64,000 bases of DNA, taken from an uncultured Pseudomonadota bacterium. Its GTDB lineage: Bacteria > Pseudomonadota > Gammaproteobacteria > Ga0077536. The notes under the pieces are model-generated. The model did no database searches and had not been told where the DNA came from. It worked only from the letters and a program-made list of their open reading frames with translations. Where the stretch lies: positions 248,001 to 312,000 of the forward strand of contig CAIKBL010000051.1 of NCBI GenBank assembly GCA_903825645.1. Direction: 5' to 3'. Shown in pieces: positions 1 to 64,000 of this stretch. A program made the position numbers and the translations under genes. Positions within the stretch are counted from its first letter, which is position 1. Every line of letters begins with the position of its first letter.

Positions 1-370
1 ATGCTTCAACCGGCTGTGAGCCACCGGATACGTAGATTTTCGTATTCTTCTCACTCATCCGGGTTCGCGTTAACTGGAAGTGCGAGACGGCACGTGGCGT
101 CGGGTCTACCAAGACAACCTCCGCATTAAAGCGCGCTGCAAACTCCATATCGAAAGAAACGTCTTCGCCAGCGCCACAACTCACCATCAATGACTTGTTT
201 AACGATTCAGTCTCCGCGAAGGTCCACCCTCCATATTCGGACCCCAGTCTTATTAGACGTTGATCGTGAGCCGAAACGGGCAATTTCGGTTCCGAATTTA
301 GAAAAAAAACCCTAATTTTTCGCAGAGTTCGATACGTTAGTCTCAAATAGTATTTTATTTTTTTTATCAT
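1..370 (-). CDS. FkbM-like methyltransferase, N-terminal part; gene runs off the left edge of the window
   Basis: Not in the ORF track. Hand translation from ATG at 370: MIKKIKYYLRLTYRTLRKIRVFFLNSEPKLPVSAHDQRLIRLGSEYGGWTFAETESLNKSLMVSCGAGEDVSFDMEFAARFNAEVVLVDPTPRAVSHFQ..., open to base 1; the GSEYGGWTF and SCGAGEDVSFD...DPTPRA motifs are typical of FkbM-type SAM methyltransferases. Confidence 0.8.
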   Translation of the reverse strand, partial: MIKKIKYYLRLTYRTLRKIRVFFLNSEPKLPVSAHDQRLIRLGSEYGGWTFAETESLNKSLMVSCGAGEDVSFDMEFAARFNAEVVLVDPTPRAVSHFQLTRTRMSEKNTKIYVSGGSQPVEA

Positions 371-514
371 TTTTTCTTAATCTAAAAAAAATTATTCGCT
401 AGTAGACATCAACAATAAATTTGCGATTTTTTTTCTGGACGGCACGATAGGTAGATTTCATGAAAGGATGATGGGATTTAAAGGCATCCTGATTTTTTTA
501 AAAAATACAGCCCG

Positions 515-2155
515 TCACCAGCCGAAACCTCCGATAGCAACAATAAGCGCGATCGTGGCCGTAGCCAAACGAAAGAGGGAAACGTATTTCGTGGCATTTA
601 GGACCAGACATTCTAGAGAGTAATAAAGCACAATCGATTTTGATGCGACTTCAGAGACAATCCCGGTTTGGATCCCTAAATGAGGGATGTTGGGGATAAC
701 AAAAACCGCAAACAACACCAACACATCCATAGAAGTGACACGGAATGCCTGATTCTCGGAGAATTTAAAAGCAGCAAGAACACATAACGCCAGCGTAGCA
801 AAAATGGCATCCTCCAGAAATTTAGATCCTAAAGAACCGGCCCCCGTCACAACATGAAAATAGACAATCGTCGCGATTAGGGTCCCTGCAGAGAGACGTT
901 CGTAAACGGTTATTTTCTTTTGCGGCTCTCTAGCGAGAAATAGAAGAATCGACAAGGCGAGAATAACCAAGCTGATGAACTGGATATCTGGCGGAAACCG
1001 ACCGGCTTTGAATGCGGCTAATGCCAAATAGGCGGGCACAAGCGTCGAGATGATCCATACAGGGTATTTGGTTAAGTTGCCTTGCGCCTTAATCCTTCGC
1101 ACAAAATCTCCCAGCTTCCGCCCCTGCCGAGCCCCGCCAAATGCAATCTTGGTAACCTTTCGACCGGCCATCACCTTGAAGGCGACAAGTACGACAGCCG
1201 AAAAAACAAGATAGAAGGCAATATTCCAAGCGTCGGGAAAATATCGCAGATAGACTGATCCGACCACCAACAAAACCTGCGCGAAATAAATCAATACGAC
1301 CGCTTCGTAATGATCAAAGCCGAGAGCGAGAAGTTTATGGTGCAGGTGATTCCGATCAGGAGAAAAAGGAGACCGACCTGCACGGACCCTCTGCGTCATG
1401 ACGACAAGCGTATCTAGGAGCGGGATCCCAAGCAGTGGGAACGCCAGCGAAGGGCTAAGCGCAGAATTACTGTTTTGGGTCACGAGGATTACCAGCACTC
1501 CAGCCGAAAAGCCGAGAAACTGGCTACCCGAATCCCCCATGAAGACCTGTGCTGGATGCGTGTTATATCGTAAAAAACCGATAATCGTACCCAAAATCGC
1601 TCCGGCCATGATGAAGACATCGACATCACCAGAAAGATAGGCGAGAAGGCACACGCCAGCGACCGTGATGAAAGTAGTGCCACCCGCCAACCCATCCAAA
1701 CCGTCGGCAAGATTAACTGCGTTGGTTATCCCTAGAAGAGAAAAATACGTAAGCGCAATACACACCCCAGTGGGCAAGGGCTCGGCCAGACGAAAAGGCA
1801 CGAACTGTATACCGATATGGCCATAAAAGATGACAACCGAAATCGCCATGATCTGACCCAAAAACTTGATTCTATAATTAAGCGATTTTCGATCGTCCCA
1901 CACGCCGAAAATAAGAATGATAATTGACCCCGCTAAGATACTCGCGTTTCCTGGGTTATTCGGCAGAAAAGCCGCGCAGGATACGAGGAATCCCGCGATC
2001 ATCGCGATACCACCTACCCTGGGAACCGGTTTCTCATGTACCTTACGCGTGTCCGGGATATCAACAAGCAGCAACCGTTTGCCTAGTTTAGTCACCGGGG
2101 GGATGAGGCCCATCGTGATGAGCATCGCTACAATCAGCACAAAGACCGCATTCAT
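515..2155 (-). CDS. Undecaprenyl-phosphate sugar-1-phosphate transferase (MraY/WecA family) with C-terminal multi-TM extension
   Basis: MraY/WecA motifs: NLADGLDGLAGG, FLRYNTHPAQVFMGDSGSQFLG, RNHLHHKLLALG; multiple TM segments. Confidence 0.9.
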   Translation of the reverse strand: MNAVFVLIVAMLITMGLIPPVTKLGKRLLLVDIPDTRKVHEKPVPRVGGIAMIAGFLVSCAAFLPNNPGNASILAGSIIILIFGVWDDRKSLNYRIKFLGQIMAISVVIFYGHIGIQFVPFRLAEPLPTGVCIALTYFSLLGITNAVNLADGLDGLAGGTTFITVAGVCLLAYLSGDVDVFIMAGAILGTIIGFLRYNTHPAQVFMGDSGSQFLGFSAGVLVILVTQNSNSALSPSLAFPLLGIPLLDTLVVMTQRVRAGRSPFSPDRNHLHHKLLALGFDHYEAVVLIYFAQVLLVVGSVYLRYFPDAWNIAFYLVFSAVVLVAFKVMAGRKVTKIAFGGARQGRKLGDFVRRIKAQGNLTKYPVWIISTLVPAYLALAAFKAGRFPPDIQFISLVILALSILLFLAREPQKKITVYERLSAGTLIATIVYFHVVTGAGSLGSKFLEDAIFATLALCVLAAFKFSENQAFRVTSMDVLVLFAVFVIPNIPHLGIQTGIVSEVASKSIVLYYSLECLVLNATKYVSLFRLATATIALIVAIGGFGW

Positions 2156-2160
2156 CGAAA

Positions 2161-3726
2161 TCAGTCCGGGACGTATTCTGGCAAAAGGGGACTGATCTTG
2201 GCCGCGAAGTCGGATAGCCGAGCCTCATAGTCCGGAAGATCAGCGTCGGGGGGGAGGAGCATCACCAGACGAATCAGGGCGCCGTCGGTTCGGTTTTTCA
2301 CCAACGCATCTTCCAAGAGATCCCATTTAACCAAGAACTCGTTTGTGAGTATCCGACCTCTCTCCTGAAACCAGTAGTAAACCAATTCCCTCTGGTCGCC
2401 TTGGCTGATCAAGACTCGATTAACCCGTAACGCACGACCGCGATGCGACGCTGTTGGGAGGGTGACTTGGTCTATGGCTTCGATCTTCCATCCGCCCCCA
2501 GGCAGGCAGGAGCGCGGTGAATGCACCGACTCGCCTTTTCGTTGCGACTCATAATAGGCCGCATAGAAATTAATAAGATGGCCCTTTCCGTCTGTGTAAT
2601 TCACGAGGCTATAGTCTGTGAATTTCAGCGCTTCTATAAAAACTTCTTCAAGCTTCTCGGTCGTTCCATGCCAAACCCCAATCCGTACCGGAAATTCCGT
2701 GAACATCCGTCGGAGTGGGACAGCCTCCTGCCGCCCGGGAAGGACCATCGTTGCGACCAGCGCCACCAGCACGAGCAGGCTACTTATGTAGAGACTTCCG
2801 GAGATCCGTCTTCGTGTTACGGTTTCGGGCCTCGCGGGCTGAACAGGATCATGACCGAACACGTGTGCCAACGAGCGCCTGTCTCCCGTGAGACGCATCA
2901 AGATGATCATTTCGATGAACAAAATAGCGAAGCAGGCCATGAAAATGACCCAGCCCTCGAAATAGTGAAGAAAGCCCTCAGCCATTTTCTGCCCCCAATG
3001 ACTTACGAGCACTCCGATGGCACCGATCCGAAAGCTATTCATGAGAACCGTGATGGGAATCGTCGTCGCAAAAATAAGTGCTCGCTTCCATAAGGCTGTT
3101 TTGAAAAGATAGGCGACGATAAATCCCAATGTCATCAGAGGGAACAGGTATCTCAGCCCGCTACAAGCCTCAACAACCTGTAATTTGAAAGAACCAAGAT
3201 CAATTACGTTCCCTTCGAGAAAAACACTAATTCCCAAACCTCTTATGACTAAAACCCCGATTTCGGACGAAAGCAGTTGTAACGCCGCCGATAAATTATT
3301 GAAAATAAAATTGGGTAGCGGAATCATGAAGAAAAGAATTAAAAGCGGCGTGAATATTCTCTTGAATATATGGATACCAACCGTGCTAAAAATTAAGCCG
3401 TAGACAATCACTAAAAACGCATATTGTGTAATAACAAAAAGCGCACTCAATTCGCCAGCAAAAAAAATAATTATTCCCGCAGAAACAATCCATGGGCCGA
3501 TCTTCGTGTCGACAAAAGACAGCCTTCTAATTTCTGGTCCTTTTATCCAGATGAGGTAGAGACTAATAACCGGAATGAGCGGGGCATGACTATATTCCGC
3601 TTGACCAAACCAGAACTGTGCCATGAACTCCAACCCGGCCCGACAGAGCAGACCCGCACACAGAAGCGACCCTGCCAGCAGGGCAATCGGGCCACTTAAA
3701 AGAGTGTCCGAGGATATTCGATTCAT
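2161..3726 (-). CDS. Exosortase fused to EpsI-type domain (XrtD-like architecture)
   Basis: Exosortase signature VVEACSGLRYLFPLMTLGFIVAYLF...NSFRIGAIGVLVSHWG; C-terminal EpsI-like domain (YYESQRKGESVHSPRSCLPGGGW...YYWFQERGR). Confidence 0.9.
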   Translation of the reverse strand: MNRISSDTLLSGPIALLAGSLLCAGLLCRAGLEFMAQFWFGQAEYSHAPLIPVISLYLIWIKGPEIRRLSFVDTKIGPWIVSAGIIIFFAGELSALFVITQYAFLVIVYGLIFSTVGIHIFKRIFTPLLILFFMIPLPNFIFNNLSAALQLLSSEIGVLVIRGLGISVFLEGNVIDLGSFKLQVVEACSGLRYLFPLMTLGFIVAYLFKTALWKRALIFATTIPITVLMNSFRIGAIGVLVSHWGQKMAEGFLHYFEGWVIFMACFAILFIEMIILMRLTGDRRSLAHVFGHDPVQPARPETVTRRRISGSLYISSLLVLVALVATMVLPGRQEAVPLRRMFTEFPVRIGVWHGTTEKLEEVFIEALKFTDYSLVNYTDGKGHLINFYAAYYESQRKGESVHSPRSCLPGGGWKIEAIDQVTLPTASHRGRALRVNRVLISQGDQRELVYYWFQERGRILTNEFLVKWDLLEDALVKNRTDGALIRLVMLLPPDADLPDYEARLSDFAAKISPLLPEYVPD

Positions 3727-3785
3727 TCTCTTTTTAATGCTCTTTTTAAAGCCACTTCGCGTGGCGGCGAAGGTGCCCGTTTGAA

Positions 3786-5039
3786 CTACACAAAGTATTT
3801 TCTCCGCTTCAACCTCAACTCTTCTGCCTGGTACTGAGGTGTGCCTGCGAGATTAGAACCAAGACCAAAAGCGATCAAAATCATGAACGAAACTGGATTG
3901 CCAACATTGACCAGATATCGCTCAAACATGATCAAGATCAGATATCCTCCAACCAAGCCCGTGAGCACCCACACTACCCTCTCGGATAACGGGTCACGCC
4001 TACGCACAAAGCTCTCTTTGAGGAGCACCACCGCTAACAAAAAAAACGCCGAGACGATAGCCAATCCACCGAAGATTCCAACGTCCGCGAAGGTCGCGAT
4101 GTACCCGTTATGGGCTGAGGACGCCCCTTCCATAAAATATTGGTGCGCACGAAACCCTACGCCGAGGAATGGATGTTCGAGGAATATATGCAGGCCTTTT
4201 CCCCACAGATAGAGTCGCCCGCTTCCGCCTGTAGATACCCCGCGGTAGCTGTCGGTGAATAGAAAAAACGAATCTGCCAGTTTTGAAATTGGACTCGAAA
4301 AAAAAAGTGCAAGAATAAGACCGCCGCAAAGCACGAGCCAGAGAACCGATAATTTTCTGACCAATTTCAAGGAAGAAACATAGGCAAAAAAGTAAATGGA
4401 GAGTGCAAGCAACAAACCGACCGCGGCGGCCCGGGATCCCGATAAATAGATTGAGAGAACGGAAGTTCCGACGCAAAGCAGCCTCGTGAGAATATTTCCC
4501 CACGCCAGACCGCAAACACCAACCGAAAAACCAATCATCCCAAGGGAATTGGGATTGCCGATACCAGACCAGTCCCCGAGGCGGAACCCGGGGTGATATT
4601 CCCACCGCATCAAGATGAGCATGGTGGACGCCATGAAAATAGCGTAAAGCTTGATGAGTCCCAAAATCTCACGAAAGGGAACCCTAACCCCAATGCGATA
4701 ACCAATGAATGTGCCGATGCTGGTAGCCGCCCAATATCCCCAAGACTGGTACGGAATTGGACTTACGGCACACGAAAATAGCGAGACACCTAGGTAGGTG
4801 ATAAAAAGCCGGTGGAACCAAGGATTGAAACGCGCCCTACCGCGTTTATTTTTCAGGCCGGGTATAAAAATAATGGGCCACAACGCGGCACTGGATAGAA
4901 TAACCAACGGGAAAAATGAGTCGCCGGAGCTCCGGAGATTTAAATAAGATTGCGCCCAGAACACCCCGCACAGCCATAAAGCAAGCACAACGGTCTCCCA
5001 TCCGTATGAAGCTGTTCCGGGCGTATGGTTCCGTGGCAT
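3786..5039 (-). CDS. O-antigen ligase/polymerase-like membrane protein (Wzy_C/WaaL type)
   Basis: Polytopic; GIGNPNSLGMIGF, SGSRAAAVGLLLAL and GKGLHIFLEHPFLGVGFRAHQYF...SAHNGYIATFADVGIFGG motifs. Confidence 0.85.
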   Translation of the reverse strand: MPRNHTPGTASYGWETVVLALWLCGVFWAQSYLNLRSSGDSFFPLVILSSAALWPIIFIPGLKNKRGRARFNPWFHRLFITYLGVSLFSCAVSPIPYQSWGYWAATSIGTFIGYRIGVRVPFREILGLIKLYAIFMASTMLILMRWEYHPGFRLGDWSGIGNPNSLGMIGFSVGVCGLAWGNILTRLLCVGTSVLSIYLSGSRAAAVGLLLALSIYFFAYVSSLKLVRKLSVLWLVLCGGLILALFFSSPISKLADSFFLFTDSYRGVSTGGSGRLYLWGKGLHIFLEHPFLGVGFRAHQYFMEGASSAHNGYIATFADVGIFGGLAIVSAFFLLAVVLLKESFVRRRDPLSERVVWVLTGLVGGYLILIMFERYLVNVGNPVSFMILIAFGLGSNLAGTPQYQAEELRLKRRKYFV

Positions 5040-5150
5040 AAATACGATTGCGTTTCTCAGTCTATCCCAGGGTCGAAAAACATGGAGGTCGAGTAAAAAA
5101 AACCGACCGAGGTTGGCCGGACGCTCCCTTGCGTGCCGCGGCTCGAGATT

Positions 5151-6392
5151 TCATCGTCCCCGCCGAGCTTTTAGAACCCTGTCAATGGCGCTCCGATACG
5201 TTTCGCGGTATTTCCCGGCAATACCGTCGGTGGCCCATTTCCCCCTCGAATGACGGGCAAGTGCTTCCGCGATTTCGGAGGTTTTCCCGGACGGTAGCGT
5301 CTTAGCCATCAATTTGGCGAGCTCCGCCGTTGCTCCCGCTTTCACCGTGCCACCGTACTGCGGATGCACCTGGCTACGGATCCCACCCGTGTCATAGCCG
5401 AAGACAGGTGTTCCGCAAGAGAGACTCTCTATGGCCGTATTTGGATAATTATCGAATAGAGATGGAACTACCAATACGTCAGCCATCGAGTAGTAATCAG
5501 CTAGACCAGCGGGATCAGTTATGTCCCCCACCGAAATAAACCCGTCAGGTAACCGGCCCGAATTTTTTCCCACGACGATCGCCCGCCACTTGAGTAGACC
5601 AACGATGATCTTAAAGTCCCGATAGCCCTTCAACGGATTTTCGCAGTCGGCTGCCACAAAGAGGGCCACGCGCTCATCGGGTGAAAGCCCATGGTGCCGT
5701 CTGAGTCCTACCACATCCCGGGGTTTGAAATTTCCTGCGTCGACGGGATTAGGAATAACACGAATCTGATCGGGTGGGATCCCCCTTCGAATTGCGAGAT
5801 CTTTAAGCCAATCCGATGGCGTAACCACGACCATATGAGTCAGTCGCGAAAAAAATTCAGTCTTCTCCTCAAATTCCTTCGACGCAAAATCAAGCCAAGC
5901 GGCAGGGTAATAGTGGCGTCTTTTGCAGGTGGAACACCCGCTGGTCCAACCATCACACTCAAACGAAAAGCCGCAACGGCCAGTGACCGCCCACATGTCA
6001 TGCCAAGTCCAGACAACGGGTCTTTCGACGAGCCCCTTGAGCAAGGTAACCCAATCCAAATAGTAGCCATGGAGATTATGCAGGTGCACCACATCGTAAA
6101 AGTGGGCCTCTCGAGTCAGATGACGTGCGAGTCCTCCATCGATGACGAGACGGGAACCGCCGAAGCGAGCAAGCAGTGCGTTCACCTTACGACGAGATTG
6201 TGATCCATGTCCAACGAACACTTCATCGACTTTGGCATCCCCCGCGTGATGCATCGTCACGCGCGTCTGCCCATCCGCCATCAGCCCGTGCGCCAGCGTT
6301 GTCGCCATCTTCGCCGCTCCGCCTGAATTAATGTGCGTATTCACCATAAGCACATTCAGATGCTGTCTTTTCTCAGCTAGATCAATCATCAC
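5151..6392 (-). CDS. Glycosyltransferase (GT4/GT1 superfamily)
   Basis: HINSGGAAKMATTLAHGL N-terminus; PNPVD, ADVLVVPSLFDNYPNTAIESLSCGTPVFGYDTGGI motif. Confidence 0.9.
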   Translation of the reverse strand: MMIDLAEKRQHLNVLMVNTHINSGGAAKMATTLAHGLMADGQTRVTMHHAGDAKVDEVFVGHGSQSRRKVNALLARFGGSRLVIDGGLARHLTREAHFYDVVHLHNLHGYYLDWVTLLKGLVERPVVWTWHDMWAVTGRCGFSFECDGWTSGCSTCKRRHYYPAAWLDFASKEFEEKTEFFSRLTHMVVVTPSDWLKDLAIRRGIPPDQIRVIPNPVDAGNFKPRDVVGLRRHHGLSPDERVALFVAADCENPLKGYRDFKIIVGLLKWRAIVVGKNSGRLPDGFISVGDITDPAGLADYYSMADVLVVPSLFDNYPNTAIESLSCGTPVFGYDTGGIRSQVHPQYGGTVKAGATAELAKLMAKTLPSGKTSEIAEALARHSRGKWATDGIAGKYRETYRSAIDRVLKARRGR

Positions 6393-7510
6393 GCCTCGCA
6401 GAGCGATTTAAAACGCGCCGCCATAACATGGGTATTGTATTTTTCTCGAACTACTGTCCGCGCACGCTCCCGCATTTTAAATAGCTCATCTTGGTCGGCG
6501 AGCGCTTCAACGACTGTTTTCGAAAAGTCATCGGTGTCTTCCATGTTAAAAACCCTGCCAGCGTGACTATCCATGAAGGCCGCGAACTCCGGCATATGAC
6601 GATCGGCGTCGGCGCCCAAAATAGCGGGAAGACCATAGCCATAAGCATGGATAAGCGACAATCCGACACCCGTAGGATGGATTAAAACCTCACTCGACAG
6701 AAACCAGGGCGCGAGCGCCGTTTCATCCATGATTTTTCCCAAGAACCTCACCGTTCCCTGGAGCTGGTTAGCGCGGACAAGTTCGTCCAGATGTTCACGT
6801 TCCGCTCCCTCCCCTATTACACACCACACCAAGTTCGGAAAATCCTTCCTGATCAGGGCCAACATCTTGGGTATTTTTTCGAATCCATTCTTCGGTTCTA
6901 ACCTAGCACAGGACAGCAGTATCTTTTTTCCAGCCAGACCCATCAGCCGTCTCCATTCGTCCAGCCTTTCCGGAGACCACTTGATAAGTTGATCTTCTAT
7001 CAAGCTCTGATCGAGACCATTGTTCATACCAACGATTTTTTTGCCGAAAAACCCTCGGCACTCGAGCATTGATATTTCTCTATCGGTATACGTGAATATA
7101 CGATCAAACATCCGCCACCAGAGAAGTCTCAAGGACTCCGTGAATCGGCTCGCGCCGGCAGTGTGAGCCTGCCCCCAGATGACAACCTGAGTTCCACATA
7201 ATTTTGCAAGGATACTGACAACTACGTTGCTAAATATCCGAGGATTCCCCAGCACAAACAGGACATCAAATTTCCGCAGGAGCTCTAGCCACGGCAGGCA
7301 CTGCCAGCCGCATGCCTCACGAGTAAGCCCAACATACTTCACCAACCTAATCTGTTTCGGGAATTTCGCGTGAACCGTATCAAGAGGAAGACCGGGAATG
7401 GACTGCTGACAAAAAATGGTCAATTTGAGCGTGGGATCTCGAAGCAACTCACGATAGAAACCTTCTCTATAATGAGGCAGGATGTTGGTTACGACAGCGA
7501 CCGATTTCAT
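6389..7510 (-). CDS. Glycosyltransferase (GT1/GT4 type); start reassigned to MKSVAVVTNILPHYREGFY
   Basis: ORF runs to 7699, but residue 64 (ATG at 7510) begins the family-like N-terminus and gives an ATGA overlap with the upstream gene's stop at 7507; EVLIHPTGVGLSLIHAYGYGLPAI motif. Confidence 0.85.
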   Translation of the reverse strand: MKSVAVVTNILPHYREGFYRELLRDPTLKLTIFCQQSIPGLPLDTVHAKFPKQIRLVKYVGLTREACGWQCLPWLELLRKFDVLFVLGNPRIFSNVVVSILAKLCGTQVVIWGQAHTAGASRFTESLRLLWWRMFDRIFTYTDREISMLECRGFFGKKIVGMNNGLDQSLIEDQLIKWSPERLDEWRRLMGLAGKKILLSCARLEPKNGFEKIPKMLALIRKDFPNLVWCVIGEGAEREHLDELVRANQLQGTVRFLGKIMDETALAPWFLSSEVLIHPTGVGLSLIHAYGYGLPAILGADADRHMPEFAAFMDSHAGRVFNMEDTDDFSKTVVEALADQDELFKMRERARTVVREKYNTHVMAARFKSLCEA

Positions 7511-8733
7511 TTGTATCCCATGCCGGGGTTGGCAAGGACCCTCATCCATGCAGCCAACGAATTCTCGCGATTGTAAAGCGTGGTCGAGACCTTCCGCGCG
7601 TTCTTGATCATCTCGGACATACCATCCGGATCGTCCGCCAAGCCCCGTACCACTGCAGCTAAGGTGGCCGACTCTCCCTGTGCCACCGACACTCCGCAAC
7701 CATAGCTCGACAGAATTTCCCCAATCTCGCCGCTACTATCACCTACAAATATGACAGGGCAACTTACCGCCAAAACGCCATATAGCTTTGAAGGAACGAT
7801 TAAACCTTCCATCCGTGGATCAAGCGAAATGAGGTGGACATCGGCGACGCTGAGACTCGCACCAAGGCTCTCCAGTGGCTGGTACGGCATGAATTTCATG
7901 TTCTCAAGCCCATTGCCAGTCGCCGCATCCTGTAACTCGTCGTATTTCGCGCCTCCGCCGATAAAAAGAAGCACGATCGAGGACTCGGCTCGCAATAATT
8001 TTGCCGCGCTTAGAAAGGTCTCTGCATCGTGGGCGCGCCCTAGGTTTCCTGAATATCCCACAACGAATTTCCCATCCAGACCCCATTTTTTTTTCAGTGT
8101 CTCCGCTTCCGCGCGATGATTACCGTCAAGCAATCTAGGCCCGACTGTCCAATTCGGAATCACCGTCGCGTGGTCTATGCCTTGTGCCCGAATTTCGCGT
8201 TCCATTAATGAACCGATCACGACATTCGTAGAAGCTCGTCGTAGGCTATAATTGCGCGCACTGTTCAGCGCCTTGAACAGGTGCCGATGTTCACCCGCGG
8301 GAAGCAGTCGCTCTGCCACCTCGGGAAAAAGGTCTTGCAACCAATTGATAAGAAATAAATTTTTCAGGCCAGCGATGAGCGAAATCCCCACGGAAAGTAG
8401 CGGCGGATCTGTTAAGGCTATCACCACATCCCGTGCTCGCGTGGCGCGGAGCAGTGCCAACAATGCAAAAACATAAAAGCTCGCATAGTCAGCAAGTCGG
8501 CCGATGCTGCTACGGCGCCCAAAATTTGTCGACCACACGCGCTTCACGTGCACATTGTTAAAAAAATCCTCGCTCGGAAATTTATGCGAATTCCTTTCAT
8601 AGGCGACACGAGATGAGATAACGAGGACGTCATACCCCTCAGAAGCCACCGCAGTGGTGAGATCGAACAGAATCTGGCTCGTGGCAGAAATGTCGGGGTG
8701 AAAAAAACGATTTACGAATACGAATTTTGGCAT
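7507..8733 (-). CDS. Glycosyltransferase family 4, WcaI-like
   Basis: VNRFFHPDISATSQILFDLTTAVASEGYDVLVISSR; GYSGNLGRAHDAETFLSAAKLL; LISLDPRMEGLIVPSKLYGVLAVSCPVIFVG. Confidence 0.9.
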   Translation of the reverse strand: MPKFVFVNRFFHPDISATSQILFDLTTAVASEGYDVLVISSRVAYERNSHKFPSEDFFNNVHVKRVWSTNFGRRSSIGRLADYASFYVFALLALLRATRARDVVIALTDPPLLSVGISLIAGLKNLFLINWLQDLFPEVAERLLPAGEHRHLFKALNSARNYSLRRASTNVVIGSLMEREIRAQGIDHATVIPNWTVGPRLLDGNHRAEAETLKKKWGLDGKFVVGYSGNLGRAHDAETFLSAAKLLRAESSIVLLFIGGGAKYDELQDAATGNGLENMKFMPYQPLESLGASLSVADVHLISLDPRMEGLIVPSKLYGVLAVSCPVIFVGDSSGEIGEILSSYGCGVSVAQGESATLAAVVRGLADDPDGMSEMIKNARKVSTTLYNRENSLAAWMRVLANPGMGYK

Positions 8734-8771
8734 GACGTTCTGTTTTGCCTAATTGATGGCCGTACCATGCG

Positions 8772-10724
8772 TCAATCGAAGGTGGAGAGGTTATTTGCCC
8801 GACGGGTCACCTCAGCCATATCTCGAACCCAAGACTCCAAAACAAGAGCCTTATAAAAAAGCCCCGGCCACGCACTAAACCGCGAAGACGAGCTCAACAT
8901 TTTTTTAACCGCGAGTGGCTCGAAATATCCACCTTGCACGAGGAAACCATCTTCAAGTAGCGATCCATATCGCGACCGTAAAGCCCGCAACCAATCCGAT
9001 ACCGGCGGCGTGAAGCCTCTTTTGGGTCGGTCAAGCACTTCATCCGGCACTAAGCCTCTAATCGCCGCACGAAACCACGCCTTATGTCCGAGTTCATGGT
9101 CTTGGTACGATTTGCGTAACCCGATAATGGTCTCGGCGAGGCGATAATCGACCAGCGGCAAACGCAGCTCGACCGACGAGGCCATAGACAGTCTGTCACC
9201 CTGTGCGATGCCGTTCTCACGCAGATAAATGTCACAAGCAAGTTTCGTGACGAGCACAGGGATATCCTGCCACGGTCGCTCAAAGCAGAAGAGATCCGCC
9301 GCAGTCGTTTCCTGCAGCGCTTCTCGGAACTTCGAGGTGTACAGATATCTAACCCCATATACTCCCGACCAATAATTTTGCTGGAGATCATAAGAGACGA
9401 GTTGATCAGGACGTCCCGAACGTTCGGGCAAGATATTGTTCCATCCTGATAGCCAAGTTCCCATTTTGACCACGTAACGCCGAAAATCCGCGCCGGCGAC
9501 ACCATCGGGTAGAAATTCTCTCGCCCCGGCAATGCCGCGATCCTGCCCCCTGTTTTTTTCAATCGACAATCGGGTGGCATCTCGGAGCCAAGGATACCCC
9601 CAAGCCAATTCGTCCATTCCGTGGCCCTGCATGAGGACCGGCACGTTGCTCTCGCGCGCAAGCTTCGCCACCGCGAAGTAGCCTGCAGAGGCGATATCCG
9701 CGATAGGGTCATCGCACATCAACTGCCGATGGCGAAATCCGTCCAAGACATCATCGATAGCAATCTCTAGGTCATGAAACTGCAGTTTGAGATGGTCGGC
9801 GCACGCTCGAGCCTCTGAGCGCTCGTCTTGTCTAGGTGTTCCTTTATACCCGACGCTAAAGGCGTGCACGGTGCCTTTCGCATATTTCGCCGCGAGCGCT
9901 GCCACCACTGAAGAATCGAGCCCACCGGATAGCGCCACCCCGAGAGGAACATCGGCGCGAGTTACGAGCTCGCCGACCTGCTCTAGCTCCGCTCGGATGA
10001 TTGATGCTGGATCTCCGATGAGCGGCGGCGCATCTTCCAGTTTCCAGTACGAGTTCTCGGTTACATGCCGTAGCTGCAGATCGATCGTAAAAACGGTCCC
10101 CGCCGGGAGTTTTCGAACACCCAGGATAGGTGTTCTGGGCTCGGGAACGAACCCATAATGCATGAATTCGTTGAGCGCGACGGGGTCCAATTCAAAGTTG
10201 ATTTGGCCGCTTGACATAAGCGACTTTAATTCGGACGAGAATAAGACCCTGAGACCTTGGTTCGTTTTTTGTTCCGCAATATAAAGCGGCTTCTCACCCA
10301 TGCGATCTCGTGCAAGCAGAAGCTTGCAATGCGTGACATCCCATATCGCGAAGGCGAACATGCCCCGAAGATGTTCGACACAGTCGAGCCCGTACTCCTC
10401 GTAGAGATGCACAATGGCTTCGCAATCCGACGCAGTCGTGAACCGGTGTCCCTTGTTGGAGAGGGTTCGCCGCAATTCGATGTGATTATAAATCTCGCCG
10501 TTGGCGACAAGCACGATCGTTTTGTCTTCGTTATAAAGTGGCTGCCAGCCCCCTTCGAGATCAATGATGCTCAGCCTGCGCATCCCGAGATGGACGTAAT
10601 CGGCAGCGAATTCGCCCGCGCCATCGGGTCCTCGATGAAACAGAGATACCATCATCGACCTGACTGCTTCTCTAGAAGACGAGGAGAGCTTTTCTGCGCT
10701 TATGACGCCTGCGATACCGCACAT
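8772..10724 (-). CDS. asnB: Glutamine-hydrolysing asparagine synthase / exosortase-cluster amidotransferase
   Basis: MCGIAGV N-terminal Cys amidotransferase; GVALSGGLDSSVVAALAAK PPi loop; SVELRLPLVDYRLAE. Confidence 0.93.
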   Translation of the reverse strand: MCGIAGVISAEKLSSSSREAVRSMMVSLFHRGPDGAGEFAADYVHLGMRRLSIIDLEGGWQPLYNEDKTIVLVANGEIYNHIELRRTLSNKGHRFTTASDCEAIVHLYEEYGLDCVEHLRGMFAFAIWDVTHCKLLLARDRMGEKPLYIAEQKTNQGLRVLFSSELKSLMSSGQINFELDPVALNEFMHYGFVPEPRTPILGVRKLPAGTVFTIDLQLRHVTENSYWKLEDAPPLIGDPASIIRAELEQVGELVTRADVPLGVALSGGLDSSVVAALAAKYAKGTVHAFSVGYKGTPRQDERSEARACADHLKLQFHDLEIAIDDVLDGFRHRQLMCDDPIADIASAGYFAVAKLARESNVPVLMQGHGMDELAWGYPWLRDATRLSIEKNRGQDRGIAGAREFLPDGVAGADFRRYVVKMGTWLSGWNNILPERSGRPDQLVSYDLQQNYWSGVYGVRYLYTSKFREALQETTAADLFCFERPWQDIPVLVTKLACDIYLRENGIAQGDRLSMASSVELRLPLVDYRLAETIIGLRKSYQDHELGHKAWFRAAIRGLVPDEVLDRPKRGFTPPVSDWLRALRSRYGSLLEDGFLVQGGYFEPLAVKKMLSSSSRFSAWPGLFYKALVLESWVRDMAEVTRRANNLSTFD

Positions 10725-10787
10725 TCAGAATTTAACCGGATCGGGCTTATGATGAGGATGCACAATGGTTTCGACAGCCTCAATAAT

Positions 10788-11894
10788 CTAGAGGTTTCTC
10801 AAAACCGCTATAATTCGGGCGGAGGCCATTCCGTCCCAAAATCTGGGTTTTTTCGAGTTGACATCCCATTCCCGTTTAACGGCTTTATCGAATGCGCTGA
10901 TAATTCGGGGCGCGCTGGTTCCAGCGATCGTGTTGGTTCCCTCACTAACCGTCACCGGCCGTTCCGTATTTTCTCGGAGTGTGATGCAGGGGATCCCTAA
11001 CGCTGTGCTCTCTTCTTGCAATCCCCCGCTGTCGGTTAGAACTATTACGGCACGGCTCCAGAGACTCAGAAATTCCATGTATGGCAACGGATTGGTACAA
11101 ACGATTGTCGTTGGTAGGTTTATATTGTAGCGCTGGATATTCAAAGCCGTTCTTGGATGCACAGCGAAAATAAGCGGAAGCCGCGTCGAAATGTGAGACA
11201 AAGCGACAAGTATTTGTCTTAGTGTTTTTTCATCATCGACATTGGCAGGCCGATGCAGTGTCACTACACCGTAGCGCCCCAGATCCCGACGAAGCCCTGA
11301 GGTTGCAAACGTCGTTTCATCCATCTGATTAAGTAGCTTAACCTGATGAAACAGATTGTCGATCATGACGTGGCCAACGAAATGTATTTTTTCCGTTGGG
11401 TGTCCTTCCTTGAGAAGATTTTGTTCTCCGCTGGGCTCTGTTACAAAAAAAATATCAGAAATGGCGTCGGTCACTAACCGGTTGATTTCTTCCGGCATAG
11501 CCTTGTCTCCACTTCGAAGACCTGCTTCAACGTGCGCCACCTTCCTGTTCAACTTTTTGGCGACAATGGAACAGGCTAAAGTCGAGTTGACGTCCCCAAC
11601 GAGCAAGACCAAATCAGGCTCGTATTCGGCACAATAGTTCTCAAAACTCATCATTATCCGAGCAGTCTGTTCGGCGTGACTTCCCCCGCCGGTTCCCATA
11701 TGAAAGTCGGGGGCAGGGATCCCCAGTTCAGAGAAGAAAACGTCACTCATCCCAGGATCATAGTGCTGCCCCGTATGCACGAGGCGCCATTCGAATTCCG
11801 ATTTGTGCTTTTCAAGCTCCCGGATTATCGGGGCGATTTTCATGAAATTTGGGCGGGCGCCCGCCACTAAAATAATTTTCTTCAGCAAGGTCAT
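10788..11894 (-). CDS. wecB: UDP-N-acetylglucosamine 2-epimerase (non-hydrolysing)
   Basis: VAGARPNFMKIAPIIREL, VHTGQHYDPGMSDVFF, HVEAGLRSGDKAMPEEINR, LTDSGGLQEESTALGIPCITLRENTERP. Confidence 0.95.
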   Translation of the reverse strand: MTLLKKIILVAGARPNFMKIAPIIRELEKHKSEFEWRLVHTGQHYDPGMSDVFFSELGIPAPDFHMGTGGGSHAEQTARIMMSFENYCAEYEPDLVLLVGDVNSTLACSIVAKKLNRKVAHVEAGLRSGDKAMPEEINRLVTDAISDIFFVTEPSGEQNLLKEGHPTEKIHFVGHVMIDNLFHQVKLLNQMDETTFATSGLRRDLGRYGVVTLHRPANVDDEKTLRQILVALSHISTRLPLIFAVHPRTALNIQRYNINLPTTIVCTNPLPYMEFLSLWSRAVIVLTDSGGLQEESTALGIPCITLRENTERPVTVSEGTNTIAGTSAPRIISAFDKAVKREWDVNSKKPRFWDGMASARIIAVLRNL

Positions 11895-12052
11895 TTTCTA
11901 ATTCCTTCCATCGGCTATCGCTTTTTTGACATCACCGGTGACGACCAAAAGTCGGTGATTCGCTATCCCACGCTTAAATCGACTCCCGGTGCGCTCCGGT
12001 CGCCAATCAAGGAACCACCTGCCACATAACCTCGAATTCCCCTCCCGTTCGG

Positions 12053-12904
12053 TTATTCGTTGCCTGCCGCCGGATAGTGAAGTTTTCCTCCACCGAACAA
12101 ACCCCGCTCCTCTCGCTCTCGAACGAAGTCGCGAATCAATTGTTCATCAACGACGTGCTTTTCGTCGGCAAAGGCATAAACGAGAGCCGTGTCGCATAAA
12201 GTATTGATGATTCTAGGAACCCCTTTACTTAACTCGTGAACCAAATCAACCGCCGCATCTGAGAAGAGCCCCGGTTCGCCTCCGGCCACCAGCAGCCTGT
12301 GCGCTACATACGCCTTCGTTTCACGCTGATCTAATGCTTGTAGATGGTAATCGACCGCCACGCGCTGTGCGAACTGTTCGAGTCGCGGATCTCGAAGTGT
12401 TTTTCTAAGCTCGGGTTGTCCGGCAAGCACGATCTGCAAAAGAAATTTCTTGTCGGCGTTTATATTAGAGAGCACGCGAAGCTCTTCAAGCATCGCCGCG
12501 TCCATATTCTGTGCCTCATCGAAAACCAGAAGTACACGTCTACCCTTTCCGTATCCATCGATCAGAAAGTTAATAAATGAATTGTAAAGCGCTACTTTAT
12601 TTTCACTTTCGAACGGCAAGCTGAATGCCAGACAAATCGACTGCATCAAATCCCCAAACGCGGCGTGCGTATTAGAAATAAGTCCGACCAAGGTTTCTTT
12701 AGGTGCAGAATTCAAAAGATGTCGTATGAGTGTCGTTTTACCTGACCCAATTTCGCCGGAGATGACTACAAGCGGCGCCTCAGTTCTCATGCCGTACTCA
12801 AGCATCGCATAGGCCATGCGGTGCTTTTCTCCCATGTAAAGAAAAGCAGGATCGGGACTCAATGAAAACGGCTTTTCCCAAAAACCAAAATGCGCTTCAT
12901 ACAT
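12053..12904 (-). CDS. ExeA-like AAA ATPase (exosortase/EPS-cluster associated)
   Basis: MYEAHFGFWEKPFSLSPDPAFLYM start; Walker A SGEIGSGKTTLIRHLL; Walker B RRVLLVFDEAQNM. Confidence 0.9.
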   Translation of the reverse strand: MYEAHFGFWEKPFSLSPDPAFLYMGEKHRMAYAMLEYGMRTEAPLVVISGEIGSGKTTLIRHLLNSAPKETLVGLISNTHAAFGDLMQSICLAFSLPFESENKVALYNSFINFLIDGYGKGRRVLLVFDEAQNMDAAMLEELRVLSNINADKKFLLQIVLAGQPELRKTLRDPRLEQFAQRVAVDYHLQALDQRETKAYVAHRLLVAGGEPGLFSDAAVDLVHELSKGVPRIINTLCDTALVYAFADEKHVVDEQLIRDFVREREERGLFGGGKLHYPAAGNE

Positions 12905-12935
12905 TTCCGCTCAGCCTCTTTTCAACGTCGCATCG

Positions 12936-13742
12936 CTATGCATAGGACTTCGTGTCGCAGCCATTTAGAACGGTGCCAAGGATATTTGCATCTTTCATGA
13001 CTTCAAACGCCTGTTCTGTTTCGCCCCGCGAGGTCTTTCCATTGCGCAGCACCATCAGAAAGGCATCAATGAAAGGAATAAAAGAAAGCGCATCATCACT
13101 CGTCAATACTGCGGGAAGATCAAAAAGCACGAGGCGAGACGGATATCTCGCCTTAAATTGTGCTACCAGTTCCCCCATGGCGGGCGAAGCCAAGATCTCC
13201 GAAGAGTTTTCGATCGGTCTATGGTTCGGGAGTAACACCAAGCGGTCAATGCCCGGATTAACAAGAACATCCTCAAGTGGCTGACTGTGCCGCAGATAAT
13301 CCACGAAACCGTATTCAGGACTAAAACCGAAATAGTTATGAATTTCGGGACTTCGGAGATCAGCGTCCACCAAGAGCACTGTGCGGTGCAACTCTCGGGC
13401 GAGACTGATCGCGAGATTGATGGCGGTGACGGTCTTGCCGTCCCCTGAGGTAGGACTGGTGATCCCGAGGGTCTGCCAGTCGCGGGTTTCCAGTCGCTGC
13501 AGTACCTGAGTCCGGAGAACCTTGTATGCATTGACGCTCACCGGATCCGAGCCTGTTAAAATGCGATGATCCTGCATCGTCCGCTGGTTCGGCTGAATTA
13601 TCCGCGTTTGCAAATAAAGAATCGGCCCTTGGACAGCGCTGCTATCACTGGTCCCCATTGATTGGGAGCGACGGGACAGATGTTCACTGCCTGCCGCACG
13701 ATTAGCAGAAGCCTTTTCAAGTGCTGTTTTAATTCGTTCCAT
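12936..13742 (-). CDS. CpsD/CapB-type tyrosine-protein autokinase (BY-kinase)
   Basis: Walker A TSPTSGDGKTVTAINLAISLA; VLLVDADLRSPEIHNYFG; next to the Wzz gene. Confidence 0.88.
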   Translation of the reverse strand: MERIKTALEKASANRAAGSEHLSRRSQSMGTSDSSAVQGPILYLQTRIIQPNQRTMQDHRILTGSDPVSVNAYKVLRTQVLQRLETRDWQTLGITSPTSGDGKTVTAINLAISLARELHRTVLLVDADLRSPEIHNYFGFSPEYGFVDYLRHSQPLEDVLVNPGIDRLVLLPNHRPIENSSEILASPAMGELVAQFKARYPSRLVLFDLPAVLTSDDALSFIPFIDAFLMVLRNGKTSRGETEQAFEVMKDANILGTVLNGCDTKSYA

Positions 13743-13820
13743 TTAATAGTTCCACTCTTATGTCTGCCATCCGACGCCTGCGTTGGGCAACTAGCCCGTG
13801 CGCGCTCCGGTCACCGCCGC

Positions 13821-15590
13821 TCACACTATTGCACTTACCCACCGTAGGCCCTGATAAAAAATCACATCAAGGGGTCGGACAAAGAAATGGGTGATTACCA
13901 AGAGGATGAAAACCAGCGTCACCAATACGAGAGACACGTACATCTTTAGTTTTACTTTCCGGCCGCGGCTTGCTTCATTCTCGATAAAAGGGATAACCGA
14001 GAGCGGTGGCGTCCCCAGAAGTCGCATCACGCCATCCCGACCGTATACCCGACTGTCGAGGTTCTCAGCCAAAGCACCGGCACCGACACCGCCCGCGAGT
14101 GTCATCACAGCCCCAATGAGTCCGAGAATCATTCGATTTGGACTATAGGGCTCTTCCGGAATAACGGGCGGCTCAATCAGCGTAAAACGTTCTCCTTGCT
14201 GCTTGCTTTCCAAGTTCGTCGCCAAGTCCGCTTCCTGTCGCTTTGCCTGGACCTCCTGATACTTCCGCTGCTCATTTTCATAGTCGCGCATGAGCATCCG
14301 ATATTCCCGCTCGACTTGAGGTGCCTTGGTAATCCTCGTCTCAAGGTCATTGAGTTTCGACTTGAGCGTGACACGCTGGTTCTGGAGCGACTCGAGATCC
14401 TGGTCGGTTGCATTTAGTCTGGCTTGCAAATCAATATAGGCCGGATTGTCCGCTCTCGTATTATCAGCACCCACTACCGCCGCGGGCACCTTGCTCAGGA
14501 GTTCTTTGCGAATCGCACTTATTTGACGATTAATGTTCTTGATATCGGGATGGTCAGCGGAATAGCGCTTCTCTGCCGTCGCCAGGGCCGTCTCTGCGCT
14601 CTCCAGACGCAGTCTTAATTCGGAAACACTGTTTGAATTGCCGACTTTGCTTCTCAACGATTCGATTTCTTTTCGTTTCGAGATCACGTCCGGGTGGTCG
14701 GCACCGTATTTCGATGCGAGCGGAATAAATTCGCTCTCCATAATTTTTAGCCGATCCGCCGGACCTAAAATCCGCTCTCCGGTCTCCGAGACAAGCAGCG
14801 TGTTGGGTTTTTGCTTCAACAACTCCGACTCTAAATACACTTTTTGTTGGGTAAGCGAACGCAACTGTCCATCGAGGCCGGTTAATTCGTTTTCGGTCCG
14901 ATTCAACAGATCCATGTTGAGGCTTGCGAGTTCAGGCAAACGCCCCTGGTTTAGCTGCTTGAAAGTCGCTAGTTTTGCCTCGAGGTTTGCGACTTTCCCG
15001 CCAAGTCTTTCCGATTCAGACGACAAAAAATTAAGCGTCTCAGTCGAAGTCTGCGTTCGTTGTTTCAAATTTTCATTGAGAAAGAGACTCACGATTTCAT
15101 TTGCGACTCGCTGTGAGAGTTGTGCATCCCGGTTCTCATACGCAAGTTCAAACGCAATCGTCGCAGGCACCGAGCGCCCTTGGCGAGGATCCACCACTTC
15201 CGCGCTAATGGGTAATATGGAAATATCCTTGCGCATTCGCTCCAGTATTAATTCCAAAGGATCTCGGCCCCTATCGCGCGAGTAAAGATCGTATTTCTGG
15301 ATAATCTGTGTCAGGTTGCTATTCGTCAACACACGTTGAGAGATCATATGGACACGTTGATCAGCAAAACTCGTGACCAGTGATCGCACGAAATCCTGTG
15401 GAATTTCCTGCTGCTCGATCAAAATTACCGCACGGGAACGATAATGAGACGGCAATCCGATCGTAACTATAAAGGCAATAATCGCAAAAAAAACGCCAAC
15501 TCCAGCGCCAATTGACAATCGACGACGAAAAACTTCTCTAAGGTTAGAGTTATAGGCGTTGGTTTCATCCATTTTTAGAAATCGCTCCAC
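13821..15590 (-). CDS. Polysaccharide chain-length determinant (Wzz/EpsF family)
   Basis: N- and C-terminal TM segments flanking long coiled-coil; GNVR-type tail (APQVEREYRMLMRDYENEQRKYQEVQAKRQEADLA). Confidence 0.9.
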   Translation of the reverse strand: MERFLKMDETNAYNSNLREVFRRRLSIGAGVGVFFAIIAFIVTIGLPSHYRSRAVILIEQQEIPQDFVRSLVTSFADQRVHMISQRVLTNSNLTQIIQKYDLYSRDRGRDPLELILERMRKDISILPISAEVVDPRQGRSVPATIAFELAYENRDAQLSQRVANEIVSLFLNENLKQRTQTSTETLNFLSSESERLGGKVANLEAKLATFKQLNQGRLPELASLNMDLLNRTENELTGLDGQLRSLTQQKVYLESELLKQKPNTLLVSETGERILGPADRLKIMESEFIPLASKYGADHPDVISKRKEIESLRSKVGNSNSVSELRLRLESAETALATAEKRYSADHPDIKNINRQISAIRKELLSKVPAAVVGADNTRADNPAYIDLQARLNATDQDLESLQNQRVTLKSKLNDLETRITKAPQVEREYRMLMRDYENEQRKYQEVQAKRQEADLATNLESKQQGERFTLIEPPVIPEEPYSPNRMILGLIGAVMTLAGGVGAGALAENLDSRVYGRDGVMRLLGTPPLSVIPFIENEASRGRKVKLKMYVSLVLVTLVFILLVITHFFVRPLDVIFYQGLRWVSAIV

Positions 15591-16861
15591 AATTTTTGAG
15601 AAACACCGGCATAAGTTATAGTCAAATAAAGCGCATTATCTTCGACGGAAATCGGCTTAATCGCATAGGTGTTAACGCTATACGCATGGCTATAGCGAGC
15701 GCCGAAAGTCCAAGTATCAGTTACTTGATATTTAATAGTCCCACCCATTTCGGCATAGTCTAAATTCAGATCCGTGGCCGACGAAGAAAATCCACCCGAC
15801 TGAACTTGGGACGCTCTCATTTGATACGTTCCATTCAGAACAATCTGGCAATAACTCGACAACGCCCGAGTCAGTACCAAGGTCATCACATCTGAAATGC
15901 TTTCCGAGCCCCGTCCAGATGGACTGAGTTGTCGTGAATAACTGAAGTCAGCGACATCGTTCTCGAATATTTTTTTTAACTCGAAACTGGCGATAGGACC
16001 GTGCGCCCGTGCCTTTTCTTTCGTCGAATACACTATTAAAGCTGGCTCTGGAACGAACAAAATTGCCGTGTGTTGTGCCCGGTAATCGATATCCGTCGAG
16101 ACCCACCCGGCGGAACCCGAAACCTGTAGCGTATCGCTCAACTGCCGACTGAAACCAAATTGTCCCCCGATGCCCAACGCTCGGCTTTTTTGATCCGGAC
16201 GTGTCGTTCGACTATCAGGCACGCTGAAATTACTGGCAAACAAGTCCACATTAAGCGACAAATCTGAATTCCAGCGATAAATTACCCCCACATCAGGGGA
16301 AAGATAGTTGTAATTCTGAAGTCCCGTTCCGGCGACGCCGGAATAAGAAACATCGCTATAATTGACCGACGCCTGAAAATTTAGTCTATCGCTCCAGGCA
16401 TAGTTCACGTTTGGAGAAACGTTCAGATATTTTCTGTATCCCACTGCGTTCTGTCGTCCGCGGTCCGCAATATTGGTTGTCAATGTAGAATCACGTCCGT
16501 ACGCAACATTAGCACCCGCCGTGTAGTCGGGCTTAAGCCAGAGGTTATTGAAGCCGAGAGAATACTCATCGGCACTCGGCTCATTACCAATCGGGAATTC
16601 TCGGTCGAGGATGTGCGGAATTAATTCCGAACTAAATCCTTCATCTTCCGCCTTGAGACGCCCCCCGACGCCCGTATCAAAACCAACATCCACCGGGTGC
16701 GGCCCATTCTGCCATCGAAGATTGTCATCCACTCTCATTATGACTTCAGCGGCCGGCGCCCAGCTCACATCGAAAGCTGATGCCACGGGAGAGACAAGCG
16801 AACACGGCGTCGACAGTGCCAAAAGAACAAAAATTTTCTGGCGCACAAAAAAATTTCGCAT
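15575..16861 (-). CDS. Outer-membrane beta-barrel protein, exopolysaccharide-cluster type
   Basis: Signal peptide; repeated amphipathic beta-strands; position between Wza and Wzz genes. Confidence 0.75.
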   Translation of the reverse strand: MRNFFVRQKIFVLLALSTPCSLVSPVASAFDVSWAPAAEVIMRVDDNLRWQNGPHPVDVGFDTGVGGRLKAEDEGFSSELIPHILDREFPIGNEPSADEYSLGFNNLWLKPDYTAGANVAYGRDSTLTTNIADRGRQNAVGYRKYLNVSPNVNYAWSDRLNFQASVNYSDVSYSGVAGTGLQNYNYLSPDVGVIYRWNSDLSLNVDLFASNFSVPDSRTTRPDQKSRALGIGGQFGFSRQLSDTLQVSGSAGWVSTDIDYRAQHTAILFVPEPALIVYSTKEKARAHGPIASFELKKIFENDVADFSYSRQLSPSGRGSESISDVMTLVLTRALSSYCQIVLNGTYQMRASQVQSGGFSSSATDLNLDYAEMGGTIKYQVTDTWTFGARYSHAYSVNTYAIKPISVEDNALYLTITYAGVSQKLWSDF

Positions 16862-16920
16862 CCGAGATAAGGAGAGATTGGCGACAAACTGTCACGGGAA
16901 CACCGCACACCGGGTGTTTT

Positions 16921-17538
16921 TCATGGCACCGCGACCGTGTCTCCCGGCAACAAACTGATGTTTTTTTCTAGTTTTTTTCCATCTAGCACGGCGTCATAGT
17001 CGAAAGGGATCGATATTTGTTTGGTAGCCACCCCTCGGATAACAACGATATCTTTTAATTTAGCGAACTGCGCGGTTCCCCCTGCCTGCGCGAGGGCCTG
17101 CAAAATATTGGTTTCTCGGACCATCAGAATAGGACCCGGATGATTTACCTTGCCAACGACATAGGCAATGTTCCCCGAGATTTCTTTGGTCATGACAGTA
17201 ACCACAGCATCCGGCACATATTTATCAATGCGTGCTTTTATTTCAGTCTGAATAGACGTGACGCTTCTTCCTCCGGCTTGCAGTTCACCCGCCAGTGGGA
17301 AATTTATTTTTCCGTCGGGTCGCACCGTTAACACGAGTGTCAGGTCCGCTTCTTTCCATACGGAAACCTGGAGGACATCTCCGGGATTGACCAAATAGTC
17401 CGCTGCGAAAGTGGTCGGCGAAGTAATTGCGCTTACGACAATCAGCGCGATCATCTCTATTTTATTAAAAATAGACACTCGGGCTCTCCAGTTTCCGAAG
17501 ATAATCTTCCTGATGTGCATTAGACTTTTATTTTCCAC
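16921..17538 (-). CDS. Polysaccharide export outer-membrane protein (Wza/EpsE family)
   Basis: YLVNPGDVLQVSVWKEADLTLVLTVRPDGKINFPLAGELQAGGRS; SLBB-like GKVNHPGPILMVRETNILQALAQAGG. Confidence 0.92.
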   Translation of the reverse strand: MENKSLMHIRKIIFGNWRARVSIFNKIEMIALIVVSAITSPTTFAADYLVNPGDVLQVSVWKEADLTLVLTVRPDGKINFPLAGELQAGGRSVTSIQTEIKARIDKYVPDAVVTVMTKEISGNIAYVVGKVNHPGPILMVRETNILQALAQAGGTAQFAKLKDIVVIRGVATKQISIPFDYDAVLDGKKLEKNISLLPGDTVAVP

Positions 17539-17609
17539 AGCGTCTCTATTTTTTTACGTCATCTCGGCAAGGAAATCCGTTCACTCTTCGACACGTGCGA
17601 GGGAAAAAT

Positions 17610-19061
17610 TCAGGTCCGGTTATATCTGTCTTCGAGACGAACAATATCGTCCTCGCCGAGATAGGCTCCTGATTGGACTTCAATCATCTCAAGCGGAATA
17701 GATCCGGGATTTTCGAGGCGATGAACCTGCCCGAGCGAAATATACGTCGACTGGTTTTCCCCAAGCAGGAATACCTCATCGCCGCGGGTTACCCGCGCAG
17801 TTCCCTTGACTACAATCCAATGCTCGGCCCGATGATGGTGCATCTGGAGGGACAATGACGCCGCCGGCCGCACGATGATTTTTTTAACTTGAAAACGATC
17901 ACCGATATCGACGCCTTCATAGCTTCCCCAAGGTCGGTACACTTTCCGGTGAGACAACCGCTCGCCCCGTTTCTGCGCGGCGAGCCAATCAACAATCTTC
18001 TTAACGTCCTGCGCTCTTTCCTTGGGCGCGACCAGTACCGCATCGGGCGTTTCGATAATGACTAACCCTTCACATCCAACGGCGGCGACTAGTCGGCTTT
18101 CGCTAAAAATAAGATTGTCATGAGAATCTAAAACGCAAACATCGCCGCGAATGACATTCGCATCGTCTGACTTTGGCGAGACCTCCCAAAGACTCGACCA
18201 AGAGCCCACATCTGACCAGCCGGCGTCCAAGGAGACAACGATGGACCGCTCCGGCTGGTCCGCGACAATGGGCTCCATCACAGCGTAATCGATCGATTCC
18301 GCCGGACAGGCGATAAAAGCTGTTTTGTCTAGCCGAAGAAACTCGCCATCATTTCGAGCGCCGTCGACGGCCTGGCGGCAGGCGCTCAGGATCGCCGGTT
18401 GGTAATGACCGATCACCGCTAACCACGTACTTGCTTGAATAAGGAAGATACCGGCGTTCCAACGGTAACTTCCCGCGGCAAGGTAACTTTCCGCGACGGT
18501 TCGGGAGGGTTTTTCCTTAAAAGCCAAGATCTCGTTAACCGTTGGGGACGCACCGGACAGAAGCCCGCCCAACTGAATATATCCATAGCCGGTTTCCGGC
18601 GCGGTGGGGGTCACACCAAAGGTCACTATTCGCCCATCGGCCGCGAATTCTTTGGCGACCTTAACGGCCGCCATAAAACCGTCGGGATCCGCCACCAGAT
18701 GGTCAGCCGGCATCACTAGAAGCAACGGATCGGCTCCCGTCTGCATCGCGGCCATTGCGGCACTGGTCAGCGCCGGTGCTGTGTTTCTACCAACCGGTTC
18801 GAGAATTATCTGTTGGATCGAGACACCGGACTGCCTGGCTTGCTCTCCCACCAGAAAGCGGTGCTCCTCATTGCACACCACGAGCGGAGACAAAAAATCA
18901 GGCGGGAATGCGCCGTCGCACATCAATCTTTTCACGGTTCCCTGCAATAGGGTAACGTCAGGTTCCACCGACAGAAATTGCTTAGGATAGTGCTCACGCG
19001 ACAGTGGCCAAAGGCGCGTACCGCCCCCGCCGGCTAGTATCAAAGGTAGTATTTGGTTCAT
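17610..19061 (-). CDS. manC: Mannose-1-phosphate guanylyltransferase / mannose-6-phosphate isomerase
   Basis: LILAGGGGTRLWPLSREHYPKQFL; FKEKPSRTVAESYLAAGSYRWNAGIFL; VYRPWGSYEGVDIGDRFQVKKIIVRPAASLSLQMHHHRAEHWIVVKGTA. Confidence 0.96.
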   Translation of the reverse strand: MNQILPLILAGGGGTRLWPLSREHYPKQFLSVEPDVTLLQGTVKRLMCDGAFPPDFLSPLVVCNEEHRFLVGEQARQSGVSIQQIILEPVGRNTAPALTSAAMAAMQTGADPLLLVMPADHLVADPDGFMAAVKVAKEFAADGRIVTFGVTPTAPETGYGYIQLGGLLSGASPTVNEILAFKEKPSRTVAESYLAAGSYRWNAGIFLIQASTWLAVIGHYQPAILSACRQAVDGARNDGEFLRLDKTAFIACPAESIDYAVMEPIVADQPERSIVVSLDAGWSDVGSWSSLWEVSPKSDDANVIRGDVCVLDSHDNLIFSESRLVAAVGCEGLVIIETPDAVLVAPKERAQDVKKIVDWLAAQKRGERLSHRKVYRPWGSYEGVDIGDRFQVKKIIVRPAASLSLQMHHHRAEHWIVVKGTARVTRGDEVFLLGENQSTYISLGQVHRLENPGSIPLEMIEVQSGAYLGEDDIVRLEDRYNRT

Positions 19062-19358
19062 GCTCGGTTTCTAACTTTCATTCAATTGGAATATCCATGC
19101 CTGATACTCTCAGCGGAGCCACAGGCGCTCGTGTATCCCATCTGAAGGGACACTGACTTTATTCGACTCACGTCACAGAAGCTTTACAGTTTAATGACAG
19201 TATTATGAATTTCAGGCGTAATTTCTGATGACTATAGTGTGTGGTCGAGCAATACTCTCGGTTAAGATAAAATCAACCAATGTTTGAATTTTAATTTTAA
19301 TCAACTGATTTTATTGTTATTTAATGTTCCCCACGCCACGCCTAGGAGAGGTTACCCC

Positions 19359-20003
19359 ATGACAGCCCGCCTCTTAAACCTGCTGTTACCAGCCGTGGGA
19401 TTGAGTGTGTTAATAGGGACCCTTTGTTACGATTTAGACCGGTCTGAAGCCGCCATAACGGGTAGTTCGGCACAGCCCACGACAAAAAGCGCGCAAAACA
19501 TCTCGCCGCCGACCGTTCGCCAAGACTTACGCGAAATAGCGGGCTGGTCCTTATTCGGTGCCAATTCGAACCCGGTGGATGGCGCGGCCAATCCCGCGAG
19601 TGGAATTGCGCCCGCATCGATGTCATCTAAGACCGGCAGTATTCCCGAGGATCTGCCCACCTCGTCCATTGATCTGCATCTCGCGGGCGTTGCCTTTTCA
19701 GACGATCAGGCCCGTGCCTACGCCATCGTCACCCAGGCTGATGGTGAGCAACACGAATACCGTGTCGCGGCGACACTCGCACCGGACGTGGAGGTTCGAG
19801 CGGTCCGACCAAGAGAAATCGTCATATCGAACCACGGTAGACTGGAGATCCTAAAACTTCAGGAACCGACCGCCGATAGTAGTGCTTCAGCGGCGGCCAA
19901 TCTCCAGAGCGCCGGGGTAATGATCCCGGTCCCCCCCGCGCCGGCACCACCCCCGCCACGGACGGCCAAAGCGAGAAAAATGCCCATCAAGCGGTATGAG
20001 TAG
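19359..20003 (+). CDS. gspC: Type II secretion protein C
   Basis: Start taken at MTARLLNLLLPAVGL after an AGGAGAG ribosome-binding site; HR domain-like (IAGWSLFGAN...LHLAGVAFSDDQARAYAIV); first gene before gspD. Confidence 0.82.
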   Translation: MTARLLNLLLPAVGLSVLIGTLCYDLDRSEAAITGSSAQPTTKSAQNISPPTVRQDLREIAGWSLFGANSNPVDGAANPASGIAPASMSSKTGSIPEDLPTSSIDLHLAGVAFSDDQARAYAIVTQADGEQHEYRVAATLAPDVEVRAVRPREIVISNHGRLEILKLQEPTADSSASAAANLQSAGVMIPVPPAPAPPPPRTAKARKMPIKRYE

Positions 20004-20133
20004 CAGACGAGGACAGAGCGGAGAAATTGCGGTGCTTGGGGTGCTTGTTTTGGGTAGGACGGTCGATAACCGTAGTCCGATCGGTAATCTAGAGGTTGGC
20101 ACCGTAACATTTGAAATTCGAGCGGTCCGATGA
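19996..20133 (+). other. Possible small ORF (45 aa) overlapping the gspC stop codon
   Basis: ATG at 19996 inside tATGAGTAG (gspC stop at 20001-20003); reads MSSRRGQSGEIAVLGVLVLGRTVDNRSPIGNLEVGTVTFEIRAVR*. Below the length cut-off of the ORF track. Confidence 0.3.
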
Positions 20134-20185
20134 GGACCCTGTTCGGCTAACGCTCTGCACTAGTTGCCTAGGGCGGGATTAATAA

Positions 20186-22150
20186 ATGAAGAAATTTAGA
20201 ACGCTTATAGGAATACTGCCGACCGTTATGGCGCTGTCTTGCCTCACGTTGTCGGCAATCGCCGATGAGCACCCCGGCATTGACATTAAGCCCGTTGACG
20301 GCTCAAGCAAAGCGGTGACACTGAACCTGCATAACGCAGATATCCAAGCGTTCATCAGTGCCATTGCTGACTTGACCGGCAAGAATTTCGTGATAGATCC
20401 CCGCGTCAAGGGCCAGGTCACCGTCGTATCATCAGCCCCAACTGATCCGGATGCCTTGTACGAGGTCTTCCTCTCCGTCCTGAAGGTCAATGGATTTTCC
20501 GCCATACCGAGTGGAAAGGTGATTAAGATAGTCCCGGATCTCAATGCCCGCCAAGAAGGCGAGGCTGCCGTCCTCACCGGGATCCCCGGCCGATCCGAAC
20601 GGATAATGACGGCAGTTATTCCAACCCGATATGTGAACGCGGCGGAACTGGTGCCTGTGTTGCGCCCGCTGCTGCCTCAAGAATCACACCTAGCCGCCAC
20701 CGCCAAAGCCGACGCATTGGTCATTGCGGACAGTTCGGCTAATGTAGAGCGAATCATGCATCTGGTGCGAGAGCTCGACCACGATAACGCGAATTCAATA
20801 GAGGTCATCAAGCTGCGATTTGCGGTCGCGGGTCCCTTAGTCACGACGCTGCAACAGCTCTTGGCAACGGCAGGAAATGGCGCCCCAACGGGAACATCGC
20901 CGATCGCCGCGGACGAGCGTTCTAATTCCGTGCTCCTAGGTGGGACGGACATTGCCAAATTCAGACTCAGAACGTTGATACAACAGCTCGACGTTCCTGG
21001 GAGTCGATCTGCCGAAAAAATAACCGTCATTTATCTGAGATATGCGACGGCTAAGGAGCTCGTGAAAGTCCTCGAAGCTATCGGGGATCGCGACAAGGCA
21101 GTGGCCAACCAGAAGGGATCTGGTACCGGGGGACTCCCGGCGCCAAGCGTAAGTAGCGGGACAAGCAGTAGCGCCAATTTTCAGGTACAAGCCGACGAAG
21201 CCACAAATGCACTAATAGTCCAGGCTAACCCGGAGCTCATGGCTCAATTAAGGGAAGTCATCGAGAAACTTGATATTCGACCTGCCGAGGTGCTCGTCGA
21301 AGGGATTATCGCCGAGATTTCAAAAACCAAGACCGACGAATTGGGCGTTCAGTGGGAGACCAGCGTGCCAGGTACCGGCGTCTTCGCCGGCAGCAGTCTT
21401 CCGGGACAAATCACGTCATCTATCCCTGATCCTTTCGCGAAAGGATCGGCCCCTGCTTTACTCAGCGGCCTAACTCTCGGGTACTTCTCTGCGGGGAGTA
21501 TGCGGGCGTTAGTGAGCGCACTGAGCGGCGACAAGTTCACCAATGTCCTTTCGACACCTTCGCTGACGACGCTAAATAATGCGGAAGCTAAAATAGTGGT
21601 TGGTCAGAATGTTCCATTTGTGACTGGTCAATATACGAACACCACTACAACGCCGGGAAATCCGTTCCAGACAATCGAGCGCCAGGATGTCGGGGTATTA
21701 CTCAAAGTAAAACCTCAGATTAACGAAGGGGACACGTTGACCCTCAACATCGAGCAGGAGGTCTCGAGCGTATCACCCGGCACGACTGGCACAGACTTGG
21801 TCACCGATAAGCGCTCAATCAAAACCTCCGTGCTGGTTGACGACAAGCAGATTATCGTGTTGGGCGGACTCATCTCGAAGGAGCTGAACGACAATAAAAG
21901 TCAAATTCCGCTGCTGGGCAATATCCCAGTACTCGGCCATCTCTTCAGCAATAACAACAGTAAGTCGACGAAAACAAACCTTATGGTTTTTCTTCGTCCG
22001 ACCATTATTAGGAATCAAAAGACAAACAAGGCTTTGACCGATCAACGTTACGACGACATACGCGAAAAAGAACGCGTTCAAGACAAAGATGGGCATTTTT
22101 TTCTGCGGGAAAAAAATCCCATATTGCACATTGATGGATTGGCTGAGTGA
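20186..22150 (+). CDS. gspD: Type II secretion secretin
   Basis: VTLNLHNADIQAFISAIADLTGKNFVIDPRVKGQVTVVS; secretin domain VPFVTGQYTN...GVLLKVKPQINEGDTLTLNIEQEVSSV...VLVDDKQIIVLGGLI. Confidence 0.97.
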   Translation: MKKFRTLIGILPTVMALSCLTLSAIADEHPGIDIKPVDGSSKAVTLNLHNADIQAFISAIADLTGKNFVIDPRVKGQVTVVSSAPTDPDALYEVFLSVLKVNGFSAIPSGKVIKIVPDLNARQEGEAAVLTGIPGRSERIMTAVIPTRYVNAAELVPVLRPLLPQESHLAATAKADALVIADSSANVERIMHLVRELDHDNANSIEVIKLRFAVAGPLVTTLQQLLATAGNGAPTGTSPIAADERSNSVLLGGTDIAKFRLRTLIQQLDVPGSRSAEKITVIYLRYATAKELVKVLEAIGDRDKAVANQKGSGTGGLPAPSVSSGTSSSANFQVQADEATNALIVQANPELMAQLREVIEKLDIRPAEVLVEGIIAEISKTKTDELGVQWETSVPGTGVFAGSSLPGQITSSIPDPFAKGSAPALLSGLTLGYFSAGSMRALVSALSGDKFTNVLSTPSLTTLNNAEAKIVVGQNVPFVTGQYTNTTTTPGNPFQTIERQDVGVLLKVKPQINEGDTLTLNIEQEVSSVSPGTTGTDLVTDKRSIKTSVLVDDKQIIVLGGLISKELNDNKSQIPLLGNIPVLGHLFSNNNSKSTKTNLMVFLRPTIIRNQKTNKALTDQRYDDIREKERVQDKDGHFFLREKNPILHIDGLAE

Positions 22151-22214
22151 AATTTCCAAACACACTTCAATTGCATAAAAAATTTGAAATGTTTATTTCT
22201 GGAAACCTCCGATC

Positions 22215-23723
22215 TTGTTCCCTGGATTTCGTCGAGCGGTGTCGAGTAACACCCTGTCCATGAAGCTGCCCTTCTCGTTTGCAAGACGACACGCCGTCCT
22301 CATCGAAGACACGGCGCGAGGCGACGTCATCGTCCTAACGACAGCGAAGACCTCGGCCAACGCTTTGATTGAAGTACGTCGTATTCTCGGCAGTCAAATG
22401 ACGACGCGAGAAGTGCCTGAGTCGGAATTTGATGAACGCCTTCAATCAATTTATGAGGCCGGTCAGGCGGAATCCGAGCAAGTGATCGCAGATATCGGTA
22501 GCGACGCCAACCTAATCGAATTAGCCGAAGTCTTGAGTGAGCCCACGGACCTTCTCGATAACGCCGACGATGCCCCCATCATACGACTGATTAATGTGCT
22601 GTTTAGCGAGGCTATTCGCCAAGGCGCCTCGGACATCCATGTGGAGCCGTTCGAAGGAAGGCTTCTTATTAGGCTACGTGTTGACGGTGTGCTTCGGGAG
22701 ATCATGAGCCCACCGGCAGCGATAGCACCTCTAGTAGCCTCGCGCGTAAAAATCATGGCCAAATTGGATATCGCCGAAAAAAGACTACCTCAGGACGGCC
22801 GAATTTCATTAAAAATTGCGAATCGCCCAGTCGACGTTCGCGTATCGACTATGCCTTCTGGACATGGTGAACGCGTCGTCATGCGACTGCTCGACAAACA
22901 AGCCGGAAGACTGCAGCTCGAACACATCGGGATGGACGAGCAGACCACTCGTGTCCTTGACTCATTAATTCACAAGCCCCATGGCATATTTCTGGTCACG
23001 GGACCCACCGGATCGGGGAAAACGACCACCTTGTATGCGGCACTTGCCCGCCTAAACGAGGGCACTCGTAACATCATGACGGTCGAAGATCCCGTCGAGT
23101 ATTTCATCGACAGAATCGCGCAGACGCAGGTCAACACCAAGGTCGACATGAGTTTTTCGCGCGGATTGCGTGCGATCCTACGACAGGACCCTGACGTCAT
23201 CATGGTCGGCGAAATTCGCGATCTTGAAACGGCACAAATAGCGATTCAGGCCAGTCTCACTGGTCATATGGTATTCTCGACACTCCACACCAATACCGCG
23301 ATTGGCGCCATCACTCGTCTGCGCGATATGGGTGCAGAGCCTTTCTTGCTCGCTTCTAGTCTGGTCGGTGTGCTCGCACAACGACTCGTCCGAATGCTCT
23401 GTCCCGCGTGCAAATCCTGCGCTCCGCTGGAAGCCACCGTGGCCGCCCGGTTGGGCGCGGAAAGCGACGTCGGGGCTCCCGTGTGGATGGGCGGTGGTTG
23501 TGAAAAATGCAACCAAACCGGCTACCGCGGGCGTACCGCAATTTATGAACTCGTGGTCTTCGACAACCCGCTGCGCCAATTGATTCATGATGGCGCAAGT
23601 GAAGCTGCACTTGAAGAACATGCACGCCAGAATTCGTCCAGTATCATGAATAACGGACTACGCAAGGTCCTCAGTGGCGCCACATCGCCCGAAGAACTAC
23701 TGCGCGTCATGCAATCTCTATGA
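22215..23723 (+). CDS. gspE: Type II secretion ATPase (true start may be at 22260)
   Basis: Walker A VTGPTGSGKTTTLYAAL; ASDIHVEPFEGRLLIRLRVDGVLRE; CPACKSC...CEKCNQTGYRGR Zn-binding cysteines. Confidence 0.96.
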   Translation: MFPGFRRAVSSNTLSMKLPFSFARRHAVLIEDTARGDVIVLTTAKTSANALIEVRRILGSQMTTREVPESEFDERLQSIYEAGQAESEQVIADIGSDANLIELAEVLSEPTDLLDNADDAPIIRLINVLFSEAIRQGASDIHVEPFEGRLLIRLRVDGVLREIMSPPAAIAPLVASRVKIMAKLDIAEKRLPQDGRISLKIANRPVDVRVSTMPSGHGERVVMRLLDKQAGRLQLEHIGMDEQTTRVLDSLIHKPHGIFLVTGPTGSGKTTTLYAALARLNEGTRNIMTVEDPVEYFIDRIAQTQVNTKVDMSFSRGLRAILRQDPDVIMVGEIRDLETAQIAIQASLTGHMVFSTLHTNTAIGAITRLRDMGAEPFLLASSLVGVLAQRLVRMLCPACKSCAPLEATVAARLGAESDVGAPVWMGGGCEKCNQTGYRGRTAIYELVVFDNPLRQLIHDGASEAALEEHARQNSSSIMNNGLRKVLSGATSPEELLRVMQSL

Positions 23724-23792
23724 GTTTGAATTTCCCGAATACTAGGTACGCGCCGTGTAAACCGTCCGCCTTTTCGGCCTTTCTGGCGCCTT

Positions 23793-25004
23793 ATGGCTGC
23801 ATTTGACTACACCGCGCTTTCCGTCGAAGGGATTGTTCAAAAAGGCGTCATTGAAGCTGATTCTGAGCGCCATGCCCGCAAACAGCTCCGCGAAAAACAG
23901 CTCGCCCCACTCACGATTACCGAGGGGAGGAAACGACGTACTGGAAATCCTTTGCTAGGGTTGCAGGGTGTCCGCATGTCCGGCGAGGATACGGCCTTAC
24001 TGACGCGGCTTTTGGGTACCCTCCTCGGCTCCGGGCTCCCTCTTGATGATGTGCTTTCCGCAATAGCGCGACAGGCTGACTCCAAAATCATGACGCGCGT
24101 CGCTTTGGCTATTCGCGCGAAGGTGATGGAGGGTCAGTCTTTAGCGAACGGCATGGAGGAATTCCCCCGGATTTTTTCCGTGGCTTATCGAGCAACGGTC
24201 GGGGCGGGTGAGCGAACGCGCCACCTGCCCGTGGTGCTCCGGCGCCTCGCCGATTATGTCGAATCCACCGACCGGATGCGAAAGCGTGTCCGACTGGCGA
24301 TGGTATATCCCGCCGTATTGAGTGTCACGGCGATTTTGGTAGTCGCCGGATTATTGACGTATGTCGTCCCCGAGGTCGTTAAGGTGTTCGTGGACAAGGC
24401 GCACGAACTGCCGGCCTTGACGAGAGGGCTTATCGCCATCTCTGCATTTTTCACGCACTACGGGATTTTTCTGCTGATGGCGCTTGGCGGGGGCGTGATC
24501 GCACTCCGCGCATTGTTACGTCGACCGGGACCCCAATTTTTTGTGCATGTCCTGCTGCTCAGGGCGCCGATACTAGGCCGACTCATCATTGCCGGTGAGA
24601 TAGCCCGCTTTTCGCGCATGTTAGCCATCATGTTGGGCAGTAGCGTCGATATGTTAGATGCGCTCGCAATTGCCAATAAGGCCGTGACGTTTATTCCACT
24701 TCAGCGACTGCTGGTTACGGCGACAGACGAAGTAAGGGAGGGGGGCGCGTTAAGCCGGGCACTGGGAAAGGCCACCCTTATTCCTCCACTGCTCCCTCAT
24801 CTTGTTGGTAACGGCGAGTCATCCGGCAACTTGATAGAAATGCTCGATACAGCTGCGGAGTCATTTGAGTTCAAAGTCGAAAATTCTTTGGCCTTGGTTC
24901 TAAGTCTTATCGAGCCGCTACTAATCCTGATCATGGGAAGCATCGTTCTTCTTATCGTCATCGCTATTCTGTTGCCTATTTTTGAAATGAATCAATTGGT
25001 ATAA
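23793..25004 (+). CDS. gspF: Type II secretion inner-membrane protein F
   Basis: AFDYTALSVEGIVQKGVIEADSERHARKQLREKQLAPL; C-terminal SLIEPLLILIMGSIVLLIVIAILLPIFEMNQL. Confidence 0.96.
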   Translation: MAAFDYTALSVEGIVQKGVIEADSERHARKQLREKQLAPLTITEGRKRRTGNPLLGLQGVRMSGEDTALLTRLLGTLLGSGLPLDDVLSAIARQADSKIMTRVALAIRAKVMEGQSLANGMEEFPRIFSVAYRATVGAGERTRHLPVVLRRLADYVESTDRMRKRVRLAMVYPAVLSVTAILVVAGLLTYVVPEVVKVFVDKAHELPALTRGLIAISAFFTHYGIFLLMALGGGVIALRALLRRPGPQFFVHVLLLRAPILGRLIIAGEIARFSRMLAIMLGSSVDMLDALAIANKAVTFIPLQRLLVTATDEVREGGALSRALGKATLIPPLLPHLVGNGESSGNLIEMLDTAAESFEFKVENSLALVLSLIEPLLILIMGSIVLLIVIAILLPIFEMNQLV

Positions 25005-25036
25005 CACCAATATACCGCCGATACTCGTACTCCCAT

Positions 25037-25525
25037 TCAGACTCCCGTCGTGAACGTAAGACTCGCATTCACTTGGCCAATCCCTGGGCTCCTATCGATA
25101 ACCAAATGACTGGTCGTGACCCCAAATCGCTCCTGCAGTTGGATCATCCAACCAATCAGCAAATCGAAGCTGATACCATCCAGGGTAATACTCGCCTCAT
25201 TTTCTCCATTGGGTACCACTCTCGCGATTTTCTCCGCCAAACCACCCGCCTTAGCACTGTCGTTGATCAATGCCAGCAGTGACTGCGATGCACCCAATTT
25301 TGTAGTGGTAGCCGCATGCCCCCTTAGTCTCGTCGCTTCCTCCGCCAGTAGCCGCAATTTCCCCAACATTACCCGGCCGCCCCTGATCTCTGCCTCCAGA
25401 CGCCCACGGTGCTGAGCGATAGGTTCCAGCACGGTCAGAAAAAGCATCGTCACTAAAATAGCGAAACTACCCACCCAGACCAAAGTCTGCTCTCGGGCAT
25501 TCAAGGTTTGCCACCACATTTTCAT
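25037..25525 (-). CDS. gspM: Type II secretion protein M
   Basis: MWWQTLNAREQTLVWVGSFAILVTMLF; small bitopic protein immediately after gspL. Confidence 0.85.
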   Translation of the reverse strand: MKMWWQTLNAREQTLVWVGSFAILVTMLFLTVLEPIAQHRGRLEAEIRGGRVMLGKLRLLAEEATRLRGHAATTTKLGASQSLLALINDSAKAGGLAEKIARVVPNGENEASITLDGISFDLLIGWMIQLQERFGVTTSHLVIDRSPGIGQVNASLTFTTGV

Positions 25526-26718
25526 GTTTTTCCTCCCGCGAGAGCCTGCAACCGGAGACTACCGACGACGTTTCCTTGACCGGCTTCCACATTAACCACA
25601 TCGACCTGCAGGGACGATTTCAGCGCCCCACTGAAACGCTCTAGACTTGCAATATCTGACGCCGTGATCCGCAAATTCACAACCCCATCCGCATAGTTTA
25701 TGCCGGACAGTTCCAATCCTTGATTTGTGCCATTACGCATGCTCTGGCCGACCAAATGGAGGATCTCTAGGACACCCGAGTCATTGCCGCGGTGAGCCCG
25801 AAGTTCCGTCAACACTTGTTGTGCCTGCAGTTCGGCGTTCACCACTCGAGAAATTTCCGGAAATGATTGTTTCAACAGCGTGGACTCGTCGGATCGCAAT
25901 CGAGCGACCTCGGACGACAGCCGCTGTGAGGTTCGCCAGGAGAGCCCCAAATGCAGTATCAAGGCAAGCACGAGAAAAATTGTGGTTATTTTCAGACCTT
26001 GCTTTCCGAAATGAGCAACTGCCCGATAACGATCAGGCAAGACATCAAGTAAGTTGCTGCTCATCACGGTCGCGGCAAGAAAAACCATCTCAGCGCCCTC
26101 CACTCGATGCTGTTGAATCGGGGGGAGATTAGGCAACGGAATCGGCACCGCCATTCCGTATATATCGATCCCGAGTGGTGACTCTAGTTCCAACCGCTCC
26201 AGCAACGTTGCCAACAACTCGCCATCACAGCTGAAGCCATATTCTTCACCGGTCCGCACCAGCACACGATCATCTAGTTGCATAACCGACCAGCAATCGT
26301 CACGCCGAGGCAGCGCCAAAAAATCCGGGATAATTTTCTCGATATTGATATTGGCCGTGCGCAGCACTTCAATATTTTCCTCGATTAATTGTCGACCGAT
26401 AACCGCAACCGCACGTTTTCCGCTTGTTTCCGATCGGCTACAAACCACATGCAGCTTTTCCAAGTCGTCGGCCACATCATCTTCAATCGCGAACGGAGCG
26501 GCCTGTTTAGCCTGCCGATAGGATTTTGCCGGTATCGATACCTCAAGAACGTGGACATCACGTCCGTCCATGATGAGCGTAACCGGGCGTGGCCCGGCTG
26601 CGGCAGTTAAAGCGCCAATATCACCGTTTTCCGGATAGACCGAAATTATTTTCCCGCTTATGTGGACCCATTCGTAGCGGCCTTCGGACAATGCTCGCGC
26701 AATCAATATTTCATTCAT
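25522..26718 (-). CDS. gspL: Type II secretion protein L
   Basis: ActA-like N-domain and late TM; start reassigned to MNEILIARALSEGRYEW (26718), overlapping the gspK stop at 26711. Confidence 0.85.
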   Translation of the reverse strand: MNEILIARALSEGRYEWVHISGKIISVYPENGDIGALTAAAGPRPVTLIMDGRDVHVLEVSIPAKSYRQAKQAAPFAIEDDVADDLEKLHVVCSRSETSGKRAVAVIGRQLIEENIEVLRTANINIEKIIPDFLALPRRDDCWSVMQLDDRVLVRTGEEYGFSCDGELLATLLERLELESPLGIDIYGMAVPIPLPNLPPIQQHRVEGAEMVFLAATVMSSNLLDVLPDRYRAVAHFGKQGLKITTIFLVLALILHLGLSWRTSQRLSSEVARLRSDESTLLKQSFPEISRVVNAELQAQQVLTELRAHRGNDSGVLEILHLVGQSMRNGTNQGLELSGINYADGVVNLRITASDIASLERFSGALKSSLQVDVVNVEAGQGNVVGSLRLQALAGGKT

Positions 26719-27895
26719 CGAAATCTTCCCGCCAGCGATGCAGTACCCGTAGCTTAGAACTTGTGACGGATAGGTAAACGGACTCCCGATAATCAATCCG
26801 CTCGTTGCGCGCATTAGCCTTTAACTCAAAATAACTGCTGGTCACCGTAAGATCGTCGGTCGCGAGCGTTAAAAATCGCACAAGCGGATGTCCGACAAAA
26901 GCCGAAACAGATACGAACGGCTGAGTCTCTCGTGACTTTATCAACAGATCTGCGACAGATGAATCGATGCCGGGAGAAAGACTCATCAGTATCTCCTTGC
27001 TCGCCGTATTGACATTTATTTGTGTGGTGCTCGGCAGACATACGACGTACGGTGCCAGTTTGTGAAAACTCTCCGGTGTAATTCCCTTGATGAGCAGAAG
27101 TTCTCGAATCGATCGCATTGACCGATTAGCCGCACGGTAAGCGGGCTTTAGCCCAGTGTAATAGCTGTCCTCCGCGCCGTTCGGAAAACGGGTATCTGAA
27201 TCCTGATCAATCCAATCGAGGATGGCCTGTACCGGCTCCGGCGGAATGTCGAGAACCTGAAAGAGTCGCCTTAACTCCTGCTCTGCACGTTGACTCTGCG
27301 CGGCGTTGGGCGCTACGACGGCCGGAGGACCCACCCCACCGTTAGCGGCCTTACTGAGCGTGGCCCCACGGGTAGGCGCCAAGCCGCTGGGGGCTTCAGG
27401 GGGTACTGCGCTGGATGGCGGAGCTGGCGACGCGTTAGAACCGGCGGCAGCCACCGACGCCGGTCCCCCGCCATCTGCTGGACTTTGCGACAGATTAGTC
27501 AGGTTGAACAAACCTTGCAGGTCTCTTAGACGGCCTTCCACCTTATAATCAGCAACCGTCGTGGACAACGTTGATGTCGCCCATTTCCCATTCAGTCCCA
27601 CGTAGCCTCCCGTTTTGGCATCTTCCCGTAAGACATCCATCGTCTGTTGTTCTAAAGTGGAGATTCCATTTTCCACCTGATCTGCACCTAAAATATTCTC
27701 AACGCGCCGGAAATCGAATTGTTGATTGACGGCAATCGCAACCGCCCCCGCGGTCACAATAGCGGCAATGAGCATTGCCGTAATGAGCGCAATGCCTCGC
27801 TCATCACGCCCGGCGCTGGCATACGCCGACTGTGGTGATGATTGGCGAAAATATCGCAGGACAGGTGCAAGTCCGTACGAGAGACGAGTCGTCAT
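26711..27895 (-). CDS. gspK: Type II secretion minor pseudopilin K
   Basis: RDERGIALITAMLIAAIVTAGAVAIAVNQQFDFRR prepilin-like start; ILDWIDQDSDTRFPNGAEDSYY; NVNTASKEILMSLSPGI. Confidence 0.93.
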   Translation of the reverse strand: MTTRLSYGLAPVLRYFRQSSPQSAYASAGRDERGIALITAMLIAAIVTAGAVAIAVNQQFDFRRVENILGADQVENGISTLEQQTMDVLREDAKTGGYVGLNGKWATSTLSTTVADYKVEGRLRDLQGLFNLTNLSQSPADGGGPASVAAAGSNASPAPPSSAVPPEAPSGLAPTRGATLSKAANGGVGPPAVVAPNAAQSQRAEQELRRLFQVLDIPPEPVQAILDWIDQDSDTRFPNGAEDSYYTGLKPAYRAANRSMRSIRELLLIKGITPESFHKLAPYVVCLPSTTQINVNTASKEILMSLSPGIDSSVADLLIKSRETQPFVSVSAFVGHPLVRFLTLATDDLTVTSSYFELKANARNERIDYRESVYLSVTSSKLRVLHRWREDFDE

Positions 27896-27935
27896 TTATT
27901 TTTTCCGTCAATTAAAACTCGTCTGCCGTTCATGC

Positions 27936-28553
27936 CTAATTCGGACCACTGACACGCATCGTTCGGTTGATGCTACGCCCGTCGCTGAAGATCACGGAAA
28001 CCATAATGGCGTCGGGCAGTGCGTTTAATGGCGCGAGCTGGTCCGCCGGTGGCCAAACTTCCATCCACTGTTCTTGTTGGTGATAGCGCAAGGAGATCTG
28101 CGCCAAGTTGTTTAAGATCACTCGTTCGTGGAACGTCGTATCGGGGGTGCGATCCAGTACCCCCCATACCCGACGGAATAGCTGGCCATCCGCCAATCGA
28201 TATTCGATGCGCTTCAAGTCGGAACTACCGATCCCCATATCCGCCCAGGCCGTATGTCGCGTGAGGGCGAGGATCTCGCCTCTTCCCAAACCGCTGCGCA
28301 TAGACGGCTCCGGGGATCCCAATCCGTCACGAACTGGCCGCGGAATCACCTCACCAAAGTCTTGCTGCATGATGGTGAATCCCCCGACAATCTCCGCGAA
28401 CAACGCTGATTGCGTCGAAATTATGGTGCGGGCCAGCATAAAATTCCGGAGTCCCTGATATGCAAATACGGACATCACACTAAAAATAGCAATTGAAATG
28501 AGGAGCTCAATCAAGGTGAAACCGAATAAACGTCGCGCCATGCCGGTGTTCAT
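27936..28553 (-). CDS. gspJ: Type II secretion minor pseudopilin J
   Basis: FGFTLIELLISIAIFSVMSVFAYQGLRNFM; RIEYRLADGQLFRRVWGVLDR. Confidence 0.93.
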   Translation of the reverse strand: MNTGMARRLFGFTLIELLISIAIFSVMSVFAYQGLRNFMLARTIISTQSALFAEIVGGFTIMQQDFGEVIPRPVRDGLGSPEPSMRSGLGRGEILALTRHTAWADMGIGSSDLKRIEYRLADGQLFRRVWGVLDRTPDTTFHERVILNNLAQISLRYHQQEQWMEVWPPADQLAPLNALPDAIMVSVIFSDGRSINRTMRVSGPN

Positions 28554-28942
28554 GGCGTCCCCTTAGCCGATAGACTTGTTGGGAATGAAAGCGTGAAGGT
28601 CTGGACTATGTCTTGCGGTGCACTTTCAAGGGCCACATCGATAGTCACAGCGACAATTTTGTCATCCTCACTCCGCGTCGGTTTGATCTTCTGGACAAAT
28701 GCTCTGCCATAAACCGTAGTTTGGCGTTGCAGCGGCGGCGGTTGCTTATTCGGATCGACCAGAGAAAGCTCGACTGCCAGATCCGATGCCGCCCAGTGCG
28801 CAAGAACGGTGTCTTGCAGATGCGACTGTTGGCGCGCAGCGCTGCGTATCGTACCGCTGGTGGCATAAAGCGCGGTGGCGAGAATGGCCAGCGCCACCAA
28901 CACCTCAAGAAGCGTGAAGCCTGCTTGATTTTTCGCTGCCAT
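28550..28942 (-). CDS. gspI: Type II secretion minor pseudopilin I
   Basis: AGFTLLEVLVALAILATALYATSGTIRSAARQQSHLQDTVLAHWAASD. Confidence 0.93.
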   Translation of the reverse strand: MAAKNQAGFTLLEVLVALAILATALYATSGTIRSAARQQSHLQDTVLAHWAASDLAVELSLVDPNKQPPPLQRQTTVYGRAFVQKIKPTRSEDDKIVAVTIDVALESAPQDIVQTFTLSFPTSLSAKGTP

Positions 28943-29526
28943 CAGGAAAATTTTATCCGGTAGCCAACCCCATCAGGGATGAGCACCGCGTGGACTGTCC
29001 CCAAGTCGTCCAGAAGTTCAATCTGAAGTGTCTCCACACTGCCATCGGGGAAAAAAATCGCTGGAGAATGCCTCGTTAAAGCCTGCAGCGCGCCACGCTC
29101 GGGAGAAGTAACGCGCGCCACAATCCCACCGGGCAAAGTGCGGGTCCTGAATAGGCTATCACTCGGTCTTTTTTGCCACGTTCCGTCACGGTACTCCTGC
29201 AGGCCATAATGATCCTGGTCGAACACCAGCGCGAGCGGCCGACCTCTAAAAACAGCTTCCTGATTGGCGACCGACACAAGCTGTTGGAGGGTCACCGCCG
29301 AATCTCGCAATTTTGTTGCTTTTCCGCCGTCTCCGATCGCTAGCCGAACAAAGGATGCCAAGATTCCAATAACGCCGATAACCACGATAATCTCGATCAG
29401 CGTGAAGCCCAAAGTCCGCAACGGCGGGCAGTGAAAGCGAGGGCAGCCCCGCCACGGGCTACGCGGCCTCCCCGACGCCATTCCGCCCCGGTACGCGGCT
29501 AGGTGAAGGTTTAATCCGTTTCCCAA
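28942..29526 (-). CDS. gspH: Type II secretion pseudopilin H (start uncertain)
   Basis: LGFTLIEIIVVIGVIGILASFVRLAIGDGGKATKLRDSAVTLQQLV; long N-terminal extension before the prepilin motif suggests an internal or alternative start. Confidence 0.88.
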   Translation of the reverse strand: MGNGLNLHLAAYRGGMASGRPRSPWRGCPRFHCPPLRTLGFTLIEIIVVIGVIGILASFVRLAIGDGGKATKLRDSAVTLQQLVSVANQEAVFRGRPLALVFDQDHYGLQEYRDGTWQKRPSDSLFRTRTLPGGIVARVTSPERGALQALTRHSPAIFFPDGSVETLQIELLDDLGTVHAVLIPDGVGYRIKFS

Positions 29527-29942
29527 TTACCTAAATCCTTGTTAGCGCCATCGCCCCCAAGCGTCCCATCCGCGCCAAGCGTGTAGAGATCATAGGGTCC
29601 GTGTTGGCCAGGAGAAAGGTATTGATAGACAGTCCCCCAAGGATCAACCGGAAGCTTCGCGAGATACCCACCGGTGTGCCAAGTGGCGCCGCGGGGCAAT
29701 GACGCCGGCTTGGTGACGAGCGCTTCCAGTCCCAGAGCCGTGGTTGGATAGTTAAAGTTGTCGAGTTTGTAAAGATCCAGTGCCGCCCCGATCGCACGCA
29801 AGTCTTGTTTTGCCTTAACGATTCGTGCCTCATCGGGTCTACTCATGATGCGGGGGACCACAATTGCGGCCAGGATCCCAAGGATTACGACGACAACCAT
29901 CACCTCGATCAACGTGAATCCAAGCTGTTTCTTCTGCATCAC
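29511..29942 (-). CDS. gspG: Type II secretion major pseudopilin G
   Basis: QLGFTLIEVMVVVVILGILAAIVVPRIMSRPDEARIVKAKQDLRAIGAALDLYKLDN; C-terminal GADGTLGGDGANKDLGNW. Confidence 0.96.
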   Translation of the reverse strand: MMQKKQLGFTLIEVMVVVVILGILAAIVVPRIMSRPDEARIVKAKQDLRAIGAALDLYKLDNFNYPTTALGLEALVTKPASLPRGATWHTGGYLAKLPVDPWGTVYQYLSPGQHGPYDLYTLGADGTLGGDGANKDLGNWETD

Positions 29943-30254
29943 AATTTCCCTTATTCTGTCTAAGAACCCAAAATGCTAATTCACCCAACGCTTCGAAACG
30001 TTACCGCGAGCTCGCATGGCGCATCCCATTTCCAGTCTGGAACAAGTGCTCGAAAACAGGCACGCTGTGGGCACACGAGGGAACTTACAGTCCCCGGTCG
30101 AGTCAACAGGCCGATTCAGCGCCGCGGAGGAGAAAGCGGTGCAGCGCGCCTAGCGCACAATTCAGGAGTCCGCGCACCCGTCTTGCGCGAACAAACGGGG
30201 CCACTGGATATCCGGGCGGCCTGCAAATCATACAACCACCGAAGAACGCCAAAT

Positions 30255-31223
30255 ATGACAACCCTGAACGCCGTCAACGCACTTCGCACCTTTATCGCAG
30301 AGCACATTATAGGCCAACAGCATCTGGTAGACCGTCTGGTTATCGCCCTCCTCGCGGATGGCCACCTGCTGGTCGAGGGGCCTCCCGGCCTCGCCAAAAC
30401 CCGGGCCATCAAGGTACTGGGGCAGGGAATAGAGTGTGCATTTCACCGCATACAGTTTACCCCCGATCTTCTACCCGCCGATTTAACAGGCACAGAGATC
30501 TATCGGCCGCAGGACGGTTCTTTCAAATTTCAACCCGGCCCCCTCTTCCATCAACTCGTGTTGGCAGATGAAGTCAATCGAGCTCCGGCTAAGGTCCAGT
30601 CAGCCCTTCTCGAGGCAATGGCGGAACGGCAAATCACCATTGGAAGAGAAACCCACCTGCTTCCCGAGCTTTTTCTTGTGATGGCCACACAAAACCCACT
30701 CGAGCAAGAGGGAACCTATGCCCTACCGGAAGCACAGTTAGACCGCTTTCTCATGCACGTCATCGTGACTTATCCCAGTGCGGAGGAAGAGAGACGCATT
30801 CTCAATCTTGCCAAGCAGGAAGCATTGGCAGCCATGGTGTCTCTCCCTGCCGTCGGCGCCATTCTCAGCCAAGAACAGATCTTTTCGGCGCGGCGCGAGG
30901 TTCTCAATGTGTACATGAGCGACATGCTTGAGAAGTATTTGCTCGAAATTGTATGTAGCACACGCGACCCAGCGAACTATGGTCGCGATCTCGCCAGTTG
31001 GATTTCTTATGGGGCGAGTCCACGCGCGACCATTGCCCTCGATCGCTGTGCCCGGGCTCGGGCCTGGTTGGCAGGACGGGCTTTTGTGAGCCCGGAAGAC
31101 ATCCTTGAAATGGCCCCCGACATCCTGCGGCATAGGATTGTCCTGAATTACGAGGCGGCCGCCGAAGGAATGACTGCTGACTCCTTTACAACGGCGCTTT
31201 TGTCCAGAATCCCGGTACCTTGA
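30255..31223 (+). CDS. MoxR-family AAA+ ATPase
   Basis: Start taken at MTTLNAVNALRTFIAEHIIGQQ; VEGPPGLAKTRAIKVL; PGPLFHQLVLADEVNRAPAKVQSALLEAMAERQIT; MATQNPLEQEGTYALPEAQLDRF. Confidence 0.95.
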   Translation: MTTLNAVNALRTFIAEHIIGQQHLVDRLVIALLADGHLLVEGPPGLAKTRAIKVLGQGIECAFHRIQFTPDLLPADLTGTEIYRPQDGSFKFQPGPLFHQLVLADEVNRAPAKVQSALLEAMAERQITIGRETHLLPELFLVMATQNPLEQEGTYALPEAQLDRFLMHVIVTYPSAEEERRILNLAKQEALAAMVSLPAVGAILSQEQIFSARREVLNVYMSDMLEKYLLEIVCSTRDPANYGRDLASWISYGASPRATIALDRCARARAWLAGRAFVSPEDILEMAPDILRHRIVLNYEAAAEGMTADSFTTALLSRIPVP

Positions 31224-31229
31224 TTTCAA

Positions 31230-32195
31230 ATGGTCGTGAAAAGAATGAGGGAAGATCCATTAGCCGATTTGGGGGCGCGGGCGCTGACAGAGCCATCGTT
31301 TGCGGATCTCATGAAATTGTCCGGTCGAGCTGGTTTACTCTCGCGCCCTCCTCGTGCCATCAATGCACGGCAACGCGGAGATTACCGCGCGCACTTCAAG
31401 GCGCGAGGGATGGAATACGGTGAATCCCGTCCCTATCAGCAGGGTGATGATGTCCGAGCGCTCGATTGGAGACTCACTGCCCGACTGGGGAAACCGCATA
31501 CGAAGCTATTTCAGGAAGAACGGGAAAGACCAGTCCACCTCGTCCTAGACCTCGGATCCAGTATGGCCTTTGCCACGCGGGGCGTGTTCAAGTGCGTACA
31601 AGCCGCCCGTGCAGCCGCTCTCCTGGCCTGGAAAGCAGTTGAGGACGGCGATCGACTCGGCGGCATGATCTTCACCGATCGAGACTGCTATGAAGCGATT
31701 CCTGCCCGTGGGAGTTTGGCAGCGGCGCGCTTCTTCAAAGCGATAGTTTCTGTTTCGTCCTCGCCCACAAATTCCAGCGCGAACGACCGTAGATCCACTG
31801 GTATGACGGCCGCTACGCCGATGGCACGCGTGAGGCGTTTGATCAAACCAGGCAGTCTGCTATTTCTGATCACCGACGGCCGTATGTTGGGATCCAAGGA
31901 ATTTTCCGAAATTTCGGTAATAAGCCGGAACAACGAAATCGGGATCTTATTAATCTACGATGCATTCGAGGCGAATCTTCCAATACTCAACCAACCGCTT
32001 ACCGTCAAAAGCAAAGATGGTGAGTTTAACCTGCCGAGTGCTGATGATGAGATCAGACGGCGTTACGCCGCGCGCTTTCGCGCCAGAGAGGACGAGATCC
32101 ATCAATTCTGCAAAAATCAGCGCCTGATGTTTGGGACGCTGGCGACCACTGGAGATCCGTTTATCAGCGTACAGCGCCTCCTCGGAGGGCGCTGA
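31230..32195 (+). CDS. DUF58-domain protein
   Basis: RGMEYGESRPYQQGDDVRALDWRLTARLGKPHTKLFQEERERPVHLVLDLGSSM. Confidence 0.93.
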   Translation: MVVKRMREDPLADLGARALTEPSFADLMKLSGRAGLLSRPPRAINARQRGDYRAHFKARGMEYGESRPYQQGDDVRALDWRLTARLGKPHTKLFQEERERPVHLVLDLGSSMAFATRGVFKCVQAARAAALLAWKAVEDGDRLGGMIFTDRDCYEAIPARGSLAAARFFKAIVSVSSSPTNSSANDRRSTGMTAATPMARVRRLIKPGSLLFLITDGRMLGSKEFSEISVISRNNEIGILLIYDAFEANLPILNQPLTVKSKDGEFNLPSADDEIRRRYAARFRAREDEIHQFCKNQRLMFGTLATTGDPFISVQRLLGGR

Positions 32196-32692
32196 TGAGC
32201 CCCAACAAGGACTTGCCGCTCAAAGATATCCACCTGCCAGACCCGATTAGCTGGTGGCCCCTGGCGCCGGGCTGGTGGTGGCTTGCGGGGAGCCTGCTGG
32301 GTCTAGCCGTTGCATCGGCCTCATTATGGTGGTGGAGGCGATCCACCAAAATCAAGCGAGCGGCGCGTTTTCGCCTCCGCGAAATCGCTCAAAATTTCGA
32401 GCTGCACGGCGATCTGCATCTTCTGGCCGGGGAGTTATCTGTCTTGTCTCGCCAAGTTGGATTAATTCTTTTCGGGCCAATGGACGGGGCATCGCAAACC
32501 GGTCATTTGTGGCTGATACAACTGGATTCCACGTGTCGAGATGGTTTTTTCACCCAAGGAGCGGGCAGAATCCTCGCAGAAGCACCTTACAACCCTTTAC
32601 TCAAATTTGCTCCCGAGGAGCTGCTGGCCGGCATGGAAAATTGGCTACGGCATCTCCCCAGGACTTCATCGTATCGTGACGCCCATGTTTGA
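32195..32692 (+). CDS. DUF4381-like membrane protein of Bat operon
   Basis: LKDIHLPDPISWWPLAPGWWWLAGSLLGL; between DUF58 and BatA genes. Confidence 0.85.
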   Translation: MSPNKDLPLKDIHLPDPISWWPLAPGWWWLAGSLLGLAVASASLWWWRRSTKIKRAARFRLREIAQNFELHGDLHLLAGELSVLSRQVGLILFGPMDGASQTGHLWLIQLDSTCRDGFFTQGAGRILAEAPYNPLLKFAPEELLAGMENWLRHLPRTSSYRDAHV

Positions 32693-33671
32693 GTTCGCTT
32701 GGCCTTGGATTTTATTGAGTTTACCCCTGCCCTGGCTAGCAAAGCGTTTTCTTGCGCCCTTGCCCCAGGCCTCGCGCGGCGCGCTTCGTGTTCCAGACAT
32801 AGCCGACTTCAGCACTTTGGGCGCGCTGTCTAGGGTCCCACGCCCCGCCCAGCGACGATATTGGCTGTCTCTGCTGGCTTGGTGTCTGCTCGTCGTCGCC
32901 GCCGCCAATCCGAAATGGCTCGGAGAGCCCATGGCAGTAGCCCATAACGGTCGTGATCTGATGTTGGCTGTAGACCTGTCCGAAAGCATGAGCACCCAAG
33001 ATTTTATTCTCAACGGAGAGAGCGTTGATCGTTTGACGGCCATCAAGTCTGTGGCGCGGGATTTCATCAAGCGTCGCGCAGGTGACCGCATTGGGCTGCT
33101 GCTATTCGGTGAACGCGCCTACCTCAACGTCCCTTTGACATACGACAGCACGACAGTGCTTCGGTTGTTAGATGAGACAACCATCGGCCTTGCTGGACCC
33201 AGCACCGCCATTGGGGATGCGATTGGGCTGGCCGTCAAACGGCTGAGAGAGCAAAACACCAAGCACAAAGTGCTAATCTTGATGACTGATGGCGCAAACA
33301 CTGCAGGTCAGATTGACCCTTTACGGGCCGCGGAGCTGGCAGCGGGGGTTGGGCTCAAAATTTATACCATTGGCATTGGCGCAGATGAGATGCTCGTAAA
33401 GCAGCTGTTTGGGGCAATTCGCGTCAATCCATCGACCGATCTTGACGAGCCGACCATGCGGGGGATCGCGAAAGCGACCGGCGGCCTGTATTTCCGCGCC
33501 CGTGATATCTCAGCGCTCGAGAATATCTACGGAGAACTGGACAAGCTCGAACCCGTGGAAAGCGGGGCTCAATTTTTCAGACCTGCCACGCCGCTATTTC
33601 CTTGGCCCCTGGGTCTCGCTCTCCTCTGCGCCGCGGTCGAAACTTGGCGTCTGGTCGCGCGCCCCGCATGA
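32685..33671 (+). CDS. VWA-domain membrane protein (BatA-like)
   Basis: Start taken at MFEFAWPWILLSLPLPWL, overlapping the DUF4381 stop; MIDAS motif LAVDLSESMSTQDF; ILMTDGANTAG. Confidence 0.93.
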   Translation: MFEFAWPWILLSLPLPWLAKRFLAPLPQASRGALRVPDIADFSTLGALSRVPRPAQRRYWLSLLAWCLLVVAAANPKWLGEPMAVAHNGRDLMLAVDLSESMSTQDFILNGESVDRLTAIKSVARDFIKRRAGDRIGLLLFGERAYLNVPLTYDSTTVLRLLDETTIGLAGPSTAIGDAIGLAVKRLREQNTKHKVLILMTDGANTAGQIDPLRAAELAAGVGLKIYTIGIGADEMLVKQLFGAIRVNPSTDLDEPTMRGIAKATGGLYFRARDISALENIYGELDKLEPVESGAQFFRPATPLFPWPLGLALLCAAVETWRLVARPA

Positions 33672-35464
33672 TCGCATATATTGAAAATATTCATTTCTTG
33701 CGCCCGGCTTGGCTGCTTTTGTTTTTGCCGCTGCTTTATCTGGTACGGCGTCTCGCCCGACATGATCCCGGGAAAAAATATTGGGAAAATATATGCGAAC
33801 CCGCGCTGATTCCATTCATCGTGATCAACTCGAATAACCCCGATAGACGCTCGGGCGCGCTTCTCTTTCTGATAGCAGGCGCCCTGTCGATTCTTGCGCT
33901 AAGCGGCCCGACCGCTGGGCGAACTCCTCAGCCTATTTTCAGAGAACAATCGGCGCTCGTGTTAATCCTAGACCTATCAACATCAATGTTGGCACAAGAT
34001 GTGAAGCCTACGCGGCTGAACCAGGCCCGTTTTAGGATCGCTGATTTGCTGAGGACTCGCTCAATCGGGCAAACCGCGCTCATCGTCTTCGCCGCCCAGG
34101 CTTTCGCCGTCACACCGCTGACCGATGACGTCAAGACTATCGATCTGCAACTACCGGTATTGGCGCCCAATCTTATGCCTCGACAGGGGAAAGACGTCCC
34201 GGGTGCGATCCAAAAAGGCGTCGAATTACTACGCCAGGCTGGGTTTGGAAAAGGGCATCTTTTATTGATTACTGATGGCGTAGCACAAAGCGATATCGCT
34301 GCTGCCACGCATTTTTTGGGGGCCGGCGATTACCGACTATCCGTGCTTGGGGTCGGAACGGAAGAAGGCTCGCCGATCCCGCTAGAAGACGGTGGCTTCG
34401 CGACAGATCCCGCTGGGGGGATTGTCCTCTCTAAATTGACGCCAATGGCATTTCAGGACCTTGCTCATCGTGGCCGCGGTATTTACGTGAACGCCACTCA
34501 AAATAAGGGCGACACGGAGAAGCTTATCGACTTTTTTCAAACTGCTGTTCACGGCGACGACAGCCGGGCTAACAATCAACTGGCAAACCAGTGGGACGAA
34601 ATTGGACCTTGGTTGCTATTGCCCGTGTTAATCCTGTCTGCACTCGCGTTTCGGCGGGGGACCCCACTGTTCGTACTGTCCGTACTGTTCGTCATGAATA
34701 TCAGCCTCTCGCCGGACGTCCAGGCCGATTGGTTTTTGACCCGAGATCAAGCCGCACAGGCAGCCTATCAAGCAGGGAAGTACCTCGATGCCGCCGAAAA
34801 ATTCGACAATACTAACTGGCGGGCCGCGAGCCAGTACCGCGCCGAGAAATACGAAGACATGGTTAATACGCTAAAACATGCAAAATCAGAAAATGAGCTC
34901 TATAACCGAGGCAATGCCCTCGCTCGGCTGGGGCGTCTCGAGGACGCTATTGACTCGTACGATCAAGTCCTGAAGCTTAATCCCGGGGACGCGGACGCCG
35001 CCTATAACCGCGCGCTTCTCCAGAAATCACTGGACCCCCAAAAGGGAGACGGAAAACCAGCACAACACACGGCGAGTGAAGGTGAAGATAAAGCCGCTCA
35101 AGAGAATCCAGCGAGCGAGAGCCAGAAGACCGGCTCATCCTCGGCTGAGAAACCGTCTCCGCCTGCCGACTCGGCGGAAGACCCTAAGAGAGATCCTCCC
35201 GAATCCAAAGATCCGAAACATAAGCCTGACGCATCAACATCTGCAAAGTCTGCCGATGCACGAGCGGGGATAAAACCGGACGCCGAAAAACCTGAAAATC
35301 AGAAGCCGGTGACACGGGACGTGCATAACGATGAGAAAAATTTATCGACAGAGCAGTGGATAAGACAGATCCCAGACGATCCTGGCGGGCTGCTGCGTAA
35401 AAAATTCTTAACACAATTCGAAAAAATGAACACCAGACGATCCGAGAAGGCAGACCAATGGTAA
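33668..35464 (+). CDS. VWA + TPR membrane protein (BatB-BatC fusion)
   Basis: Start taken at MIAYIENIHFLRPAWLLLFLPLLYL (ATGA overlap with batA stop); MIDAS LILDLSTSMLAQDV; TPR NRGNALARLGRLEDAIDSYDQVLKLNPGDADAAYNRALLQK; charged low-complexity tail. Confidence 0.92.
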   Translation: MIAYIENIHFLRPAWLLLFLPLLYLVRRLARHDPGKKYWENICEPALIPFIVINSNNPDRRSGALLFLIAGALSILALSGPTAGRTPQPIFREQSALVLILDLSTSMLAQDVKPTRLNQARFRIADLLRTRSIGQTALIVFAAQAFAVTPLTDDVKTIDLQLPVLAPNLMPRQGKDVPGAIQKGVELLRQAGFGKGHLLLITDGVAQSDIAAATHFLGAGDYRLSVLGVGTEEGSPIPLEDGGFATDPAGGIVLSKLTPMAFQDLAHRGRGIYVNATQNKGDTEKLIDFFQTAVHGDDSRANNQLANQWDEIGPWLLLPVLILSALAFRRGTPLFVLSVLFVMNISLSPDVQADWFLTRDQAAQAAYQAGKYLDAAEKFDNTNWRAASQYRAEKYEDMVNTLKHAKSENELYNRGNALARLGRLEDAIDSYDQVLKLNPGDADAAYNRALLQKSLDPQKGDGKPAQHTASEGEDKAAQENPASESQKTGSSSAEKPSPPADSAEDPKRDPPESKDPKHKPDASTSAKSADARAGIKPDAEKPENQKPVTRDVHNDEKNLSTEQWIRQIPDDPGGLLRKKFLTQFEKMNTRRSEKADQW

Positions 35465-37263
35465 GGCGTCCAGTAGCCGGCAATGTAGCGCTCTGCACGC
35501 TTGAAACGCGCCAGCTAAATAGTCCTAGGTGCCACCCACGTACCTTTTTCGCCGTCCTGCTCTTGACCGTGATGGCGGCTACGAATGCCGTCCAGGTCGA
35601 CGTTTCAATTAATCCGGATCCGCCTATAGCCGGTGAATCATTCCGGATAGCGTTCGAGGCTAAAGGCGAAATCGACAAGGATCCAGATTTTTCGCCGCTG
35701 CGCGAGAGGTTTCAGATTCTGAGTCAAAATCGGCAGACCGCCATTCAGTGGATGAATGGCAAACTCACACGAGCCACAACCTTTGTGCTCGAAGTCTTAC
35801 CCATTCCCGGGGCTGAACTCGAAATTCCAGCGATTTCCTTCGGCGACACCGCATCTCTGCCTACTCCAGTTCCAGCGGGGAAGAAGTCACCTCAGGAAAG
35901 TGAAGACGATGGTCTCATCCTTGAAGTAGAGGCCGAACCTAAAAATCCTTATGTTCAGCAGAAGGTCACCTACACCATCCGCTTGTGGCGACGCTACGAA
36001 CTCAGTAATGCCTCACTCTCAGAACCCAAATTGGCCAGCGATGGTATGGTCAAATCCCTCGGCGCAGATCGCCAATTTGAAGCGAGCCGTGGCGGCAAAC
36101 GATATGCTGTAGTCGAACGAAAGTTTGCCATATTTCCACAAACCAGCGGCAAAACAGTTATTCAACCCGTGACGGTTACTGGCCAAATATTAGAGCGGCA
36201 GTCTGCGCTTTTCGAAATGTTCGACCGTAATGTAAAGACACGGAGAATCAACTCATCCGAAATCTCTCTCAAAGTCAGACCGATTCCGTCGGCGTTTCCA
36301 CCTCATACGGCATGGTTGCCCGCAACCGCCGTTAGGCTGTCCGAAACCTGGGGACCCGCCGGGTTACACGCGCAACCTGGCGATCCAATTACCCAGACGG
36401 TGAGACTCAGCGTTTCCGGGTTAACGAGCGGGCAACTTCCCCAAATTCTTGACACGGCGGGTGAGAAAAAACTCCGCATTTATCCAGACCAGCCCCAACT
36501 ACAAGACGATAAGACTGACTCGGATGTTCGTTCCTATCGCCAGGAAAAAAGAGCCCTGATTGGCTCGGTTGAAGGTGATGTTCAGATCGCGGCGATCGAT
36601 ATGCCATGGTGGAATCTGACAACGGATTCATTGGAGCACGCCCAGCTACCCGCGCATGTGCTGCACATAGAAGCGCCACCTAGTCACGGGCAAACGGGAA
36701 GCGCTCCTCAGCAAGCGCTCGACGTCCAGCCGTCAGCCAAAGCGCTAGAAGAGAAAACGATCGCACCTATCGAACTGGCACCCGCAGGAGAGTCGACCAT
36801 CAGAAATTGGCGAACATGGCCGGGTTGGTTATTTGTTTCTATTTTCTGTGCGATCGGCTGGCTAAGCTCCATTCTATGGATTACGCGCCGCACCACTAAA
36901 CCTGCTCGCGATAACCGTATAGTGAACTCAAATCAACGCCCCAAGACCGAGCAGGCGTTATCTGCGGACGTGCTGCGTGCCTGTCAGCAAAGTGATCCTC
37001 GTGTCCTCCGAGATACCCTGCTGGCTTGGGCAAAGCTGGCGTGGTCTGAAGATCCGCCACGGACCTTGGGCGCCTTGGCTCACCGTACGAATGGCTCACT
37101 AAACGTAGAGATAAGCGATCTCGAAACCGCCTTATACAGCCACCGGGAGTCGCACTGGAACGGACTAAAGCTAGCAGACGCCTTTAGTTCGTTTTCAGCA
37201 CGACCAAAGATTGGATCCCTAACGAGCGGCAGCTTGCCGAAGATCTTTAGCGTTAGCGGATAA
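35458..37263 (+). CDS. BatD-like (oxygen tolerance) protein
   Basis: VQVDVSINPDPPIAGESFRIAFEAKGEIDKDPDFSPLRERFQILSQN; C-terminal TM; follows batBC. Confidence 0.9.
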   Translation: MVRRPVAGNVALCTLETRQLNSPRCHPRTFFAVLLLTVMAATNAVQVDVSINPDPPIAGESFRIAFEAKGEIDKDPDFSPLRERFQILSQNRQTAIQWMNGKLTRATTFVLEVLPIPGAELEIPAISFGDTASLPTPVPAGKKSPQESEDDGLILEVEAEPKNPYVQQKVTYTIRLWRRYELSNASLSEPKLASDGMVKSLGADRQFEASRGGKRYAVVERKFAIFPQTSGKTVIQPVTVTGQILERQSALFEMFDRNVKTRRINSSEISLKVRPIPSAFPPHTAWLPATAVRLSETWGPAGLHAQPGDPITQTVRLSVSGLTSGQLPQILDTAGEKKLRIYPDQPQLQDDKTDSDVRSYRQEKRALIGSVEGDVQIAAIDMPWWNLTTDSLEHAQLPAHVLHIEAPPSHGQTGSAPQQALDVQPSAKALEEKTIAPIELAPAGESTIRNWRTWPGWLFVSIFCAIGWLSSILWITRRTTKPARDNRIVNSNQRPKTEQALSADVLRACQQSDPRVLRDTLLAWAKLAWSEDPPRTLGALAHRTNGSLNVEISDLETALYSHRESHWNGLKLADAFSSFSARPKIGSLTSGSLPKIFSVSG

Positions 37264-37397
37264 AAAATTCACATTTTGCTCACTCGCGCACTAAACGGGA
37301 ATATCTCCTTGCATCTGCCGGAATAGCGGTTCTACACTCCGATCGCGCCCACAAATTTTCCAAAAAAATCAAGCCCGCGGCGCGCTGGAGGTTCGAT

Positions 37398-39602
37398 TTG
37401 TCACTGGCAGTTGCTTCGGTTCTGGCCGTCGACGATAACGCGACGATTCGTCGCGCTATCGCTATGCGCCTAACTTCAAACGGATATAGAGTCAGCACTG
37501 CAGAAGATGGTCTCCAGGCCCTCGCAGCCCTGGACGTTGATATCTTTGATCTCATGCTACTGGATCTGCAGATGCCAGGAATGCGAGGGGACGAAGTACT
37601 TAAAAGAGTCCGGCATCGATTTTCAGACACCGAATTGCCGATCATCATGCTCGCGGCAAGTGACGACAAGAACGACATTTCAAGAGCATTACAACTTGGC
37701 GCCAATGATTACGTGATCAAGCCAGGCGACTTGCCGATCCTCCTTGCCCGAATCAAGACGCAGTTGTCGCTGAAAAAAGTATCGGCGCGCGTGCAAGAAC
37801 AAGCCCTCAGACTCAATCACAGCAACATAATTGAATTTTCTGCGAACACGGGACCGTCAATAAACGGGTTGCAACCGGATGCCCTAGACGCGGGCTTCAA
37901 TGTCGGTATCAACCGACGCTACGGTCTGCTGTATGACAATACACCCATGACCTGCTTCACGCTCAACCGGGATTTTGAAGTCATCTTTGCAAATCGGTTT
38001 GGTGCCCAGGCTTTGGGTTATAGCCAAACTGACCTTCGCGCAGAGTCAGGCATAGGTTTCTATCCCGAATCAGACCAAGCCACTGCAATGGAATACCTGC
38101 AAGGCGTTCTTGATCAACCCGGAAAAATTCATCGATGGGAAATCAGGCGCCGAAAGAAAGACGGCAGCACCATATGGATGCGGGAAACTGCCCGATTATT
38201 GGGTGAAGGGTCAGAAGCGCTCATCTTAATGACCTGTGAAGATATCGATGACGCCTACAAACTTTCGAAAAAACTGGCCCACTTCGTCTCACATGACGAA
38301 CTGACCGGCTTAGCAAATCGTAAAGTGCTAGAAGATAGACTCACTCGGGTGATCGAAAGCGCTCATTCGGAGCAGAGCCAACATACGCTAGCCATACTGG
38401 ACATCGATCAATTTAAAATCATAAACGATACCAGTGGCCACATAGCGGGTGATGAATTATTGAAACAAGCAGCCCGACTCCTCAACGGATTGGTGCGTAA
38501 ACGAGATACCCTCTCTCGGATCGGCGGAGACGAATTCGGAATCCTATTTGAGGACTGTACGCTCGAGCAGTCCAGTCAAACGATCGAAGCGGCGAGGGAG
38601 ACGCTCTCTAACTTGAAATTCGAGTGGAATGGAACCGCACATCGGATATCTGCCAGCGTCGGGCTTGTACGGATCGACCGCCAATGTGAAAGTTCGGCCG
38701 CAGCTTTAAGCATGGCTGACACCGCCTGCTATGCGGCGAAAGACGCTGGAAGGAACAGAACACATATTTACGCAATGGATGATGCAGGCCTTGTCGATCG
38801 GCACGGCCAAATGCGCTGGGCCACGCGCATCAATGACGCGCTTCGGGACGATCGATTCGAACTATGTTTGCAGCCCATTATCCCTGTTGATCTTGACGTA
38901 AATCAGGGCGAGCATTTCGAAATTTTGATTCGTATGCGTGACGAACGCGGTGATCTGGTCTTGCCAGGGGAATTTCTTCCAGCTGCCGAGCGATACGATC
39001 TCGCCGCTAAAATTGATCGATGGGTGATCCGCAATACACTCGATTGGTTGAGGGGAAATCCGAATATTCTCTCCCGCGTGCATCTGTGCTCGATTAATCT
39101 TTCAGGCAGATCGTTTGGCGACAGCGGGATGCTCAAATTCATTCTCGATTCGTTTGATAATGACGAGGACGAAATAGCCAGAAAAATTTGTTTTGAGGTG
39201 ACGGAAACTGCCGCAATATCGGACATCGTCCACGCCTCCAATTTTATTGAAACGCTTAAGGCCCGCGGCTGTTATTTCGCGCTGGACGATTTTGGTAGCG
39301 GGTTTTCGTCTTTTGCCTACCTCAAAAATCTGCCCGTCGATTTCGTGAAAATCGATGGGAGTTTTGTCCGCGGAATGGCCCGCGACTCAATCGACATGGC
39401 CATGGTGCGCTCGATCAACGAGATAGGTCATGTGCTAGGCAAAAAGACAACTGCGGAATTCGTTGAAAACCAAGACATCCTCTCCGCGCTTCGTACGCTT
39501 GGAGTTGATTATGCACAAGGTTATGAGATCGGACGACCAAGACCGATTTCCGACTTTTTTGCGCCAGCGGTTTGCGCGGTCCAGCAAGCGGGTAATCGCT
39601 GA
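37398..39602 (+). CDS. Response regulator with REC-PAS-GGDEF-EAL architecture
   Basis: REC LLDLQMPG; PAS-like NTPMTCFTLNRDFEVIFANRFG; SRIGGDEFGILFED with upstream RKRD I-site; EAL-type FEILIRM, NLSG, FEVTETA, LDDFGSGFSSF. Confidence 0.94.
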   Translation: MSLAVASVLAVDDNATIRRAIAMRLTSNGYRVSTAEDGLQALAALDVDIFDLMLLDLQMPGMRGDEVLKRVRHRFSDTELPIIMLAASDDKNDISRALQLGANDYVIKPGDLPILLARIKTQLSLKKVSARVQEQALRLNHSNIIEFSANTGPSINGLQPDALDAGFNVGINRRYGLLYDNTPMTCFTLNRDFEVIFANRFGAQALGYSQTDLRAESGIGFYPESDQATAMEYLQGVLDQPGKIHRWEIRRRKKDGSTIWMRETARLLGEGSEALILMTCEDIDDAYKLSKKLAHFVSHDELTGLANRKVLEDRLTRVIESAHSEQSQHTLAILDIDQFKIINDTSGHIAGDELLKQAARLLNGLVRKRDTLSRIGGDEFGILFEDCTLEQSSQTIEAARETLSNLKFEWNGTAHRISASVGLVRIDRQCESSAAALSMADTACYAAKDAGRNRTHIYAMDDAGLVDRHGQMRWATRINDALRDDRFELCLQPIIPVDLDVNQGEHFEILIRMRDERGDLVLPGEFLPAAERYDLAAKIDRWVIRNTLDWLRGNPNILSRVHLCSINLSGRSFGDSGMLKFILDSFDNDEDEIARKICFEVTETAAISDIVHASNFIETLKARGCYFALDDFGSGFSSFAYLKNLPVDFVKIDGSFVRGMARDSIDMAMVRSINEIGHVLGKKTTAEFVENQDILSALRTLGVDYAQGYEIGRPRPISDFFAPAVCAVQQAGNR

Positions 39603-39655
39603 CGCATTCTGGTCATCGGCAAAGCCGTAGGCTCAACGTTCCTGGGTGCTCCGGG

Positions 39656-39672
39656 CAGAATCAATGATTCTG
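39656..39672. repeat. Perfect inverted repeat CAGAATCA-A-TGATTCTG with a third half-site at 39692..39699
   Basis: Direct reading: cagaatcaatgattctg, then ...actCAGAATCAacttgccc 20 nt later. Confidence 0.8.
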
Positions 39673-39847
39673 TTATGCGACTGCCGTGACTCAGAATCAA
39701 CTTGCCCGGCGAGTTGGGCAGCAATATTTTCAGCGACCACTGTACCGTATGTTGAGCAGCTGCGGGTGCCCACACAGACGAGATGACACGGCTGCAAAGT
39801 CATTGCGGCGCTCGGGAGGTTCAGGGGTATTGTCGAGCCTGTTGGTG

Positions 39848-41323
39848 TTAGCTCTCTAGGCTCGACCGTGTCGGTTGGTGGCATAGTGCCAAGCAGGTAA
39901 TGTCATCGGATTGCGCGACACGCTCCGTGAAGACGTCCAGTGCAGCGAGCAGCCGCTGTATGCATTGCGCAGGCGCCTCGTAGGCTATTCCTTCGAGCGC
40001 CGACTTTACCCGGGCTGAGCCAAATTCTTCGAAATCGGGGTTCAAGGCTTCGGTGACGCCATCCGAAATAAACAACACAGTGTCTCCTGCCTGTAATTCA
40101 ATCTCTGCCGACTTGTAAGATTGCCCGCTACGCACACCGAGTGCGCAACCCTTAGGCGCGTCCAGCCACTGCGCGGGCCCAAGGTTCGGTAGCAGTAGAG
40201 GCTGCACATGTCCGGCATTCACGAAGATCAGTCGTCCGCTCGCCGGTTGATAATGGCCATAGACCGCGGTAACGAACAACATGTCCGTGTTGCCCTCGTG
40301 TAGCAGGTTGTTGACGTCGACCATCAGAATCGCCGGGTCTTGCGTTGCCACAACCCGGTTAAACTGTAACGTCGTCGCGAATATCGTGCTTTTTGCAGAC
40401 ATGGCAAATAGCCCTGCGGGAATGCCTTTCCCGCAAACATCGGCGACGACCAAGCATGCCGCACCGTCCTGAACATGAAAGTGGTCATAGAAGTCGCCAC
40501 CAACGTCCTGCGCGGGCCGCATCAATCCCTGCACCGCGTAGCCGTCCGTCGTTGGCCATGGGGCGGGCAAGAGTGACTGTTGGAGTTGCGCCGCGATGCG
40601 AATTTCGCGCTGCAGGCGAGCCAATGAGAGTGATTCGTGGTACTGCGCGATGAAACCCTCGGTGCGATCACGATGTACGATGGCGCCACCAATGACGCTG
40701 AGCGCTATCACGGTCAAAATACCCGAAAATCCCATGAATTCTTCAATGAAATTCTGTGGCTCGGTCGTCTTAACCGCTGCGAGAGTGACAAAGGTGACCA
40801 TCACCACGATGCCGGACAAGAATGCAAAAAGATTCACCGCAGCGCGTACACGCCAGTGAAGAATGTACACAAAATTGACTGTCATCAGCAGCGCGCTCAG
40901 GCGCAGGAAATTACCGCGATCGATCATGGTCACGGCAGCCAAAATCATTAGTGCGGAGATGAAACTGATGAGGTGCAGCGCGAGAAGACTTCCTGCCAGC
41001 GGGCTGCCTCCGGAGACGCGCGGAGATCTCAGCGCGAGGGCCGGCAGCGCACTCAAGACGAGGAGGACGTGACTTGCGCCGGCGAATACGTAGAGTAGCT
41101 GAACATTACTGGGCAGCGCGCTCCTTGTTTCGAATCGGTGTATGTCGATAAACAGCAGAAACGGGAACAGAACAAGTGCTACCAACGCAATGTAGGGTGC
41201 CACCGATTCATTTGCGCGTTCTCCTCGTACCAAGAGCACACGCCGCTCCTCTACGTCCCATCTTGCCAACTGGCGAGACTCATTAAGCCAGTCCGGAACA
41301 AAGCGGCCGAGTATCTTCAGCAC
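39848..41323 (-). CDS. Membrane-anchored SpoIIE/RsbU-type PP2C phosphatase
   Basis: About six predicted TM segments, then AAQLQQSLLPAPWP...MRPAQDVGGDFYDHFHVQDGAACLVVADVCGKGIPAGLFAMSAKS...VNAGHVQPLLL...LFISDGVTEALNP...DDITCLAL. Confidence 0.93.
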   Translation of the reverse strand: MLKILGRFVPDWLNESRQLARWDVEERRVLLVRGERANESVAPYIALVALVLFPFLLFIDIHRFETRSALPSNVQLLYVFAGASHVLLVLSALPALALRSPRVSGGSPLAGSLLALHLISFISALMILAAVTMIDRGNFLRLSALLMTVNFVYILHWRVRAAVNLFAFLSGIVVMVTFVTLAAVKTTEPQNFIEEFMGFSGILTVIALSVIGGAIVHRDRTEGFIAQYHESLSLARLQREIRIAAQLQQSLLPAPWPTTDGYAVQGLMRPAQDVGGDFYDHFHVQDGAACLVVADVCGKGIPAGLFAMSAKSTIFATTLQFNRVVATQDPAILMVDVNNLLHEGNTDMLFVTAVYGHYQPASGRLIFVNAGHVQPLLLPNLGPAQWLDAPKGCALGVRSGQSYKSAEIELQAGDTVLFISDGVTEALNPDFEEFGSARVKSALEGIAYEAPAQCIQRLLAALDVFTERVAQSDDITCLALCHQPTRSSLES

Positions 41324-41336
41324 TGGCGTCGCGGCA

Positions 41337-43043
41337 TCAGTTTTCCAGACGAAGAAGCACGTGACAGCGCTCCCCCACCGTCTTGATGCGCACCCGATCA
41401 GCGCGTTGGCTCAAGATCCAGCCGGCGAGCTTAGCGAGACCTGTGGGGTCGTGGAGTAGCGTTTCTCGGTCGGGACGTGTTTTGACCAGTTCTATCGCTG
41501 GCCCTTGATAAGAGACATCAATGTCCAGATTGTATTCGTCGAAAGCGACGTCGACGGTGATCTTCCCGACTGCCAGAACCGTGGTGATAGATTCCATCGC
41601 ATGATGCAGCGACTCAGTCGCGGTCGCGATGGTCTCTTTTCGAGCCGCCACCGATTCACCAAAACTCAACAATCCGTCCCGAATCATGGCGTAGTTGTCT
41701 GCCTCCGCAACCAGCACCAGTTGCGTACGCCGTGTGTTACCGATCTGCATAAGGTAATTCAGCACAAGCGCGACAACAGCGCTGAACGAGACGGGCGAGT
41801 TCAGGATAGGTTTCAGTAAAGGCGGGGCGTTCGCATACAGGTCAGGCAGCAGGCCAGCGCTGAGCCCGAATGCTAGGGCGCAGCCAGCCATGAGGATTCG
41901 GCGCGTGTCCAACAGTCTTGACGTCAGTAACTGAATGCCAGCCAACATCATAAAGCAGCAGCAGTAAATAACCGCGGCTCCCATGGTCGAGGCTGGAAGT
42001 GCCGTAATTATCGCGGACAGTTTTGGCATGAACGAGCAGAGCATCATCAGAAAACCGAAACTGTAGGCGATGGTGCGGCTAGTAGCGCCACTGGCAACAG
42101 CCAGCCCGACATTGCTAGAGGAGCTGTTGTGGCTCACTGTGCCGAGTAGGCCAGCCATAACATTGATGACACCGAGCGCGGTGGCACCGCGACTCACAGA
42201 TGCCATGTCCGTGCGCTTCCAGTCCGTGTCGTTGATCTTCTGGCACATGGTCAGATCGCCGACATTCTTGAGTGACACCGCTAGGCACGCGACCATGAAG
42301 GGCAAAAGTAAAGACCACTCAAATGCGTAGCTGCTGACGGTTCGATGGGGCAGGTTAAACCAAGGCTCGTTCGCGACCTGATGAAAAGCAGTCGGCGGTA
42401 TAGCCCGCAGCGCGAAGGCAGTAGCAAGGCCGGCGATAATACCGATGAGTATCGGGAACAGCTTGATCACACCACGGCCCCAGACGGTACAGGCCATCAT
42501 GGCAGATAGGCTGATGATCCCGACGGCTATATTGCTCGCCTGATCGGCACCCGATGTCAGCGTACTCGGTTCAGCCAACAGTCTGTTAAATCCAACCGGA
42601 AGCACCGTAATGCCCACCATGGTCATAACAACCCCGATCACCTCGGGCGGGAACAAGGGCCTGAGACGTGGCAGCAGGCGCGCCAGTGTGATTTCCATGG
42701 CGCCAGCGACCGCCGTCATACCGAACAGCGTGGGTAGACCGTACCCGCCCCCAGCAAGGAGGCTGGTAGAAAAGAAGGCTGGCGACCCGATGGGCGGGCA
42801 CAGGAAGCCAGAGCCTAAGAATCCACGTCGGTTCGCTTGCAGTATGGCACCCAGCCCAGTCACCACCATCCCCATCCGCAGTATGTTTTGCATGTCCCCC
42901 TCCAACGGCGAAAATGCCGCCAACGAGGTGGCCATCATCACCCAGCCTGCCGCAGCCGTCAGCACCTGTTGAAATCCCAATATGGCGAGCGTCGCAAGTG
43001 GCGGCGTATCGTCAACGCCATAGGTCAACGTCGTGGGTTTCAT
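41337..43043 (-). CDS. NCS2-type xanthine/uracil permease-like protein with C-terminal HATPase-like domain
   Basis: N-terminal polytopic region with NCS2 features (PPIGSPAFFSTSLLAGGGYGLPTLFGMTAVAG, LFPPEVIGVVMTMVGITVLPVGF, NNSSSNVGLAVASGATSR-like segment); last ~126 aa resemble a divergent RsbW-like fold. Start taken at MKPTTLTYG, just after the STAS stop. Confidence 0.85.
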   Translation of the reverse strand: MKPTTLTYGVDDTPPLATLAILGFQQVLTAAAGWVMMATSLAAFSPLEGDMQNILRMGMVVTGLGAILQANRRGFLGSGFLCPPIGSPAFFSTSLLAGGGYGLPTLFGMTAVAGAMEITLARLLPRLRPLFPPEVIGVVMTMVGITVLPVGFNRLLAEPSTLTSGADQASNIAVGIISLSAMMACTVWGRGVIKLFPILIGIIAGLATAFALRAIPPTAFHQVANEPWFNLPHRTVSSYAFEWSLLLPFMVACLAVSLKNVGDLTMCQKINDTDWKRTDMASVSRGATALGVINVMAGLLGTVSHNSSSSNVGLAVASGATSRTIAYSFGFLMMLCSFMPKLSAIITALPASTMGAAVIYCCCFMMLAGIQLLTSRLLDTRRILMAGCALAFGLSAGLLPDLYANAPPLLKPILNSPVSFSAVVALVLNYLMQIGNTRRTQLVLVAEADNYAMIRDGLLSFGESVAARKETIATATESLHHAMESITTVLAVGKITVDVAFDEYNLDIDVSYQGPAIELVKTRPDRETLLHDPTGLAKLAGWILSQRADRVRIKTVGERCHVLLRLEN

Positions 43044-43047
43044 GTCG

Positions 43048-43329
43048 TTATCCGAGATGCACGATATCGTCAAACCCGACAGTCAGAATCACTTCGCGGA
43101 TGGCGGATCTGGCACCCGTCAACTGCAAGGTTCCACCTTTTTTTTCCGTGAGTTTGGCCGCCACCAGCAGAACCCGGAGCCCCGCGCTGCTGAGGAACTC
43201 AATCCCGGAAAAATCCAGTTCCAGAGACTGCGCGTCCCCCCCCAGCAGGCGCCGCATTTCCATTTCATGCTGTGTGGCAGTAGAAGCGTCAAACCGGCCG
43301 ATAGGCTGGTACTTTGCGACGAGAGTCAT
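43048..43329 (-). CDS. STAS-domain protein (anti-sigma-factor-antagonist type)
   Basis: MTLVAKYQPIGRFDASTATQHEMEMRRLLGGDAQSLELDFSGIEFLSSAGLRVLLVAAKLTEKKGGTLQLTGARSAIREVILTVGFDDIVHLG; FLSSAGLRVLL is the STAS phospho-Ser motif region. Confidence 0.92.
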   Translation of the reverse strand: MTLVAKYQPIGRFDASTATQHEMEMRRLLGGDAQSLELDFSGIEFLSSAGLRVLLVAAKLTEKKGGTLQLTGARSAIREVILTVGFDDIVHLG

Positions 43330-43841
43330 AGGTATTTCGCTTGCGGGGGGTACCACCTATTAGACACTATTTATGTCGAAACGGGTGAGAACGTTCATCT
43401 CCCCAGAATTTCGACCGTGGTTGGCCGCGGAGTTTGGGGATGTTTTGAGCGCGCGTGGCTGCGGGCCATGACGTCTTTCGTGATTACGCGAAAAACGCCA
43501 ACAGATATACCATGCCTTACGGCAACACCGCGCCTGTCAAGATGGCGATGCTGCGCTGCAATCAGCAGTCAACGATCATAGGTTAAAACGGTCGTCGATT
43601 TCGCCCAAATTCAAGGTTTGGCGGTGCAATCGGGACTGTCCCGTACTGTGCTTGCCGGGTAGCTCCCGCGGCAAGGCAACGGACCGTCCATTTCTCGCCA
43701 AAACCAAGATAAGAGACGCCGTGGACTATTCGATGCTCCGAGGAACCGATCTACTTCCGCGCGTCCGTCCGAAAGCTCGTCTATGTCTTGAATCGACACA
43801 AGCGACGCGGCAAACCGGTATTACTTCACCAACACTTGTCG

Positions 43842-44465
43842 CTACTCTGTCGGCGGCTCTGCGTACTGGTGGATGCGCCCTTCTAGTTCGTTGAGCAGCC
43901 CCCCCATACCTTGCGCCTTCAAGATTGCATCAAAAGTATCTCGATAGTTGTCGACGATACTGATGCCTTTGATGACAACGTCATAAACGACCCACTCACC
44001 AGCATCATTCCTGAGTTTGTAATTGACGGGAATGCGGTGACCATCAGCGAGAATCTGCGTCTCTACCAGTGCCTTGTTGCCCTTAATCTGCTCTGGACCA
44101 TATTCCACGCGTTGATCCGTGTATGCCTCAAGGCTTGACCTATATCGATCTTCGACATATTGCGAGAAGAAATCGACAAATTGGTGTTTTTCAGCCCTTG
44201 TTGCGGAGTGCCATTTAGTCGCCAGTACGGTTTGCGTCATGCTTCTAAAATCGAAACGCGCATCGACGATCCGGCCTATCTGCGACCATATCTGTTCTTT
44301 TGTCAGGTGTTTTTTTTGCAAAATATGGATGATGGCGTCGACGTTTTCTCGCACCATTTGTTCCGGTCCTATTTGGGTCGCTGAAACAGTTAGCACGGGC
44401 ATTGTCAGCATCAGAGTGAGCGTAACCGACCGGGCAAGGTGCCTAAACATTAACCACCCCAGCAT
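43842..44465 (-). CDS. MlaC/Ttg2D-like phospholipid-binding protein (start may be 44450)
   Basis: Signal peptide; IGRIVDARFDFRSMTQTVLATKWHSATRAEKHQFVDFFSQYVEDRYRSSLEAYTDQRVEY; VVYDVVIKGISIVDNYRDTFDAIL. Confidence 0.9.
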   Translation of the reverse strand: MLGWLMFRHLARSVTLTLMLTMPVLTVSATQIGPEQMVRENVDAIIHILQKKHLTKEQIWSQIGRIVDARFDFRSMTQTVLATKWHSATRAEKHQFVDFFSQYVEDRYRSSLEAYTDQRVEYGPEQIKGNKALVETQILADGHRIPVNYKLRNDAGEWVVYDVVIKGISIVDNYRDTFDAILKAQGMGGLLNELEGRIHQYAEPPTE

Positions 44466-47400
44466 CTTTTTGGAGCGTGGCGCCCGAACGAGTCAAGCCG
44501 ATTATCACTTCACCTTCGCCTATCTCAAAAGTTTCTACTGTTTCACCCTGTGCCGAGACACTAAACAGCAAGTACGCTCCCAAAACCTCGCTCAACACAT
44601 ACTGCCGGTGGCTTTCGACAGCGTCCTGAAAATCAGGACTTCCGGTAATTTCAAGGGATATCCGCTCTGTTAGTTCCAGATCGAGCCCCTTTCGCATCTG
44701 CTGAATACGATTAACCAACTCCCGGGCATAACCTTGCTTTTTAAGCGCCGGAGTGATCTCGACGTCAAGTGCCACGGTGATTCGGTCTTGCTGCGCGACA
44801 GACCAGCCGCCAACCTCTTCGCTAACGATTTCAACATCATCCAAGGACAACGAGATAACGTCGCCCTCGATTTCTATCGAACACGAGCCGGTCCGGAGAA
44901 GCACATCGATTTCGTCTACCCCGAAGGTCGCTATCCTACTGGCCGCAGCCTTCATTTTTTTTCCGAGTTTGGGACCAAGGGTCTTGAAGTTTGCCTTGGC
45001 CGATCGTGAAACCACACTGGCTGCATCTTCGATGAATTCGATTGCCCTGATATTTACCTCATCCAAGATAATCTCGCTTACCGCTTCGACTCGCTCGCGT
45101 TGTACCCCGCTCACACCAGTGACCAATAAGATTCGGCTCAACGGTTGACGAACGTTGATTCGTGCCTTATTCCGGAGCAGAAGAACTAACGACACGACCG
45201 TACGGGCAATGTCCATTCTTGCTTCAAGCTCAGCATCGATCACTGAAGCATCGTACTCTGGGAAGTCCGCCATGTGCACAGAGGGTACTTGGTTGAGACC
45301 CGTTCCTGCATTGAGCGCACGAAATAACCACTCGCCAAAGAAAGGAGCTAGTGGACTCATCATGCGGGAGATCGCCTCCAGGCATTCGTAAGTAGTCTGG
45401 TAGGCACACAGCTTGTCGTGTGAATCCGGTTCGTTGCCGTGTACCTCAGCCGACTTTTTTGCCGCCCAGAAACGAGGCCGCGAACGGCGGATATACCAGT
45501 TCGACAATTGATCGAGAAAATCTTCTATCGCGCGGGCGGCGCGGGTTGCGTCGTATTCTGCATAGGCCGTATCCGCAAGCGCCACCGTAGAGTGCAATCG
45601 GCTCAGGATCCAGCGATCTAGCTCCGTTCTATCACGGGCGTTGACGGCGGGTTCGGAAAAATTGAAGCCATCGATGTTGGCGTAACTTGCCAGGAAACGG
45701 TAGCAATTCTCTAGCGTACTGAAAAATTTATTCCGTGTTTCGGACAATCCCCGAAGGGAAAATTTCATATTGTCCCAAGGGGGCGAATTAGCCATCAAAT
45801 ACCAACGAACCACGTCAGCACCGTGCTCGCCCACCGTTTTGAAGGGATCAATCGTGTTGCCCTTCGACTTGGACATCTTTTCGCCCTTCTCGTCCAAGAT
45901 GAGTCCATTTACAACCACATTACGGAATGCCACGCTATCCATCGTCAAGGTGGCGATCGCATGGAGCGTGTAGAACCACCCGCGCGTCTGGTCAACACCC
46001 TCACAGATAAAATCTGCAGGAAAGTTTTTTTCAAAAATTTCTTTATTTTCGAACGGATAATGCCATTGTGCGAACGGCATCGCGCCAGAATCGAACCAAA
46101 CGTCCAGCACATCCGATACCCGTCTCATCGTGCCACCATCGGGCGCCGGCCAGACCAACGCGTCGACAAAGGGTCTGTGAAGATCGAGGGCGTCGCCTAC
46201 GGGCAAGTTAGTGCCGCATTTTTCGCGCAATTCTGCGACCGAACCTATCACTTCAAAATAATCAGAGCCGGGTCGATCTGAGATCCAGATGGGAAGTGGG
46301 GTCCCCCAAAACCGTTTGCGGCTAAGGGCCCAGTCAACATTATTCTCGAGCCAATTGCCAAATCGACCGTCCCGAATGGCAGGTGGTTGCCAATTGATGG
46401 TTTTGTTGAGCGCGACAAGCTTTTCCTTAACCTGCGTGGTCCGAATGAACCAACTTTCGACGGGGTAGCTCATCAGTGGCGTGCCCTTGCGCCAATCATG
46501 GGGGTAATTATGGAGATAAGAATCCTGCCGATAAAGCAACCCGCGGTTCGTCAGATCTCTATTGACTACCCGATTCGCGTCCTTAAACCAGAGCCCGGCG
46601 ACCAGCGGTGCCTCGGCTAGGAACTTCCCGTCCGGGCCGATAGGATTGAGCAATGGTAGCCCCTCGCGCTGCCCCACTTCGTAGTCCTCTGCGCCAAATG
46701 CGGGAGCGATATGGACGATTCCGGTGCCATCGCCGATCGTCACATAGTCTGCCGTCACCACACGCCATGGACTCCCTTCTGAAGGCGTATTAGAAAGTTC
46801 GTAAAGTGGTTTATACCGTGTGCCGATCAGCGTCCGACCTGAAAAACGATCGAGCACCTGATATTCGCACCGTAAACATTCAAGCCGCGCCTCCGCTAGA
46901 ACGAGCTCTTCTGCATCGCCATCCTGTTCGATCCGAACTCGGACATAGACGATGTCTGGACCGACAGCGAGTGCCACATTTGAAATCAAGGTCCATGGTG
47001 TCGTGGTCCACGCCAACAGGCTCGCGTTGCTTCCATCCTCGAGGCGAAAGCGAACGTACGCACTCGGATCCGTGATTTCTTTATAACCGAGACTCACTTC
47101 GTGCGAGGAAAGTACCGTACCAGTTCCTGGACTGTACCAGGCAATTTTGTACCCCTTGTACAGCAGCCCCCGCTCATAAATGCGTTTGATCAGCCACCAG
47201 ACCGATTCAATATAGTCGGTATGATAGGTTACATAAGGATCTTCCAGATCAACCCAGTACCCCATTTTCCGGGTTAGTGAATTCCACTCCGTCGTATAGC
47301 GATTAACACTATTTCGGCAGGCCTCATTGAACGCGGCGATACCGAATTTTTCGACTTGTTCCCGACCGTCAAGTCCAAGTTCTTTCTCAACTTCTATCTC

Positions 47401-47691
47401 GACGGGGAGTCCGTGCGTATCCCAACCGGCCTTGCGTGCCACGCTGAAGCCCTTCAGGGTTTTGTAACGACAAAACAGATCTTTGATGGTCCGACTCAGG
47501 ACGTGGTGAATACCCGGCCGACCATTCGCCGTCGGCGGGCCTTCATAAAACGTGAATATCGGTCCCTCACGCCGGTGTTCAAGGCAACGCTCGAAAATGC
47601 CTTCACGCTCCCAAAACGCGAGGATTTCCTGCTCGAGGACCGGCTGGGTAAGATTCTTAATTTCAGGAAAAGACTTCGTCATCGCGCTCAA
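44443..47691 (-). CDS. ileS: Isoleucyl-tRNA synthetase, type-2-like (long form)
   Basis: FYEGPPTANGRPGIHHVLSRTIKDLFCRYKTLKGFSVARKAGWDTHGLPVEIEVEKELG; KMSKSKGN; 1082 aa. Confidence 0.95.
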   Translation of the reverse strand: MSAMTKSFPEIKNLTQPVLEQEILAFWEREGIFERCLEHRREGPIFTFYEGPPTANGRPGIHHVLSRTIKDLFCRYKTLKGFSVARKAGWDTHGLPVEIEVEKELGLDGREQVEKFGIAAFNEACRNSVNRYTTEWNSLTRKMGYWVDLEDPYVTYHTDYIESVWWLIKRIYERGLLYKGYKIAWYSPGTGTVLSSHEVSLGYKEITDPSAYVRFRLEDGSNASLLAWTTTPWTLISNVALAVGPDIVYVRVRIEQDGDAEELVLAEARLECLRCEYQVLDRFSGRTLIGTRYKPLYELSNTPSEGSPWRVVTADYVTIGDGTGIVHIAPAFGAEDYEVGQREGLPLLNPIGPDGKFLAEAPLVAGLWFKDANRVVNRDLTNRGLLYRQDSYLHNYPHDWRKGTPLMSYPVESWFIRTTQVKEKLVALNKTINWQPPAIRDGRFGNWLENNVDWALSRKRFWGTPLPIWISDRPGSDYFEVIGSVAELREKCGTNLPVGDALDLHRPFVDALVWPAPDGGTMRRVSDVLDVWFDSGAMPFAQWHYPFENKEIFEKNFPADFICEGVDQTRGWFYTLHAIATLTMDSVAFRNVVVNGLILDEKGEKMSKSKGNTIDPFKTVGEHGADVVRWYLMANSPPWDNMKFSLRGLSETRNKFFSTLENCYRFLASYANIDGFNFSEPAVNARDRTELDRWILSRLHSTVALADTAYAEYDATRAARAIEDFLDQLSNWYIRRSRPRFWAAKKSAEVHGNEPDSHDKLCAYQTTYECLEAISRMMSPLAPFFGEWLFRALNAGTGLNQVPSVHMADFPEYDASVIDAELEARMDIARTVVSLVLLLRNKARINVRQPLSRILLVTGVSGVQRERVEAVSEIILDEVNIRAIEFIEDAASVVSRSAKANFKTLGPKLGKKMKAAASRIATFGVDEIDVLLRTGSCSIEIEGDVISLSLDDVEIVSEEVGGWSVAQQDRITVALDVEITPALKKQGYARELVNRIQQMRKGLDLELTERISLEITGSPDFQDAVESHRQYVLSEVLGAYLLFSVSAQGETVETFEIGEGEVIIGLTRSGATLQKDAGVVNV

Positions 47692-47881
47692 AAAACCATA
47701 GAGGAGAGTACGCAGTATAGCCTATGCTCTTGCCCTCAGGAGACGTTCCACATGCGTTTAAGGAGGGGCTGTTACTCGCCGCGCGCCCTACCACCCGTTT
47801 GACACGGCGGGCCCGATCGGTCACTCAACGGGGAAATCAAAAGCACCGAGAATTGGGCGCGTCCGTGATTGGGCGCGCTGT

Positions 47882-47900
47882 CTCCGGTCGGCTTCCGGAG
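47882..47900. terminator. Short perfect hairpin directly downstream of sufE; possible terminator or 3' end structure
   Basis: ctccggtcggcttccggag: 6-bp perfect stem, starting 2 nt past the sufE stop; no T-tract. Confidence 0.3.
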
Positions 47901-47902
47901 TC

Positions 47903-48388
47903 TTACTCGCGCGCGGGAGGTGGCGAGAGCGTACGCCCCGCCAACGCCTCGACCGCCGTCTGCCGGATCTGCTGCACCATGGCCGACAGCCCATTGCTAC
48001 GGGTCGGGGACAGGTGATCTTCGAGCTGAATGCGTTTAATGAAATCCGGAGGCGTCGCGACGATATCTGCCGGTCGTCGATCGGAATAAACCTTAACCAA
48101 CAAGGCGACGAGTCCCGCGACTATCGCAGAATCACTGGTCGCATGAATCTTCATTCGGCCCTCTTCCATCTCCGTGACGATCCAGACCTGTGACTGGCAG
48201 CCCTTCAACCGATATTTTTCATTCTTCCAGCTTTCCGGGAACGGCGACGCCTGGCGCCCCAAGTCGATGATGTATTGATAGCGGTCTGTCCAGTCATCGA
48301 GGATCCCAAAGATCTCAACGATTTCTTCCTGGGCCACTAGAAGTTCTGCGGCAGGCGTTAGTTTTATAGGGTTCGAATCAGCATTCAT
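47903..48388 (-). CDS. sufE: SufE-family cysteine desulfuration protein
   Basis: EEIVEIFGILDDWTDRYQYIIDLGRQASPFPESWKNEKYRLKGCQSQVWIV; start reassigned to MNADSNPIKL (48388). Confidence 0.93.
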   Translation of the reverse strand: MNADSNPIKLTPAAELLVAQEEIVEIFGILDDWTDRYQYIIDLGRQASPFPESWKNEKYRLKGCQSQVWIVTEMEEGRMKIHATSDSAIVAGLVALLVKVYSDRRPADIVATPPDFIKRIQLEDHLSPTRSNGLSAMVQQIRQTAVEALAGRTLSPPPARE

Positions 48389-48402
48389 GAGAAATACGGC
48401 CT

Positions 48403-49776
48403 TTATTCCACTCGCCACTGAGTACCGCTGGGACCATCTTGAATCGAAATTCCAAGTGTTGCGATTTCGGCGCGAACCTTATCTGCGGTTACCCAATCCT
48501 TCTGATCGCGTGCCGCATTCCGCGCGGCTATTAGCGATTCAACAAGCGCAACATCCAAAGCACCCGCCCGGGTAGCTGAAAACCACTCGCCAGGAGGTTG
48601 CTGGAGAAGCCCCAACTCCTTACCACACGCCAGCAAGGCCCCTTTGCAGTAAGCTCTTTCAACGTTATCTGTTGCCGTATTAGCTCGCGTCGCGAGCCCC
48701 ATCAATCCAGCAAGTGCCTGCGGCGTATTCAAATCATCATCCATAGCGGCGAGAAATTCATCTGGTGCGCGTTGATCAGGTACCACAACGTCTCCCAGTC
48801 TTTGTAGCGCCCCGTAGAGTCTATCGAGCTGCGATTTCGCCTGATTGACCAAATCATCGCTCCAGTTCATCGGCTCGCGATAACGTCCCTTAATCAGCGC
48901 CAACCGAAGCGCCTCCCCCGGAAATCGCCTTAAAAGATTCTGAACGAGCAGGACATTGCCCAAGGATTTCGACATCTTTTCACTGTCGATCTCGACAAAG
49001 CCGTTATGCACCCAGTACCGACAAAAAACTTGCCCCCCGTGCGCGCAGGTACTCTGCGCAATCTCGTTTTCATGATGCGGGAATTTGAGGTCATTTCCGC
49101 CGCCATGAATATCAATCGTCAGCCCCAAATGTTGTTCGCTCATTGCTGAACATTCGAGGTGCCACCCGGGCCGTCCGTAGCTCCAGGGACTTTCCCATCC
49201 GGGTTGGTCACCAACAGAGGGCTTCCACAGGACAAAGTCCGCCGGATCCCGTTTGAACGGCGCGATCTCTACCCGTGAACCGGCAATCATTTCATCGTGC
49301 GAGCGACCGGCGAGCGCGCCGTAAGCGGCATAGGACGAAACCTGGAATAGCACATGACCTTCGGCCACATACGCATGCCCCGCCTCCAGCAATCTCTCGA
49401 TCATCCGGACCATGGCTGGAATATGTTCCGTCGCTCGCGGCTCTATGACGGGTGGTAGGACGCCCAGCGCGGCCACGTCGCGATGATAAATTTCGGTATA
49501 CCTAGCCGAGATCACGGCTATCGATACCCCTTCCTGACGAGCCGCTAAGTTGATTTTGTCATCGACATCCGTGATGTTCCGCGCGTATACGACGTTGGGA
49601 TAATGGCGCCGTAAAACCCGATACAAGACATCATAAACCACCGCAGCGCGGGCATTTCCGATATGAGGGGGGTTATAGACGGTCGGGCCACACGCGTACA
49701 TGGTGACCCGCACGGGATCGAGCGGAATAAATTCCTCTTTGCGACGGGTGAGCGAGTTGTGTAGGAAAAGCGACAT
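48403..49776 (-). CDS. cysS: Cysteinyl-tRNA synthetase
   Basis: YACGPTVYNPPHIGNARAAVVYDVLYR; GRPGWHLECSAMSEQHLGLTIDIHGGGNDLKFPHHENEIAQS; KMSKSLGN. Confidence 0.97.
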   Translation of the reverse strand: MSLFLHNSLTRRKEEFIPLDPVRVTMYACGPTVYNPPHIGNARAAVVYDVLYRVLRRHYPNVVYARNITDVDDKINLAARQEGVSIAVISARYTEIYHRDVAALGVLPPVIEPRATEHIPAMVRMIERLLEAGHAYVAEGHVLFQVSSYAAYGALAGRSHDEMIAGSRVEIAPFKRDPADFVLWKPSVGDQPGWESPWSYGRPGWHLECSAMSEQHLGLTIDIHGGGNDLKFPHHENEIAQSTCAHGGQVFCRYWVHNGFVEIDSEKMSKSLGNVLLVQNLLRRFPGEALRLALIKGRYREPMNWSDDLVNQAKSQLDRLYGALQRLGDVVVPDQRAPDEFLAAMDDDLNTPQALAGLMGLATRANTATDNVERAYCKGALLACGKELGLLQQPPGEWFSATRAGALDVALVESLIAARNAARDQKDWVTADKVRAEIATLGISIQDGPSGTQWRVE

Positions 49777-49985
49777 CTTGGCTGTTCACGAAGATCGGCG
49801 GGTCACGATTGTACCCGGAAACGACAAGATGAGTGCCACGTCGCGACAATCTTCCTTCGCCCAAGCCTTTGGCTAAAGGGCCGCCCTCCTTTGCGGACGC
49901 GCGAGCCCTTTGCTCCGATCAACCAAACAGCACGAAGGCGTCACTACCCATCCTGGCGCCGACCGGCCGAAGACAATGCCGCGTT

Positions 49986-51188
49986 CTAAGCGACGGCAGC
50001 CTTTAGCACGTCAACCAAATCTGTCCGCTCCCAAGAAAAGCCGCCATCGGCATCCGGGGTTCGACCAAAATGACCATAGGCGGCCGTTCGCGCATAAATG
50101 GCCCGGTTTAGCCCGAGATGTAACCTGATACCTCGTGGCGTCAGGTTCATGACATTCATCAGCGTTGATTCTAGTTTCGCCGCATCAACGCGGCCGGTCC
50201 CGTGTAGATCGACATACAGGGAAAGCGGCTTTGCCACGCCAATGGCATAGGACAACTGAATCGTGCAGCGCTCCGCCAAACCAGCGGCCACCACATTCTT
50301 CGCAAGGTAACGCGCCGCATAGGCGGCTGAACGATCGACCTTGGAGGGGTCTTTACCCGAAAAAGCACCACCACCATGAGGTGCGGCGCCACCATAAGTA
50401 TCGACGATAATTTTCCTTCCGGTCAGCCCGCAGTCACCGTCAGGACCACCGATCACAAAAGCGCCGGTGGGATTCACGTGCCAGACGGTATCCTTACTAA
50501 TCCAGCCTTCCGGTAGAGCTTGTCGAACGTACGGCTCTACTATCGAGCGGACGTCGTGAGAAGTCATCTTTTCGTCCAGATGCTGGGTCGAAACGACTAT
50601 CTGGGTTGCCGCCACCGGCTTACCGTTTTCGTAACGGACCGTCACCTGGCTCTTCGCATCCGGTCCGAGTAGCTGGGTTCCACCTGTCTTACGCGCCGTG
50701 GCCATCAATTGCAGAATACGATGCGCATAATAGAGTGGCGCAGGCATCAGATCTGCGGTTTCCGTGCAGGCATAACCGAACATGATGCCTTGGTCGCCGG
50801 CGCCTTCGTCTTTGTCGTTACCGGCATCGACACCCTGCGCGATGTCCGAAGACTGCGCATGGAGCAGGACCTCGATGCGAGCGCGTTCCCAATGGAAACC
50901 TTCTTGCTCGTAACCGATGTCTTTGATCGCCAGACGCGCCAAATGGCTGACTAAATCAGGGGTGACCGTATTCGGGCCGCGCGTCTCGCCGGCAATAACG
51001 ACCCTATTGGTCGTCGCCAACGTCTCGCAAGCCACCCGGACCTGCCCTGGATCGACACCGGCGAGCGCAGCTTCGCGAAAAAAAGCATCCACTACTTCAT
51101 CGGAAATGCGGTCACAGACCTTGTCAGGATGTCCTTCTGACACTGATTCACTGGTAAAAAAATGAGACGCTCGCACGCATTCCTCCAT
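49986..51188 (-). CDS. metK: S-adenosylmethionine synthetase (start 51188 preferred over 51224)
   Basis: [62 protein letters not shown]. Confidence 0.97.
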
Positions 51189-51324
51189 TGAGTTGTGATA
51201 AGGCAAAGCTTTCCCTGTTCGCAACGCCGTTGAGAACGGCGCGACCGGCCGCCAATAACCCCACGATTATGCCGTAGTTTCCATCAGGATGCTCGCACCC
51301 ATGATGGCCTCTCGCATGCCTGCT

Positions 51325-52323
51325 TCAGGCAACCAACAAAACGATTTTGCCCATATGAGTACTTGATTCCATGAGGGCGTGCGCGGCGCTCGCCTCATTG
51401 AGCGGGAAGGTCCGAAATACCTGCGACTTGCAACTTCCCTGCTCGATCAGTGGCCACACCCGATGCTCCACGCGCTGTGCAATCGCGGCCTTCTGCTGTA
51501 CCGATTGGGGACGGAGCGTAGAGCCGGTCATGACAAGTCGTTTGGTCAACAAGGGGCCGAAGTTCACTTCGGCTTTGGGGCCTTTCAGGAACGCAATCAT
51601 GGAATATCGCCCATCGGCCGCCAGCAGGCCCAGGTTTTTCTCAATATAAGACCCGGCCACCATATCCAGAATCACGTCGACGCCACGCCCGCCGGTAATC
51701 TCTCGAGCGATCTCAGCCCAATCCCCTTCCCGGTAGTTAATCGCATGGTCGGCACCCAAGCCGAGACAATAGTGGCGTTTATCTTCATTCCCGACGGTGG
51801 TGATGACACGGGCACCGGCCGCTTTGGCGAGCTGAATGGCGGTCGTACCAATGCCGCTACTACCGCCGTGGATAAGACAGGTCTCACCAGAAACGAGACC
51901 TGCACGCGTAAACAAATTGTAGTCGACCGTGAAAGTGGTCTCGGGAAGGCTGGCAGCCTCAGCGGCGGTGCAGCGGCTTGGCCACGGCAGACAATGGCTG
52001 CCGTGCGCGCGACAATACTCGGCATATCCCCCGCCATGTGTTAGCGCTACGATTCGGTCACCCACATGCCAACGAGGAGTATCGGGGCCGAGCGCAACTA
52101 CCTCCCCTGCTATCTCGAGGCCCGGATACGGGCTCGCATCCGCCGGCACCGCATAATGCCCAGTTCGCTGTAGGCAATCCGGCCGATTCACTCCCGCGGC
52201 GTGTACCCGAATGAGCACTTCCCCGGCACGTGGATGCGGAACGTCGGTCTGCGTGCTACGCAGTACTTCCGGGCCACCCGGCGCGGTGATTTCGACTGCG
52301 GTCATTTGCGATGGAATATTCAT
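51325..52323 (-). CDS. NAD(P)H quinone oxidoreductase, zinc-independent MDR (PIG3-like)
   Basis: RVHAAGVNRPDCLQRTGHYAVPADASPYPGLEIAGEV; IHGGSSGIGTTAIQLAKAAGARVITTVG. Confidence 0.93.
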   Translation of the reverse strand: MNIPSQMTAVEITAPGGPEVLRSTQTDVPHPRAGEVLIRVHAAGVNRPDCLQRTGHYAVPADASPYPGLEIAGEVVALGPDTPRWHVGDRIVALTHGGGYAEYCRAHGSHCLPWPSRCTAAEAASLPETTFTVDYNLFTRAGLVSGETCLIHGGSSGIGTTAIQLAKAAGARVITTVGNEDKRHYCLGLGADHAINYREGDWAEIAREITGGRGVDVILDMVAGSYIEKNLGLLAADGRYSMIAFLKGPKAEVNFGPLLTKRLVMTGSTLRPQSVQQKAAIAQRVEHRVWPLIEQGSCKSQVFRTFPLNEASAAHALMESSTHMGKIVLLVA

Positions 52324-52406
52324 TCTGTCTGCCTCCGGGCTGCATGGGACACGCCGGACCCGGTACTGTGCCCATAAAATTTTTTCGAAACCGTCACGTG
52401 AGCTGA

Positions 52407-53405
<999 letters not shown>

Positions 53406-53453
53406 GGCAAGGGACAAAAGACGACGCTGCGTAAAGCAGGTAAGCCTCACCCG

Positions 53454-54083
53454 TCAAATGATCGCATATCGCAAGCTCAGGGCTCGATAGATTTCTTCGC
53501 GAAAATTGGCGGCGTCAGCGTCCAACGCGGACAGGATCTCGACCAAGTGAACATTGTCTTCGCGGCCCTGCCAGTTCTTTCGGTAAGTCCCTTCCCTGTA
53601 ACCATGGTCCTGCCGGAAAACATTCAGGACGTTCTTACCGATATAAGCCCTATAGAGATCATCGAAGCTCTGCCCGAGGTGCGACAACAGCGCGGGCACG
53701 ATGGAAATCAATATATCCTGGCTGGTTAGGGCATGCCGCGCGAGCGATTCGACATCCTCAAGGAATCCACGGGACGGTAGCGGGGACATCCACTCCTCGA
53801 CAATGACCGCCGCAGACACGGCGTGATCTCGATCAGCTCTGATCCGAAGACTCAACCCGAAATGCCAGACATCCACAATCTCGAGCATCGCCTGCTCGAG
53901 ATCCTGGGTGGACGCCTTCCACCACTTCCAGCCCCCATAGTGGTCCATCAATTCGGCGCATTCAATCCAGATAGCGCGAGCCCACGCCCGCTCTCGCCGC
54001 TGCCAATCCGGGTCGACTCGCGAATTCATTTCGTCCTGAAGCGCCAGCATGGCGCTCGTTTTGGCGACTACATCAACGCTCAA
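53454..54083 (-). CDS. All-alpha (dimeric-type) dUTP diphosphatase
   Basis: WIECAELMDHYGGWKWWK, MLEIVDVWHFGLSL, YIGKNVLNVFRQDHGYREGTYRKNWQGREDN motifs. Confidence 0.88.
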   Translation of the reverse strand: MSVDVVAKTSAMLALQDEMNSRVDPDWQRRERAWARAIWIECAELMDHYGGWKWWKASTQDLEQAMLEIVDVWHFGLSLRIRADRDHAVSAAVIVEEWMSPLPSRGFLEDVESLARHALTSQDILISIVPALLSHLGQSFDDLYRAYIGKNVLNVFRQDHGYREGTYRKNWQGREDNVHLVEILSALDADAANFREEIYRALSLRYAII

Positions 54084-54109
54084 GGCACATCAATCCAAAT
54101 TCACTCAAT

Positions 54110-54991
54110 TTACTCGGTAACGAACGTGAAATAGCTTCCTTTTTCCTTTACGCGCACAGCGTGCGGCGGTGGGAAATGAGCGGGCAACAGCAACGCGTTC
54201 TTTTCCACACAATGCTCCATCAACGTCCTGCGCGTTTTTGCTGACTGCTCTGGGACCGTGCAAAAACCGCTATTCCATTCTGGTCGAAGGACTTGCACAG
54301 CATGGTGGAGCGTATCGCCAGCAAACAACGCATGCTGCCCTTTCGATTCCACTTTCAGCACAATGCTGCCGTAGGTATGCCCCGGGGCTGGTTCAATAAT
54401 CAGTTTGTCTTCGAGGGCGTGAATACCGTCTACCATCGTCGCCTGCCCCGCCTCGATCACCGGCAAAACGCTATCATTGAAGACTCCATCATTGATCTCG
54501 GCTTTCGGGAAACGCGTGTCGGCAGGATTCCATTGATCGTATTCAGCACGGGAGAAAATATATTTTGCGTTCGGGAAAGTCGGCACCCAACGACCGTTCT
54601 TCAATTGGGTGTTCCAGCCGCAATGGTCGACATGCAGGTGGGTACACATGACGAAATCAACTTCGCCAGGCTGTACACCAGCTGCAGCAAGTTTTTCCAG
54701 ATACGGCGTATCCAAATGATGCGCAAGCTCGAACGTCGGCCGCTCCTTGTGATTACCACAGCAGGTATCGATAAGAATCGTGTGATGAGCGGTTTTTAGT
54801 ATCCAAGTGTGGATGCTCAATTTGAGCCCGTTCGTCTCTGGGTTAATGCAAAATGGAATCAAAATGTCGCGGTGTTCGTCTACGACATCCTGCTGCATTG
54901 CCGGCACCAGCACTGCAGCCGGGAAGCCCGCATCGACCGGGATCTCTACCGCGAGATCAACCTGAATATCACCTATTGTACGCTTGCTCAT
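54110..54991 (-). CDS. Metallo-beta-lactamase-fold hydrolase
   Basis: CTHLHVDHCGWNTQL; EPAPGHTYGSIVLKVESKGQHALFAGDTLHH. Confidence 0.92.
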   Translation of the reverse strand: MSKRTIGDIQVDLAVEIPVDAGFPAAVLVPAMQQDVVDEHRDILIPFCINPETNGLKLSIHTWILKTAHHTILIDTCCGNHKERPTFELAHHLDTPYLEKLAAAGVQPGEVDFVMCTHLHVDHCGWNTQLKNGRWVPTFPNAKYIFSRAEYDQWNPADTRFPKAEINDGVFNDSVLPVIEAGQATMVDGIHALEDKLIIEPAPGHTYGSIVLKVESKGQHALFAGDTLHHAVQVLRPEWNSGFCTVPEQSAKTRRTLMEHCVEKNALLLPAHFPPPHAVRVKEKGSYFTFVTE

Positions 54992-55077
54992 CTGTCTCCT
55001 CTCATGGATGCCTCTTTACGACGGGACGCATCTTAAACCGTCCGCATCCCGAATGGGTAATCTGCCGTCGATAGCAA

Positions 55078-57006
55078 TTATGAATCCTGCCGCGTTTGGT
55101 TTTTAGTCGAAAAAAATGCCGCGACATCCGCTAACCGACGCGTCTCCGGCATGGGAGGCAAAGCCCGCAAGAACGTTCTCCCGTAACCCTTGCTTTTGAG
55201 GCGCGGATCGCAGAGCACCAAGACACCCCGATCGCCGACGTCGCGGATCAGGCGTCCCGCGCCCTGCTTCAGCATCAACGCCGCGACGGGTAGCTGATGA
55301 TCCCGAAACGGATTTTGTCCCAGTGATTCCATCCGCCGCCCGCGGGCGCGTAGCACCGGATCATCCGGCGGTGCGAAGGGCAACTTGTCAATAATGACGC
55401 AGGATAGCGCCTCGCCTCTAACATCAACCCCTTCCCAGAAAGTCGCGGTCCCGATCAGTACCGCATTTCCGAGCCGCTTAAATTCTTCGAGCAGGACTGC
55501 CCGCGGCGCTTCTCCCTGCACCAGCACCGGATATTTGAGCCGTGTCCGGAGCGGCGCGGCATAAAAACCAAGGGCACGATGACTCGTGCAGAGCAGAAAA
55601 GCCCGTCCTCGACTCAATTCGATCACTGAAATCGCGACGTCTGCCACGGCCTCCAGATAACGCTCGTGGTTCGGCAAAACCGTCAACTCCGGGTGATATC
55701 TGAGCGTCTGCTGCTGAAAGTCAAAGGGACTTTCCCAGCTGAAGGCCTCCGCAACTTCAAGACCGAGTTCGCGCCGAAAGTGACCGAAATCGCCATCCAC
55801 TGCCAATGTTGCGGAACAAAACACCCAGCTGGCTGGATATCGAGCAAGTCGGGACTGGAATTGCTCAGCCACGCTCAACGGCGTGGCATGCAGCACAAAT
55901 CCACGCGGCGTCGTCTCCAGCCAACGAACCCAATCCTCGTCGGTACGGTCTGCGAATTGAACGAACCTCGAATGAAGCTCCCCGGCTCGGCGCGCGCAAG
56001 TTTCGAGCTCCGGACCACGCTCGGCGGCCGCATTCAAGTTCGCGAGCGCTTTTACCAGTGTTTCCCCGAGCGTCTGGAGTATCTCTGCGGCACGGGGCTG
56101 CTCGGCAATTTGGAGATAGTCTTGTTTACCTTGATAACGCGCATACTCGGTCTGGGCCCATTGCGTTGCGGCGTCCAGTGCGCGGAGCGCGTCACGCAAC
56201 GTCGGCATGTCAGGGGCCTCAAGGCTTGCGGCACGCGTCGCATCGCGAACGAGGTCGCGTAACTGTCGACTGGAAACTGCTTGCCCAAAGGCAAGCGCCG
56301 CAAGCTCAGGTAGTTGATGCGCCTCATCGACCACGACCACGCGTGCTGTCGGCAATAATTCGCCAAAGCCTTCTTCCCGCAACGCCATATCTGCAAACAA
56401 CAGGTGGTGATTCACCACCACGACATCGGCGGCCACTGCCCGCCTTCGGGCCTTGACGACAAAACAGGCATCGAAACTCGGACAGGATTGACCGAGACAG
56501 TTATCCGCTGTCGACGTAACCTGCGACCAAACGGGCGCGTCCTCGGGTATCTGTCGCATTTCGGCGATATCGCCTTGGTCCGTATGCCGCGCCCAGGCGG
56601 CTATATCAGCCAGCCACGCCTGATCTGCAGGCCAAAGCCCAGCATGGCCCTCGCTCTGATCGAGACGATGAAGGCACACATAATTACTCCGACCTTTCAG
56701 CAACGCACACGAAAGGTCGCTCCTCAGGGTACGGGTGACTACCGGCAAATCATGGAAAAACAATTGATCTTGCAACGTTCGGGTCGCCGTACTGAGTAAC
56801 ACGCGCTGCCCAGACAGCAAGGCCGGCACAAGATAGCCAAATGTCTTGCCCGTACCGGTCCCCGCCTCCACCAGCAGTTGGGTGGTAGGTTTGACGAGTG
56901 CCGCGGCAACCGCATCCGCCATTGCCTGCTGCGCCTCCCGGGGTCGGAAGTGCGGAATGTGTTCGATAAAAGGTCCATGCGGCCCAAGCAACTCAGACGC
57001 GATCAC
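55078..57006 (-). CDS. ATP-dependent DNA helicase, DinG/YoaA (XPD-like) family
   Basis: FRPREAQQAMADAVAAAL; VEAGTGTGKTFGYLVPALLSGQRVLLSTATRTLQDQLF; VVDEAHQLPELA; Fe-S-type cysteines CLGQSCPSFDACF. Confidence 0.93.
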   Translation of the reverse strand: MIASELLGPHGPFIEHIPHFRPREAQQAMADAVAAALVKPTTQLLVEAGTGTGKTFGYLVPALLSGQRVLLSTATRTLQDQLFFHDLPVVTRTLRSDLSCALLKGRSNYVCLHRLDQSEGHAGLWPADQAWLADIAAWARHTDQGDIAEMRQIPEDAPVWSQVTSTADNCLGQSCPSFDACFVVKARRRAVAADVVVVNHHLLFADMALREEGFGELLPTARVVVVDEAHQLPELAALAFGQAVSSRQLRDLVRDATRAASLEAPDMPTLRDALRALDAATQWAQTEYARYQGKQDYLQIAEQPRAAEILQTLGETLVKALANLNAAAERGPELETCARRAGELHSRFVQFADRTDEDWVRWLETTPRGFVLHATPLSVAEQFQSRLARYPASWVFCSATLAVDGDFGHFRRELGLEVAEAFSWESPFDFQQQTLRYHPELTVLPNHERYLEAVADVAISVIELSRGRAFLLCTSHRALGFYAAPLRTRLKYPVLVQGEAPRAVLLEEFKRLGNAVLIGTATFWEGVDVRGEALSCVIIDKLPFAPPDDPVLRARGRRMESLGQNPFRDHQLPVAALMLKQGAGRLIRDVGDRGVLVLCDPRLKSKGYGRTFLRALPPMPETRRLADVAAFFSTKNQTRQDS

Positions 57007-57034
57007 TGAATTCGCCAGTCAACGTTCCGCATTT

Positions 57035-57529
57035 TCAGCCAGCTTCGGCGACGGCCGGCAACTGATTGCCCGCATCAAGATCTCGCCCCCAAACCCGCCG
57101 TCCAATAATTTTGACACGCGGGACGCTAAGTGTATTTTTCTTGTTCAACGTGCCTTCTGCCAGTGCTTGGGCAACTTTCTCGCGCGTCACTGCAAAAATT
57201 TCGACGGTCTCGTAGTCCGCATCCATCAGCACCAGCAATAACGTATCCCAAGGGCGGTCTAGCTTCAGCTCGCCGAGCCGGTGCGCGCCCTTTTGCTCAT
57301 CGAAAACAACACGAGCTTTGATCAAAAAACGCTCACACCCAGTAGCCGTGGTCTTAAAAGCATCGAACCCCGCTTCGGGACCTTCTGCTTGCTCCAGTCC
57401 CAAGAGGCGCATCGCGTCATTAATTGCTATTTCGCCACTAAGTGGCAATGTCTTGCCCGTGACTTTCCTATACTCGGCAGCTAACCGGCGAGCTTCTCCC
57501 ATCAGCTTGTCTACAATGTAAATGTCCAT
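57035..57529 (-). CDS. Conserved-looking hypothetical protein downstream-coupled to DinG-type helicase
   Basis: 164-aa ORF in same orientation with acceptable protein composition; no family recognised. Confidence 0.6.
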   Translation of the reverse strand: MDIYIVDKLMGEARRLAAEYRKVTGKTLPLSGEIAINDAMRLLGLEQAEGPEAGFDAFKTTATGCERFLIKARVVFDEQKGAHRLGELKLDRPWDTLLLVLMDADYETVEIFAVTREKVAQALAEGTLNKKNTLSVPRVKIIGRRVWGRDLDAGNQLPAVAEAG

Positions 57530-57715
57530 GCCATCTCGCCTCGCACGTCAGCACCTGGAGTACCCGCGGCTCGGCGCGCGGCATACCGAGGGTTACAAAA
57601 ATTTAGCTCGGCCATCAATTTATGTCACAACGGGTCGCTAAGCGAGCCTGCGGGGTCGATAATCAACAGCGAGGACACCCCACTCGATAACTCATCAAAA
57701 CTAAAGGTCTCTTTC

Positions 57716-60547
57716 ATGTCCCCACGGTTATCCCGTCGCAAGACTGCCTGGCATAGGACCGCACGCCGCAGGGCTTTAAAAATAGGTGGAGTGATCATAC
57801 TGCTTGGCCTCGGTGTGATTGTCTGGCGCGCCAAAGTTGCTCCGGATTCTAGTCAATACTTAAGCGCCGGTGATAGTGCGCGCAAGGCTAAAGCCTATAG
57901 TTCGGCGGCGATCCATTATAAGAATGCCCTACTGGTAAGTCCGGATAATCTTGAGGCGCGTTGGCATCTCGGCCAGAGTTACTTAGCGTTGAAGCGGATC
58001 CCTGAGGCCTTCTCCGCTTTGAAGACCGCTCAAGCCATCGGCGAAAAACAGCCCGAATTTTGGCTTGATTTGGCCCGCGCGCAACTGGAAACCGGTCGTT
58101 TCGCCGACACCCTAAAGTCGTTAAAGCAATATCAAGGCCCTGACCACGCAGAGGCCTTAGCACTGGAAGCCCGGGCGAACCTCGGGCTCGGCAAAGACGA
58201 AGAAGCCAAGACCGTGTTGTCGACAGCGGTGGCAAAAGATCCCGATGCCGTCTCTCTGCAGCTCGCCACTGCCCGACTTGCCCTGTCTGAACACGATTTG
58301 ACCGGCGCAGCGGCGGCGGTGACTAGAGCCTTGGAACTGGCGCCGGACAACCCGGAGGCCCTCTTGGTTCGTGGACGTATCCAGATGTTGCAGGGGACGC
58401 CGGCCGCGGCAGAGGCCACTTATCAGCATGTACTCGAACTCCAGAAATCCGACCCGGCCGCCCTCGCCGGCGCACTAGAGGCCATCCTCTCGCAAGGAAA
58501 AACGACCGATGCACCAGAGCTTGTAGCAAGACTCTCGAAGGAGAGTCCCAAGGCGATTAGCGTCCAATTCTTCCAAGGCTGGATTGCCTATGCCCAGAAC
58601 GACTGGTCAGGAGCCGAATCCGCAATGAGCCGGGTGATTACCGCCAGACCAAATCACCCGCAGGCGTTGTTGATGCTGGCCGACAGCTGCCTGCGCCAAG
58701 CGAAGTTTAATCAAGCTGAAGCCTATCTAAAAACCTTCAACGGCTTTTATCCCGATCAGCCGCCAGCCCTTAAATTAATGGCATCGCTTTATCTTAAAGA
58801 GCACCGCGCCCAAGACGCGGTAAATGTGCTCGCACCACTGACAAAACTGGAAAAACCTGATGTGGGCTCGCTTGCCCTGCTCAGCTATGCCAGCTACGCG
58901 GCGGGTGATCTCCAACGCGGCAAAGCCTTCCTACAGCGGGCCGAGACACTCGCACCTGACTCCAAGGCGCTCCAGATGCAGCAAGCGCTGGGCGATCTCG
59001 TCGCTGGGGACGAAAAAGCGGGCATCTCCGAGCTCGAAGGCCTGGCGAAAGGGCCAGAGGCAGGGGCACCCCGGCAGGCACTGACGTACTTCCATCTCAT
59101 GAAAGGGAATAACGAATCCGCGCTGGAATCCGCGCAGGCTTTGGCGTTACTCAAGCCGCAAGATCCACTCGCCCAAAATCTGCTCGGCATCGCGCTCGCG
59201 CGCATCGAAGACAATACGGGGGCAGAAGAAGCTTTCAAGAAAGCGCTGGCCATCAATTCAAAATTCGCGCCGGCACTAGCTAACCTAGGCTTCCTGGCAC
59301 TCTCCAAAAATGACGTCTCGAACGCAACAGATCTGCTTAAGAAAGCGCTGGTAGCAGACGGCAGCTACACGACCGCATCCGTCGCCCTAGCGGCGCTCGC
59401 CGAGCGTCGTGGCGCACCCGCCGAGACCATGAAACTGCTTGAAGAGGCCGTAGCCGCCCAGCCCAATGCTGCGCAACCCCGCTGGCTGCTAGCCGAGCGC
59501 CATCTCCGGGTCGGAGAGCTTCCCGAAGCCACTAAGCAAGCAGAAGCTGCGAACGCTATTAACCCCCGTGATCAAAATTCTCGCTTGCTCTGGGCGTCTT
59601 TTTTGAGCAGGGCTGGACGCCCCGCCGAAGCGGTCGATCTCCTTCAAAAAATGACTCACGAAAAGCCCGATTTAATGCCCGCGATCGCGCTCCTGGGCCA
59701 CGCGGCGCGCCTTGATCATCAGTGGGATCTCGCCCGCAGTAGTTACCGGACCGTGCTCGCCAACTCACCGGCCAAAGCCGACGTGCTATGGGGACTTCTC
59801 GGCGTGGAAATTGCGGAAAAAAACTATTCCGAGGCGACCAACGTGGTCAGAACCATGCGTAAGCAACTGACCAATACGGAAGATGCTGAGCGCGCCAATG
59901 GTGAGCTTGCAGCTGCGCAAAATCGCCATGCCGAAGCTGTCACTATTTTCTCCGCTATCCAGCAACGTCATCCGAACACTACAAATCTGATGCGGCTAGC
60001 GGATGCGCAACAGCAAAAAGGGGATATCACGCAGGTCGACAAAACCTTGTCCACTTGGCTTGATACACATCAGGAGGATACCGAAGTCCGGCTGCGGCTA
60101 GGCTCTGATCAGCTAATTCACGGCGAAACGCGCGACGCTCAGGCGACATTTGAGAAAGCGCTGGTACACGCAGCGGACAACGCGATTGCGCTGAATAATC
60201 TCGCTTGGTTGTACGACAAGGCGGAAGATCCCCGCGCGTTGAGTCTCGCTGAGCGCGCCCACCGGATCCTACCGAACAGTGCGGAGACGGCAGACACCCT
60301 AGCTTGGATTCTGGCCCGACAGCAGGCTTTTCAAAAAGCCCTGCCACTGCTAGAAAAAGCGCATAGCCTTCGGCCAGATGAGCCTAATATCCAGTACCAC
60401 GAAGCCTATACGCTGGCCGAACTGGGAAACAAAGACAAGGCGCGCTCGCTACTTGAAGACTTGCTCGCCAAAAAACGCCCATTTGAGGCGGAAAATGACG
60501 CACGTGCGCTGTTACGAAAATTATCGAACCACAGCGGCGTGGAATAG
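57716..60547 (+). CDS. PrsT-like TPR-repeat protein (PEP-CTERM-system type)
   Basis: N-terminal TM/signal, then about 900 aa of TPR repeats beginning SSQYLSAGDSARKAKAYSSAAIHYKNALLVSPDNLEARWHLGQSYL. Confidence 0.85.
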   Translation: MSPRLSRRKTAWHRTARRRALKIGGVIILLGLGVIVWRAKVAPDSSQYLSAGDSARKAKAYSSAAIHYKNALLVSPDNLEARWHLGQSYLALKRIPEAFSALKTAQAIGEKQPEFWLDLARAQLETGRFADTLKSLKQYQGPDHAEALALEARANLGLGKDEEAKTVLSTAVAKDPDAVSLQLATARLALSEHDLTGAAAAVTRALELAPDNPEALLVRGRIQMLQGTPAAAEATYQHVLELQKSDPAALAGALEAILSQGKTTDAPELVARLSKESPKAISVQFFQGWIAYAQNDWSGAESAMSRVITARPNHPQALLMLADSCLRQAKFNQAEAYLKTFNGFYPDQPPALKLMASLYLKEHRAQDAVNVLAPLTKLEKPDVGSLALLSYASYAAGDLQRGKAFLQRAETLAPDSKALQMQQALGDLVAGDEKAGISELEGLAKGPEAGAPRQALTYFHLMKGNNESALESAQALALLKPQDPLAQNLLGIALARIEDNTGAEEAFKKALAINSKFAPALANLGFLALSKNDVSNATDLLKKALVADGSYTTASVALAALAERRGAPAETMKLLEEAVAAQPNAAQPRWLLAERHLRVGELPEATKQAEAANAINPRDQNSRLLWASFLSRAGRPAEAVDLLQKMTHEKPDLMPAIALLGHAARLDHQWDLARSSYRTVLANSPAKADVLWGLLGVEIAEKNYSEATNVVRTMRKQLTNTEDAERANGELAAAQNRHAEAVTIFSAIQQRHPNTTNLMRLADAQQQKGDITQVDKTLSTWLDTHQEDTEVRLRLGSDQLIHGETRDAQATFEKALVHAADNAIALNNLAWLYDKAEDPRALSLAERAHRILPNSAETADTLAWILARQQAFQKALPLLEKAHSLRPDEPNIQYHEAYTLAELGNKDKARSLLEDLLAKKRPFEAENDARALLRKLSNHSGVE

Positions 60548-60563
60548 CCAGTAAGGACGTCCA

Positions 60564-60585
60564 CGCAGCGCCATTCGGTGCTGCG
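60564..60585. terminator. Hairpin between convergent prsT-like and epmA genes; possible bidirectional terminator
   Basis: cgcagcgccattcggtgctgcg: 9-bp stem with one G-T wobble, ATTC loop, between two convergent gene ends; no strong T-tract. Confidence 0.4.
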
Positions 60586-60602
60586 CGGCGGAATCGAAAA
60601 AA

Positions 60603-61577
60603 TTAAACGCCGGTTTGTGACGGGAACGCAATAACACGACGGATCTCGCGCTCATCTAGAAGCAGCATCAGCAGCCGATCTAGGCCCAGTGCTACTCCTG
60701 CGCACGCCGGCAGCCCTGCCTGTAAGGCCGCAAGCAGCGCCTCATCAATTGCCTGCATGGGGAGTCCCAGCGCCTGCCGACGAGCGTTCTCCCCAAGATG
60801 GCGCGCGCGCTGCTCTGAGGCGAGAGTGACTTCATGAAAGCCGTTCGCGAGTTCGACCTCGCCAACCACTAATTCAAACCGTTCAGCAACGGCGGGGATC
60901 CCCGGCCTAACGCGCGCGTAAGCGCACTGCTCCACCGGAAAATCGTAAATAAGGAATGCCCTGTCTTGCGGTAAGGACGGCATGATGGCGCAACCCAAAA
61001 ACCAGTCCAGCAGGAGCACACGGTCTTGTTGACTAGCCTGGTCGAACAGCGCGCCGCGGGAACGCGCCAGATCCGCGAGCGCCGCCGTCGGCGCGAGGTG
61101 CGGATCTAGCCCTGTCGCGGCCAGACATAGCGCAGCATAGGACGCCTTTTCCACCGCCAGCGGAAATCCGATAACGTTCAGCAGGCCCATCACATCGTCC
61201 ATCAAACCGTGGTGATCCAAGCCCACCCGGTACCATTCCAACAGGCTGAATTCTTCCTGATGCAAAGGGCTGTGTGCTTCCCGACGAAAGGCATGACAGA
61301 TCTGATAGATGTCGCCAGATCCCGCGGCAATCAATCGTTTCATCGCATATTCAGGCGAGGTCTGGAGAAAACCAGTATTGCCCTGAACCCCGGGCACCGT
61401 GAAACTCGTCAGCGCCGGATCCGTGCTCCCGTACGGCGTGATCAAGGGGGTTTCCACCTCCATCGCGCCCGTCTGCGCAAAATAGCCACGGAGATCACCA
61501 AGCAGCCCGGCACGCCGGCGGAGCGTGGCGAGATCGGCGCTCGGGCGCCAATCAGGTCGTGGAGAAGACGAGGGCAA
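60603..61577 (-). CDS. epmA: EF-P lysyltransferase EpmA (GenX/PoxA); start uncertain, in-frame TTG at 61577 proposed
   Basis: Class II LysRS-like: FAQTGAMEVETPLITPYGSTDPALTSFTV, FLQTSPEYAMKRLIAAGSGDIYQICHAFRREAHSPLHQEEFSLLEWYR, GVALGLDRLLMLL. The ATG ORF to 61781 would overlap efp by 185 nt. Confidence 0.9.
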   Translation of the reverse strand: MPSSSPRPDWRPSADLATLRRRAGLLGDLRGYFAQTGAMEVETPLITPYGSTDPALTSFTVPGVQGNTGFLQTSPEYAMKRLIAAGSGDIYQICHAFRREAHSPLHQEEFSLLEWYRVGLDHHGLMDDVMGLLNVIGFPLAVEKASYAALCLAATGLDPHLAPTAALADLARSRGALFDQASQQDRVLLLDWFLGCAIMPSLPQDRAFLIYDFPVEQCAYARVRPGIPAVAERFELVVGEVELANGFHEVTLASEQRARHLGENARRQALGLPMQAIDEALLAALQAGLPACAGVALGLDRLLMLLLDEREIRRVIAFPSQTGV

Positions 61578-61596
61578 ACGTAGACCAGCGAGCGGA

Positions 61597-62169
61597 CTAT
61601 TCTTCTTTTGCTCTAGACGCGTACTCACCGGTACGGGTATCGATCCTGAGCAGGGAGCCTTCCTCAATGAAAAGCGGCACCTTGACCACAGCGCCGGTTT
61701 CCATGGTGGCCGGCTTTGTGCCGCCGGTGGCCGTATCGCCGCGCATACCCGGGTCAGTTCGTGTGATTTTGAGAATGACAAAATTGGGGGGTGTCACCCC
61801 GATAGGCTCGCCATTCCAGAGCATGACACTGCAGAGTTCCTGCCCCTTGAGCCACTGCCCAGCGTCGCCCACGACGGCATGAGACGCCTGAATCTGCTCG
61901 AACGTGGACTGATTCATGAAATGCCACGCCTCCCCATCGGAATAGAGATACTGCATCTCGGCTTCTACAATGTCCGCAGCCTCAACCGAATCCCCCGACT
62001 TAAAAGTGCGTTCGATGACCCTCCCCGTGCGCAGGTTACGCACGCGAACCCGATTGAATGCCTGTCCTTTGCCGGGTTTTACCATTTCGTTTTCGACGAT
62101 GTTGTACGGATCTGCATCGAGAATTATTTTCAGACCGGGCTTGAATTGGTTCGTGCTGTAGGTCGCCAT
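61597..62169 (-). CDS. efp: Elongation factor P
   Basis: [73 protein letters not shown] loop Lys. Confidence 0.97.
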
Positions 62170-62201
62170 TAGAATGAAGCTCACATCAGAAGAGGCGGCA
62201 T

Positions 62202-63206
62202 ATGATAGCGCGAAGATTCGTAAAAACAGAGTCGCGGGACTGGGTGACGGCACTGCGCGAGGCGTACACCGATCCTGCCCTGCTTCTTCAGGACCTTGGG
62301 TTGACCTCCGCCGACACCGGATATGAACCCGCGATGACGGTCAAATTTGACTTCCGAGTACCCCGCGCCTATGCCAGGCGGATGAATCCGGGCAGGCCGA
62401 ACGACCCTCTGTTGCGCCAGGTGTTGCCGCATCGTGCGGAAAATACGTCCGCGCAGGGCTTCAATGCAGATCCGGTGGGTGATCTGGCCGCCATGCACCG
62501 CCCAGGGCTCCTGAAGAAATATCACGGCCGCGCCCTGCTCTTGTTGACCGGGGCGTGCGCCGTAAACTGCCGCTATTGTTTCCGGCGGGAATTTCCTTAC
62601 CAAGGACTGGTCGGATCTCCGCAACTCTCGGCGGGGCTCGCCGATATTGCCAGCGATCCGTCGATCCGTGAAGTCATCTTGAGTGGGGGCGACCCACTCA
62701 TGTTGAAAGACGCCCCGTTGAGCGAGCTGCTGCAACGACTCGAATCAATTCCGCACCTGCTACGCCTGCGCATTCATACGCGGTTGCCCTTGGTGTTGCC
62801 CGCACGCGTGACGCCCGCCTTACTGACCGCGCTTGCCAGGACGCGGCTGCAGACTGTCCTGGTGATGCATGTCAATCATGCACAGGAAATTGACGAAGCA
62901 GTCATCACCGCCAGCCGAGCGCTTACCGAACATCGGGTTACCCTACTCAATCAGTCCGTATTGCTCCGCGGCGTCAATGACGACGCAGCTGTTTTGGCTG
63001 CGCTCTCGGAACAGCTGTTTGTCGCTGGCATCCTACCTTACTATTTGCACATGCTGGACCGGGTCAGCGGTGCGGCGCATTTCGAAGTCGAGGAGAAAAC
63101 TGCAGTGGCCCTGCATCAAGACTTGATGGGCTTACTACCGGGATTTCTGGTCCCTCGGCTCGTGCGAGAAGTGGCAGGCGCCCCCTACAAAATGCCCCTG
63201 CGCTGA
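62202..63206 (+). CDS. epmB: EF-P beta-lysylation radical SAM aminomutase
   Basis: [17 protein letters not shown] radical-SAM CxxxCxx[41 protein letters not shown]; divergent from efp. Confidence 0.96.
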
Positions 63207-63255
63207 AAACATCAAAAAAGCCTGTAATTCACACGCAACGCGACAGTGTCTTCCA

Positions 63256-63990
63256 TCAGCGCAGCATGTCCGATGCGAGTTTCACTACAAGCACTGCGAC
63301 CACCCCAAGAAATGCGCGCCGCACAAAGTGGCTACCATGGCGCAATGCTAGGTGGGTACCGCACAGCGCACCGAGGATATTACAAACCGCCATGATGCCT
63401 GCCACGCCCCAAAATACCGAGCCATGAGGCAAGAAATAGGCCAGCGCTGCGAAATTGGTCGCCACATTGAGACATTTCGCGTAAGCCGAAGCGTGCAGAA
63501 AGTCGAAGCCCAGGAAGCGTACCCACAGAAAAATCAGGAAAGTTCCCGTGCCGGGACCAAAAACGCCATCGTAAAAACCGATGCCAAGGGCAATGCCACA
63601 ACCGACGCCGATTTCCGCGCGGGGCCGCAGCCTAGGCGAATGCCGGAGGCCTAGATGCGGACTCAGCGCGGTATAGATCCCGACCAGCACCAAGAGAACT
63701 AAAGCTATTGGCCGCATAACGGCCACAGGCAAATGGGCGACGGTACGCGCGCCGCCCCATCCGCCCAATAACGCCGCCAGAAGCGCTGGCAGGAGCAGCA
63801 GATAGCGGAAATGCACCCGGTTAGCGTATCGGTATGCCGCGGTCGCCGTACCCCAGATTGAGGCTAGTTTATTAGTCCCAAACAGGACGGCGAGTGGCGC
63901 GCTCGGATAACTCAGGAGCAACGCAGGTAGTTGGAGCAGCCCCCCGCCACCGCTGATCGCATCAACGAATCCCGCCAAAAAGGCGGCCAA
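63256..63990 (-). CDS. TSUP (TauE/SafE) family permease; 5' end at or beyond window edge
   Basis: MAAFLAGFVDAISGGGGLLQLPALLLSYPSAPLAVLFGTNKLASIWGTATAAYRY; FYDGVFGPGTGTFLIFLWVRFLGFDFLHASAYAKCLN. Confidence 0.92.
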   Translation of the reverse strand: MAAFLAGFVDAISGGGGLLQLPALLLSYPSAPLAVLFGTNKLASIWGTATAAYRYANRVHFRYLLLLPALLAALLGGWGGARTVAHLPVAVMRPIALVLLVLVGIYTALSPHLGLRHSPRLRPRAEIGVGCGIALGIGFYDGVFGPGTGTFLIFLWVRFLGFDFLHASAYAKCLNVATNFAALAYFLPHGSVFWGVAGIMAVCNILGALCGTHLALRHGSHFVRRAFLGVVAVLVVKLASDMLR

Positions 63991-64000
63991 CCCTAGCGTT

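Follow-up and report, generated by a model that had tools for sequence, protein, structure and literature searches.

A membrane protein of the SLC23 fold with an RsbW-like, probably pseudo-kinase tail, encoded between STAS and PP2C genes: a possible partner-switching module acting on a carrier

Within a 64,000-nucleotide stretch of DNA from an uncultured gammaproteobacterium (the whole of this stretch is called the window below), three genes follow one another on the minus strand. The first encodes a STAS-only protein of 93 amino acids (43048..43329, ATG start), the second a 568-residue membrane protein of the NCS2 (SLC23) fold with a C-terminal tail (41337..43043), hereafter also called the carrier, and the third a membrane PP2C phosphatase of 491 residues (39848..41323), whose SpoIIE domain covers residues 286-482. 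An initial annotation of this DNA had proposed such a trio, and its strand, order and spacing are all borne out, including the gaps of 4 nt between the STAS stop and the permease ATG (43043) and of 13 nt between the permease stop (41337) and the phosphatase start (41323); only the phosphatase start codon, given there as ATG, has to be corrected to GTG. Upstream of the trio lie an mlaC-family gene, 513 nt from the STAS gene and on the same strand, and an isoleucyl-tRNA-synthetase-like (ileS-like) gene, and downstream is a convergent gene encoding a REC-PAS-GGDEF-EAL protein. In agreement with the initial annotation, no sigma factor was recognised among the neighbouring genes, nor was any other known partner-switching target, and no kinase gene is linked to the trio within the window. 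There was no PADLOC match to anti-phage defence, and no phage carriage was detected. The ileS-like gene, which has a DUF5915 C-terminal part, is overlapped at its end by the lone MlaC-family gene (window 43842-47691).

Both of the smaller partners retain the residues on which a phospho-switch would depend. The STAS protein matches the Pfam families STAS (E 3e-12) and STAS_2 (E 5e-12) and carries the sequence FLSSAGL at the usual place of the phospho-serine. The likely phospho-acceptor is Ser48 (codon 43188-43186, minus strand), which we take to be equivalent to Ser58 of SpoIIAA, and STAS proteins encoded at related loci share the SSA[GA] motif. The phosphatase matches Pfam SpoIIE (E 1.5e-39), with its metal-site motifs intact (DVGGDFYD, ADVCGKG, SDGVTE and SDDITC). 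Its N-terminal part of about 216 residues contains about five or six hydrophobic segments (~41-216) and no known sensor domain, and its match to the SiaA model is weak (41 bits, against a cut-off of 700).

The membrane domain of the second protein belongs clearly to the NCS2 family, with a match to Pfam Xan_ur_permease (PF00860; E 1.9e-47 over residues 19-398; 162 bits against a cut-off of 27) and homologues that are 37-77% identical over the full length. However, the label of nucleobase permease given to it in the initial annotation is doubtful, as the residues with which this family binds its substrate are replaced. In UapA, E356 in TM8 and Q408 in TM10 contact the substrate and are needed for transport, and their equivalents in UraA are E241 and E290 (PMC3405029); a UraA E241A/H245A/E290A triple mutant has been used as a transport-negative control (PMC11362169). 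In our alignments, Lys259 (codon 42267..42269, minus strand) stands in the place of the TM8 glutamate (UraA E241, XanQ E272, UapA E356), and Ser310 (codon 42114..42116, minus strand) in that of the TM10 glutamate or glutamine (UraA E290, XanQ Q324, UapA Q408). Accordingly, the NAT motif of TM10, Q/E/P-N-x-G-x4-T, whose first residue contacts the substrate, reads S-N-V-G in the window protein.

These replacements extend to the whole group of tailed proteins. Among 40 of these (L112 and L015 are one locus and were counted once), the TM8 position is Lys in 24, Arg in 5 and His in 1 (30 of 40 for the three together), Asp in 6, Asn in 2, and Ser and Tyr in one each, and it is never Glu. The TM10 position is Ser, Ala, Gly, Thr, Val or Ile, with Glu, Gln or Pro in none of the 40. 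All nine untailed NCS2 proteins used for comparison, among them E. coli UraA, XanQ and UacT, have Glu or Asp in TM8 and Glu or Gln in TM10. Since the tailed sequences are related, the replacements are not independent events, although the split at TM10 is still clean across several classes. The idea that the TM8 acid is lost in all tailed carriers was dropped because of the six proteins with Asp. As the substrate residues of both TM8 and TM10 are replaced in the tailed group, the sequences make it unlikely that the tailed protein is a classical nucleobase symporter; it more likely carries a different substrate or serves as a receptor. Public annotation calls the tailed proteins merely ‘solute carrier family 23’. 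In one genome, a second NCS2-like gene is split in two (G000:C80:13328-14538; L002, L003), with a TGA inside either part, and is perhaps a decaying or frameshifted copy.

The cytoplasmic tail (residues ~437-568 of the carrier; 41337..41735, minus strand) has no credible Pfam or NCBIfam match when taken alone, the only hits being chance-level ones to Glyoxalase_4 and DotD. The curated Pfam model PF13581 does not match the window tail, and its best match among 16 tails has E 0.084. Sequence scans by themselves would thus miss the fold. An AlphaFold2 model of the tail built from 12 homologues (pLDDT 92, pTM 0.83) has the element order E-H-H-E-E-H-H-E-E, and its best PDB matches in Foldseek are SpoIIAB (E 6e-7), UsfX and RsbW (E 6e-7 to 3e-5), with TM-scores of up to 0.75 by query length. 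A model of the full-length carrier (12 sequences) reached a pLDDT of 49 and was discarded. In a profile comparison with hhalign, 33 tails matched 14 intact HATPase_c_2 domains with E 4.9e-11 and a score of 64.5, against a maximum of 21.3 among 200 column-shuffled profiles. A tail HMM run against 2,612 proteins and open frames ranked tails first, followed by intact HATPase_c_2 domains only. Because predicted structure and profile comparison both point to HATPase_c_2, the tail is HATPase-like in fold and ancestry, as had been claimed; a tail unlike any HATPase would have spoken against the original proposal, and structure and profile instead place it with SpoIIAB and RsbW.

Fold and ancestry do not, however, make the tail a working kinase. 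Intact HATPase_c_2 domains have in common E...N in the N box, D in the G1 box and G-G-L-G in the G2 box. In all tails inspected, the N-box Asn is absent, the G1-box Asp is Tyr and the glycine motif of the G2 box is degraded; the position of the N-box Glu is acidic in many deltaproteobacterial tails, and the window group has His there. The missing Asn normally serves to chelate Mg2+ and the missing Asp to bond adenine, and both residues have been described as absolutely conserved in HATPase-domain proteins (PMC9137472). Judged by these residues, the tail probably looks CATALYTICALLY dead. Furthermore, a kinase with intact N, G1 and G2 boxes, which is lacking in the trio, is found as a separate RsbW-like protein near the tailed carrier in four related loci only. 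At L088 the genes are those of the carrier, an NMT1-like binding protein, a PP2C, a STAS protein and the intact kinase; at L153, the carrier, STAS and the intact kinase; on a Candidatus Thiodictyon plasmid, carriers, STAS, an NMT1-like binding protein, a PP2C and a kinase whose annotation is short at its start; and at L036, carrier and STAS, with the intact kinase on the opposite strand. Given the lost Mg-ATP residues and these separate kinases, the tail is probably a pseudo-kinase that serves for STAS docking, distinct from the kinase of the module. Of the initial picture of a partner-switching trio with its HATPase slot on the permease, the presence of all three protein classes therefore stands, but the tail is not simply the kinase of that trio.

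Intact HATPase_c_2 genes occur elsewhere in the window genome, three in number. One kinase subfamily is present in all five genomes with a window-type module, as well as in several relatives without the module, and usually has a STAS neighbour of its own. The window genome and further genomes that bear the module also have a separate STAS-HATPase gene pair of one subfamily, with the N box EE[VI]FMNVVMHG (L017, L041, L115 and orthologues); the neighbours of this pair in G052 include another STAS gene and a gene for a binding protein of the ABC type.

The genes of the trio are also found together in other genomes, so the concern that they might not be conserved as a group did not materialise. 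Of 38 loci with a tailed carrier, 14 also have STAS, PP2C and/or kinase genes alongside, arranged in at least four orders and spread over several classes. The gene order STAS-carrier-PP2C is seen in the window, in G052 (L039), in L006 (Burkholderiales) and in L008, and likewise in L007, where the STAS gene is cut at the contig edge. Carrier-PP2C-STAS is the order in L013, L084 and L088, and PP2C-STAS-carrier that in L083; partial sets are present in L009 (STAS), L010 (PP2C, at a contig end), and L036 and L153 (STAS and kinase), and the Thiodictyon plasmid completes the 14. In the remaining 24 of the 38 loci, no STAS, PP2C or kinase gene was recognised nearby, in some cases owing to contig ends, and none was seen within 1.5 kb on either side of the nine untailed NCS2 genes. 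Since the same partners recur next to tailed permeases in unrelated genomes and at none of these nine untailed loci, the arrangement is not a chance one. The PP2C proteins have sensor parts that are unrelated between loci: dCache and HAMP in L010, L013, L088 and Thiodictyon, 5TM-5TMR_LYT in L083, and plain membrane helices in the window. That the module has been re-assembled with different PP2C sensors speaks for a functional link between its genes, in which the tailed carrier would be the conserved output and the sensors of the PP2C proteins interchangeable inputs. The distribution is patchy, with 1 of 36 genomes in the family of the window genome, 6 of 369 in its class and 3 of 399 in a sample of its phylum; in the phylum sample around the genome of L012, the figure is 16 of 395, with one or two of the matches being intact kinases or fragments.

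Several loci have further features in their surroundings. On the Candidatus Thiodictyon plasmid (NZ_CP020371.1, 280715-291482; L145/L146), tailed carriers are encoded twice in full and once as a fragment of the tail only. These three surround genes for a RiPP precursor of the NHLP type and for an ABC ATPase, together with STAS, NMT1-like, SpoIIE and kinase genes, and the module adjoins genes for molybdopterin-dehydrogenase-type subunits. Genes for NMT1/THI5-type binding proteins recur by the module with no obvious ABC permease gene (L088:4815-5831, L015:908-1924, L146:8183-9094), and such a protein is possibly a periplasmic ligand-binding input of the module. The locus L151:7287-11042 (G1098) has a pair of tailed-carrier genes in tail-to-tail orientation, and that genome has three altogether. 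The neighbours of the module at L088 include genes for a PnrA-like binding protein, an NMT1-like binding protein and a nucleoside transporter, a hint from one locus that the signal is nucleoside- or base-related. L036 additionally has a chemoreceptor-type gene.

The best-known targets of partner switching are sigma factors, together with a small number of other regulators. The three protein families are those of SpoIIAA/SpoIIAB/SpoIIE and RsbV/RsbW/RsbU, with the STAS serine and PP2C motifs intact and a tail of the SpoIIAB/RsbW fold. Here, however, the HATPase domain is fused to a carrier and lacks the ATP-binding residues, no sigma factor is adjacent, and the true kinase is separate or unlinked. 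With the NCS2/NAT (SLC23) proteins UraA, XanQ and UapA, the tailed carrier shares a PF00860 membrane domain of equal length and order, but it differs from them in the changes of the TM8 Glu to Lys and of the TM10 Glu/Gln to Ser, in an extra cytoplasmic domain of 130 residues and in its linked regulatory genes. SulP/SLC26 transporters combine a related membrane fold with a C-terminal STAS domain; in the present case, STAS is a separate gene with a phospho-Ser motif, and it is the carrier that bears a HATPase-like domain of the kind that partners STAS. SiaABCD of Pseudomonas aeruginosa likewise has a membrane PP2C, a kinase and a phosphorylated switch protein whose target is not a sigma factor (PMC8457831, PMC7647112); this target is a diguanylate cyclase, with no carrier involved. 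The component families are thus all known, and their combination is a variant of partner switching. In the literature searched, which lay outside most subscription journals, we found no description of an NCS2 fold with a SpoIIAB-like pseudo-kinase, or of its linkage to STAS and PP2C genes.

We tentatively favour the view that the trio carries out partner switching on a membrane carrier in place of a sigma factor, while granting that it is somewhat likelier to be wrong than right. In the scheme that we infer for STAS-tail binding, phospho-control, signal direction and gating, a signal would be perceived by the membrane or extracytoplasmic portion of the PP2C, and this enzyme would dephosphorylate STAS. 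In its unphosphorylated form, STAS would then dock on the NCS2-fold protein, at the catalytically dead RsbW-like domain, and change what this protein does, most likely by gating the passage of a substrate that is non-classical and perhaps anionic. STAS would be reset by rephosphorylation, the work of an intact RsbW-like kinase that is a protein of its own; some relatives encode such a kinase next to the carrier, and in the window genome its gene would be unlinked. This reading draws on the homology of the tail to SpoIIAB/RsbW, kinases known to partner with STAS proteins, on the loss of ATP motifs in the inspected tails together with the separate intact kinases in four loci, on the intact STAS serine and PP2C metal-site motifs, and on PP2C sensor parts that vary while the tailed carrier is constant. 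It is weakened by the 24 of 38 tailed-carrier loci without recognised partners and by the lack of a linked kinase in the window.

The same observations have to be weighed under other explanations. The NCS2-fold protein could instead be a sensor, that is, a former carrier turned receptor, in which ligand binding would make the tail hold or release STAS and so act on an unlinked RsbW-like kinase/anti-sigma factor or another target. This is doubtful, yet a serious contender: residues necessary for nucleobase binding and transport (PMC3405029, PMC11362169) are replaced in the tailed group, intact kinases lie near the tailed carrier in four loci, L036 has its chemoreceptor-type gene, and L088 adjoins the binding protein and nucleoside transporter genes described above. 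However, the PP2C proteins have varied sensor domains of their own, neither a kinase nor another target is linked to the trio in the window, and Lys or Asp in TM8 could suit another substrate, so that transport is not necessarily lost.

The simplest form of the initial proposal, in which the tail would still phosphorylate STAS by way of a modified ATP site and the trio would be a complete module whose kinase is driven by the transport state, is very improbable. In its favour are the clear homology of the tail to SpoIIAB/RsbW, the absence of a linked kinase gene from the window and the acidic residue that many deltaproteobacterial tails still have in place of the N-box Glu. Against it, the window group has His at this position, all tails inspected have lost the N-box Asn, the G1 Asp and the G2 glycines, the first two of which have been described as absolutely conserved in HATPase domains (PMC9137472), and four related loci encode a separate intact kinase. 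It is also improbable that STAS and PP2C are functionally irrelevant neighbours and the tail a structural or dimerisation domain: most tailed carriers are indeed solitary, but partners accompany 14 of 38 of them, in at least four orders and several classes, versus none of the nine untailed NCS2 loci. The mlaC-family gene upstream, on the shared strand, could further suggest that the STAS gene encodes an MlaB-type subunit unconnected with the permease. This we rejected as barely conceivable, since the NCBIfam model mlaB_1 scores 15.9 bits against a cut-off of 90 and orthologous STAS genes adjoin the carrier in L006, L008, L009 and L039 without mlaC.

At the level of the protein family, we regard as evenly poised between right and wrong the proposal that these are SLC23-fold proteins in which the nucleobase site is replaced, mostly by a basic one, and an RsbW-like pseudo-kinase tail is added, the carrier itself being the partner of a STAS phospho-switch, either as a post-translational carrier switch or as a carrier-derived receptor, with the SulP-STAS relation inverted. 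If this holds, partner switching would extend to the direct control of, or sensing via, a membrane carrier with a built-in dead kinase domain, and tailed proteins annotated as ‘solute carrier family 23’ or ‘xanthine/uracil permease’ probably do not transport nucleobases in the known way. A testable idea of how STAS proteins may regulate this membrane fold would also follow from the comparison with SulP-STAS transporters.
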